Source: an uncultured Bacteroidota bacterium (GTDB lineage: Bacteria; Bacteroidota; Bacteroidia; Bacteroidales; VadinHA17). From it: a DNA stretch of 43,476 bases. Of the stretch, positions 1-43,476 are shown one piece after another. Numbering within the stretch: the stretch's first letter is position 1; every line of letters starts with the position of its first letter. Location of the stretch: NCBI GenBank assembly GCA_937864815.1, contig CALMJY010000302.1, positions 1-43,476 of the forward strand, read 5' to 3'. The position numbers and the translations under genes are program-made. The notes under the pieces were generated by a model that searched no databases, had not been told where the DNA came from, and worked only from the letters and a program-made list of their open reading frames with translations.

Positions 1-12
1 AATTTCCGGGAT

Positions 13-1287
13 CTAACTGATCATATCAAATCCGGTATAAGGTATCAGTACTTCAGGCACTTTAATACCTTCCTCTGTCTGATTGTTCTCAAGAATGGCA
101 GCAACAATTCTGGGCAGAGCCAGGGCGCTTCCGTTAAGAGTATGAACCAGTCTTGTCTGCTTGTCACCTTTATCTTTGAATCTGCACTTCAGCCTGTTGG
201 CCTGGAATGATTCAAAATTGGATACAGAGCTAACCTCCAGCCAGCGTTTCTGCGCTGCTGACCATACTTCAAAATCATATGTCAGTGAAGATGTGAACGA
301 CATATCCCCTCCGCAAAGCCTTATTATACGATATGGAAGATCAAGCCGGGCAACAAGACTTTCCACATGAGTCACCATCTCCTCAAAAGATTCATATGAG
401 CGGTCGGGGTGGGCTATTCTTACAATCTCAACCTTGTCGAACTGGTGCAGCCTGTTCAGTCCTCTTACATGGGCTCCCCAGGAACCGGCTTCCCTTCGGA
501 AGCAGGGAGTATAGGCTATGTTTTTTACAGGCAGAACATCAGCATTCAGAATAACATCCCTGTAAATATTGGTGACAGGTACCTCGGCTGTAGGTATCAG
601 GTAAAAGTTATCTAGTGTTGCATGGTACATCTGTCCCTCCTTGTCGGGAAGCTGACCGGTTCCGAATCCTGAATCCTCATTTACCATAATAGGAGGCATG
701 ACCTCTTTGTATCCGGCTTTGACTCCTTCATCGAGGAAAAAGCTAATCAGGGCTCTTTGTAGTTTGGCTCCCTTGCCAAGATAAACCGGGAATCCGGCTC
801 CTGTAAGTTTAATGCCAAGATCGAAATCGATTATATCATATTTTTTTATCAGATCCCAGTGAGGCAGTGCTTTATCGGAAACTTCAGGAATTGTACCACC
901 CTGTCTGACGAGGACATTGTCTTCGGCGCTTTTACCAGGTGCTACCGATTCATGTGGAAGGTTGGGAAGCTTGATTATCTCGGTTCTGAGATCATTTTCA
1001 ACCGGCCCGATTTTTTCGGAAAGTATTTTAATTTCTTCCTTGAGTGAATAAGTTTTCTGTTTTGCTGCTTCGGCTTCATCTTTCCTGCCTTCTTTCATCA
1101 TTGAACCGATCTCTTTTGAGATTCTGTTCATCTCATTCTGCATAGAGTCGGTTTTAGCCTGAATTTCTCTTCTTGAGGTATCGAGCTGGATGATTCTGTC
1201 AATTATTTCGTCAGCTTTAAAATTCTTTACCTTAAGTCTTTCAATGATAAAATCGCTGTTTTCGCGGATCTGGTTAATTGTTAACAT
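13..1287 (-). CDS. serS: Seryl-tRNA synthetase
   Basis: Charges tRNA-Ser with serine using ATP; cytosolic class II aminoacyl-tRNA synthetase. The protein is 424 residues, a normal length. An N-terminal region of about 110 residues rich in charged heptads fits the tRNA-binding coiled-coil arm. The catalytic part shows class II motif 2 (FRREAGSWG followed by RGLNRLHQFDKVEIV) and a motif-3-region serine-binding stretch (EVSSVSNFESFQANR). I chose the ATG at 1287 (MLTINQIREN) because SerRS proteins begin this way. The frame stays open upstream to 1413, but that stretch is the translated GC-rich repeat at 1299-1380, so the longer start is rejected. It lies downstream of rplU-rpmA on the same strand, separated by a hairpin terminator and its own candidate -7 box. 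Family assignment is secure. Confidence 0.97.
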   Translation of the reverse strand: MLTINQIRENSDFIIERLKVKNFKADEIIDRIIQLDTSRREIQAKTDSMQNEMNRISKEIGSMMKEGRKDEAEAAKQKTYSLKEEIKILSEKIGPVENDLRTEIIKLPNLPHESVAPGKSAEDNVLVRQGGTIPEVSDKALPHWDLIKKYDIIDFDLGIKLTGAGFPVYLGKGAKLQRALISFFLDEGVKAGYKEVMPPIMVNEDSGFGTGQLPDKEGQMYHATLDNFYLIPTAEVPVTNIYRDVILNADVLPVKNIAYTPCFRREAGSWGAHVRGLNRLHQFDKVEIVRIAHPDRSYESFEEMVTHVESLVARLDLPYRIIRLCGGDMSFTSSLTYDFEVWSAAQKRWLEVSSVSNFESFQANRLKCRFKDKGDKQTRLVHTLNGSALALPRIVAAILENNQTEEGIKVPEVLIPYTGFDMIS

Positions 1288-1298
1288 ATATGGATCGA

Positions 1299-1380
1299 TA
1301 TTAACCCCCAAACCCCCCAAGGGGGGCTTTACAACTTTCGTTTTCATTAAGTCCCCCCTGGGGGATTTAGGGGTGGATCT
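1299..1380. repeat. GC-rich palindromic repeat, family A, copy 1
   Basis: Two arms, each a near palindrome in itself (CCCCCCAAGGGGGG and TCCCCCCTGGGGGA), are inverted relative to each other around a short AT-rich spacer. Arm 1 reads ACCCCCAAACCCCCC and arm 2, reverse-complemented, reads ACCCCTAAATCCCCC. A second copy with nearly identical arms and a different spacer lies at 23689-23775. This copy falls in the 5' leader of serS if the -7 box at 1411-1418 is used. Structure and duplication are read directly; mobility is not shown. Confidence 0.85.
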
Positions 1381-1410
1381 ATGAAAAGGGACATTAAAAA
1401 AGTCCTGCCT

Positions 1411-1418
1411 CAAAAATA
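1411..1418 (-). promoter_or_regulatory. Candidate -7 element for serS
   Basis: Minus-strand TATTTTTG matches the Bacteroidota -7 consensus TAnnTTTG. No clear TTTG -33 element is seen at the usual distance. It directly follows, and partly overlaps, the U-tract of the rpmA terminator, so serS would restart transcription there with a leader of about 120 nt containing the palindromic repeat. Confidence 0.45.
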
Positions 1419-1420
1419 TT

Positions 1421-1468
1421 AAAAACTCCCGATAATGCTTTCCTGGTGCAGAAAAGAATTTCGGGAGT
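1421..1468 (-). terminator. Rho-independent terminator after rpmA
   Basis: On the minus strand ACTCCCGA (1461-1468) pairs with TCGGGAGT (1425-1432) and is followed by a T-rich run. The loop is long (28 nt) but contains an inner CTTT/AAAG stem. It sits just after the rpmA stop codon. Confidence 0.65.
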
Positions 1469-1490
1469 CAGAATAAGGTAAAATAATAAG

Positions 1491-1751
1491 TTATTCAGTT
1501 ACCGGTTTTACCGATACATAAGTTTTATTATCTTTTCTTCTCTTGAATTCTATCTCACCATCAATGAGTGCGAAGAGAGTATGATCTTTACCAAGGCCTA
1601 CATTCAGTCCCGGGTTGTGTTTTGTTCCCCTCTGGCGGACAATAATATTGCCTGCTTTGGCTGACTGGCCTCCGAATAGCTTAACACCAAGCCTTTTGCT
1701 TTGTGAGTCGCGTCCGTTACGTGAGCTACCTGCCCCTTTCTTGTGTGCCAT
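1491..1751 (-). CDS. rpmA: 50S ribosomal protein L27
   Basis: Large-subunit ribosomal protein whose N-terminus reaches toward the peptidyl-transferase centre. The protein is 86 residues, the usual length, starting [20 protein letters not shown], the hallmark L27 N-terminus without the extra leader peptide cleaved in Firmicutes. The core [18 protein letters not shown] is also diagnostic. It follows rplU by 37 bases on the same strand, the near-universal rplU-rpmA pair, and is probably co-transcribed from the promoter upstream of rplU. Confidence 0.98.
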
Positions 1752-1788
1752 AATTCAATATTTTTAAAGCTTAATCTTATTCAGTTTT

Positions 1789-2304
1789 CTATTCTTTACC
1801 TTTTGCCGGTTTTTTTACTGCCGGTTTTTTTACTGCTGCTTTTTTCTCAGCCGGTTTCTTTTCAGCTGTCTTTTTTGCAGGAGCCTCTTCCTTCTTTACA
1901 GCTGCTTTCTTAACAGGAGCTTTTTTCTCCTCAGCAACTTTGGCTTCTTTTACTTTGGGTTCAGCTTTTTTGACAGCTTTTTTAGGAGTGCCTTTCGGAG
2001 CAATGCTTACTATTTCAACATGAGACATGTTCTGGCGATGTCCGTTTTTGATCCTGTAACCTTTTTTCCTTTTTTTCTTGAAGACGATTACCTTATCGGC
2101 TCTCATGTGCTCAAGAACATGACCATCGACAACATAGTCGGTAATAACTGGTTCCCCAACTGTAATCTTGCCATTATCATCGATCAGGAGAACTTTGTCA
2201 AATTCAACATTTGCACCCTCTTCTGCTTCCAGGCGGTGAACGAAAATCTTTTTTCCTTCCTCAACTTTAAACTGCTGACCTGCAATTTCTACGATTGCGT
2301 ACAT
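1789..2304 (-). CDS. rplU: 50S ribosomal protein L21 with Lys/Ala-rich tail
   Basis: Ribosomal protein L21, which binds 23S rRNA. Residues 1-103 are the complete L21 fold (MYAIVEIAGQQFKVEEG at the start; FKKKRKKGYRIKNGHRQ as the basic RNA-binding segment). Residues 104-171 form an extra tail of about 68 residues made almost entirely of Lys, Ala, Pro and Glu in KKAxVKKPA-like repeats. Typical L21 ends near residue 103. Tails of this composition resemble those on histone H1-like and some other Bacteroidota basic proteins, and are probably disordered. The gene is followed by rpmA and preceded by a good TAnnTTTG promoter. Confidence 0.97.
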   Translation of the reverse strand: MYAIVEIAGQQFKVEEGKKIFVHRLEAEEGANVEFDKVLLIDDNGKITVGEPVITDYVVDGHVLEHMRADKVIVFKKKRKKGYRIKNGHRQNMSHVEIVSIAPKGTPKKAVKKAEPKVKEAKVAEEKKAPVKKAAVKKEEAPAKKTAEKKPAEKKAAVKKPAVKKPAKGKE

Positions 2305-2397
2305 TCTTCTTCATTTTTATGTTACTCCGTGAGGCGTATACATCATTTCTTCGTATAGCTTCATCTGCCCCGCTCGGATTTATTCAATTTTGGACTG

Positions 2398-2427
2398 CAA
2401 AGATACACAAATTAACTAATTTCCAAA
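2398..2427 (-). promoter_or_regulatory. Promoter of rplU-rpmA
   Basis: Minus strand: TTTG (2424-2427), 18 bases, then TATCTTTG (2398-2405), matching the Bacteroidota -33/-7 consensus TTTG / TAnnTTTG with a spacer one base short of the usual 19-21. The transcript would carry a leader of about 85 nt before rplU. Confidence 0.7.
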
Positions 2428-2533
2428 CCTGTGCACTTATATTTTTGAAATGGAGGCAAAGATGGCAAATCCATCCTTAATTCCATGTTGATAAAAAGAA
2501 GATTGTATTTCTCAGAGATACTTCTATAATCTT

Positions 2534-2541
2534 TATATTTG
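2534..2541 (+). promoter_or_regulatory. Candidate -7 element for the bfn-GH97-thyA-folA unit
   Basis: TATATTTG matches TAnnTTTG about 46 bases before the ATG at 2588. No convincing -33 TTTG was found at 19-21 bases upstream. The 283-base gap 2305-2587 otherwise holds the divergent rplU promoter and its leader. Confidence 0.5.
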
Positions 2542-2587
2542 TCTGAAATAGGGCATCCAGTAAAAAATAGGTGCATAATTGACTGAT

Positions 2588-3184
2588 ATGAAGAGAGTTA
2601 AGCTTAAAGTGATGGGGATTTCCTATAGCCAGACACAATCCGGAGCCTATGCTTTGATACTTACGGAGGAGAAAGGAGACAGAAGGATCCCGATCATAAT
2701 AGGAGGTTTTGAAGCTCAGGCGATAGTTATCAAGCTTGAAAATCTTAATCCTCCCCGACCGCTTACTCATGATCTGTTCAAGATGTTTGCAGATGAATTC
2801 AGGATCTCAGTACTTGAAGTTTTTATTTATAAGCTTGAGGAGGGAGTCTTTTTTTCAAAGCTTATATGCAACAATGGTGAAAAGGAGATATCAATCGACA
2901 GCCGGACATCTGATGCAGTTGCTCTCGCCCTGCGTTTCGGCTGCTCAATTTACATTACCGAAGAAATACTTGACAAGGCCGGTATAACGATAAACCAGGT
3001 TAATGCTGATGAAACCTCAGCCAGCCCTGTTGACAGTCTGCTTGAACCGGGCAATTCAAAGTATAATACATTTACCGAAGAGGAGCTTTACAAAATGATA
3101 GACGAAGCTGTCAAAACAGAAGATTATGAAAGAGCTGCCTCGATAAGAGATGAGCTTGAAAAGCGAAAGAGAAAAAAAGGGTAG
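2588..3184 (+). CDS. Bifunctional nuclease (DUF151) family protein with UVR motif
   Basis: Member of the bifunctional nuclease/DUF151 family; plant and archaeal relatives have reported DNase/RNase activity, but the bacterial role is unsettled. The protein is 198 residues. Residues 1-135 hold the DUF151 domain (ILTEEKGDRRIPIIIGGFEA, then RPLTHDLF, then DSRTSDAVALALR). Residues 165-194 form a UVR (UvrB/UvrC-type) helical hairpin, EELYKMIDEAVKTEDYERAA. The ATG at 2588 is preferred; a TTG three codons earlier (2579) is possible. It is the first gene of a plus-strand run with GH97, thyA and folA. Family confidence is high; nuclease activity is inferred from distant relatives only. Confidence 0.88.
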   Translation: MKRVKLKVMGISYSQTQSGAYALILTEEKGDRRIPIIIGGFEAQAIVIKLENLNPPRPLTHDLFKMFADEFRISVLEVFIYKLEEGVFFSKLICNNGEKEISIDSRTSDAVALALRFGCSIYITEEILDKAGITINQVNADETSASPVDSLLEPGNSKYNTFTEEELYKMIDEAVKTEDYERAASIRDELEKRKRKKG

Positions 3185-3227
3185 TGTTGCTGCCGCTCTT
3201 CATCCTATAAAATCAAAAACTAATATT

Positions 3228-5177
3228 ATGAGAAACAGATTTATTCTTCCGGTTTTGTTATTATGTGTGGCCGGATCAGTTTCAGCCAAAGACTATAAGG
3301 TAAGTTCACCCGATGGCAGAATTACAGTGATGGTAACTAAGGAAGAGAAGGTAATCTGGAATGTGACTTTTGACGGGAAAGAAGTGCTGAGATCTTCAGA
3401 AATTGCAATGGAACTTACTTCAGGAAGTATCCCTGCCATTAAGGACAGAATACGAAAGGGTTCTGTAAAAAGGGTTAAGGAGAATATTGTCCCTGTTGTT
3501 CCTTTAAAAAGATCGGAAATTGTAAGTGATTGCAATATCCTCGAGTTAACTTTTTCATCAGGAGCAGTACTCGAATTCAGGGCTTACGATGATGGTGTGG
3601 CTTACAGATTCCGTACAGCGGCAGAGGGTGAGATTACAGTGATCAGGGAGATATCAGATCTTAAGTTCCCTGCAGAAACAAAATCATGGTATCCTCTGGA
3701 AGAGAGTTTTATGTCCCACAATGAAAGAATTTTTATACCTTCTTCAGCCGATACTATTACTGATAAGCATCTTGCAAGCTTACCTGCTCTTTTCCAGGTG
3801 AGCGGTACAAATGTTCTGATAACCGAATCAGATATTGAGGACTATCCGGGTATGTGGATTCGCGGCGCAGGGGATGGCGGATTCTGGGGTGTGTGGCCAC
3901 AGTATCCTGACAAGGAGATTCTCAGAGAGGATCGTAATGTGTTTGTCACCACAACCAGGGATTATATCGCTGTGACTAAGGGAACCAGGTCATTTCCGTG
4001 GAGGGTATTTGTTATAACACCTGATGATGCAAAGTTGGTAGAGAGTGAGCTGGTCTTTAAGCTGGCTCAGCCAAACAGGCTGGAAGATACCAGGTGGATT
4101 AAGCCGGGACAGGTAGCCTGGGACTGGTGGAATGCCAATAATATTTACGGAGTGGATTTCAGAGCCGGGATAAACAATGATACATATAAGTATTATATTG
4201 ATTTTGCATCTGCCAATGGAATTGAATATGTGATTCTGGATGAAGGTTGGTACAAGCTTGGCAATGTTATGGAGCAGGTTCCGGATATAAATGTTGAGGA
4301 ACTTTGTAAATATGCTGAGAGCAGGAATGTTGGAATTATCCTCTGGGTGGTATGGAATTCCCTGTGGGATAAAATAGATGAAGCTTTACCGTTATGGGAA
4401 AAGTGGGGAGTGAAAGGCATTAAGGTTGACTTCATGCAAAGGGACGATCAGAAGATTGTTAATTTCTATCATGAAGCAATACAAAAGACAGCAAAACATC
4501 ATATGCTTATCGATTTCCACGGAGCCTATAAACCCGATGGAACCGGACGAACATGGCCTAATGCACTGACACGCGAAGGTGTTAAAGGTATGGAAAACAA
4601 TAAGTGGAGCAGGGATATAAATCCCGAGCATGATGTAACTCTTCCTTTCACACGAATGGTTGCAGGTCCTATGGACTATACCCCCGGTGCTATGATTAAT
4701 ATGGATAGTGCGAATTTTACTCCGCAGTTTACCAGGCCCGAAAGCCAGGGTACAAGAGTTCACCAGGTTGCACTTTATGTAATTTATGAAAGTCCCCTGC
4801 AGATGCTTTCTGACAGTCCTTCGAACTATATAAGAGAACCGGAGACAACTGATTTCATTGTAAAGATCCCTGTGGTATGGGATGATATTAAAGTTCTTGA
4901 TGCCAGCATAGGAGACTGGCTTCTACTTGCAAGGCGTTCGGGGAAAGAATGGTTTATAGGAGCGATTACCGACTGGAAAAGCAGAGATTTGAATCTTGAT
5001 CTTTCCTTTCTTCCTGCAGGCAATTACCGGATGGAAATTTTTCAGGATGGAATAAATGCCGACCGTCATGCTGCCGATTATAAGCATATGATCATTACTG
5101 TAAGATCTGGTGAAAAGATGAAGATACACCTGGCTCCCGGCGGAGGATATGCAGCAAGATTAACACCGGTCCAGTAA
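3228..5177 (+). CDS. Glycoside hydrolase family 97, probable retaining alpha-galactosidase type
   Basis: Secreted or periplasmic alpha-glycosidase of family GH97, the family of Bacteroides SusB. The protein is 649 residues from the ATG at 3228, whose product starts with a clear signal peptide (MRNRFILPVLLLCVAGSVSA, cleavage before KD). The frame is open upstream to 3150, but that overlaps the previous gene and precedes the signal peptide. An N-terminal beta-sandwich (about 21-280) is followed by a TIM barrel with WDWWNANNIYGVDF and YVILDEGWY, then a C-terminal beta domain (about 545-649). The barrel carries KVDF with Asp401. Retaining GH97 enzymes (alpha-galactosidase type) have an Asp nucleophile at this strand, whereas SusB-type inverting enzymes lack it, so a retaining enzyme is inferred. 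Glu450 and Glu456 (TREGVKGME) are further conserved acidic residues. No SusC/SusD pair is nearby. Confidence 0.9.
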   Translation: MRNRFILPVLLLCVAGSVSAKDYKVSSPDGRITVMVTKEEKVIWNVTFDGKEVLRSSEIAMELTSGSIPAIKDRIRKGSVKRVKENIVPVVPLKRSEIVSDCNILELTFSSGAVLEFRAYDDGVAYRFRTAAEGEITVIREISDLKFPAETKSWYPLEESFMSHNERIFIPSSADTITDKHLASLPALFQVSGTNVLITESDIEDYPGMWIRGAGDGGFWGVWPQYPDKEILREDRNVFVTTTRDYIAVTKGTRSFPWRVFVITPDDAKLVESELVFKLAQPNRLEDTRWIKPGQVAWDWWNANNIYGVDFRAGINNDTYKYYIDFASANGIEYVILDEGWYKLGNVMEQVPDINVEELCKYAESRNVGIILWVVWNSLWDKIDEALPLWEKWGVKGIKVDFMQRDDQKIVNFYHEAIQKTAKHHMLIDFHGAYKPDGTGRTWPNALTREGVKGMENNKWSRDINPEHDVTLPFTRMVAGPMDYTPGAMINMDSANFTPQFTRPESQGTRVHQVALYVIYESPLQMLSDSPSNYIREPETTDFIVKIPVVWDDIKVLDASIGDWLLLARRSGKEWFIGAITDWKSRDLNLDLSFLPAGNYRMEIFQDGINADRHAADYKHMIITVRSGEKMKIHLAPGGGYAARLTPVQ

Positions 5178-5189
5178 CTCAGGTACTAA

Positions 5190-5984
5190 ATGAAGCAATA
5201 TCTCGATCTGCTTGACCATGTACTGACTACCGGTACCAGGAAATCTGACAGGACCGGAACCGGAACGATAAGCGTTTTTGGTTATCAGATGAGATTCAAC
5301 CTGGAAGTTGGGTTTCCTGTTATGACAACCAAAAAGCTTCATCTTAAGTCAATTATTCATGAACTGCTATGGTTTATTTCAGGTGACACTAACACCAGGT
5401 ACCTGACCGATAATGGAGTAAGGATATGGGATGAATGGGCAGATGAGAATGGTAACCTGGGGCCGGTATATGGTTCGCAGTGGCGATCATGGCCTGGTGA
5501 AGGAGGTAGGAAAATTGACCAGCTATCAGCTGTTATTGAGTCAATAAAGAAATCGCCCGACTCCAGAAGACATGTTGTAAATGCATGGAACGTTGGTGAA
5601 TTGGACAAGATGGCACTCCCTCCATGCCATATTCTTTTTCAGTTCTATGTGGCAGGTGGCAGGCTCTCATGCCAGCTTTACCAGAGGAGCGCAGATATAT
5701 TCCTGGGTGTACCTTTTAATATTGCATCATATGCATTGCTTACCATGATGGTAGCCAGGGTAACAGGTCTTATTCCGGGTGATTTTGTTCATACACTTGG
5801 TGATGCACATATATACCTGAACCATATAGAGCAGGTTAAATTGCAGCTTACAAGGAAACCTTATAAACTTCCTCAAATGATTATAAATACTGAGGTAAAC
5901 GATATTTTTAAATTCAGGTATGAGGATTTTAAACTTGTTGATTATGTTGCACATCCTCATATAAAGGGGGAGATATCGGTATAA
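5190..5984 (+). CDS. thyA: Thymidylate synthase
   Basis: Converts dUMP to dTMP using methylene-tetrahydrofolate, releasing dihydrofolate; cytosolic. The protein is 264 residues, the same length as the E. coli enzyme, with the catalytic Cys146 in [12 protein letters not shown], the folate and phosphate-binding [17 protein letters not shown], and the nucleotide-binding end GDAHIYLNH. The start codon lies 12 bases after the GH97 gene, and folA follows 68 bases later, so the dTMP/folate pair is kept together. All key residues are present. Confidence 0.98.
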
Positions 5985-6052
5985 GACACAAGACACAAGA
6001 CAAAAGGCGTCAGGCGACGGGCTACTGGCTGCAGACAAAAAAACGACATAAT
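5985..6052. repeat. Short repetitive spacer between thyA and folA
   Basis: Contains two copies of AGACACA and then GGCGTCAGGCGAC followed by GGGCTACTGGCTGC. The GGCGACAGG-like wording is the reverse complement of the CCTGTCG tandem repeat at 17169-17206, so the two spacers may belong to one dispersed repeat family. No gene or terminator is evident. Confidence 0.45.
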
Positions 6053-6547
6053 ATGATATCAATTATTGTAGCTGTTTCGGATGACTGGGGAATAGGAAAG
6101 GAGAATGAACTATTATGGCATATCTCTGAGGATCTAAAAAGATTTAAAAGACTTACCAGCGGAAAGACTGTAATCATGGGAAAGAAGACATGGTATTCAC
6201 TCCCGAAGCGACCTCTGCCGGGCAGGAGGAATATTGTGCTAACCGATATAAAGGGAGAGATCGTTGAGGGATCAGAAACTGTTTATTCAATTGAAGAAGC
6301 GCTGAAACTATGCTCAAAGAATGAGGAGGCTTTTATTATCGGAGGGGGGAGTATCTACAGGCAATTCATGACCTTTGCCGACAGACTTTATATTACTCAT
6401 GTTCATATGAATGCTCCGGCTGATGTTTACTTTCCTGAGATCGATCTGAAGATCTGGAAAATTTTAGAAAAGGAAGATTTTCCTGCAAGTGATACAAACG
6501 CTATTCCATACACCTATATAATATACGAACGGAACGTAGGTATCTGA
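6053..6547 (+). CDS. folA: Dihydrofolate reductase
   Basis: Reduces dihydrofolate to tetrahydrofolate with NADPH, restoring the cofactor used by ThyA. The protein is 164 residues, normal for bacterial DHFR. Visible are the GIGKENELLWHI loop, active-site Asp27 in HISEDLKRFK, the NADPH-binding KTVIMGKKTWYSLP with PLPGRRNIVLT, and the GGGSIYRQF glycine stretch near residue 98. It follows thyA on the same strand and closes this transcription run; a repeat-rich gap follows. Confidence 0.97.
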   Translation: MISIIVAVSDDWGIGKENELLWHISEDLKRFKRLTSGKTVIMGKKTWYSLPKRPLPGRRNIVLTDIKGEIVEGSETVYSIEEALKLCSKNEEAFIIGGGSIYRQFMTFADRLYITHVHMNAPADVYFPEIDLKIWKILEKEDFPASDTNAIPYTYIIYERNVGI

Positions 6548-6564
6548 AAAACCAAAAACCATAA

Positions 6565-6681
6565 ACCACAGAGGTCACAAAGTCCTTCGCCTTCGGCTCA
6601 GGATAACACAAAGATCACAAAGAAATAATAATCAATATATTACCTTTGTGTCCTTTGTGAAAACTCTGTGTACTTTGTGGT
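6565..6681. repeat. Inverted repeat built from CACAAAG words
   Basis: The left part ACCACAGAGGTCACAAAG, with two further CACAAAG words at 6607-6622, is mirrored by CTTTGTGTCCTTTGTG, CTCTGTG and CTTTGTGGT on the right, ending at 6681. The left arm is interrupted by CCTTCGCCTTCGGCTCAGG. The element fills most of the 230-base gap 6548-6777 between folA and the lipoprotein gene. It could fold into a long imperfect hairpin. No coding sequence was seen. Confidence 0.7.
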
Positions 6682-6777
6682 AAAAATTAAAATATTCACT
6701 ATTTCCTTGAAACGTTTGATTAAACCTTTTTAGTTTTTCTTCATCTAAAAGGGAAATAAGAAACACTAACTAAAAAA

Positions 6778-7653
6778 ATGAACAATATGAAAACACGTTA
6801 TTTAATGCTGATTGCAGCGGCAACAATGATGACCCTTTTTTCCTGTCAGAAAGATACACCATTACTTGATGAGGAGGTAATGAACCTGGCTGATGATGAT
6901 GCTGTTTCAGAAGCAGTATTTGAAGATATATTCAGTACGGTTGACAATGCTTCAATTATCGCAGAAGGATTTGGTAAAGGTGAAGATTCAAAGTCAGGTA
7001 CTGAAGTTTTTGCAGATTCATGTCCGACTATTACAGTTACCAGACCAGGACCTGCATTATGGCCAAAGAAAATAACTGTTGACTATGGGACAGGATGTGC
7101 CGGGATTAATGACAACGTCAGGAAAGGCAAGATAGTAATAGAAGTTACAGCACCCCGTCTTGAGGCAGGAGCAAAAAGAACAGTAACCTTTATGGATTAC
7201 TATTTCAATGACATTAAAGTAGAAGGTACAAAAGTATTTGAGACGGTTGGATTCAACTCAAACCAGCACCTGGTTGTTTCAGTGAAGCTTACAGGAGGGA
7301 AGCTTATATTGCCCGATGGCAAGACAATAGAGAGAGAGGTAAATCATCAGAGGGAATGGATCGCAGGACTTGTAACCAGAAATATATGGGATGATGAATG
7401 CCTGGTATCAGGAACTGCATCGGGTGTTGATATAAAAGGAATTGAATACACCAATACAATTATGACAGCACTTCACTGGACAAGAGCCTGCAGGTTTATA
7501 GTAAGCGGAGTAATAAAAATTGAGAGGGGTGATGCACAGCCGGTTATGATAGATTTTGGTACCGGAGACTGTGATGCCAAAGCAGTTGTGACAAGAGGAG
7601 ATGAATCAAAAGAGATCACACTGAAGAACAGGCACAGGATGTGGAATAATTGA
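6778..7653 (+). CDS. Predicted lipoprotein of unknown function
   Basis: Not recognised as a named family. The product is 291 residues from the ATG at 6778, or 288 from 6787 (MKTRYLMLIAAATMM), which gives a cleaner signal peptide. A lipobox LFSC puts the lipidated Cys about residue 23, followed by an acidic stretch (LLDEEVMNLADDDA) that may act as a sorting region. The rest is predicted beta-rich, with two similar motifs, DYGTGCAG near residue 100 and DFGTGDCDAKAVV near residue 260, and scattered cysteines. Similar small beta-rich lipoproteins are common in Bacteroidota genomes, but I cannot assign a role. It is flanked by repeats on both sides and is probably transcribed alone. Confidence 0.75.
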   Translation: MNNMKTRYLMLIAAATMMTLFSCQKDTPLLDEEVMNLADDDAVSEAVFEDIFSTVDNASIIAEGFGKGEDSKSGTEVFADSCPTITVTRPGPALWPKKITVDYGTGCAGINDNVRKGKIVIEVTAPRLEAGAKRTVTFMDYYFNDIKVEGTKVFETVGFNSNQHLVVSVKLTGGKLILPDGKTIEREVNHQREWIAGLVTRNIWDDECLVSGTASGVDIKGIEYTNTIMTALHWTRACRFIVSGVIKIERGDAQPVMIDFGTGDCDAKAVVTRGDESKEITLKNRHRMWNN

Positions 7654-7675
7654 TAAACCGGGAGGGATATATCAA

Positions 7676-7703
7676 GTAGGGACATGCCATGGCATGTCCC
7701 TAC
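7676..7703. repeat. 28-base perfect palindrome, likely bidirectional terminator
   Basis: A perfect palindrome with arms GTAGGGACATGCCA and its complement, centred between 7689 and 7690. It lies in the 55-base gap between the convergent lipoprotein gene and clpX and is followed by ATATTTT on the plus side. The hairpin could stop transcription from both sides. The GTAGGGAC...GTCCCTAC form is like dispersed palindromic repeats in other bacteria, but no second copy is in this window. Confidence 0.7.
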
Positions 7704-7708
7704 ATATT

Positions 7709-8923
7709 TTATGATGCCTTCAGAACCTTCAGGTTAATCCTCTGAAGTTTGCGGGCGGCATATTCAGTGGTAATTTCAAGTTCATCAGTGTTTTCGGAAG
7801 GCATTTCAAACATAGCATCAAGCATTATAGCTTCACAGATTGACCTTAGTCCGCGTGCACCCAGTTTGAATTCAACAGACTTATCCACAATATAATCAAG
7901 TACTTCGTCACTGAAATTCAGCTTTATATTATCCATCCTGAAGAGCTTGATATATTGTTTTATTATAGCGTTTTTTGGTTCAGTAAGGATAGCTCTAAGA
8001 GCTTTTTTGTCAAGTGGATCGAGGTGAGAAAGAACCGGAAGTCGTCCTATTATTTCGGGAATAAGTCCGTATGATCTCAGATCCTGTGGGGCAATATATT
8101 GCAGAAGGTTGTCCTTATCTACCTTTTCCCTTATCTTGTTTGCCCCAAAACCTACTATCTGGGTATTAAGACGATGTGCAATTTTCTTCTGAATACCTTC
8201 AAAGGCTCCGCCGCAAATGAAGAGTATATTTTTTGTATCGACCGGGATCATTTTTTGTTCAGGATGTTTACGACCACCCTGGGGAGGAACATTAACTATG
8301 GAGCCTTCAAGAAGCTTAAGCAGTCCCTGTTGAACGCCTTCACCTGAAACATCCCTTGTGATGGAAGGATTATCTCCCTTCCGTGCTATTTTGTCAATCT
8401 CATCAATAAAGACAATACCTTTTTCCGCGGCCTTTACATCATAATCTGCATTCTGCAGCAATCTGGTAAGGAGGCTTTCAATATCTTCTCCGACATAACC
8501 TGCCTCGGTAAGAACTGTTGCATCAACTATTGTGAAAGGTACATGGAGCATTTTTGCGACAGTCCTGGCAAGCAAGGTTTTTCCTGTTCCGGTTTCACCA
8601 ACAAGAATTATATTCGATTTTTCGATTTCAATATCCTCTGTGTCGGGTTTCTGCATCAGTCTCTTGTAATGGTTGTACACCGCAACAGAGATGATCTTTT
8701 TTGCCATTTCCTGCCCGATAACATATTGATCGAGAAATCCTTTTATCTCAGCCGGCTTGAGAAGATTGATTGTATCAAATGGTACATTCTTCTTATTGCC
8801 AAGCTCTTCATTCATGATGCTGTGAGCCTGTTCAATACAGTGGTCACAGATATGTCCCTCGAGGCCGGCGATAAGGATATTGGCTTCTTTTTTTGTTCTG
8901 CCGCAGAATGAACATTTATCCAT
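7709..8923 (-). CDS. clpX: ATP-dependent Clp protease ATP-binding subunit ClpX
   Basis: AAA+ unfoldase that feeds substrates into ClpP. The protein is 404 residues. Residues 1-45 form the N-terminal zinc-binding domain with Cys4, Cys7, Cys26 and Cys29. Walker A is GETGTGKT (109-116), pore loop GYVG (142-145), Walker B VFIDEID (171-177). The RKH pore loop (GGRKHPEQ) and a ClpP-docking IVGFG loop in the IGF position are present. It starts 6 bases after clpP ends, so the two are co-transcribed with clpP first. Nothing is missing. Confidence 0.98.
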
Positions 8924-8929
8924 TACCTG

Positions 8930-9607
8930 CTATTTTTGAGTCTTTTGAAGTATCTCATCAATCATTCCATAGTCCTTTGCTTCCTGTGAAGTCATCCAGT
9001 AATCCCTGTCGGAATCCTTTTCAACTTTCTCAAAAGGATTTCCAGAGTGAAGAGCTATAATTTCATAAAGCTCCTTCTTCAGTTTCATTATTTCACGGAC
9101 TGTGATTTCAATATCAGAGGCCTGACCTTCTGCTCCTCCCATGGGCTGGTGTATCATAATCCTGGAGTGTTTTAGGGCTGACCTTTTACCTTTTTTCCCC
9201 GCAGTAAGCAGAACAGCGCCCATTGAAGCTGCCATTCCAGTACATATTGTTGCAATATCAGCCGAGATATATTGCATGGTATCATAGATTCCGAGACCAG
9301 CATTAACCGAACCTCCAGGGGTGTTGAAATAGATCTGGATGTCTTTTCCGGGATCAGCGGAATCCAGATACAGGAGCTGGGCCTGTATAATATTGGCTAC
9401 ATAGTCATCTATGGGAAGTCCAAGAAAAATAATCCTGTCCATCATAAGACGTGAGAAAACATCCATTGATGCCACATTGAGCTGTCTTTCCTCTATAATA
9501 GTTGGTGATATGTAACTTCCATACACAGAGTTGTATTTATGCAGAGTAAGGCTGCTTACTCCGCGTTTTCCTCTGGCAAATTTTCCGAAATCATCGAGCA
9601 AATTCAT
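8930..9607 (-). CDS. clpP: ATP-dependent Clp protease proteolytic subunit
   Basis: Serine protease that forms the tetradecameric chamber used by ClpX. The protein is 225 residues with catalytic Ser128 (GMAASMG), His153 (RIMIHQP) and Asp198 (VEKDSDRD). The segment before the core (residues 1-30, rich in Lys, Arg and Ser) is slightly longer than in E. coli and may include a removable propeptide. It lies between tig and clpX, the common order for this folding/proteolysis group. A TAnnTTTG element lies just upstream. Confidence 0.98.
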   Translation of the reverse strand: MNLLDDFGKFARGKRGVSSLTLHKYNSVYGSYISPTIIEERQLNVASMDVFSRLMMDRIIFLGLPIDDYVANIIQAQLLYLDSADPGKDIQIYFNTPGGSVNAGLGIYDTMQYISADIATICTGMAASMGAVLLTAGKKGKRSALKHSRIMIHQPMGGAEGQASDIEITVREIMKLKKELYEIIALHSGNPFEKVEKDSDRDYWMTSQEAKDYGMIDEILQKTQK

Positions 9608-9633
9608 GTTTTTCTTTATTTTGGATTAACTAA

Positions 9634-9641
9634 CAAAGATA
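9634..9641 (-). promoter_or_regulatory. Candidate -7 element for clpP-clpX
   Basis: Minus-strand TATCTTTG matches TAnnTTTG, 26 bases before the clpP start codon. A TTG lies about 22 bases upstream as a weak -33. It would give clpPX a promoter separate from tig. Confidence 0.55.
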
Positions 9642-9677
9642 TAAAAAATAGACGTGAATTCTGCAATTCATTGATTC

Positions 9678-11027
9678 TTATTCAAAAAGCTTATTAAATT
9701 CCTCTACTGAAACGTTCTTGTTTTCTATTTTAAGAAGCTCTTTCAGTATACCAATGACTTTTTCTTCAAGGATCTTATCAGCAATCCTTTTGGCATCATC
9801 TTCACGTTTCAGGGTCTCCTTAGCATAGTTTGTGAGCTGCTCATCAGTAATATAGTATAATCCATACTGCTGGAACTGATACCTGGTGATATTTTCAGCT
9901 TCCTTAAGAAGTTCTTCCTCACTGATCTTAACCTCGTTCTCACGGGCTATTTTATTTCTTATAAGCTGCCATCTAAGGTCTTTTCTGAAGTGGTCAAATT
10001 CTGATTCGATCTGTTCCTGCGTGGTCTTTTCATTCACTCTGAGAAGCCATTTTTTTAGAAATTCTTCCGGGAGGCTGAATTCTGTCTTTTCAAGAGCCAG
10101 TGCCTTTATGTCGAGCATAAGTTTATAATCACTTTCACGCTTCAGGTTAAGGGCTATTTCGGCTTCAAGTTTATTCATGAACTCCTCTTCTGTTGTCACA
10201 ACACCTTCACCATAAATTCTGTCAAAAAGTTCTTTTCCGACTTCAGCCGGATGGAAGCGGCTTATTTCATTTATGGTAAACCTGAAATTACCGCTGACAT
10301 TTTCAACCTCTTCTTTTTTCTTTCTGAGGATGCCTGCAACTTCACTGTCATTGGGGAATGCTTTTTTGATATCGAAATCAACTGTTTCTTTGACTTTTTT
10401 GCCAATGAATAGTTTCTTTACATCTTCGTCTTTTATAATATCGATACCCATTGAAGTTTCCTCTGCGACAGGACCTTCTGCAAGTGGATTGCCATCAGCA
10501 TCAACAGCTTCTGCTTTACCCTTAATAACATCCTTCTCCTCAATCGATTCTGCCTGTCTCAGTTCGCCATAACGCCTGGTATAATTCTCGAGATAGTCTT
10601 TCTTCATCTTTTCATCGATGGTAATCTCATGAAAGTTCACCTTGTTTTTCTTTGACAGCTTTATCTCAAAAGGAGGGGTAAGTCCCAGCTCAAATGAAAA
10701 AGTAAAATCTTCCTGGGTGTCGAAGTTAATTTTTTCATTTTCATCGGGTTTTGGAAGAGGATCTCCCAGTATCTCCACTTTTTCATCTGCAAGGTATTTC
10801 TGGATACTTTCAGTTACGAGTTTATTAATCTCATCAATCTGGACCGCTCTTCCATACATTTTTTTTACAAGACCTATCGGAACCATACCAGGGCGGAAAC
10901 CCTTGATATTTGCTTTTTTCCTGTAATCTTTAAGTACAGATTCAACTTTTTCCTCATAATCTGGCTTACTGATTTCAACTTTCAATACAGCATTCAGATC
11001 ATCAATGTTTTCTCTGGTGATATTCAT
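9678..11027 (-). CDS. tig: Trigger factor
   Basis: Ribosome-bound chaperone that meets nascent chains at the exit tunnel. The protein is 449 residues. Residues 1-140 form the ribosome-binding domain with the signature KGFRPGMVPIGLVKKMYG. The middle part (about 150-255) corresponds to the FKBP-type prolyl isomerase domain but is divergent, with weakly conserved active-site aromatics. The C-terminal helical part (about 260-440) is the substrate-binding arm region. It lies 70 bases upstream of clpP on the same strand, and the terminator following tRNA-Leu separates it from that gene. No strong promoter was found in the short gap upstream. Confidence 0.95.
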   Translation of the reverse strand: MNITRENIDDLNAVLKVEISKPDYEEKVESVLKDYRKKANIKGFRPGMVPIGLVKKMYGRAVQIDEINKLVTESIQKYLADEKVEILGDPLPKPDENEKINFDTQEDFTFSFELGLTPPFEIKLSKKNKVNFHEITIDEKMKKDYLENYTRRYGELRQAESIEEKDVIKGKAEAVDADGNPLAEGPVAEETSMGIDIIKDEDVKKLFIGKKVKETVDFDIKKAFPNDSEVAGILRKKKEEVENVSGNFRFTINEISRFHPAEVGKELFDRIYGEGVVTTEEEFMNKLEAEIALNLKRESDYKLMLDIKALALEKTEFSLPEEFLKKWLLRVNEKTTQEQIESEFDHFRKDLRWQLIRNKIARENEVKISEEELLKEAENITRYQFQQYGLYYITDEQLTNYAKETLKREDDAKRIADKILEEKVIGILKELLKIENKNVSVEEFNKLFE

Positions 11028-11050
11028 TTTATTCTCGTTTAATCATAGTT

Positions 11051-11094
11051 AAAAAACCGCCAAAGCGCACTTTTATACAGGTTGCAGGCGGTTT
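11051..11094 (-). terminator. Rho-independent terminator after tRNA-Leu
   Basis: On the minus strand AAACCGCC (11087-11094) pairs with GGCGGTTT (11054-11061), followed directly by further Ts. It lies 10 bases beyond the tRNA 3' end and before tig. Confidence 0.8.
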
Positions 11095-11103
11095 GTCATT
11101 TTG

Positions 11104-11186
11104 TGCGGATGAAGGGACTCGAACCCCCACGTCACGAGGACACAAGATCCTAAGTCTTGCTCGGCTACCAATTACGACACATCCGC
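11104..11186 (-). tRNA. tRNA-Leu, anticodon UAG
   Basis: 83-base tRNA on the minus strand. The acceptor stem GCGGATG pairs with CATCCGC, followed by discriminator A. The anticodon stem CAAGA/TCTTG encloses loop CTTAGGA with anticodon TAG, reading CUA leucine codons (and CUN with wobble). The T arm has GGGGGTTCGAGTCCC. A long variable arm (TGTCCTCGTGACGT) marks it as class II tRNA, as expected for Leu. CCA is not encoded. It is flanked by its own promoter and terminator. Confidence 0.95.
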
Positions 11187-11203
11187 GGCAAAAAAATTTC
11201 CCG

Positions 11204-11234
11204 CAAAAGTATAATAAATTCCAATGAAAACAAA
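11204..11234 (-). promoter_or_regulatory. Promoter of tRNA-Leu
   Basis: On the minus strand TTTG (11231-11234), exactly 19 bases, then TACTTTTG (11204-11211). Both elements and the spacing match the Bacteroidota housekeeping consensus TTTG-N19-21-TAnnTTTG. The predicted transcript begins about 10 bases before the tRNA. This is the best promoter in the window. Confidence 0.85.
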
Positions 11235-11243
11235 TTGAATCTG

Positions 11244-11969
11244 TTAACGGCGCAATTCAAAGTTCTTTCCAAGGTAGACTTTTCTTACATGTTCATCTTC
11301 TGCAAGTTGTGATGCTGTACCCTGTTTAAGTATGTGTCCTTCGAAAAGAAGATAGGCCCGGTCGGTAATTGTCAGGGTCTCATGAACGTTATGATCTGTG
11401 ATGAGAATACCTATGTTTTTATCTCTTAGTTTGGATACTATCTCCTGTATATCTTCAACAGCTATCGGGTCAACTCCTGCAAAGGGTTCATCCAGGAGGA
11501 TAAACTTTGGTTTGAGTGCAAGAGCCCTTGCAATTTCGGTACGTCTTCTTTCACCTCCTGAAAGCTGAATACCCTTACTTTTCCTTATTTTCTGCAAGCC
11601 GAATTCACTCAGAAGTGTCTCAAGCCTTTCTTCCTGTTCCTGCATGGGAAATCTTGACATTTCAAGAACTGCCTTGATGTTGTCCTCCACTGACATATTT
11701 CTGAAAACAGAAGCTTCCTGGGCGAGGTATCCGATACCTTTGCGGGCTCTTTTGTAAACAGGAAGAGATGTAATTTCCTCATCATCAAGGAAAATTTTGC
11801 CCTCGCCAGGCTTGATAAGACCCACAATCATATAGAATGTAGTTGTCTTACCGGCACCGTTAGGGCCAAGCAAACCTACAATTTCCCCCTGCTGAACCTC
11901 AACCGAGACATTGTCAACCACAGTCCTGCTACGGTATTTCTTTACCAGATTGAGAGTATGAAGTTTCAT
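11244..11969 (-). CDS. lptB: LPS export ABC transporter ATP-binding protein LptB
   Basis: ATPase that powers LPS extraction from the inner membrane with LptF/LptG. The protein is 241 residues, matching E. coli LptB. Walker A is GPNGAGKTT (35-43), followed by Q-loop YLAQEASVF, signature LSGGERRR (136-143), Walker [14 protein letters not shown] and switch His193 (TDHNVHETL). The FAGVDPIAV and [11 protein letters not shown] wording is specific to LptB rather than to other importer ATPases. It lies 8 bases after tatC on the same strand, so probably co-transcribed. The LptF/G partners are not in the window. Confidence 0.94.
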
Positions 11970-11977
11970 ATCACCGC

Positions 11978-12853
11978 TTATGAATTTGCATTACTGGATT
12001 GTGGTTCGTCATCTCTCATAAACTCTTCCCTGTCTTTATCTTTCTGTTTCATAACAGCTGCCGATATAAATATACTTATCTCATATAGAATAAGGAGCGG
12101 GATTGCAACCAGGGTTTGTGAAAATACATCCGGAGGAGTTATAATAGCTGAAAGTATAAAGATAATAACAATGGCATGCTTCCTGTATTTTCTCATGAAT
12201 GAAGGAGTCACTATTCCTATTTTGGTAAGGAAGAATGTAATTATCGGGAGTTCAAATACAAGTCCTGTTGCAAGGCAAATTGATGTCAGTGTGCCGATAT
12301 ATGACCTTACGTTTATCTGGTTAACTACATCAGAACTGATCTCATACGAACTCAGGAAGTGAATTGAGAGAGGGGCAAGCAGAAAATAACCGAAAGCAAC
12401 CCCTGTGAAGAATAGCATTGAAGCAGCAAAAACAGCACCTCGTGCATACCTGGCTTCATTAGCCTTGAGAGCCGGTTTGAAAAACTGCCAGAACTCCCAG
12501 AGCACAACCGGGAATGCCAGTATAAGACCTGATACAAGCGAAACCGTAATATGGGTGGTAAGCTGCCCCGACATTTTAATATTTATAAGGTTTAGCGGCT
12601 GTGTATTTATACAGAGTGAGGCAGTATCAAAATACTCCCCAAGCCGGCAAAGAAGCCTTGCTGTAATAAAATCAGGACTCTTTGGAGCTAGTATTATCTT
12701 ATCAAAAATTATGTTTTTGAAAATGAAGGCAGCGATCATTAATATAATTATTGCCAGTATTGAACGAATAATATGCCATCTTAATTCCTCGAGATGTTCA
12801 AGAAACGACATCTCCTTATCACCCTTCTTTCCTTTTTCCCAGAAATTAGCCAT
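11978..12853 (-). CDS. tatC: Sec-independent protein translocase TatC
   Basis: Inner-membrane receptor for twin-arginine signal peptides. The protein is 291 residues. The N-terminal cytoplasmic signature [15 protein letters not shown] precedes the first membrane helix (about 31-50), and about six hydrophobic segments follow. Compared with E. coli TatC (258 residues) it has a longer first periplasmic loop and a charged cytoplasmic C-terminus ([17 protein letters not shown]). TatA/B is not in the window. It is co-directional with lptB. Confidence 0.96.
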
Positions 12854-12860
12854 ACCAAAC

Positions 12861-12868
12861 CAAATATA
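12861..12868 (-). promoter_or_regulatory. Possible -7 element for tatC-lptB
   Basis: Minus-strand TATATTTG matches TAnnTTTG but lies only 7 bases from the tatC start codon, so it would give an almost leaderless transcript. There is no clear -33. Low confidence. Confidence 0.25.
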
Positions 12869-12951
12869 TTTTTAAAATCAGCCTGTAAAGATGATAAATC
12901 TTATTAAGCAAAACAACATCAAATTTAACCTGTATTATTCATGGACTACGG

Positions 12952-13061
12952 CCTCACCCCCTTGGTCCCCCTCTCCCGATGTGAGAGGGGGATGACTTCC
13001 AGAGCCACATCCATCCTGGAATTAAGCCCCTCCCACCTCGGGGGAGGGGTTTGGGGAGAGG
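12952..13061. repeat. GC-rich palindromic repeat, family B
   Basis: Two hairpin arms in inverted arrangement. CCCCCTCTC/GAGAGGGGG lies at 12967-12991 and CCCCTCCC/GGGAGGGG at 13027-13049. The outer ends CCTCACCCCC and GGGGAGAGG are also complementary in part. The design equals family A, but the words differ. It sits in the 409-base divergent gap between tatC and recQ (12854-13262), whose recQ-proximal half is AT-rich with no gene seen. Confidence 0.75.
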
Positions 13062-13262
13062 TCGACTGGGTCAGGAGTAAAAAGCGTAATAAGTGCATTT
13101 ATGAATTAATCAGGTTACATGCCTTTGGCTGGAACATAATAACTAGCCAGACAATTTTGTTAATAATCAGAAAAAAATATTTTTTAATAATGAAATTTAT
13201 TAACTTTATATAAACTGACAGGAGTCAAATACACTTTATTGACTTCAGGTACACGGGATATC

Positions 13263-15443
13263 ATGCTGAATGATTCTACTATACATGATTACTTAAAAAA
13301 GTATTTTGGTTTCGATACTTTTAAGGGAAATCAGGAACCTATAATAAAAAATGTTCTTGAGGGGAGGGATACTTTTGTACTTATGCCAACTGGTGGAGGC
13401 AAATCATTATGTTATCAGCTCCCTGCAGTAATGAAAAAAGGTACCGCTATTGTTATATCGCCCCTTATTGCCCTGATGAAGAACCAGGTTGATGCAATGA
13501 GGAATTTCAGTACTGATGACGATGTTGCTCATTTCCTTAATTCCTCACTGACAAAATCAGAGATTGCAAGAGTAAAGAAGGATGTAATGACCGGAAAGGC
13601 AAAATTGCTATATGTAGCCCCTGAATCACTTACAAAAGAGGAAAATATTGAATTCCTTAAGAATATCGATATTTCATTTTATGCAATAGATGAAGCACAT
13701 TGTATTTCGGAGTGGGGACATGATTTCAGGCCTGAATACCGGAGGATAAGGCCTATTATCGATACTATAGGCAGATCTCCTATAATAGCTCTTACTGCAA
13801 CTGCCACGCCAAAGGTACAGCACGATATTCAGAAAAACCTTGGAATACTTGAAGCTGATGTATTCAAATCATCATTTAACCGGCCCAATCTGTACTATGA
13901 AGTTAAGTCAAAGCAGGATGTTTCGAAGGAGATAATAAAATTCATAAAGAACAACAACGGTAAATCCGGGATCATCTATTGCCTTAGTCGTAAAAAGGTT
14001 GAGGAGATAGCAGAACTGCTTAAGGTAAACGGTATTAAGGCTCTCCCTTATCATGCAGGAATGGATTCAGGAACAAGAACTGCCAACCAGGATAAATTCC
14101 TGATGGAAGAAGTGGATATTATTGTTGCTACCATAGCATTCGGAATGGGAATCGATAAGCCTGATGTAAGGTTTGTTATTCACTATGATATTCCAAAGAG
14201 CCTTGAGGGTTATTACCAGGAAACAGGCAGGGCAGGGCGTGACGGAGGTGAAGGAAACTGTATTGCCTACTACAGCTACAGTGATATTACCAAGCTTGAG
14301 AAATTCATGCAGGGTAAACCGATTGCTGAACAGGAGATAGGCAAGCAGTTGCTATTGGAGACAGTATCCTATGCTGAATCCTCAGTGTGTCGCAGAAAGC
14401 TTCTACTGCATTATTTCGGTGAGGAATATGAGCAGGAGAACTGTGAGGCCTGTGATAACTGCCTGCATCCAAAAACCCAATTCGAAGGCAATGAGGCTGT
14501 TGTTAGCGTTCTTGAAACAATTCTTGCAATAAGGGAGAAATTTAAAGCCGACCATGTGGCAAATATCCTGGCAGGTAAGGTAACTTCGGCTATAAAGTCA
14601 TATAAACACCACAAGCTTGAGTATTTCGGATCGGGAGATGACAAGGATGAGAAATTCTGGAATATGGTTATCAGGCAGGCCCTGATCGCCAAGTTTCTTA
14701 CAAAGGACATAGAAAATTATGGTCTTCTGAAGTTAACCCCGAGAGGAATGGAATTCCTTGAGAAGCCAACCTCCTTCATGCTTGCAGAGGACCATGATTA
14801 TGCTGAATCGACCGATGAGGAAAGTGCATTTGGTGCAAAGATCACGGCTGTTGATGAAGAACTTTTCAGCATCCTGAAGGATCTCAGGAAAAAGATATCA
14901 AAGATTAAGAATGTACCTCCCTTCGTGATTTTCCAGGACCCATCGCTTGAAGATATGGCGATACAGTACCCGATTACAATTGATGAACTGCAGAATATAT
15001 CAGGTGTTGGAGCAGGCAAGGCACAACGCTACGGTGCTGAATTTATTGAAGTAATACAAAGATACGTAGAGGAGAAGGAGATTATCAGACCGCTTGATAT
15101 GGTGGTTAAATCGGTAGTCAACAAATCAGGCATCAAGGTTTATATTATCCAGAGTATTGACATGAAGCGTTCACTGGAGGATATTGCCGAAGCCAAGGGG
15201 ATGGATATGCCTGAACTTATTTCCGAGATAGAAGCAATTGTAAATTCGGGTACCAGGATCAACCTGGATTATTATATCAATACAGTAATTGACGAAGAAC
15301 GCCAGCATGAAATTTATTCCTATTTCAGGGAAGAAGCAGAGACTGATTCACTTGAGGAAGCTATCAGGGAACTGGGGAATGAATTCGAGGAAGAGGAAAT
15401 AAGGTTTATGAGAATCAAATTCCTGTCGGAGATGGGAAATTAA
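13263..15443 (+). CDS. recQ: ATP-dependent DNA helicase RecQ
   Basis: 3'-to-5' DNA helicase for recombination and repair. The protein is 726 residues from the ATG at 13263; an upstream in-frame TTG at 13239 is less likely. Walker A is PTGGGKS (42-48), the DEAH box lies at 143-146, and the aromatic loop reads HDFRPEYRRI. Helicase motif VI is QETGRAGRDG. The RQC zinc site is CRRKLLL... with CEACDNC. An HRDC domain (about 540-620) ends in ISGVGAGKAQRYG. About 100 further residues, acidic at the end (ELGNEFEEEEIRF), resemble the HTH-like tail found on RecQ of Bacteroidota. It is transcribed alone, convergent with the glycosyltransferase. Confidence 0.96.
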   Translation: MLNDSTIHDYLKKYFGFDTFKGNQEPIIKNVLEGRDTFVLMPTGGGKSLCYQLPAVMKKGTAIVISPLIALMKNQVDAMRNFSTDDDVAHFLNSSLTKSEIARVKKDVMTGKAKLLYVAPESLTKEENIEFLKNIDISFYAIDEAHCISEWGHDFRPEYRRIRPIIDTIGRSPIIALTATATPKVQHDIQKNLGILEADVFKSSFNRPNLYYEVKSKQDVSKEIIKFIKNNNGKSGIIYCLSRKKVEEIAELLKVNGIKALPYHAGMDSGTRTANQDKFLMEEVDIIVATIAFGMGIDKPDVRFVIHYDIPKSLEGYYQETGRAGRDGGEGNCIAYYSYSDITKLEKFMQGKPIAEQEIGKQLLLETVSYAESSVCRRKLLLHYFGEEYEQENCEACDNCLHPKTQFEGNEAVVSVLETILAIREKFKADHVANILAGKVTSAIKSYKHHKLEYFGSGDDKDEKFWNMVIRQALIAKFLTKDIENYGLLKLTPRGMEFLEKPTSFMLAEDHDYAESTDEESAFGAKITAVDEELFSILKDLRKKISKIKNVPPFVIFQDPSLEDMAIQYPITIDELQNISGVGAGKAQRYGAEFIEVIQRYVEEKEIIRPLDMVVKSVVNKSGIKVYIIQSIDMKRSLEDIAEAKGMDMPELISEIEAIVNSGTRINLDYYINTVIDEERQHEIYSYFREEAETDSLEEAIRELGNEFEEEEIRFMRIKFLSEMGN

Positions 15444-15497
15444 ATGGCGCAAGGGCTCAACGGAGCAGCGGCGCAATGGCAAGAAATGGTGAAAAGT
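15444..15497. other. Repetitive spacer between convergent recQ and glycosyltransferase
   Basis: Short spacer holding GGCGCAAGGGCTCAACGG and GCGGCGCAATGGC, iterated GGCGCAA/GGAGCA words typical of low-complexity spacers. No hairpin terminator is obvious. Confidence 0.35.
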
Positions 15498-16583
15498 CTA
15501 ATCCCAGCGGTTCCCGGGAAATACAACATTAGGGAGCAAACTTAATATATAACAGGTATACAGGATCTGTGAAGGAATGAATAATTTCATAAGCTTTCCA
15601 TTTCCGTATCGGGTCGTGGTGTTTCGAAGTATCAGATAATCAGGTACTGACTTTAAAACAACAGCTGTAAGTAAAACCGGCAGATATGAAGGATCAAATA
15701 TCCCGGCGATTAACAACAATGGCTGAAGCATGATTGTAACAAATGTTACAATTGCAAGAACAATAGTATCCCTGTCGCGATAGGTCCCGGCTTTTGATAT
15801 CCAGCGTGCTCTCTGCCTGTAAAATGACCCGACAGATTCACATGTACCGGTAATTATAAGTGAAGCGGCCGATTCCAGCCACATTATTTTACCTGGATTA
15901 TTTTTTTTCAGGCTGTGGAGAAGAAAAATGTCATCACCGCTCACTTTTCCGAAGTGTAAACTCCCGGTTCGGGTCTGATATGATTTCCTTTTAAATGCAA
16001 GGTTTGCACCGTTGCACATTACAGGATGACCTGTCATGGCTGTACCTGTCGTGATTCCCTGAAGACTGAGAAACTCAAGTTCCTGGAATTGCTGAAAGAA
16101 ACCGCCAGTTCCCTTCAGACATACAGGACCAATGATCATATCGGGTTTGTGTTCAGCATAGAATGATACTATATTCCGAAGCCAGCCTTTTCCTGCCCTG
16201 CAGTCGGCATCAGTTGTAATTACAAGTTCTCCTGTACTGGCTTCCACTCCGGTTTTTATGGCCTTCTTTTTACCACTTTCAGGATTCTTAAGGATCTTTA
16301 TATTTTTAATGTTACTGCATCCGGATGCAATATCAAAAGTGTGATCAGTAGAATTATCGTCGACAATTACAAGTTCAAAGAAGTCCTGGCTAAAATCCTG
16401 TAAAGCTATATCAGACAGGAGGAGCGGAAGATTCGTTTCTTCGTTTCTGCAGGCAATGATCACTGAAACATATATTTCAGGAGTGAAGCCGGTACTGTGA
16501 GGCTTCACTTTAAGCAGACCGGCATATATACGGAGAAGAATATATATATATGGTATGAGTAATATCAGTACAAGCCATTGCAT
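15498..16583 (-). CDS. Membrane-bound family 2 glycosyltransferase
   Basis: GT-A fold, GT2-type glycosyltransferase that probably acts at the inner membrane in cell-surface glycan synthesis; the donor and acceptor are unknown. The protein is 361 residues. An N-terminal membrane helix (about 3-24) is followed by the catalytic domain with VSVIIACRNEE (39-49), DDN (75-77), DAD as the DXD metal site (125-127), GDD (216-218) and the QRARW processive-type motif (257-261). Two or three C-terminal membrane helices follow (about 273-355). It begins 3 bases after the GNAT gene ends, so the two are co-transcribed. Resembles hyaluronan/cellulose-synthase-like GT2 proteins. Confidence 0.85.
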   Translation of the reverse strand: MQWLVLILLIPYIYILLRIYAGLLKVKPHSTGFTPEIYVSVIIACRNEETNLPLLLSDIALQDFSQDFFELVIVDDNSTDHTFDIASGCSNIKNIKILKNPESGKKKAIKTGVEASTGELVITTDADCRAGKGWLRNIVSFYAEHKPDMIIGPVCLKGTGGFFQQFQELEFLSLQGITTGTAMTGHPVMCNGANLAFKRKSYQTRTGSLHFGKVSGDDIFLLHSLKKNNPGKIMWLESAASLIITGTCESVGSFYRQRARWISKAGTYRDRDTIVLAIVTFVTIMLQPLLLIAGIFDPSYLPVLLTAVVLKSVPDYLILRNTTTRYGNGKLMKLFIPSQILYTCYILSLLPNVVFPGNRWD

Positions 16584-16586
16584 ATT

Positions 16587-17036
16587 TCATTTTCTCATCC
16601 ACTCGTAAAATGCATAGTGCTCAGTGGACATGCCCAGAGCTTCATATGTCTTTTTTGCTTTTGTGTTTTTTGTTTCTACATAAAGCCTCAGACCGGCAAT
16701 GTCATTTTCTTCAGCCAGCTTCTTAATATGGGTGTACATCATTCTGAAGACACCCTTCCTGCGATATCCGGGTGTTACATATACTGACTGGAACCACCAT
16801 ACGTTACAGTTGCGCCAGTCGCTCCACTCGTATGTTATCAGAAGCGAAGATATGACTATGCCATTACTTTCCGCAACATAGTACTGGCCGCGGGAAGGAT
16901 CCTCAAACACAGCCTTCACACCTTTTGTCACAATCAGGGTGTCAAGTTTTATCTCTTCTGTTTCCCATGCCATCTTCAGCTGAAAATCTGTAATTACAGC
17001 TGTATCCTCCGGTTTGGCCTTACGAATCGAGATCAT
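16587..17036 (-). CDS. GNAT family N-acetyltransferase
   Basis: Acetyl-CoA-dependent acyltransferase of unknown substrate. The protein is 149 residues from the ATG at 17036 (MISIRKAKPEDTA, the classic GNAT beginning); a longer frame to 17075 adds a Lys-rich stretch lacking support. The acetyl-CoA binding loop reads YVTPGYRRKGVFRMMY, and the C-terminus has the usual LYVETKNTKAKKTYEALGM. It lies immediately upstream of the glycosyltransferase, which may suggest acetylation of a small sugar or amino acid in the same pathway, but this is only proximity. Confidence 0.85.
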   Translation of the reverse strand: MISIRKAKPEDTAVITDFQLKMAWETEEIKLDTLIVTKGVKAVFEDPSRGQYYVAESNGIVISSLLITYEWSDWRNCNVWWFQSVYVTPGYRRKGVFRMMYTHIKKLAEENDIAGLRLYVETKNTKAKKTYEALGMSTEHYAFYEWMRK

Positions 17037-17070
17037 TATATAAATTCTTAAAGTCTGATTTTTTTTTAGA

Positions 17071-17158
17071 CCCACCCCCGGCCCCTCCCAGGAGGGGATC
17101 CGATTAAAGGTCCTTCCTATCTGATACTACCAAATCCCCCTCTCACCTGGTCTCCCCT
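17071..17158. repeat. Degenerate GC-rich palindromic repeat
   Basis: CCCCTCCCAGGAGGGG (17082-17097), preceded by CCCACCCCCG, looks like one arm of the family A/B design. A pyrimidine-rich half (AAATCCCCCTCTCACCTGG, then CTCCCC) at about 17133-17158 lacks its full partner. It is probably a decayed copy in the 170-base gap between carB and the GNAT gene. Confidence 0.5.
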
Positions 17159-17168
17159 TCAAATTCTT

Positions 17169-17206
17169 CCTGTCGCCTGTCGCCTGTCGCCTGTCGCCTG
17201 TGGCCT
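17169..17206. repeat. Tandem 7-base repeat CCTGTCG next to the carB stop codon
   Basis: Four exact copies of CCTGTCG, then one altered copy CCTGTGG, then CCT, end at the base before the carB TAA stop (17207-17209). A 7-base unit outside a gene can vary by slippage without a frame effect. Related wording (GGCGTCAGGCGAC) lies between thyA and folA. Confidence 0.9.
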
Positions 17207-20200
17207 TTATTTATACTCATCCCAGCTCATGATCTTCAGGTCCTCAATCTTCAGTTTGCAATATGCCAGAATGAAAGCGCTTGCCAGACGTGCATTTGTG
17301 ATCAGGGGAACATTGAAATCAACGGCACTGCGCCTGATTGAATAATCGTTCTGTAATTCTGAAGCTGTCAGATCTTTAGGGATATTTACCACAAGGTCAA
17401 CCTCTCTGGATTTTATCAGCTCAATGGTGTTGGGTGATTCCTTTTCATCGGGCCAGTATGCCACATGGGCTTCGATGCCTGCATTCTGAAGGAATTGCTG
17501 GGTACCTCTCGTGGCATACAGCTTATGTCCTTTTTCCACAAGAGCCCTGGCGCTGTTGAGAAGCTCAACTTTTGAACGGGCAGGACCGGTAGAAAGCAGG
17601 ATACTCTTTTTTGGGATCCTGTAACCAACAGAGAACATTGCTTTCAGAATTGCTTCGTAAAATCCTTCGCCTATACAACCTACCTCCCCGGTTGAAGACA
17701 TATCCACACCAAGAACCGGGTCAGCTTTGGCAAGACGCGAGAAGCTGAACTGAGGTGCTTTGACACCCACATAGTCGAGTTCAAATACTGTCTTCCGTGG
17801 TTTCTCTGCCGGCAGACCGAGCATCACTTTGGTTGCCAGTTCTATAAGGTTGGTTTTCAGTACCTTTGAGACAAATGGCATACTGCGGCTGGCACGGAGG
17901 TTACATTCAATTACCTTGATATCATTGTCCTTGGCAAGGAACTGTATATTGAACGGACCTGTAATGTTGAGTTCCCTGGCGATCTGCCGTGAGATCCGTT
18001 TAATTCTTCTTGCAGTTTCGAAGTAAATTTTCTGGGCCGGAAATACCATTGTGGCATCACCGGAATGTACGCCTGCAAACTCAACATGCTCACTAATTGC
18101 ATATGCCAGCATATCCCCGTCGCGGGCTACTGCATCAATTTCAATTTCCTTTGCATTCTCGATGAATTCAGATACCACAACAGGATACTGCTTTGAAACT
18201 TTAGCCGCAAGATTGAGATAATGTGTAAGTTCATTCTTATTAGAGACAACGTTCATGGCAGCTCCTGAAAGAACATATGAAGGTCTGATAAGGACAGGGA
18301 AACCTATACGATCGACAAATTCATTGATGTCATCAATAGATGAGAGTTCTTTCCATCTGGGCTGATCAACGTGCAGATTGTCAAGCATCGCGGAGAACTT
18401 ATGTCTGTTCTCTGCCCTGTCGATTGATACAGGAGATGTCCCCATGACCGGGACATTTTCCTTGAAAAGTCTCATTGCCAGGTTATTCGGGATCTGGCCA
18501 CCCACTGAAACTATAACACCTCCGGGTTGTTCAATATCTATTATATCAAGAACCCTTTCGAAAGTAAGTTCATCAAAATAGAGCCTGTCGCAAATATCAT
18601 AGTCGGTACTTACAGTTTCCGGATTATAGTTGATCATTACTGACCTTAGTCCTTCCTTTTTGATTGTTTCAATGGCATTTACAGAGCACCAGTCAAACTC
18701 AACACTTGATCCGATCCTGTATGCACCTGAACCGAGAACGATAACAGATTTTTTATCATTTTCGCATTTGATGTCATGTTCAGTGCCGCTGTAAGTAAGA
18801 TAAAGATAATTGGTTACAGCAGGATATTCAGCAGCAAGGGTATCTATCTGTTTAATATAAGGAACTATGCCAATTGATTTTCTGTAGCTTCTGAGTTTCA
18901 TAAGGTCATCATTGATCTGACCTGGTCCTGATTTCAGCACATGTCTTGTTATCTGAAAGTCGCTGAAGCCGTTTATTTTTGAATGAGCCAGGAACTCGTG
19001 AGGTATAGACTCGAAGGTTTTGTACTTACAGAGTTCATCTTTGATATGAATTATATTTCTGAGCTTGAACAGGAACCATTTGTCAATTTTTGTGAGCTCA
19101 TATATCCTGTCAACCGACATCCCTTTTTCTAGGGCTTCAGCTATGGAAAATATTCTCATATCTGTAGGCTCAGATAATTCTCTTTCAATATCTTCAAAGC
19201 TCAGGTCGCGGTTCCCTGTAAATCCGTGCATTCCCTGGCCGATCATTCTGAGACCTTTCTGAATGGCTTCCTCGAAGGTTCTTCCGATTGCCATTACTTC
19301 ACCTACACTCTTCATGCTACTTCCAATGAGGTGTGATACACCTTCGAATTTATTGAGGTCCCAGCGGGGAATTTTGCAGACAATATAATCAAGTGCAGGT
19401 TCAAAGCAGGCGGTGGTATTTCTGGTAACTGAATTTTTGAGTTCATGGAGACCGTATCCCATACCAAGCTTGGCAGCAATAAAAGCAAGGGGATAACCTG
19501 TAGCCTTTGAGGCAAGTGCACTTGAACGTGAAAGGCGGGCATTAACTTCAATCACCCTGTAATCTTCTGATTCCGGTGACAGGGCATACTGAACATTGCA
19601 TTCGCCTACAATACCAATATGTCTGATTATCTTGATGGCGAGCTCTCTCAGCTTATGATATTCACTGTTTGTGAGGGTCTGTGATGGAGCGACAACAATA
19701 CTTTCTCCGGTATGAATACCCAGTGGGTCGAAATTCTCCATATTACAGACCGTGATACAGTTGTCAAAACGATCACGGACAACCTCATATTCAACCTCTT
19801 TCCATCCCTTAAGCGATTCTTCAACAAGTATCTGGTTTGAGTATGAAAAAGCTTTTAAAGCCAGAGTTCTCAGTTCTTCAGTGTTTGATGCGAAACCGCT
19901 TCCCTGTCCGCCGAGTGTATACGCAGCACGTATAATAACCGGAAAACCTAGTTTTTCAGCAGCTTTCAGTGCATCTTCCACGCCTGTTACGGCTATGCTG
20001 CTGGGAGTTTTTACATCGATCTCATCAAGTTTCCTGACAAAAAGCTCCCGGTCTTCAGTATCCATTATTGCCCTTACAGGAGTTCCCAGCACTTTTACAT
20101 TGTATTTCTCATAGATCCCGGCTTTATATAGCTCAGTACCGCAGTTCAGAGCTGTCTGTCCGCCGAATGAGAGAAGAATTCCGTCAGGATTTTCCTTTTT

Positions 20201-20428
20201 TATTACCTCTTCAACATAATATGGAGTAACAGGGAGGAAATAAATTTTATCGGCAAGTCCTTCGGATGTCTGAACTGTAGCGATATTAGGGTTAATGAGA
20301 ATGGTTTTTATGCCCTCTTCCTTCAGAGCCTTCAAAGCCTGTGAGCCTGAGTAATCAAATTCCCCTGCTTCCCCTATTTTGAGAGCTCCGGAACCAAGGA
20401 TAATAACCTTTTTTATTTCGTCTTTCAT
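17207..20428 (-). CDS. carB: Carbamoyl-phosphate synthase large subunit
   Basis: Synthesises carbamoyl phosphate from bicarbonate, ATP and ammonia delivered by CarA, feeding arginine and pyrimidine synthesis. The protein is 1073 residues from the ATG at 20428 (MKDEIKKVIILGSGALKIGEAGEFDYSG), the same length as the E. coli subunit; an upstream open stretch to 20581 overlaps the argR promoter and is rejected. Two homologous ATP-grasp halves are seen (GSGALKIGEAGEFDYSG and its repeat GSGAYRIGSSVEFDWC). The C-terminal MGS-like allosteric domain (about 935-1073) includes KGHKLYATRGTQQF. It is divergent from argR, with ARG-box-like sites between. CarA is encoded separately, past argH. Confidence 0.97.
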   Translation of the reverse strand: MKDEIKKVIILGSGALKIGEAGEFDYSGSQALKALKEEGIKTILINPNIATVQTSEGLADKIYFLPVTPYYVEEVIKKENPDGILLSFGGQTALNCGTELYKAGIYEKYNVKVLGTPVRAIMDTEDRELFVRKLDEIDVKTPSSIAVTGVEDALKAAEKLGFPVIIRAAYTLGGQGSGFASNTEELRTLALKAFSYSNQILVEESLKGWKEVEYEVVRDRFDNCITVCNMENFDPLGIHTGESIVVAPSQTLTNSEYHKLRELAIKIIRHIGIVGECNVQYALSPESEDYRVIEVNARLSRSSALASKATGYPLAFIAAKLGMGYGLHELKNSVTRNTTACFEPALDYIVCKIPRWDLNKFEGVSHLIGSSMKSVGEVMAIGRTFEEAIQKGLRMIGQGMHGFTGNRDLSFEDIERELSEPTDMRIFSIAEALEKGMSVDRIYELTKIDKWFLFKLRNIIHIKDELCKYKTFESIPHEFLAHSKINGFSDFQITRHVLKSGPGQINDDLMKLRSYRKSIGIVPYIKQIDTLAAEYPAVTNYLYLTYSGTEHDIKCENDKKSVIVLGSGAYRIGSSVEFDWCSVNAIETIKKEGLRSVMINYNPETVSTDYDICDRLYFDELTFERVLDIIDIEQPGGVIVSVGGQIPNNLAMRLFKENVPVMGTSPVSIDRAENRHKFSAMLDNLHVDQPRWKELSSIDDINEFVDRIGFPVLIRPSYVLSGAAMNVVSNKNELTHYLNLAAKVSKQYPVVVSEFIENAKEIEIDAVARDGDMLAYAISEHVEFAGVHSGDATMVFPAQKIYFETARRIKRISRQIARELNITGPFNIQFLAKDNDIKVIECNLRASRSMPFVSKVLKTNLIELATKVMLGLPAEKPRKTVFELDYVGVKAPQFSFSRLAKADPVLGVDMSSTGEVGCIGEGFYEAILKAMFSVGYRIPKKSILLSTGPARSKVELLNSARALVEKGHKLYATRGTQQFLQNAGIEAHVAYWPDEKESPNTIELIKSREVDLVVNIPKDLTASELQNDYSIRRSAVDFNVPLITNARLASAFILAYCKLKIEDLKIMSWDEYK

Positions 20429-20445
20429 TGTCAGGAATTGTGTGC

Positions 20446-20453
20446 CAAAAATA
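20446..20453 (-). promoter_or_regulatory. Candidate -7 element of carB
   Basis: Minus-strand TATTTTTG matches TAnnTTTG, 17 bases before the carB start codon. No matching -33 TTTG is seen. The tandem ARG boxes begin about 36 bases upstream of it. Confidence 0.5.
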
Positions 20454-20488
20454 GTACATTTTTTTGATTTGAGTTTCCATATGTAAAA

Positions 20489-20527
20489 AATGAATATATT
20501 TGCAAAAAAATTGCATAAATATGCAAA
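20489..20527. promoter_or_regulatory. Tandem ARG-box operator in the carB-argR divergent region
   Basis: Box 1 core TGAATATATTTGCA (20491-20504) and box 2 core TGCATAAATATGCA (20512-20525) both fit the 14-base ARG core pattern TGNAT-wwww-(A/T)TNCA, known from E. coli and Bacillus ArgR/AhrC sites. As 18-base boxes they are 3 bases apart, with centres 21 bases (two helical turns) apart, the spacing used by hexameric ArgR in E. coli. Box 1 covers the argR -7 element, and box 2 covers the argR start codon at 20521. Binding itself is inferred. Confidence 0.75.
20495..20502 (+). promoter_or_regulatory. Candidate -7 element of argR
   Basis: TATATTTG matches TAnnTTTG and lies inside ARG box 1, 18 bases before the argR ATG. 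A TTTG at 20468-20471 is 23 bases upstream, slightly longer than the usual spacer. Overlap with the operator predicts autorepression. Confidence 0.55.
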
Positions 20528-21000
20528 AACCAAAAAGGCTTCTTGCAATTGAGAAGATAATAAGGGAATCGAGGATAACAACCCAGGAGGAGTTGCTTAA
20601 AAAGCTCAGGGGCAAAGGAATCACCTGTACACAGGCTACCCTTTCACGCAATTTAAGACAGCTTGGAGTAGGAAGGATACCTGATGGTTCCGGAGGATAC
20701 AGGTACTCGCTTCCGGATAATACCAGGCATTCTTCTGATTCCCCCTTGACATTAAACATTGTTCCTGTTATACAGGATATTATCGAGGCTAAGGGGATGC
20801 TGGTTATAAGGACATTACCCGGAAATGCCAATAATACTGCACTTTACATTGACAATGCAGGCAGATATGAAATAGCGGGTACTATTGCCGGTGACGACAC
20901 CATACTGCTTATTCCAAGAGATGGCATTACCTCACATCAACTCCATTCCTGCCTTGAGATTGTATTGCCCGGTTTGCATAATCAGCTTAGGAAGAAATAG
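20521..21000 (+). CDS. argR: Arginine repressor ArgR
   Basis: Hexameric arginine-sensing regulator of the ArgR/AhrC family. The protein is 159 residues from the ATG at 20521 (MQKPKRLLAIEKI); an in-frame ATG at 20500 lies within the operator and is not preferred. The N-terminal winged helix includes recognition helix TQATLSRNL (37-45), matching the S-R pair of the family. The C-terminal oligomerisation and arginine-binding domain carries GTIAGDDT (120-127), whose Asp pair binds arginine in relatives. It is followed by argG (68 bases) and argH. Overlap of its promoter and start codon with ARG boxes predicts feedback control. Confidence 0.95.
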   Translation: MQKPKRLLAIEKIIRESRITTQEELLKKLRGKGITCTQATLSRNLRQLGVGRIPDGSGGYRYSLPDNTRHSSDSPLTLNIVPVIQDIIEAKGMLVIRTLPGNANNTALYIDNAGRYEIAGTIAGDDTILLIPRDGITSHQLHSCLEIVLPGLHNQLRKK

Positions 21001-21068
21001 ATTGTTTCTGTAAAAAATGGATATTAAAATTTGCGATTTATAATTTGTAAAAGTCAATTAACAAAAAG

Positions 21069-22301
21069 ATGAAAGAAAAAGTTGTTCTGGCCTATAGCGG
21101 AGGTCTTGATACCTCAGTTATCCTGAAATGGCTGATTGATAAAGGATATGAAATAATTGCATTCGTTGCGGATGTCGGGCAGAAAGAAGATTTTGACGCC
21201 TGCAGGGATAAGGCATTACTGCTTGGCGCCTCAAAGGTAATAATATCAGACCTTAAACGGGAATTTATTGAAGATTATGTTCTGAAAGCTATAATGGCAA
21301 ATGCTATTTATGAAGACAGATACCTGCTTGGAACTGCTCTTGCACGGCCATTGATTGCCAAAAAGCAGATTGAAATTGCAAAGGCTGAAGGTGCTGTTGC
21401 CGTAGCTCATGGTGCAACAGGTAAGGGCAATGATCAGGTTAGATTTGAGCTGACTTACTATGCACTGATGCCGGGAGTTAAGGTAATTTCACCATGGAAG
21501 GACAAGGAATTTCTTGCGCAGTTCAAGGGCAGGACAGACCTTCTCAAATATGCTTCCGAAAAGAAAATTCCTGTAAAGGCAAGTATCGACAAGCCATACA
21601 GCGAGGATGATAACCTCATGCATATCAGTCACGAGGCAGGGATTCTTGAAGATCCGATGTATTCTCTCAGCAAAAGCATGCTTGAAAAGATGGTTATGCC
21701 TCAGGATGCACCCGATAAGGAAACAAGAATCGTGATACATTTCAAGGATGGGCTTCCGGTGAAACTCATTAACAAGGATGACGGAACTGTAAAGGAGGAT
21801 TCATATGAGATGTATGTTTACCTGAATGAGCTTGCAGGTAAAAATGGCATAGGCCTGCTCGATATGGTTGAGAACCGCTTTGTTGGAATTAAGTCAAGAG
21901 GTGTTTATGAAACTCCTGCTGCTACGGTCCTTCATATTGCACATAAGGATATTGAGGGTATTGCAATGGACAGGGAAGTTATGCGCCTTGTAAACATGCT
22001 GACTCCCAAATTTGCTGAAATTATTTACAATGGATTCTGGTTTAGTCCTGAAATGGACTTTCTTATGGCTGCCATAAAGAAAAGCCAGGAGCTGATTGAT
22101 GGCAGTGTACATCTTTGTTTATATAAGGGGAATGTTCTTATTGAAGGAAGGGAATCTCCATCCTCACTCTATAATAAAAAGCTTTCGAGCATGGACATTG
22201 AAGGTGGTTTTGACCAGACTGACAGTAAGGGATTCATCAGGATTAATGCCATCAGGCTGATGGCCCACAGGGCTATTATTGAGGAAAACCAGAAGAAATA
22301 A
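21069..22301 (+). CDS. argG: Argininosuccinate synthase
   Basis: Joins citrulline and aspartate using ATP to form argininosuccinate. The protein is 410 residues, usual for the bacterial enzyme. The ATP-pyrophosphatase P-loop AYSGGLDTS lies at residues 8-16, and the substrate-binding segment [17 protein letters not shown] near 115-130. The gap before it (21001-21068) is AT-rich and shows no clear ARG box or complete promoter, so it may be expressed from the argR promoter. ArgH follows after 14 bases. Confidence 0.97.
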
Positions 22302-22315
22302 AGGGGAAAAGCATT

Positions 22316-23659
22316 ATGAAACTTTGGGAAAAGGGAATAAACCCGGAACCTGCCATCATTGAATTTACGGCAGGAAAAGACAGAAAAACAGATCTTGCGC
22401 TGACCAAGTGGGATATAGTTGGTTCCATGGCACATGTAATAATGTTACAGGATGTCGGGCTAATATCAGAAGAAGAAAAAAATGGAATGCTGAAAGCCCT
22501 TCATTCTCTCTTTGAATGGGATGAGGAGGGCAGCCTGGTCATCGAAAAGGATGTTGAGGATATACATTCCCAGATAGAGAAGGAGATGTCATCCATACTC
22601 GGAACAACCGGGAAAAAGATCCATACAGGAAGATCAAGGAATGACCAGGTGCTTGTTGATATTCGTCTCTATACAAGGGAAGAAATCGATAAACTATCTG
22701 TTCATATCAGGAACCTTTTTATCAGGCTTCAGGATTTGAGTGAACAGTATAAAGAGGAACTGCTGCCGGGTTATACTCATATGCAGCCTGCAATGGTTTC
22801 ATCTTTCGGACTCTGGTTCGGCGCCTGGGCTGAATGCCTTGCCGACGATATTGTTATGCTTGCAGGAGCAAGGGCGATAAACAACCAGAATCCCCTGGGT
22901 ACAGCTGCAGGTTATGGTACAACACTTCCGATAAACAGGAAACTGACATCAGAACTTCTCGAATTTGACGATTTGCTTTATAATTCAGCATATGCCAGTC
23001 TGAGCAGGGGCAAAATTGAGATGGCTGTTGCTTCTGCACTTGCTTCGGTTGCACAGACTTTGTCGCGTTTTTCAATGGATATATGCATTTATATGAGCTC
23101 CGAGTACAGATTCATCGATTTTCCTGATGAGTATGTAACAGGCTCGAGCATTATGCCGCAAAAAAGAAATCCTGATGTATTTGAACTTATCAGGGCAAGG
23201 TGCAATGTGATCCAGACCCTTCCCAACCAGATAGCAATTCTGACAAGCAATCTTCAGTCGGGTTACAACCGGGATCTTCAGTTATTGAAGATGCTGGTTT
23301 TTGATGCGTTCGGTGAGTTAAGGGAATGTATAGAAATAATGCTGCTGATGCTGAATAATATTAAGGTGAAGAAGAATATAACAGAAAATTCTCTGTATAA
23401 CACAATTTTCAGTACCGAGGAAGTAAACAGGCTTGTAAAGCATGGAATTCCGTTCAGAGATGCATATAAGGCTGTTTCGGAGATGGTTAAGAATTCTTCA
23501 TTTTCAAAGACGACACTTGCCGATTATGTTCATGAGGGGAGTATAGGTAATCTTTGCAATAAAGAGATTGCTGATCTTTTTGAGGAGCGTATGAAGCCAT
23601 TCATAAATACTTCTGCTGCAGAATTTGCAGAGAAGATGATGAAACATGTTACGGCATGA
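22316..23659 (+). CDS. argH: Argininosuccinate lyase
   Basis: Splits argininosuccinate into arginine and fumarate, the final step of the pathway. The protein is 447 residues, fumarase/aspartase superfamily. THMQPA (His155 catalytic region) and the mobile signature loop GSSIMPQKRNPD (276-287, catalytic Ser) are intact. It starts 14 bases after argG, so it is part of argR-argG-argH. The gene ends at the repeat element separating it from the convergent carA. Confidence 0.97.
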   Translation: MKLWEKGINPEPAIIEFTAGKDRKTDLALTKWDIVGSMAHVIMLQDVGLISEEEKNGMLKALHSLFEWDEEGSLVIEKDVEDIHSQIEKEMSSILGTTGKKIHTGRSRNDQVLVDIRLYTREEIDKLSVHIRNLFIRLQDLSEQYKEELLPGYTHMQPAMVSSFGLWFGAWAECLADDIVMLAGARAINNQNPLGTAAGYGTTLPINRKLTSELLEFDDLLYNSAYASLSRGKIEMAVASALASVAQTLSRFSMDICIYMSSEYRFIDFPDEYVTGSSIMPQKRNPDVFELIRARCNVIQTLPNQIAILTSNLQSGYNRDLQLLKMLVFDAFGELRECIEIMLLMLNNIKVKKNITENSLYNTIFSTEEVNRLVKHGIPFRDAYKAVSEMVKNSSFSKTTLADYVHEGSIGNLCNKEIADLFEERMKPFINTSAAEFAEKMMKHVTA

Positions 23660-23667
23660 ATCCGTGT

Positions 23668-23798
23668 AGGGTATGTCTCATAAGTCCGATTTTACCCCCG
23701 AACCCCCCAAGGGGGGCTTTCAAATCAATTGATTTTCAATAAGTCCCCCCTGGGGGATTTAGGGGTGGATTTAGAAAAATAGACTTTTGAGACACCCT
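23668..23798. repeat. Palindromic repeat family A, copy 2, inside a longer inverted repeat
   Basis: The core (23689-23775) repeats the family A arms: CCCCCCAAGGGGGGCTTT and AAGTCCCCCCTGGGGGATTT. Outside it, AGGGTATGTCTCATAAGTC (23668-23686) and GACTTTTGAGACACCCT (23782-23798) are inverted near-matches, making a 131-base element. The outer right arm ends one base before the carA stop codon. It lies between convergent argH and carA, where it may also act as a two-way terminator. No transposase is present. Confidence 0.8.
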
Positions 23799-24878
23799 CT
23801 ATTTTGATTTCTTAATATTCTCTATAAACACATCAAAAAGGTAATCAGTGTCCGTAGGTCCTCCTGAGGCTTCAGGATGGAACTGTGTTGAGAAGAATGG
23901 CATCGATTTATGTTTCATTCCTTCATTTGTCTTGTCATTGATGTTAATAAAGAAAGGTTCCCAATCCTTCCCCAGAGTATTGTTGTCTACTGCAAATCCG
24001 TGATTCTGGGAGGTTATATATGCCTTATCGGTTCCTACCTGAAGTACAGGCTGATTATGGCTGCGGTGACCGTATTTGAGCTTATAGGTATCAGCACCTG
24101 AAGCAAGAGCCATCAACTGGTTGCCCAGGCATATACCGAATACAGGTTTTTTCCCTGATAAGGATTTTTTAATATTTTCGATAGCGGCTGTGCACATTTT
24201 GGGATCACCAGGGCCATTTGAAAGGAAGAGTCCATCAAACTCCTCCTTATGGAAATCATAGTTCCAGGGGACCCTGATAATAGTGGTATCCCTTTTAAGA
24301 AGATGGCGAATAATATTGTACTTTACACCACAGTCAACAAGTAATATCCTGTATTTGCCTGTACCATACACCTTTTTTGAATGAGTGCTGACTTCAGCAA
24401 CAAGATTGACTTTATTCGGATCGTAAAATCCGATAGTGCTGCCTTCGGGTTCAACCTTGCCAAGCATTGCACCTTTTTCACGTATTCTCTTGGTGAGAGC
24501 CCTGGTATCAATACCGTAAATGCCGGGTATATTATTACGTTTAAGCCATTCGTCAAGGCTCTCTTCGGCATTCCAGTGACTGTATTCAAAGGAATAGTCT
24601 GAAACGATCAGTCCGGAAATATGAATGGAGGATGATTCGTAAAAACTTAAAAGGTCATTCTCCTCACTTTTAGCCGGTGCCCCGTAGTTGCCAACGAGAG
24701 GATATGTAAGGCAAAGGATTTGTCCCCTGTATGAAGGATCGGTAAGACTTTCGGGATAACCTGTCATGGCAGTATTGAAAACCACTTCACCGGCAGCTGC
24801 AACAGGCGAGCCAAATGAATAGCCATCATATACGGTTCCGTCTTCAAGCTTCAGTTTAACCTTTATTCTTTTCTTCAT
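23799..24878 (-). CDS. carA: Carbamoyl-phosphate synthase small subunit
   Basis: Glutaminase subunit that supplies ammonia to CarB. The protein is 359 residues from the ATG at 24878 (MKKRIKVKLKLEDGTVYDG); the open frame runs on upstream into the patB reading region and is rejected. The N-terminal CPSase domain (1-140) is followed by a class I glutamine amidotransferase with nucleophile Cys250 (FGICLGNQ) and His334/Glu336 (TQFHPEASGG). It starts 11 bases after the PatB-like gene ends, so it is probably in a two-gene unit with that gene. The subunit genes are separated: carB is about 3.4 kb away, beyond argR-argG-argH and on the same strand. Confidence 0.97.
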   Translation of the reverse strand: MKKRIKVKLKLEDGTVYDGYSFGSPVAAAGEVVFNTAMTGYPESLTDPSYRGQILCLTYPLVGNYGAPAKSEENDLLSFYESSSIHISGLIVSDYSFEYSHWNAEESLDEWLKRNNIPGIYGIDTRALTKRIREKGAMLGKVEPEGSTIGFYDPNKVNLVAEVSTHSKKVYGTGKYRILLVDCGVKYNIIRHLLKRDTTIIRVPWNYDFHKEEFDGLFLSNGPGDPKMCTAAIENIKKSLSGKKPVFGICLGNQLMALASGADTYKLKYGHRSHNQPVLQVGTDKAYITSQNHGFAVDNNTLGKDWEPFFININDKTNEGMKHKSMPFFSTQFHPEASGGPTDTDYLFDVFIENIKKSK

Positions 24879-24889
24879 TGTTTGTATGT

Positions 24890-26062
24890 TTATCTTATTG
24901 TTGAAATAGCTTTTTCGATCTGCTCCATTGCTTTGGCCACAAGACTTCGTGATGTTGCAACATTCATTCTCATAAATCCCTCTCCTCCGGGACCGAATGA
25001 TGAGCCTTCGTTCATTCCTACTCCTGCATTCTTTACAAAGAAATCCTTCAGCTCTTTTCCGCTCATGCCAAATTTCCTGCAATCGAGCCACATCATGTAA
25101 GTGGCTTCAGTTCTTGAAGGTACAATTTCAGGAATCATCTTTGTGCAATACTCTTCAGTGAATTCAATGTTGCCGTCAATGTAATCAATTAAGGCATCAA
25201 CCCATTCATGTCCCATCGAATAGGCAGCTGTTGAGGCAATAGCCCCGAAGATATTGCCGTTCCCTATGTGCAGATTTTCAAGGGTTCTTTTAAATGATTT
25301 TCTCAATTCAGGATTTGAAATTATTACTGATGATGTTGAAAGTCCTGCGAGGTTAAATGTTTTGCTTGGAGCAAGGCAGGTTATAGTGCTGGCTGCAATA
25401 TCTTCCGAAAGGTTAGCCAGGGGTACATGTTGATATCCCGGCAAAACAAGATCGCAGTGTATTTCATCTGACAGAATGAGAATCTTGTTCCGGAGACATA
25501 TTTCTGCGAGTTTTCTTAGTTCAGGTTCAGTCCAGGTTCTTCCAACCGGATTATGCGGATTTGAAATAATTATAATTCTTGTACTGTCAGTGATTGCACT
25601 TTCAAGTGAATCAAGATCCATATTCCATCCATCCGGAGTCTCTTTCAGCTGGTTATAAATCAGCTTTCTTCCATGTGACTCCACAGCAGAAAAAAATGGA
25701 AAGTAAACAGGTGGCTGAACAATAATGCTGTCACCCGGACTTGTGAAAGCCAGTGTGCAGATATTTAGTGCAGGAACAACTCCCGGAGAAAAAGAGATCC
25801 ATTCCCTTTCAAGTTTCCAGTTGTGTCTCTTAAGGTGCCATTCGATGATTGAAGTGTAATATTCCTTTGATCTGCTTGTGTAACCATATATAGGATGGTT
25901 TAGGCGATCCTGAAGTGCATTTACTATGAAATCAGGTGTATTGTAATCCATATCAGCGACCCACATCGGAATGACATCCTTCCTCCCGAAGGTATCCTCC
26001 CTCAGGTCGTATTTGATACAATTTGTTCCCTCCCTGTTCAGGGTTTTATCGAAATTCCACAT
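24890..26062 (-). CDS. PatB/MalY-type PLP-dependent C-S lyase or aminotransferase
   Basis: Fold-type I PLP enzyme of the MalY/PatB family, typically cystathionine beta-lyase (C-S lyase) active on cystathionine or cysteine conjugates. The protein is 390 residues, the family length. It begins with MWNFDKTLNREGTNCIKYD and PMWVADMDYNTP, hallmark of the family. The PLP lysine is Lys234 in CLAPSKTFNLAGLSTS, the cofactor Asp is in LSDEIHCDLVL (Asp199), and the C-terminal Arg region is GFMRMNVATSRS. It is upstream of carA and probably co-transcribed; no functional link to carbamoyl phosphate is evident. The exact substrate is uncertain. Confidence 0.9.
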   Translation of the reverse strand: MWNFDKTLNREGTNCIKYDLREDTFGRKDVIPMWVADMDYNTPDFIVNALQDRLNHPIYGYTSRSKEYYTSIIEWHLKRHNWKLEREWISFSPGVVPALNICTLAFTSPGDSIIVQPPVYFPFFSAVESHGRKLIYNQLKETPDGWNMDLDSLESAITDSTRIIIISNPHNPVGRTWTEPELRKLAEICLRNKILILSDEIHCDLVLPGYQHVPLANLSEDIAASTITCLAPSKTFNLAGLSTSSVIISNPELRKSFKRTLENLHIGNGNIFGAIASTAAYSMGHEWVDALIDYIDGNIEFTEEYCTKMIPEIVPSRTEATYMMWLDCRKFGMSGKELKDFFVKNAGVGMNEGSSFGPGGEGFMRMNVATSRSLVAKAMEQIEKAISTIR

Positions 26063-26090
26063 CCTGAAAAATCTGCTGATTACAGGGGTC

Positions 26091-26098
26091 CAAAGATA
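26091..26098 (-). promoter_or_regulatory. Candidate -7 element for patB-carA
   Basis: Minus-strand TATCTTTG matches TAnnTTTG, 28 bases before the patB start codon. No good -33. The rest of the 241-base gap (26063-26303) is AT-rich with no gene, hairpin or ARG box that I can support. Confidence 0.5.
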
Positions 26099-26303
26099 AA
26101 TAAAAAATGGGGATCTCCATGAGAGAATAAATTCTGGTGAAAGTTCAGCCGGACAATTTAAGTATCAGTGAAAAATCATCGATCTGAGACTGAAATTGAA
26201 TGTTATTATAAATAAGAACCGGTCGAATATTTTTATTTCAGAATATTTACTACTTTTATCCACAGTTTTTTGAACCCCATTTAGAAATTAAAACAGACCA
26301 GAA

Positions 26304-27134
26304 ATGAAAAAGATTTTTGCAGGTGCGATTATAACCATGCTGATATTAAGTTCGGCTGCTTACACTTCATGCAATTCTTGCAAAAACAGAGCTGCAGATA
26401 AAACAGTGGAGCTTGACGATAAGGAAAAGATAGACAAGTTCGAAGATCAGATTGAATCCAATGTTTATCCATTGCCCACTTCAGCAGAAGTTATAAAAAT
26501 GCTGACTGACCTTGAAGTTGGTTTTATTATTGGAATATCAAACCCGGTAGAAAATGTAAAAGCATATTTCAGCAGCACTAAAAGGGCTATAAACCTGGGA
26601 GTTTACGGTGCAGACCTCAGTTATGCAACTCTTTATAATATGCAGCAGGAGGTTATCGACAACATGAGTGCGATCCGTTCTCTTGCCAATGAACTTAATA
26701 TGTCGGCTATCTACAATGAAAAGCTCTATGATGATATCAAAAAGAACTTTGATAACAGGGACGTGCTTGTGGATATACTGACAAAAGCATTCAATGATAC
26801 ATACGGTTACCTGGCAGAAAATGATCAGCAGCCATTGGCTCTTCTGGTAGTCGGTGGGGCATGGGTTGAGGGAATGTACCTTACAACACATGTGTCTGAA
26901 GCAGCTTACCAGGTTGCAGGGATATCAAAGGTGCTTCTTGAGCAGAAAAAATCTTTTGATTTATTCCTTGAAATTACACAGCCTTACATTAATGATCCAA
27001 GCGTTGGCGATTTTGTTAAAATTCTTGATCCTGTCAAAAAGGTTTATGAAGGTTTTGGAACAAGTCTTACGGAACAGAACATTAAGGATATCACAGCTGC
27101 TATTGTAACTGTAAGGGAGAAAATTGTTGAATAA
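26304..27134 (+). CDS. Predicted secreted or lipoprotein of unknown function
   Basis: Not recognised as a named family. The product is 276 residues. The N-terminus MKKIFAGAIITMLILSSAAY is a signal sequence followed by TSCNSC; Cys24 could be lipidated, although TSC is an unusual lipobox. The mature part is predicted almost entirely helical, with no cysteine after residue 27, and contains repeated amphipathic helices such as LYNMQQEVIDNMSAIRSLANELN. A glycine-rich turn lies mid-protein (LLVVGGAWVEGMYLTTHVSEAA). A strong terminator follows, so it is a single-gene unit. The next gene is the large ABC transporter, but co-function is only positional. Confidence 0.75.
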   Translation: MKKIFAGAIITMLILSSAAYTSCNSCKNRAADKTVELDDKEKIDKFEDQIESNVYPLPTSAEVIKMLTDLEVGFIIGISNPVENVKAYFSSTKRAINLGVYGADLSYATLYNMQQEVIDNMSAIRSLANELNMSAIYNEKLYDDIKKNFDNRDVLVDILTKAFNDTYGYLAENDQQPLALLVVGGAWVEGMYLTTHVSEAAYQVAGISKVLLEQKKSFDLFLEITQPYINDPSVGDFVKILDPVKKVYEGFGTSLTEQNIKDITAAIVTVREKIVE

Positions 27135-27151
27135 TTTTACCATAACGATAT

Positions 27152-27186
27152 GGCCGCAAAGATCAGATCTTTGCGGTCTTTTTTTT
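27152..27186 (+). terminator. Strong Rho-independent terminator
   Basis: CCGCAAAGA (from 27154) pairs with TCTTTGCGG around a 5-base loop, followed by about 9 Ts broken by one C. It lies 18 bases after the lipoprotein stop codon and only 13 bases before the next gene's ATG at 27200. Confidence 0.9.
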
Positions 27187-27199
27187 AGCTGATGTCAAT

Positions 27200-30100
27200 A
27201 TGAGGGAATCGGTATTACTTGCCTTAATTCACATCTTTGCCATTGTTTCCACCATAAATCCTGCCGGAATTTCTTCCAGGGGAAAGAAAATTCTGCGCAG
27301 CTATCTGAGACGTTATCTGAACAGGGAGCTTGAAGAAGAATACTATACCCTTTTTGAAAACAACCTTGAATTCTATTCAAATGAACTTAAAAGCGTTGAT
27401 AAATCTGAACTAACTGATGAGGAATCACTTATTTCATTCCAGATTACAAATATATGCAGACAGATAAAGAAAGGCCTCTTCCTCGAGGAAAGGATGATCG
27501 TATTCCTTCAGCTTATTGAGTTTGCGTTTGAAGATGGAATGATCTCAGAGCAGGAAAAAACCATCATCGATATTGTTGCCAGGACTTTCAGCATTTCCAG
27601 GAAGGAGTATGACAATGCTATCGCTTTTATGATAGGCAGGTCATATGATTTAGTTTCTCCCGATTGCTTACTTATTATTGAAAGTGATAATCCCAAGTAT
27701 TCAGGTGCAGCTAATTTTAAAAATTATGACAAATGGAGGCACATAAGGGCAAAGGGATTCAAGGGCACCCTTGCCGTGCTTCATATCGAAAGCACGGGAA
27801 CACTTCTGATCATTTATGATGGTCCTCTCGGACTTTATTTTAAAGGCAGGGATATTATAGCCTGCAGGCCATATCTGCTTGAGAGGGGAGTAAATATTAA
27901 GGGACAGGGAATAGAACCTATTTATTACTCAAGGATTTATAAAAAATTCGTTTCCAGGCGGTTCCCGCAGAAAGTGACTTTCGAAGGCCATGATCTGGAA
28001 TTCATGTTCAAAAGCTCGGACAACGGGGTACAGAAAATGAATTTCTGTATTGATTCAGGGAACATGGTGGGCATTATGGGGGGAAGCGGTGTGGGAAAAT
28101 CAACCCTGTTCAATATTCTTCATGGCAAGATCACACCTACATCAGGGAATATTTATATCAACGGTTATGATATACACTCGGATTCTGAAGAGCTTAAGGG
28201 ACTTATAGGATTTGTTCCGCAGGATGACATGCTTATTGAAGAACTTACAGTATATCAGAATCTTTATTATAATGCCCGTCTCTGTTTCGGTGAATTCAAT
28301 GAAAACGAACTGAGAAACACTGTTGAAAAAGTTCTTCATGATCTTGATCTGTATGAGATCAGGGATCTTCAGGTTGGAGATGTACTGAACAAAAAGGTAA
28401 GCGGAGGACAGAGGAAAAGATTAAACATCGGTCTTGAACTTATGCGGGAGCCGATAGTTTTGTTCGTTGATGAGCCAACATCGGGTTTGTCATCATCTGA
28501 TTCAGAGAAAGTTATGACTTTACTCAGGAATCAGGCATTGCAGGGAAGACTTGTTTTTGCAATTATACATCAGCCTTCCTCGGATATTATTAAAATGTTT
28601 GACAGGCTCTGGGTGCTTGACAAAGGTGGCTACATGATCTATGATGGTGATCCTGTTGAAGCACTGGTTTATTTCAAGACAGAAACTTCACAGGCCAATG
28701 CAGCTGAAAGCGAATGTCCGAATTGTGGTAATGTTGAAACTGATAATATTCTGCATATTATTGAAGTTAAGGTAATTGACAGCTCAGGATTGCCTGGTAA
28801 AGAACGGCAGGTAAGTCCGAAGGAATGGTATGAAAAGTACCGGAAAAAGATGATGCCGGTTCTGTCTGCAAAGCCGGAAAGATCAGTAATCCCGCCAAGT
28901 TATTTCAAAGTACCGGGTTTTATTCAGCAGATAAAAACGTTCATTGAAAGAAATATAACTAGAAAACTTGCCGACAGCCAGTATATGATAATTAACCTGC
29001 TGGAAGCCCCGATCCTTGCTTTTATTCTTGGCTATATTTCAAAATACAGCTCAAATGGTACTTATACCTTCTCCGACAACAAGAACTTTCCGATCTTTCT
29101 GTTCATGGGAATTATTGTGGCTCTGTTTATGGGCCTGACTGTAAGTGCAGAAGAGATATTCAGGGACCGTAAAATACTTGAAAGGGAAAAATTCCTCAAC
29201 CTCAGCAGGCTGAGTTATCTTTTTTCGAAGATAAATTTCCTGTTTTCGCTATCGGCAGTTCAGACACTCTCCTTTATTCTTGTAGCAAATATGATTATGG
29301 AAATAAGGGGAATGCTGCTTCAGCAGTGGATCATTCTGTTTTCCACTGCCTGCTTCGGAAATCTGGTGGGACTGAATATCTCGGCAGGCATGCGGACCGC
29401 CGTAAGTATATATATTTTAATTCCGCTCATACTGGTTCCACAGCTTCTTCTTGGCGGGGCAATGATCAAGTTTGATGATCTTCACTGGTCGCTCAGCAGA
29501 AAGAAATATGTCCCTGTCATTGGCGACATAATGGTAACACGGTGGGCGTACGAAGCAGCAAGCGTTGAACAATTCAGAAGCAATAAGTTTGAAAAACCAT
29601 TTTTCAAATATGATATGCAGATCAGTCAGAACGACTGGTATGCTTCATTTCTTATTCCAAATCTGAAAGTTGCTGCTGATAAGTGTCTTTCTGAAAAAAA
29701 CAATCCCGGACATTCTGAAGAATATGAAGAATCTTTCAGGATGCTTTCAAATCATATTAACGATTTATACGAGATATCCGGAATTGTTCCGGGGAAATTC
29801 ATTCAGGGTCTCAATGAAGAGACATTTAACGATTTTTATGCCGAACAGACAAAAGAATATCTCGATACTCTTTACAAAGTATTCAGGTTAAAGAGCAAAA
29901 CCGTTTCGGAAGAGAGAAACAGCCTTTACGAACAAATAGAGTCAGTAATCGGGTCTGATGAATTTCTGAAGTTACGCAACAACCATTATAATGAAGCTCT
30001 TGCTGATATTGTACTTAACAGGAATTCGGCCAACAAGATTTATAATGCAGGTGACAGGTATATCCAGAAGGCAGATCCGGTTTATATGTTTCCCGGTTCA

Positions 30101-30313
30101 AAATGGGGCAGGGCTCATTTTTATTCTCCCTATAAGCAGATTGGGAATGTGAAGGTTACCACCCTTCTATTCAATATTATTTTAATATGGATAATGATAT
30201 TTTCTCTTTTTGTGACACTTTACTATAATCTTCTGAAAAGATTTATTTCATTCCTTGAATCTCTTAAGCTTCCGATCCTGAGAAAGTACGGAAGGGATAT
30301 AATACAGGTTTAA
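27200..30313 (+). CDS. ABCG-like fused ABC transporter with N-terminal TerB-like extension
   Basis: Large half-transporter of 1037 residues with ATPase first and membrane domain second, the ABCG/White order. Residues 1-145 are helical with an acidic [16 protein letters not shown] motif resembling TerB-like domains. Residues 150-255 form a predicted beta-rich linker. The ATPase has Walker [10 protein letters not shown] (294-302), Q-loop Gln341, signature VSGGQRKR (400-407), Walker B LFVDEP (421-426) and switch His457. A CPNCG pair lies at 506-510. Membrane helices lie about 595-615, 630-650, 680-700, 710-755 and 985-1008, with a long extracytoplasmic insert (about 780-980) before the last. Substrate unknown. 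rsmA begins 4 bases after its stop codon. Confidence 0.85.
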
Positions 30314-30317
30314 CCTG

Positions 30318-31100
30318 ATGAGCAGAATACAACCAAAGAAAAATCTGGGACAGCATTTTCTTAAAGATAAGGGTATTGCGGTCAGGATTGCTTCAACCCT
30401 AACAGGTGAAGGATATGATTCTGTGCTTGAGATAGGTCCGGGAACCGGTGTTCTGACAGAATTTCTTCTTAAGAGAAATTTCACTGATTTCAGGGTGATT
30501 GAAATAGATCATGAATCAGTCAATTATTTACACGAGCATTTACCTGCATTGAAAAATATACTTACAGGTGATTTCCTGGCAATGAACCTGGATCATTATT
30601 TCCCTGATAAAATGGCTATTACAGGTAATTTCCCCTACAATATATCAACCCAGATACTTTTTAAAGTATTATCCCACACTGATAAAGTAATGGAGGTAAC
30701 AGGGATGTTACAGAAGGAAGTTGCAGAAAGGATTTGTGCAGGACCTGGTTCCAAAGCATACGGAATACTGAGTGTCCTCCTGCAGGCTTATTATGATACG
30801 GAATATCTTTTCACGGTACCTGAACATGTCTTCATACCTCCTCCAAAAGTAAAATCAGGAGTTATCAGACTCAGACGTAATAAGGTTGAGAGGTTAGACT
30901 GCAATGAAGTTCTTTTCTTTAAGGTGGTTAAAGCCTGTTTTAATCAGAGACGTAAGACACTGAGGAATTCAGTAAAATCAGCTTTTTTATTAAAAAACTA
31001 TGATCATCCTGATCTGGGATTAAGACCTGAACAGCTGTCAGTAAGTCAGTTTGTGAATCTTACCAGATGGATTGAAGCTGGCAGAATTCTAACCGAATGA
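30318..31100 (+). CDS. rsmA: 16S rRNA adenine dimethyltransferase A (KsgA)
   Basis: Dimethylates two adjacent adenines near the 3' end of 16S rRNA during small-subunit maturation. The protein is 260 residues. The N-terminus has [16 protein letters not shown] motif I is [15 protein letters not shown], the acidic motif is RVIEIDHES, and the catalytic motif IV is NFPYNIS (104-110). The C-terminal helical region reads [12 protein letters not shown]. It begins 4 bases after the ABC transporter, so probably shares a transcript. Its end overlaps the convergent permease gene by 12 bases. Confidence 0.97.
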
Positions 31101-32339
31101 GAAACCAATAGCTTCCACAGGATTCATTTTCGCAGCGGCACTTGCAGGAGCATAACCCGCAACAACCCCAATCACTCCTGAAATTACAAGGGCAAGAATG
31201 GCATTGGAAAGCGTGAGATGTATATCCAGGTCATAGATATAATTGGTCCCGATAGTTCCAAGAACTATCATTATTATACCGAGGATACCTCCTATCAGTG
31301 AAAGCAATATTGATTCAACAAGGAATTGCTGAAGGATAAAGAATTTCTTGGCACCAAGGGCTTTCTGTATACCTATCTGGTTTGTCCTTTCCCTTACTGA
31401 TACAAACATTATGTTTGCTATTCCGAAACCACCGACAAGTATTGAAAATCCACCTATAACCCAGCCTCCAAGATTAATTCCAGCGAAAACTGGTTCAAAG
31501 CCCTGGGTCAGCAGGCTTGCCTGATTTATGGAAAAGTTGGCTATCTGATCAGGCTGGAGGCGCCTGGCTGCTCTAAGTACCATAATGGTTTCATCAGTCA
31601 ATTCCTGAACAGCTACTCCGTCTTTTGCTTTAATCATCAGCATTGAATTGATATTCTTGTTCCTCAGATTGACAAAGGTTCTTGCATAATTCATGGGTAC
31701 AAGTGTCATCTCATCCATTCCGTCATCGCTCAGTCCCCCCTTACCCTCCTTTTTAAACACGCCAATAACAGAAGTTTTGTTTCTGCCGATAGAGATCTCC
31801 TTTCCAACAGGATTGGCTTTTTCAAAAAGTCTTTCTGCAAGCACTGCTCCGACAATAACCACATTTTTCCCTGAGGAAGATTCTTCAGGAGAAAAGTAAC
31901 GGCCTTTCTCAATCTCAAACGACCTGACATTTTCAAATTCATGTGTTGCCGCCCAGACAACTGCATCATTGGCAATGTTGCTTTTGTATTTAATCTGTCT
32001 TGACTGAAATGCAGAATAACAAACTGCCGCTGATTTTGTAGATCTGTTAAGCATTGCATCATAATCATCCTGTGAAATTGGGGGCCATTTTATTATATCC
32101 CACCATGCAAGGTTGGGATCAAATGACCAGGGGAATTTCTCTACATAGATTACATTATCGCCCATCGATGCAATACTTTCACGGATAGCTTTTTCCATCC
32201 AGTCGAGTACTGTAAAAACTGATATGATGGAAAAAATGCCTATGGTTATTCCGAAAAGTGAAAGGAATGTCCTTAACTTATTTACTATAATTGAGCTGTA
32301 CGCAAATAAAAAGCCCTCTTTTAAAAGTCTTAAATACAT
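31089..32339 (-). CDS. MacB/FtsX-family ABC transporter permease
   Basis: Permease subunit of the MacB/LolC/FtsX superfamily. The protein is 416 residues. Transmembrane segment 1 (about 20-45, [20 protein letters not shown]) is followed by a periplasmic MacB-PCD-like domain (about 46-285) with the family wording NPVGKEI. Three C-terminal membrane helices follow, with [18 protein letters not shown] between the first two, typical of the family, ending in [12 protein letters not shown]. No ATPase gene adjoins it; the partner would be encoded elsewhere. Its stop end overlaps rsmA by 12 bases. Could be a macrolide-, lipoprotein- or antimicrobial-peptide-type exporter; the substrate is unknown. Confidence 0.9.
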
Positions 32340-32368
32340 CTGTGTGCTTTACAATGTGAATATTGTTT

Positions 32369-32376
32369 CAAATATA
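32369..32376 (-). promoter_or_regulatory. Candidate -7 element for the MacB-like permease
   Basis: Minus-strand TATATTTG matches TAnnTTTG, 29 bases before the start codon. No clear -33 element. The gap 32340-32489 also holds the divergent purH promoter. Confidence 0.5.
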
Positions 32377-32416
32377 CGAAAATCGGTATTAGCTTATTAT
32401 CATTATTATAATTGTA

Positions 32417-32445
32417 TTGGTTTAATAAAAAAATATCTATTTTTA
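32417..32445 (+). promoter_or_regulatory. Candidate promoter of the purH-mre-rod unit
   Basis: TTG (32417-32419), 18 bases, then TATTTTTA (32438-32445), one mismatch from TAnnTTTG. It is 44 bases before the purH ATG. A small CCC/GGG hairpin lies in the leader at about 32448-32462. Moderate to low confidence. Confidence 0.4.
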
Positions 32446-32489
32446 GACCCCTGTAGAAGGGAGCCATTTCATTTCCTAAATATCAAACA

Positions 32490-34013
32490 ATGAGTAATAA
32501 AAGAATAAAGAGCGCTCTGATCTCGGTCTATTATAAAGAGGGACTTGATGAGATTGTCAGGAAGCTTGATGAGCTGAAGGTAAAGATATATTCTACAGGG
32601 GGTACTTTCAGTTTTATTGCAGAATTGGGAATAGCTGCGGAAAAGGTTGAGGATCTGACAACTTATCCATCTATTCTTGGAGGAAGAGTAAAAACTCTTC
32701 ATCCCAATGTTTTTGGTGGGATTCTGGCCAGGAGAGAGAATACAGGAGATATTGAACAACTAAAAAAATATAATATTCCGGAGATTGACCTGGTGATTGT
32801 TGACCTGTATCCATTTGAAGAGACAGTTAGGACAACAGACAAGGAGGGTGAGATTATTGAGAAGATTGATATAGGAGGAATATCCCTGATAAGAGCTGCG
32901 GCAAAAAATTTCAATGATGTACTTATTGTTTCGGGAAGGGAACAGTATGGAGATCTTCTTTCCATTCTCAAGGAAAGCAACGGGGTAACTTCAGCAGATC
33001 AGAGAAGACTATTTGCGGCAAAAGCATTTATGACTTCATCTCATTATGATACAGCCATTTTCAGGTATTTCAATAAAAAGGAGAATCTTCCGGTATTCAG
33101 GGGAAGCATTAATGAATCATATCCGTTGAGATATGGGGAAAATCCTCATCAGAAAGGAATCTTTTTCGGAAATCCTGATGATGCATTTACAAAACTGCAC
33201 GGAAAGGAACTTTCATATAACAATCTGCTCGACCTGGATGCGGCTGTTAGTCTAATCAATGAGTTCCCGGCAAATACTTTTGTAATTATCAAACATAATA
33301 ATGCATGTGGTGTGGCAACAAGGAGCAATACTACGGAAGCCTGGAAGGATGCTCTGGCATGCGATCCTGTTTCGGCGTATGGGGGAGTGATAGCCACAAA
33401 CTGCAATATAGATACTGGTACAGCGGCAGAGATTGACAAGCTTTTCTTTGAAATTATAATTGCCCCCGGATTCTCTGACGAAGCATTGTCGGTTCTTACA
33501 CAAAAAAAGAACAGAATAATTCTTGTCAGAAAGAAAGCTGAGGAAAGCAATTATAGTTTCAGATCATTGCTCAGCGGTGTTCTCTGGCAGGAAAAGGATC
33601 TTAGTACCCAGACAGCAGATGACATGAAACTTGTATCAAAACGTCAGCCGTCAAATTCTGAAAAGGAAGATCTTGTTTTTGCAAATATCATTGTGAAACA
33701 CAGCAAATCGAATGCTATTGTTCTGGTGAAGAATAAACAGCTGTGCGCCAGCGGAATTGGTCAGACTTCGAGAGTGGATGCCCTGAGACAGGCTATTGAA
33801 AAAGCCCGTTCATTCGGCTTTGACCTTAAAGGTGCTGTCATGGCATCCGATGCGTTTTTCCCGTTCCCCGACTGCGTTGAAATTGCGAATAAGGCCGGGA
33901 TAAAAGCTGTTGTACAGCCGGGAGGCTCTGTTCGTGACCAGGAATCTACAGACTATTGTATCGCCAATGATATGACAATGGTAATAACAGGAGTAAGACA
34001 TTTCAAACATTAG
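32490..34013 (+). CDS. purH: Bifunctional AICAR transformylase / IMP cyclohydrolase
   Basis: Performs the last two steps of de novo IMP synthesis, AICAR formylation with formyl-tetrahydrofolate and then ring closure. The protein is 507 residues, normal. The N-terminal MGS-like IMP cyclohydrolase domain (1-190) has KIYSTGGTFSFIAE and LGGRVKTLHP. The transformylase domain carries RYGENPHQKG and the catalytic KHNNACGVA (Lys268-His269). The last segment with ASDAFFPFPD and VQPGGSVRDQE is intact. It lies 20 bases upstream of mreB, and is the first gene of a six-gene plus-strand run. Confidence 0.98.
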   Translation: MSNKRIKSALISVYYKEGLDEIVRKLDELKVKIYSTGGTFSFIAELGIAAEKVEDLTTYPSILGGRVKTLHPNVFGGILARRENTGDIEQLKKYNIPEIDLVIVDLYPFEETVRTTDKEGEIIEKIDIGGISLIRAAAKNFNDVLIVSGREQYGDLLSILKESNGVTSADQRRLFAAKAFMTSSHYDTAIFRYFNKKENLPVFRGSINESYPLRYGENPHQKGIFFGNPDDAFTKLHGKELSYNNLLDLDAAVSLINEFPANTFVIIKHNNACGVATRSNTTEAWKDALACDPVSAYGGVIATNCNIDTGTAAEIDKLFFEIIIAPGFSDEALSVLTQKKNRIILVRKKAEESNYSFRSLLSGVLWQEKDLSTQTADDMKLVSKRQPSNSEKEDLVFANIIVKHSKSNAIVLVKNKQLCASGIGQTSRVDALRQAIEKARSFGFDLKGAVMASDAFFPFPDCVEIANKAGIKAVVQPGGSVRDQESTDYCIANDMTMVITGVRHFKH

Positions 34014-34033
34014 TAATATAACATACAGATATA

Positions 34034-35056
34034 ATGGGCCTATTTTCTTTTTTAACTCAGGAGATTGCAATTGACCTCGGAACTGCAAACACCATCATTA
34101 TTCACAATGATAAGGTTGTTGTTGATGAACCTTCAATTGTTGCTATTGACAAGAACACAGGAAAGCTTATTGCAATCGGGGATGCTGCAAGGCAAATGCA
34201 CGGCAAGACACATGAAAATATAAAAACCATCAGGCCTCTGCGCGACGGAGTAATTGCTGATTTTAATGCCGCCGAGCTGATGATAAGAGGGATGATAAGG
34301 ATGATAAACAAGGGACCCAGGCTTTTTTCTCCTTCCCTTAAAATGGTTGTATGTATTCCTTCGGGAAGTACCGAAGTTGAAATCAGGGCTGTCCGTGACT
34401 CATCGGAGCATGCAGGAGGTCGTGATGTTTATATGATTTATGAACCTATGGCAGCTGCCATCGGAATCGGGCTTGATGTTGAAGCTCCGGAGGGATGTAT
34501 GGTTGTTGATATAGGAGGAGGAACAACAGAAATTGCTGTAATTGCTCTCGGTGGTATTGTATGCAATAAATCAATCAGGATAGCAGGTGATGGTTTTACT
34601 GCAGATATACAGGCGTATATGCGTCATCAGCATAATATCAAGATTGGTGAAAGGACAGCAGAGGATATTAAAATTGCAGTCGGCGCAGCTCTGCCGGATA
34701 TAGATAATCCACCTGCCGACTATATTGTCAGAGGTCCGAATATCATGACCGCATTACCTATCGAAATTCCGATTTCATACCAGGAGATTGCCTACTGCCT
34801 CGATAAATCCTTGTCTAAGGTTGAAGCGGCTCTTCTGAGCGTTCTTGAGCAGACTCCTCCCGAACTGTATGCTGATATAGTAAACAAAGGTATTTATCTT
34901 GCCGGGGGCGGTGCTTTACTGAGAGGCCTTGATAAGAGGCTTGCCGACAAGATCAATATCAACTTCAATGTAGTTGAGGATCCGTTGCATGCGGTTGCAA
35001 GAGGTACAGGTGTTGCACTTAAAAATGTTGAGAGGTTTCAGTTCCTAATGCGATAA
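34034..35056 (+). CDS. mreB: Rod shape-determining protein MreB
   Basis: Actin-like protein that organises lateral wall synthesis along the membrane. The protein is 340 residues, near the usual 335-350. The N-terminus IDLGTANTIIIHND is the phosphate-1 loop; VVDIGGGTTEIAVI is phosphate 2, and LAGGGALLRGLDKRL the adenosine motif. An N-terminal amphipathic stretch (MGLFSFLTQ) could bind membrane. It follows purH closely and precedes mreC by 12 bases. Confidence 0.98.
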   Translation: MGLFSFLTQEIAIDLGTANTIIIHNDKVVVDEPSIVAIDKNTGKLIAIGDAARQMHGKTHENIKTIRPLRDGVIADFNAAELMIRGMIRMINKGPRLFSPSLKMVVCIPSGSTEVEIRAVRDSSEHAGGRDVYMIYEPMAAAIGIGLDVEAPEGCMVVDIGGGTTEIAVIALGGIVCNKSIRIAGDGFTADIQAYMRHQHNIKIGERTAEDIKIAVGAALPDIDNPPADYIVRGPNIMTALPIEIPISYQEIAYCLDKSLSKVEAALLSVLEQTPPELYADIVNKGIYLAGGGALLRGLDKRLADKININFNVVEDPLHAVARGTGVALKNVERFQFLMR

Positions 35057-35068
35057 CCCGGCAGGTAA

Positions 35069-35890
35069 ATGAGGAGTCTTCTGAATTTCCTGGAGCGATA
35101 CAATAACCTGATAATCTTTCTGATACTTGAGGGTATAGGAATTTATTTACTCGCCACAAGAAATTATTATCATAATACCAGGGTTGTAAACGTCATCAGA
35201 TGGGTCACTTACGGTGTAGAGGAAAAAATCAGCAATACAAGAAACTATCTTAATCTTCGTCAGATAAACGAAAATCTTGCTGCAGAAAATACAGCACTCA
35301 GGAACAGTATTAACCGGCTTGCAAGGAACAACAATTCAGTTTTTTTTTCGGTCTCAGATACAATATACCAGCAACTATATCAGTATACCACTGCCAGGCT
35401 GACAAGCAATTCGGTAAACAAGCAGAAGAATTTCTTTACAATTAACAAGGGGACACGCCATGGTATAACAAATGATATGGCCGTTATTGCTGATGGAGGA
35501 GTAGCCGGTGCTATTGTGGGCTGCTCTGAGAACTTTGCAGTTGTGATGTCTGTACTTAATCTTGACTTCCGGTTAAGTGCAAGAATAAAGTCAAACGGAT
35601 ATTTCGGATCACTGAGCTGGGACGGAAGGGACTACAGAAAGGCAATTCTGAGTGATATTCCGCAGCATGTAACCCTGAGCATTGGTGATACTATTGAAAC
35701 TACAGGGTATTCAGCAATATTTCCGGAAGGTGTGCTGGTAGGTACGGTTATTGATTTTCAGAAGCCGGGCAGCGACTTCTACTCAATAACCGTTCTGCTC
35801 ACGACGGATTTCAGGAAGCTGCATTTTGTTGATGTGGTTGCAAATAAGAGAAAGCAGGAATTTATAGAACTGGAAAACCAGATTCAATGA
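35069..35890 (+). CDS. mreC: Rod shape-determining protein MreC
   Basis: Single-pass inner-membrane protein that activates PBP2/RodA in the elongation complex. The protein is 273 residues. A membrane helix (about 12-30, NLIIFLILEGIGIYLL) is followed by a coiled coil (about 50-92) and a beta-barrel-like periplasmic domain (about 105-265). The latter has the typical NKGTRHGITNDMAVIADGGVAGAIVG stretch, read at residues 127-152, and ETTGYSAIFPEGVLVG. Its stop overlaps the mreD start (ATGA overlap). Confidence 0.95.
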   Translation: MRSLLNFLERYNNLIIFLILEGIGIYLLATRNYYHNTRVVNVIRWVTYGVEEKISNTRNYLNLRQINENLAAENTALRNSINRLARNNNSVFFSVSDTIYQQLYQYTTARLTSNSVNKQKNFFTINKGTRHGITNDMAVIADGGVAGAIVGCSENFAVVMSVLNLDFRLSARIKSNGYFGSLSWDGRDYRKAILSDIPQHVTLSIGDTIETTGYSAIFPEGVLVGTVIDFQKPGSDFYSITVLLTTDFRKLHFVDVVANKRKQEFIELENQIQ

Positions 35891-36393
35891 TTAATTCGTT
35901 ATTAAGGTTTGGTCTAATATTCATCATACTTGTCATTTTGCAGGTACTGATGTTTAATAATATTCAGTTCAGCGGATATGTAAATCCATATGTTTACATA
36001 ATGTTTATCCTGCTCCTGCCGGTTGAAATACCTTCATGGCTTCTACTGATGCTTTCATTCGGTACTGGTATGGTGATCGATTTCTATTCAGGTTCTCCCG
36101 GCATGCATTCAACTGCAACTGTACTGGCCGGATTTGTTCGTCCTTTTATACTGAGGTCAAATTCACCCCGTGACGGTTATGAACCAGGGGCGCAGCCTTC
36201 AATGCTTACGTATGGTTTCAGATGGTTTTTGTTGTATGCCGGGATAATGATCCTTGTGCATCATACCTTACTCTTCTATATAGAGGTATTCAGATTCGCT
36301 GATTTCTTCAGAACACTGCTTCGGGTTTTACTAAGCTCTCTGTTTACCCTTACTTTTGTACTGATCATTGAGTTTTACAGGAAGGGCAGATAA
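35887..36393 (+). CDS. mreD: Rod shape-determining protein MreD
   Basis: Small inner-membrane partner of MreC. The protein is 168 residues and strongly hydrophobic, with about five membrane segments. VNPYVYIMFILLLPVEIPSW and the GMVIDFYSGSPGMHS region with its conserved Asp match MreD of Bacteroidota. The ATG overlaps the mreC stop codon by 4 bases, showing translational coupling; mrdA follows after 11 bases. Identification rests partly on position, as MreD is weakly conserved. Confidence 0.93.
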   Translation: MINSLLRFGLIFIILVILQVLMFNNIQFSGYVNPYVYIMFILLLPVEIPSWLLLMLSFGTGMVIDFYSGSPGMHSTATVLAGFVRPFILRSNSPRDGYEPGAQPSMLTYGFRWFLLYAGIMILVHHTLLFYIEVFRFADFFRTLLRVLLSSLFTLTFVLIIEFYRKGR

Positions 36394-36404
36394 TCCGGAA
36401 AATT

Positions 36405-38243
36405 ATGAAGGACCCTTTTATTAACCGGAAATACATAATTATGACCCTGATGGTTCTGGTTTGTCTGTTCCTTATAATCAGGTTATTTGTTCTACAGATA
36501 GTTAAGGATACTTACAGGCTTTCTGCTGATAATAATGTCCTCCGTTATGTTACACAGTATCCTGCCAGGGGACTAATTTATGACAGGAAAGGAAAGCTTA
36601 TTGTATCAAACATGGCAGCGTATGATATAATGGTCATCCCTTCTCAGACATCACGAATTGATACAGCCGGATTCTGTTCATTGCTGGGAATCACAAATGA
36701 TATGTTCAAAAGGCAGATGCGGGCGGCAATTAACTATTCAAGACGTGCCCCTTCAGTATTTCTGAAACAGATATCTGATCAAACCTATGCCGGATTTCAG
36801 GAAAAGATGTTTATGTATCCCGGATTCTATGTTCAACCCAGGACACTCCGTAAATATTCAAAGCCGGTTGCCGCACATATTCTTGGTTATGTAAGTGAGG
36901 TTGATGAAAGCATAATAAAGAAGAATCCATATTATAAATCCGGTGATTACATAGGAAAAAGTGGTATTGAGGAAGCATACGAATCAGAGCTTCGGGGACA
37001 AAAAGGGGTCAGGATTTTTATGGTTGATGTATTCAGCAGGATCAAAGGTGCTTATGCTGACGGTGAAATGGATACAGTTGCTGTTCAGGGATCTGATATC
37101 ATTTCCTCAATTGATCTGGATCTTCAGGAGTACGGCGAATTGCTGATGAGGAATAAACGGGGAAGCATTGTTGCAATAGAGCCGGAGACCGGTGAGGTAC
37201 TTTCCCTTGTGTCGGCACCGGGATATGATCCGGGATTACTTGTGGGACGAGTGAGGTCGGAGAATTTTGCGAAACTTCAATTGGATACTGCCATTATGCC
37301 CTTATTCAACAGGGCACTTATGGCTTCCTATCCGCCTGGTTCCACCTTTAAACCGATCAACGGTCTTATAGGTTTGCAGGAAGGAGTGATAACAGAAGAT
37401 ACACAATTCGGATGCGATTATGGTTATCTTTTTGTGGGCTGCCACGGACATGGATCGCCTCTTGACCTGGCAGGGGCGGTGGCCAACTCATGTAATTCTT
37501 ACTTTTGTCAGACTTACCGGAGGGTGCTTGAAAACAGGAAATACGGAAGTGTCTCTGAAGCGTATAACAGATGGAAAGAATATCTGAATGAGTTCGGTTT
37601 CGGGAGCAAGCTGGGAACAGACTTTGTTAATGAGCTGGCCGGATTTGTTCCATCAACAGCTTATTACGACAAATATCATGGCAGGAATAAATGGAAGGCA
37701 CTCACTGTAATTTCAATGGCTATAGGCCAGGGAGAAATAGGAACTACACCACTTCAGATGGCAAATATGACTGCTGCAATTGCCAACAGAGGCTTCTTTT
37801 ACACACCACATATTGTAAAGGGAGTGGGAAAGGAGAATTCACTGGATCCGAAATTCAGTGAAAGACACTTAATAAATATTGATTCAGCCAATTTCAATAA
37901 AATAATTCTTGGGATGGAAGGCGCTGTTAACGGAGCTCCCGGTGGAACTGCCGGAATTGCCAGAATCAGAGATATAATTGTTTGCGGAAAGACTGGTACT
38001 GCACAGAATCCACACGGAAAGGATCATTCTGTTTTTATTGCATTTGCGCCCAAGGATGATCCAAAAATAGCGATTGCAGTCTATGTGGAAAATGCAGGAT
38101 TCGGATCGACTTATGCTGCACCGGTTGCCAGTCTTATGATTGAAAAATATCTCCGCGATTCTGTTTCCAATAAGGCTATGGAACAGAGAATATTAAACCT
38201 GAATCTCGAAGATACAATTACAGAAAGTGAAACGCAGTATTAA
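36405..38243 (+). CDS. mrdA: Penicillin-binding protein 2 (peptidoglycan transpeptidase)
   Basis: Elongation-specific transpeptidase working with RodA. The protein is 612 residues. An N-terminal membrane anchor (about 10-32) is followed by the dimerisation/pedestal region with YPARGLIYDRKG. The transpeptidase has the active-site Ser313 in STFK (313-316), SCN (362-364) and KTG (529-531), all intact. Just before SCN are FGC (Cys337), then GCHGHG (Cys346, His347, His349), a cluster positioned like the zinc site of E. coli PBP2. The C-terminus overlaps the start of rodA by 17 bases. Confidence 0.97.
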   Translation: MKDPFINRKYIIMTLMVLVCLFLIIRLFVLQIVKDTYRLSADNNVLRYVTQYPARGLIYDRKGKLIVSNMAAYDIMVIPSQTSRIDTAGFCSLLGITNDMFKRQMRAAINYSRRAPSVFLKQISDQTYAGFQEKMFMYPGFYVQPRTLRKYSKPVAAHILGYVSEVDESIIKKNPYYKSGDYIGKSGIEEAYESELRGQKGVRIFMVDVFSRIKGAYADGEMDTVAVQGSDIISSIDLDLQEYGELLMRNKRGSIVAIEPETGEVLSLVSAPGYDPGLLVGRVRSENFAKLQLDTAIMPLFNRALMASYPPGSTFKPINGLIGLQEGVITEDTQFGCDYGYLFVGCHGHGSPLDLAGAVANSCNSYFCQTYRRVLENRKYGSVSEAYNRWKEYLNEFGFGSKLGTDFVNELAGFVPSTAYYDKYHGRNKWKALTVISMAIGQGEIGTTPLQMANMTAAIANRGFFYTPHIVKGVGKENSLDPKFSERHLINIDSANFNKIILGMEGAVNGAPGGTAGIARIRDIIVCGKTGTAQNPHGKDHSVFIAFAPKDDPKIAIAVYVENAGFGSTYAAPVASLMIEKYLRDSVSNKAMEQRILNLNLEDTITESETQY

Positions 38244-39651
38244 TATATGGGTAAGTCTTGACAAGATCACCATACTCCTTTATCTGCTTCTGGTGATAAT
38301 GGGCTGGCTGAATATTTATGCTGCAGTCTATAATGAAGAGCATCCCGGTATACTGGATCTCTCCCAGCGTTATGGTAAGCAGTTTATCTGGATATTGGCT
38401 GCTATTTTCACCGGTATATTTGCCATTTTAATTGATAGCAGGTTCTACTTTTTCTTTTCATGGTTCATTTACGGATTCCTGATGTTCCTGCTTGTTCTTG
38501 TACTGGTATTCGGTACTGAGATTAACGGAGCCAGATCGTGGTTTGAATTCAGCTGGTTCAGCCTTCAGCCATCGGAATTTGCTAAATTCGGTACTGCGAT
38601 TGCCCTGGCAGGTTTCCTGAATTCCCGCAGACTTGACCTTACACGCTTGGGTATGCTTACCCAGGCTTCAGCAATTATTCTGGTGCCTGCATTTCTTACT
38701 GCTTTGCAGCCTGATATGGGATCAACTGTTGTATTTTTTGCCTTGTTTTTAGTTCTGTTCAGGGAAGGAATGAGCCCCTATGTATTTGTTTCCGGTTTGC
38801 TTGCACTGATACTCTTCTTCCTGACACTTTTAATCAACAACCTTTATCTTAAACTGGGCCTCATAGTATTAGCAATACTTTTAGTATGGTTTGCCACCAG
38901 GAGATGGAAACTGGTTTTGATGGGTACAGGAATATTTATTGTTATTGCTGCAGTATTGTATGTGATTGATTATTACCTGTTTAAACGACTTGGTATTGAA
39001 CTGGTTATATTATTTGCACTCCTGGTATCAGGGATCTTCTTTGCCTGGTACATATATACAAAAAAAGCAATGGCAGTGCTGGTTATTTACCTGTTTCTGG
39101 TAGGGAGCATAGTCTTCGTAAATTCAGTGGACGTAACCTTTAATAAGATTCTTCCTGACCACCAGAGAGACCGAATCAATATTCTTCTTGGAATAAAATC
39201 TGATCCCAGGGGAACCGGATACAATGTCAATCAGTCAATTATCTCAATAGGTTCAGGAGGGTTAACCGGGAAAGGATATTTGCAGGGCACACAGACTAAA
39301 TTCAAGTTTGTACCCAAGCAAAGTTCCGATTTTATTTTCTGCACCATTGGAGAAGAATGGGGATTTCTGGGCTCACTTGCAGTAATTGGAACTTTTTTAC
39401 TTTTGTTCTTCAGGATTATTTTTATGGCTGAACGACAGCGGTCCGTGTTTTCAAGAGTTTACGGATACGGGGTGGTGTCAATATTGTTTCTGCATGTGTT
39501 TATTAATATAGGAATGGCAATCGGAATAGTGCCGGTTATAGGTATACCCCTGCCTTTTTTCAGCTACGGAGGCAGCTCCCTGTGGGGATTCACTATTCTG
39601 CTGTTTGTATTCCTGAGGCTTGATGCCAGCAGGAATGAATATCTGGTATGA
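38227..39651 (+). CDS. rodA: Rod shape-determining protein RodA (SEDS glycosyltransferase)
   Basis: Polytopic peptidoglycan polymerase partnered with PBP2. The protein is 474 residues, about 100 longer than E. coli RodA (370). The GTG at 38227 overlapping mrdA is the best start, giving MKRSINIWVSLDKITILLYL. SEDS motifs include GARSWFEF...SLQPSEFAK (102-120), QPDMGSTVVF (161-170), DPRGTGYNVNQSIISIGSGGL (326-345, 20 residues plus L) and the catalytic-region Asp368 in SSDFIFCTIGEEWG. The extra length falls at about 180-300, an added hydrophobic block common in Bacteroidota RodA. The gene ends directly against the convergent acpH gene with no gap. Confidence 0.96.
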   Translation: MKRSINIWVSLDKITILLYLLLVIMGWLNIYAAVYNEEHPGILDLSQRYGKQFIWILAAIFTGIFAILIDSRFYFFFSWFIYGFLMFLLVLVLVFGTEINGARSWFEFSWFSLQPSEFAKFGTAIALAGFLNSRRLDLTRLGMLTQASAIILVPAFLTALQPDMGSTVVFFALFLVLFREGMSPYVFVSGLLALILFFLTLLINNLYLKLGLIVLAILLVWFATRRWKLVLMGTGIFIVIAAVLYVIDYYLFKRLGIELVILFALLVSGIFFAWYIYTKKAMAVLVIYLFLVGSIVFVNSVDVTFNKILPDHQRDRINILLGIKSDPRGTGYNVNQSIISIGSGGLTGKGYLQGTQTKFKFVPKQSSDFIFCTIGEEWGFLGSLAVIGTFLLLFFRIIFMAERQRSVFSRVYGYGVVSILFLHVFINIGMAIGIVPVIGIPLPFFSYGGSSLWGFTILLFVFLRLDASRNEYLV

Positions 39652-40263
39652 TCAGAATGGAATTGTTATTCTGTGAGATATCTGTATTCCGAATTCCTTT
39701 TCAACATAATCAATAAGCTGGGGAAAGAACTCCATGAAGTCATCCTGCAGAGAATAATAATTTTTCTTTAATGCTTTTATTGCAAACCTGGTTTCATTTG
39801 GCAACGTTGAGTGCTTGGATAAAGTATTGAGCACATGTTTAATTCCGTTGACAGTCTGGTATGACTCAATCCAGTTATTGATAATAAAAAATGGCATCAT
39901 GTCCCGAACATTCTCAGGCATATGCTCATAGTTGTTAACCATGGCCCTGTAGAAATTGTAAGTTACACTCTCAAGTGGTCTGCGTGAAAAGAAATCCCAT
40001 TCCCTGGTAAGGAAATGATCATAAATAATATCTGTGACAACACCCGAGTATTTGTGATATTTTCTGGTAAAGAATATTTTACTACGGTGAACAACAGGAT
40101 GTCTGTCGGTAAAACCATCAATATGCCGGTGAAGGATTATTCCTTTCCTGATTTGTTCAGGGTAATTCAGATAGTCCCTGCCCTTCACATAGTCGCCTAT
40201 GTAATTCCCGATAATAACTTTTTCGGAGTCACCGGAAAGATATATATGGGCAAGTACATTCAT
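39652..40263 (-). CDS. Acyl carrier protein phosphodiesterase (AcpH-like)
   Basis: Member of the AcpH (DUF479) family, HD-like hydrolases that remove the phosphopantetheine arm from acyl carrier protein. The protein is 203 residues (E. coli AcpH 193). Conserved motifs are MNVLAHIYLSGDSE, IGNYIGDYVKG, the histidine-rich ILHRHIDGFTDRHP and DIIYDHFLTREW. It is transcribed alone, opposite rodA. AcpH activity is inferred from family membership; several homologues are untested. Confidence 0.85.
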   Translation of the reverse strand: MNVLAHIYLSGDSEKVIIGNYIGDYVKGRDYLNYPEQIRKGIILHRHIDGFTDRHPVVHRSKIFFTRKYHKYSGVVTDIIYDHFLTREWDFFSRRPLESVTYNFYRAMVNNYEHMPENVRDMMPFFIINNWIESYQTVNGIKHVLNTLSKHSTLPNETRFAIKALKKNYYSLQDDFMEFFPQLIDYVEKEFGIQISHRITIPF

Positions 40264-40512
40264 AATCAGTTATAATAGTACAAAGAATTTGCCATATGCC
40301 TCAGATGTAAAAAAACATTTTCTTTAACATGTTTTTTATAAGGCCGAAAAACATGATTAAATAATTATAAATCAGGAAAATAACCAACCTTTAGAGTATT
40401 TCAAAAAATAGGATGAATTACTCGGATTTTCACTCTGCAAATTATAAATTTGTTGCTTCATTCTGAAATCATTTTTGTTGCATAAAGAAAAAAACAAACA
40501 CATGGAGGATTT
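40264..40512. other. 249-base divergent intergenic region before the predicted GTPase
   Basis: AT-rich. A weak hairpin with stem AAAAAACAT/ATGTTTTTT lies at 40310-40337. TAAATTTG at 40445-40452 matches the -7 consensus for the plus-strand gene, giving a leader of about 55 nt; a -33 element was not found. No small gene was seen. Confidence 0.5.
40504..40508 (+). promoter_or_regulatory. Unusual strong Shine-Dalgarno GGAGG
   Basis: GGAGG lies 4 bases before the ATG at 40513. Genes in this window otherwise mostly lack a canonical Shine-Dalgarno, as is normal for Bacteroidota, so this site stands out and supports the chosen start. Confidence 0.6.
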
Positions 40513-41892
40513 ATGGTAAAGAAAAATGTCATCATTATTGGAGCTGCAGGCCGTGATTTTCATAATTTCAATACCTGTTACAGAGACAATCCATTGTATA
40601 ATGTGGTTGCATTTACTGCTGCACAGATTCCTGATATTGATGGCCGGAAGTATCCTAAAGAGCTTGCGGGAAAACTCTATCCAAATGGAATTCCGATAGT
40701 TGCCGAAGATAATCTGCCTGAACTTATAAAAAAGTATAAAGTATCAGACTGTGTTTTTTCATACAGTGATGTTACCTACCAGAAAGTTATGTCGGTAAGT
40801 GCAATTGTAAATGCAGCCGGGGCAAATTTCGTTCTTCTGGGGCCATCTGACACTATGATAAAAAGCTCAAAGCCGGTGATCGCTGTTGGCGCAATCAGAA
40901 CAGGCTGCGGTAAAAGTCAGACTTCCAGGAGAGTTATAGAACTCCTTATGGAAAAAGGTCTGAAGGTTGTTGCTGTGAGGCATCCGATGCCTTATGGAGA
41001 CCTTAATGCACAGAAGGTACAGAGGTTTGCAGATGTGAAGGATCTTGCAAAGCATAAATGCACGGTTGAGGAGATGGAAGAGTACGAGCCTCATGTTGTA
41101 AGAGGCAATGTTATATACGCAGGAGTTGATTATGAGGCAATTGTACGTGCTGCAGAGAAAGATCCATCAGGATGTGATGTGATACTCTGGGATGGTGGTA
41201 ATAATGACTTTCCATTCTATAAGCCCGATCTGATGATTACAGTGACTGATCCTCACAGGGCAGGGCATGAGCTGAAATACTATCCGGGTGAAGTAACTCT
41301 TCGTCTTGCTGATGTGGTGGTTATTAATAAAATGGACAGCTCCTCTCCTGAATCGATTCAGATAGTTAGGGAAAGCATAGAAAAGGTAAACCCTAAAGCT
41401 GTGGTTATAGACGGAGCTTCTCCTATTAAAGTTGATGATCCCTCAGTTATAAGAGGTAAAAGGGTACTTGCGGTTGAGGATGGACCCACACTTACACATG
41501 GTGAGATGAAAATAGGGGCAGGTGTTGTGGCTGCACGTAAATACGGTGCATCAGAACTCGTTGATCCCCGCCCATTCACCGTTGGTAAGCTGAGTGAAAC
41601 CTTTAAACTGTATCCTGGTATCGGTACTCTTCTGCCGGCGATGGGATATGGTAAACAGCAGCTTAAAGATCTTGAAGCTACAATAAACAGCACCGATTGT
41701 GACAGTGTTATTATAGCAACACCTATTGATCTGAACAGGATCATCAAGATAAGGAAACCAAATACCCGGGTACATTATGATCTGCAGGAGATCGGGCATC
41801 CTGATCTTACGGAGGTGCTCAATGACTTTGTCAAAAAGTTCAAACTTAAAACCGGTAATAATCTGCGTGATCTGCGGGAAAATATATCATAG
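40513..41892 (+). CDS. Predicted GTPase, cyclic 2,3-diphosphoglycerate synthetase family
   Basis: Resembles the COG2403/CpgS family, named from methanogens in which it makes cyclic 2,3-diphosphoglycerate. The protein is 459 residues. An N-terminal Rossmann-like part (IIIGAAGRDFHNFN, 7-20) is followed by a P-loop-like RTGCGKSQT (129-137), WDGGNNDFPF (226-235) in the Walker B/G3 place and NKMD (272-275) as a guanine-specific G4 motif. The C-terminal part has a PVGYG-like LPAMGYGKQQL and an IIATPIDLNRII strand. Bacterial members are abundant but uncharacterised. The gene has an SD, and its stop overlaps the convergent pgi gene by 6 bases. Phosphoglycerate chemistry next to pgi is suggestive only. 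Confidence 0.82.
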   Translation: MVKKNVIIIGAAGRDFHNFNTCYRDNPLYNVVAFTAAQIPDIDGRKYPKELAGKLYPNGIPIVAEDNLPELIKKYKVSDCVFSYSDVTYQKVMSVSAIVNAAGANFVLLGPSDTMIKSSKPVIAVGAIRTGCGKSQTSRRVIELLMEKGLKVVAVRHPMPYGDLNAQKVQRFADVKDLAKHKCTVEEMEEYEPHVVRGNVIYAGVDYEAIVRAAEKDPSGCDVILWDGGNNDFPFYKPDLMITVTDPHRAGHELKYYPGEVTLRLADVVVINKMDSSSPESIQIVRESIEKVNPKAVVIDGASPIKVDDPSVIRGKRVLAVEDGPTLTHGEMKIGAGVVAARKYGASELVDPRPFTVGKLSETFKLYPGIGTLLPAMGYGKQQLKDLEATINSTDCDSVIIATPIDLNRIIKIRKPNTRVHYDLQEIGHPDLTEVLNDFVKKFKLKTGNNLRDLRENIS

Positions 41893-43230
41893 TCTTTCTC
41901 TAAGTTTCTTGCCTGCCTCCTCATAGCCGGGTTTATTAAGAAGGGCAAACATATTTTTCTTGTAAGCTTCAACACCTGGCTGATCGAATGGATTAACATC
42001 AAGGATGTATCCGCTTATACCGCAGGCTATCTCGAAGAAATAGATAAGCTGCCCTGTGTAATATTCATCAAGTACCGGGATTTCGATTTTTAAAACAGGC
42101 ACATTTCCATCATTGTGTGCAATTGTCGTACCTGCTTCTGCATTCCTGTTTACCTCCGACAAGCGTTTGCCTGCCAGAAAATTCAGCTGATCTGAATCGT
42201 CTTTTTCAAGCGGGATTGTCAGTGTTCGTGAAGGACTTTTAACAGATATCATTGTTTCAAACAATATCCTTTGCCCATCCTGGATATACTGACCCAGTGA
42301 ATGCAGGTCGGTTGTCATATCCACTGAAGCCGGATAAATACCTTTTCCATCTTTTCCTTCACTTTCTCCATAAAGTTGTTTCCACCATTCAGACATGAAG
42401 TGCAGCTTTGGGGTGAATCCTACCATAATCTCAACAGGCCGGCCTCCCTGTAAAAGAAGATTTCTGGCTGCAGCATAAAGCAGTGCAGGGTTTGAAACGG
42501 CATCCTTATTGGTTCTTGTTACTTCTTCCATATCCTTTGCTCCTTTTACAAGTGCTCTGATATCAAGTCCGCTTACAGCTATAGGCAGTAATCCCACAGG
42601 CGAAAGAACTGAATATCTTCCTCCTACATTATCAGGGATGACGAATGTTTCATATCCGTTTGTTGTTGCCAGTGATCTGAGTGCACCCTTCTTTTCATCA
42701 GTAATTGCTATAATTCTGTCGGCAGCTGCAGGTTTTCCAACTTTTTTCTCAAGATGATCCTTAAGTATCCTGAATGCAATTGCGGGTTCAGTTGTGGTAC
42801 CTGACTTTGATATAACTATAATGGAGTAGCTCCGCTCATCAAGAACTTCAATTAATTCGGAAAGGTAATCCTCACATATATTCTGTCCGGCAAATATTAC
42901 ATCATGGTGAGGTTTCTTTTTCAGGTAAGGGGTAAATGTATGTGATATTGCTTCCATTACTGCCCTGGCACCGAGATATGATCCTCCTATACCTATAACA
43001 ACTGTTGTATCGGAAACCGACCTGAGGTGTTTTGCACTTTTTTCTATCTTATCAAGCTGTTTCAGGATATCATCCGGCAGGGTAAGCCAGCCAAGGAAAT
43101 CATTTCCGGCACCTTTGCCATTATTAAGAGCATCAAGATGTCTGGCTGAAAGCTTTGCCAGGGCAACAACCTCTTCGAATGAAACAAATGCTCCGGCATT
43201 CTTAAGATTGACATTTAGTTTTTCTTTCAT
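41887..43230 (-). CDS. pgi: Glucose-6-phosphate isomerase
   Basis: Interconverts glucose 6-phosphate and fructose 6-phosphate. The protein is 447 residues, the short bacterial form (like the about 450-residue Bacillus enzyme) rather than the about 550-residue E. coli type. Signature VGGRYSVLSPVGLLPIAV, sugar-binding IGIGGSYLGARAVMEAI, SKSGTTTEP and the C-terminal FDQPGVEAYKKNMF with its catalytic-region residues are all intact. The end overlaps the predicted GTPase gene by 6 bases, tail to tail. A TAnnTTTG box lies upstream. Confidence 0.98.
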   Translation of the reverse strand: MKEKLNVNLKNAGAFVSFEEVVALAKLSARHLDALNNGKGAGNDFLGWLTLPDDILKQLDKIEKSAKHLRSVSDTTVVIGIGGSYLGARAVMEAISHTFTPYLKKKPHHDVIFAGQNICEDYLSELIEVLDERSYSIIVISKSGTTTEPAIAFRILKDHLEKKVGKPAAADRIIAITDEKKGALRSLATTNGYETFVIPDNVGGRYSVLSPVGLLPIAVSGLDIRALVKGAKDMEEVTRTNKDAVSNPALLYAAARNLLLQGGRPVEIMVGFTPKLHFMSEWWKQLYGESEGKDGKGIYPASVDMTTDLHSLGQYIQDGQRILFETMISVKSPSRTLTIPLEKDDSDQLNFLAGKRLSEVNRNAEAGTTIAHNDGNVPVLKIEIPVLDEYYTGQLIYFFEIACGISGYILDVNPFDQPGVEAYKKNMFALLNKPGYEEAGKKLRERL

Positions 43231-43273
43231 ATTACCTGATAATTATTTTAATCTTCAATTATGCAATGCTCCG

Positions 43274-43281
43274 CAAAGTTA
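43274..43281 (-). promoter_or_regulatory. Candidate -7 element of pgi
   Basis: Minus-strand TAACTTTG matches TAnnTTTG, 43 bases before the pgi start codon. The -33 position falls inside the terminator hairpin of the upstream gene, so terminator and promoter are fused; no TTTG is visible there. Confidence 0.55.
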
Positions 43282-43313
43282 AAAAAAAAGCCGTTGGAGG
43301 TTATCCAGCGGCT
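43281..43313 (-). terminator. Rho-independent terminator of the gene at the right edge
   Basis: On the minus strand AGCCGCTGGA pairs with TCCAACGGCT (one C-A mismatch) around a 5-base loop, followed by at least eight Ts. It lies 33 bases beyond the stop codon at 43347. Confidence 0.9.
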
Positions 43314-43346
43314 CATAATAATGGGAGAATATATATTGAATAAAAA

Positions 43347-43475
43347 CTATCTTTTGTGTATGCTGCCGGCACTTGATGAATGTGCATCAACATACTTAGG
43401 ATTACCTGAGTAATGGACATCGTTTGAGATATACATCAATGCCAGTGCTTGCTCTGATCCCTGAAAATGAGCCTG
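43347..43475 (-). CDS. 3' end of an unrecognised protein, truncated by the window edge
   Basis: The last 42 codons and a TAG stop of a minus-strand gene that enters from the right edge. The readable end contains ALALMYISNDVHYSGNPKY and finishes SSSAGSIHKR. I do not recognise the family from so little. The reading frame is supported by the strong terminator just after its stop and by the lack of other open frames here. It runs in the same direction as pgi, separated by the terminator and pgi promoter. Confidence 0.6.
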   Translation of the reverse strand, partial: QAHFQGSEQALALMYISNDVHYSGNPKYVDAHSSSAGSIHKR

Positions 43476-43476
43476 C

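Follow-up and report, generated by a model that had tools for sequence, protein, structure and literature searches.

The window, i.e., the whole 43,476-nucleotide stretch of DNA that was analyzed, is one complete contig of a 4.66-Mb genome in 348 contigs. The genes surrounding the site studied here are as follows:

17207..20428, minus strand: carB, carbamoyl-phosphate synthase large subunit, divergent from argR
20521..21000, plus strand: argR, ArgR/AhrC-type arginine repressor, 159 aa
21069..22301, plus strand: argG, argininosuccinate synthase, with predicted co-transcription with argR
22316..23659, plus strand: argH, argininosuccinate lyase
23799..~24860 (start approximate), minus strand: carA, carbamoyl-phosphate synthase small subunit, convergent with argH

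With this gene order, carB and carA flank argR-argG-argH and are both encoded on the other strand. The argR product exceeded the cut-offs for both PF01316 (68.7 bits, cut-off 27) and PF02863 (62.5 bits, cut-off 25), which correspond to the winged-helix N-terminal and the arginine-binding C-terminal domains, respectively, and it scored 130.4 bits against TIGR01529, just below the cut-off of 130.45. Its closest solved chains were 1b4a (arginine repressor) and 1f9n (arginine repressor/activator), with both of which its GTIAGDDTI segment aligns; this segment fits the GTxxGDDT stretch, whose paired Asp we take to be arginine-binding. The protein is thus assigned as an ArgR/AhrC-type repressor, which would be expected to form an arginine-dependent hexamer and bind DNA. 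Relatives matched through this ArgR included the MAGs Bacteroidetes bacterium RA.bin116 (85% identity) and Bacteroidales bacterium UBA1800 (68%).

Between carB and argR, and extending into the argR start region, lie the following elements:

20446..20453, minus strand: predicted carB -7 element TATTTTTG, 35 bp from box 1
20489..20506, plus strand: ARG box 1, 18-mer, with its core TGAATATATTTGCA at 20491-20504
20495..20502, plus strand: argR -7 element TATATTTG (form TAnnTTTG), inside box 1
20510..20527, plus strand: ARG box 2, 18-mer, with its core TGCATAAATATGCA at 20512-20525
20521..20523, plus strand: argR start codon ATG, inside box 2, which also holds the A at -3 and -6

The two boxes are separated by a 3-bp gap, with centres 21 bp apart. 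The exact coordinates, E. coli-like spacing, and overlap with the promoter and start codon that the original prediction had described were all confirmed on the window sequence. Scored with a matrix built from relatives (own genome left out), the box pair reached 46.5, compared to -3.2 for the best non-overlapping pair elsewhere in the window and a maximum of 12.5 across 60 Markov sequences of window length. The degenerate pair pattern occurred with 0 mismatches at a single place in the 4.66-Mb genome, and the next matches had 2 mismatches. The pair at argR is not a product of chance and is by far the best paired site of the genome.

We then compared the site among relatives, using the argR ATG to align a genus set of 35 distinct sequences, 34 from genomes of the genus and one, L003, from a named MAG putatively belonging to it. 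The original prediction had proposed aligning the carB-argR gap in relatives to see whether the palindromes are conserved, and both boxes were indeed present in 35/35 sequences. Mean information was 1.83 bits for the box 1 core and 1.87 bits for the box 2 core; the 3-bp spacer reached 1.06, and the flanking sequence 0.69 (26 bases upstream) and 1.29 (the next 24 coding bases). Core position 3 was A, C, or T but never G in both boxes; in the available portion of PMC4865122, the E. coli and Streptomyces ARG consensus sequences also differ at this position. Searched genome-wide with at most one mismatch, the pair pattern was found at argR in 34 of 36 genus genomes, compared to 0 for a reversed control pattern; the two genomes without it were G018, in which a contig end truncates the argR match, and G030, in which argR itself was not detected. 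The remaining genus matches were two stray sites (G015:C20 and G017:C29) and a second copy of the G002 site, located at positions 39-73 of another contig.

Conservation was also evaluated across the order, in which PF01316 was present in 103 of 247 genomes. (A second sample, taken across the phylum, had it in 73 of 198 genomes; besides the genome of the window, one match, G111 with E 1.1e-5, belonged to the same class and the rest to the same phylum.) The order set comprised 103 loci outside the genus from 102 genomes (101 plus G046, with G309 represented twice), leaving out L134, L145, L154, L155, and L162 (repeats or genus members) and two fragmentary extra argR copies (G397), and it was scanned with the genus-trained matrix. 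A pair was counted when its centres were 21 bp apart, its score was at least 15, and it lay at most 250 bases upstream. Such pairs were found upstream of ArgR in 56/103 loci, compared to 0/103 in a control 2 kb downstream and 1/103 in the reversed upstream sequence. When centre spacings from 14 to 33 bp were scanned over a 280-base stretch (not the 2-kb stretch of the downstream control), 56 loci had a pair at 21 bp, compared to 7, 5, and 7 loci at 20, 22, and 23 bp, respectively. A secondary peak of 16 loci, unexplained, was observed at 31 bp, about one helical turn beyond 21. An arg or car gene adjoins argR in 52 of the 56 pair-bearing loci, though these loci share descent, so the counts are not independent. 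Among the 47/103 loci under the cut, some had a pair at another spacing (20, 22, or 23 bp), several had nothing, and the sequence of L044 was too short; since 31 of these 47 also have a downstream arg gene, the pair is not universal, even among argR-arg operons.

The operator candidate shares its bases with the argR promoter. Primary-sigma promoters of Bacteroidota carry TAnnTTTG as their -7 element and TTTG as their -33 element, about 17-20 bp upstream. In the order set, TAnnTTTG occupied the equivalent place in box 1 in 52/56 pair-bearing loci. The genus consensus at the -33 region was TTTG at 20473-20476 (26, 30, 26, and 23 of 35 sequences at the four positions), and the window itself has a weak GTTT there. 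The TAnnTTTG motif appears in the available portion of PMC6847099, where the -33 element is termed much less evident. Among the 53 pair-bearing loci whose nearest in-frame ATG is outside box 2, position 14 of box 1, which is part of the -7 element, was G in 51, while the equivalent position of box 2 was A, T, or G in 30, 10, and 13 loci, respectively, and this fixed versus free position indicates that the promoter constraint is carried by one box only.

Box 2 overlaps the translation start in the genus set, where the ATG lay within the box in 35/35 sequences, with A at -3 in 34/35 and at -6 in 35/35; A at these two positions favours initiation in Flavobacterium, according to the available text of PMC6847099. 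The overlap is mostly limited to this genus: taking the nearest in-frame ATG before the ArgR domain as the start codon (a rule, not an annotation), the ATG followed box 2 in 53 of the 56 order loci with a pair and fell inside it in 3. The right half of box 2 was still ATNCA in 47 of the 53 loci with the ATG outside, so the overlap with the start codon looks incidental, probably reflecting an inferred leader of perhaps 12-15 bases. The suggestion in the original prediction that box 2 could also block translation initiation was not supported, as the 53 pair-bearing order loci with the ATG elsewhere keep the box, and we rejected a translational operator over the start codon on these grounds.

We also explored which genes the predicted argR promoter may serve. 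Among the 33 of 35 genus-set loci with a gap between argR and argG (7-240 bases), the gap contained no TAnnTTTG and no box scoring at least 12. In the window, no terminator-like site was found in 21001-21068, and a single promoter-like match of the E. coli type was seen, ending at 20982; such matches showed no excess (6 compared to 9.1 in shuffles). Lacking a -7 element, box, or terminator in this gap, argG and argH are most likely transcribed from the argR promoter, and these gaps support the earlier proposal that autoregulation reads through to both genes. In many other Bacteroidales, a protein of about 200 aa lies between argR and argG (e.g., L042 3488-4084, L044 529-1122, and L051 3516-4145), with matches in 28/56 pair-bearing and 28/47 other order loci; it had no Pfam match at 1e-5 (L043, L044, and L051) and no NCBIfam match at 1e-30 (L042). 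Separately, carA was found downstream of argR in the same direction in 12 of the 56 pair-bearing order loci (e.g., L194, L195, L202, and L230), so argR-carA(B) operons under this type of operator seem to exist.

Based on these data, the pair is very probably an autoregulatory operator, on which arginine-loaded ArgR bound to both boxes would exclude RNA polymerase and shut off argR-argG-argH, with low arginine releasing the block. With the argR transcription start predicted near 20507, ArgR with arginine would cover about -18 to +20, i.e., both the -7 element and the start region. Polymerase would thereby be kept off and the three genes would be silenced as one operon, and a fall in arginine would release ArgR and turn the operon on.

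Beyond argR, the pattern is nearly absent across the genus genomes, such that the paired-box regulon seems to consist of a single strong element. We considered and rejected the idea that the genome of the window has a large paired-box ArgR regulon: among the weaker matches inspected, those on C322 and C165 are inside ORFs and the intergenic one on C311 scores 0.3. An imperfect intergenic pair was also observed at G000:C341:28925-28963 (L099 2926-2964), with 3 mismatches and a score of 16.1 (above the cut of 15 and far below 46.5), between an ORF without a Pfam match and an M28 peptidase gene. The sole intergenic single-box match in this genome besides argR was a perfect ARG box ATGCATAATTATGCAT at G000:C164:3103-3118 (L092 2292-2307), about 92-94 bases before the predicted start of proB (glutamate 5-kinase). 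Across 30 scanned proB loci, the box scored at least 20 in 3, 15.5 in 2, and at most 6.3 in 25 (L268 from a fragment), and it may represent a second ArgR target that is young, weaker, and lineage-specific.

The arginine genes elsewhere bear on whether ornithine synthesis may have been lost. For argC, nothing exceeded the cut-off in the 36 genus genomes, and 13 of 14 control genomes were over it. For argB, the genome of the window had 7 AA-kinase matches, of which proB, carbamate kinase, and a piece of pyrH could be named, and those on C256, C47, C206, and C80 were nameless. Carbamate kinase and ornithine carbamoyltransferase genes are adjacent in this genome (L097 7410-8378 and 8551-9552; G000:C159), and no box was found at them (best pair -10.9, best single box 4.7). 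We infer that the argR operon makes arginine from citrulline, and the arginine economy of this genome is perhaps based on ornithine or citrulline.

We next evaluated the position of the operator relative to the divergent carB promoter. In the genus set, the carB-argR gap was 90-95 bp in the 32 loci with divergent carB, and 30 of them have a CAAAnnTA (minus-strand -7 element) ending 33-40 bp short of box 1 (L009 was left out of this count because of its short upstream sequence). Two genus loci, L038 and L039, have no divergent carB in view and no carB -7 element, and keep both boxes. In the order set, divergent car was defined as a minus-strand tblastn match in the upstream stretch at most 369 bases from the ArgR domain (a small intervening gene is possible), which gave 19 pair-bearing loci (16 carB and 3 carA); L186 and L204, with divergent carA and a pair score below 15, are outside these 19. 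A strict -7 element was located 35-38 bp from box 1 in 13/19 car loci, under 8 family labels, compared to 0/37 loci without divergent car, and the count rose to 16/19 compared to 0/37 if T is also allowed as the first letter (Fisher p 1.4e-8 and 2.3e-11, respectively, ignoring kinship among loci and with the 35-38 bp range chosen after inspecting the data). The car loci off this pattern were L180 (same family, 45 bp), L210 (20 bp), and L197 (no element), and one of the 37 non-car loci has an element at 39 bp, so the contrast is imperfect under the wider 33-40 range. The carB start codon could be located in 12 of the 16 order loci, and in the 7 of them with a strict site, its distance from box 1 ranges from 51 to 165 bp, with the -7 element staying at 36-38 bp; the start shifts and the -7 element is fixed, which suggests that the distance between promoter and operator is held and the leader is not.

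In the window, 41 bp separate the argR and carB -7 elements, leaving hardly any room for two polymerases at once, and polymerase on either promoter should exclude polymerase on the other. The carB transcription start is predicted near 20440 on the minus strand. ArgR occupancy should then change how often carB is transcribed, either by removing the competitor or by crowding the upstream side of carB. The effect may thus run in either direction, and the geometry lends indirect backing to the influence on carB that the original prediction had put forward. A broader possibility is that Bacteroidales possess a two-way element, in which an ArgR operator fused to argR is phase-locked 35-38 bp from the -7 element of divergent car, arginine switches polymerase between the argR operon and car, and the paired-box regulon of the genus has shrunk to this single element; we propose this tentatively and consider it rather more apt to be wrong than right.

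Several other explanations of these patterns need to be weighed. The conserved letters could simply represent promoter and translation signals (the -7 element, the A-rich stretch at the translation start, and the ATG), with the palindromes incidental; TATATTTG in box 1 and the ATG with the favoured A-3/A-6 in box 2 would be conserved anyway, but little or no variation is seen in the TG/CA flanks or, its third position aside, in the left half of box 2, ATNCA persists in 47/53 loci where no start codon demands it, and the preference for 21-bp spacing is sharp, all of which makes this explanation extremely unlikely. It is also very unlikely that the site serves mainly for ArgR control of carB with argR as a by-product: although the 35-38 bp between box 1 and the -7 element of a divergent car gene would suit such a role, the boxes are kept in L038 and L039 and in the 37 pair-bearing order loci without divergent car, and the argR -7 element is within box 1 in 52/56.

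The car-argR geometry may reflect nothing more than back-to-back promoters sharing a -33 region, or common descent, with no effect of ArgR on car, and we give this account an even chance of being right. With 41-44 bp from one -7 element to the other, the two -33 regions would coincide, the loci have common ancestry, and carbamoyl phosphate is needed for pyrimidines at any arginine level, whereas loci from 8 family labels beyond the genus share the strict site despite a shifting carB start codon, and overlapping polymerase footprints would by themselves couple car to ArgR.

Taken together, the site is well supported by the sequence comparisons as an ArgR autoregulatory operator of the ordinary paired kind, deeply conserved and fused to its promoter, and the same 39 bases contain operator, promoter, and start codon. 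These results provide a precise ArgR motif that applies to roughly half of the ArgR loci sampled across the order and from which arginine control may be predicted in species without genetics. The near-constant distance to divergent car promoters further offers a direct test of how arginine and pyrimidine synthesis divide carbamoyl-phosphate synthase between them, in contrast to the tandem-promoter solution of E. coli. ArgR sites in Bacteroidota had been called little described in the original prediction, and among the matches listed from a collection without most subscription papers, no paper on them was found. ArgR, argG, and arginine are absent from the part of the text of PMC12596196 (Bacteroides thetaiotaomicron) that was available. 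The RegPrecise Bacteroidaceae collection comprises 35 TF regulogs, with ArgR not named in the available part of its description (PMC3840689), and an earlier ArgR-site prediction in related bacteria is possible among these regulons.

Compared to known systems, the site resembles E. coli carAB P2, artP, and artJ, as described in the available portions of PMC6640053 and PMC6245113, in that both consist of two 18-bp imperfect palindromes with a 3-bp gap overlapping a promoter; at E. coli carAB P2, ArgR and RNA polymerase are mutually exclusive (PMC6245113 and PMC6640053, same portions). Unlike the E. coli operators, the site in the window has a Bacteroidota -7 element in box 1, a start codon in box 2, and a promoter back to back with that of carB. 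Regulon size differs as well, with one clear paired operator in the genome of the window, whereas proteobacterial genomes have on average 19.7 genes regulated by ArgR, according to PMC5343134, which places argR itself in the gammaproteobacterial core. Box 2 of the window also fits the core of the Streptomyces ARG consensus AWTGCATRWWYATGCAWT (PMC4865122, available portion), although the promoter type and gene order of the Streptomyces and Bacillus ARG-box systems differ from those in the window.
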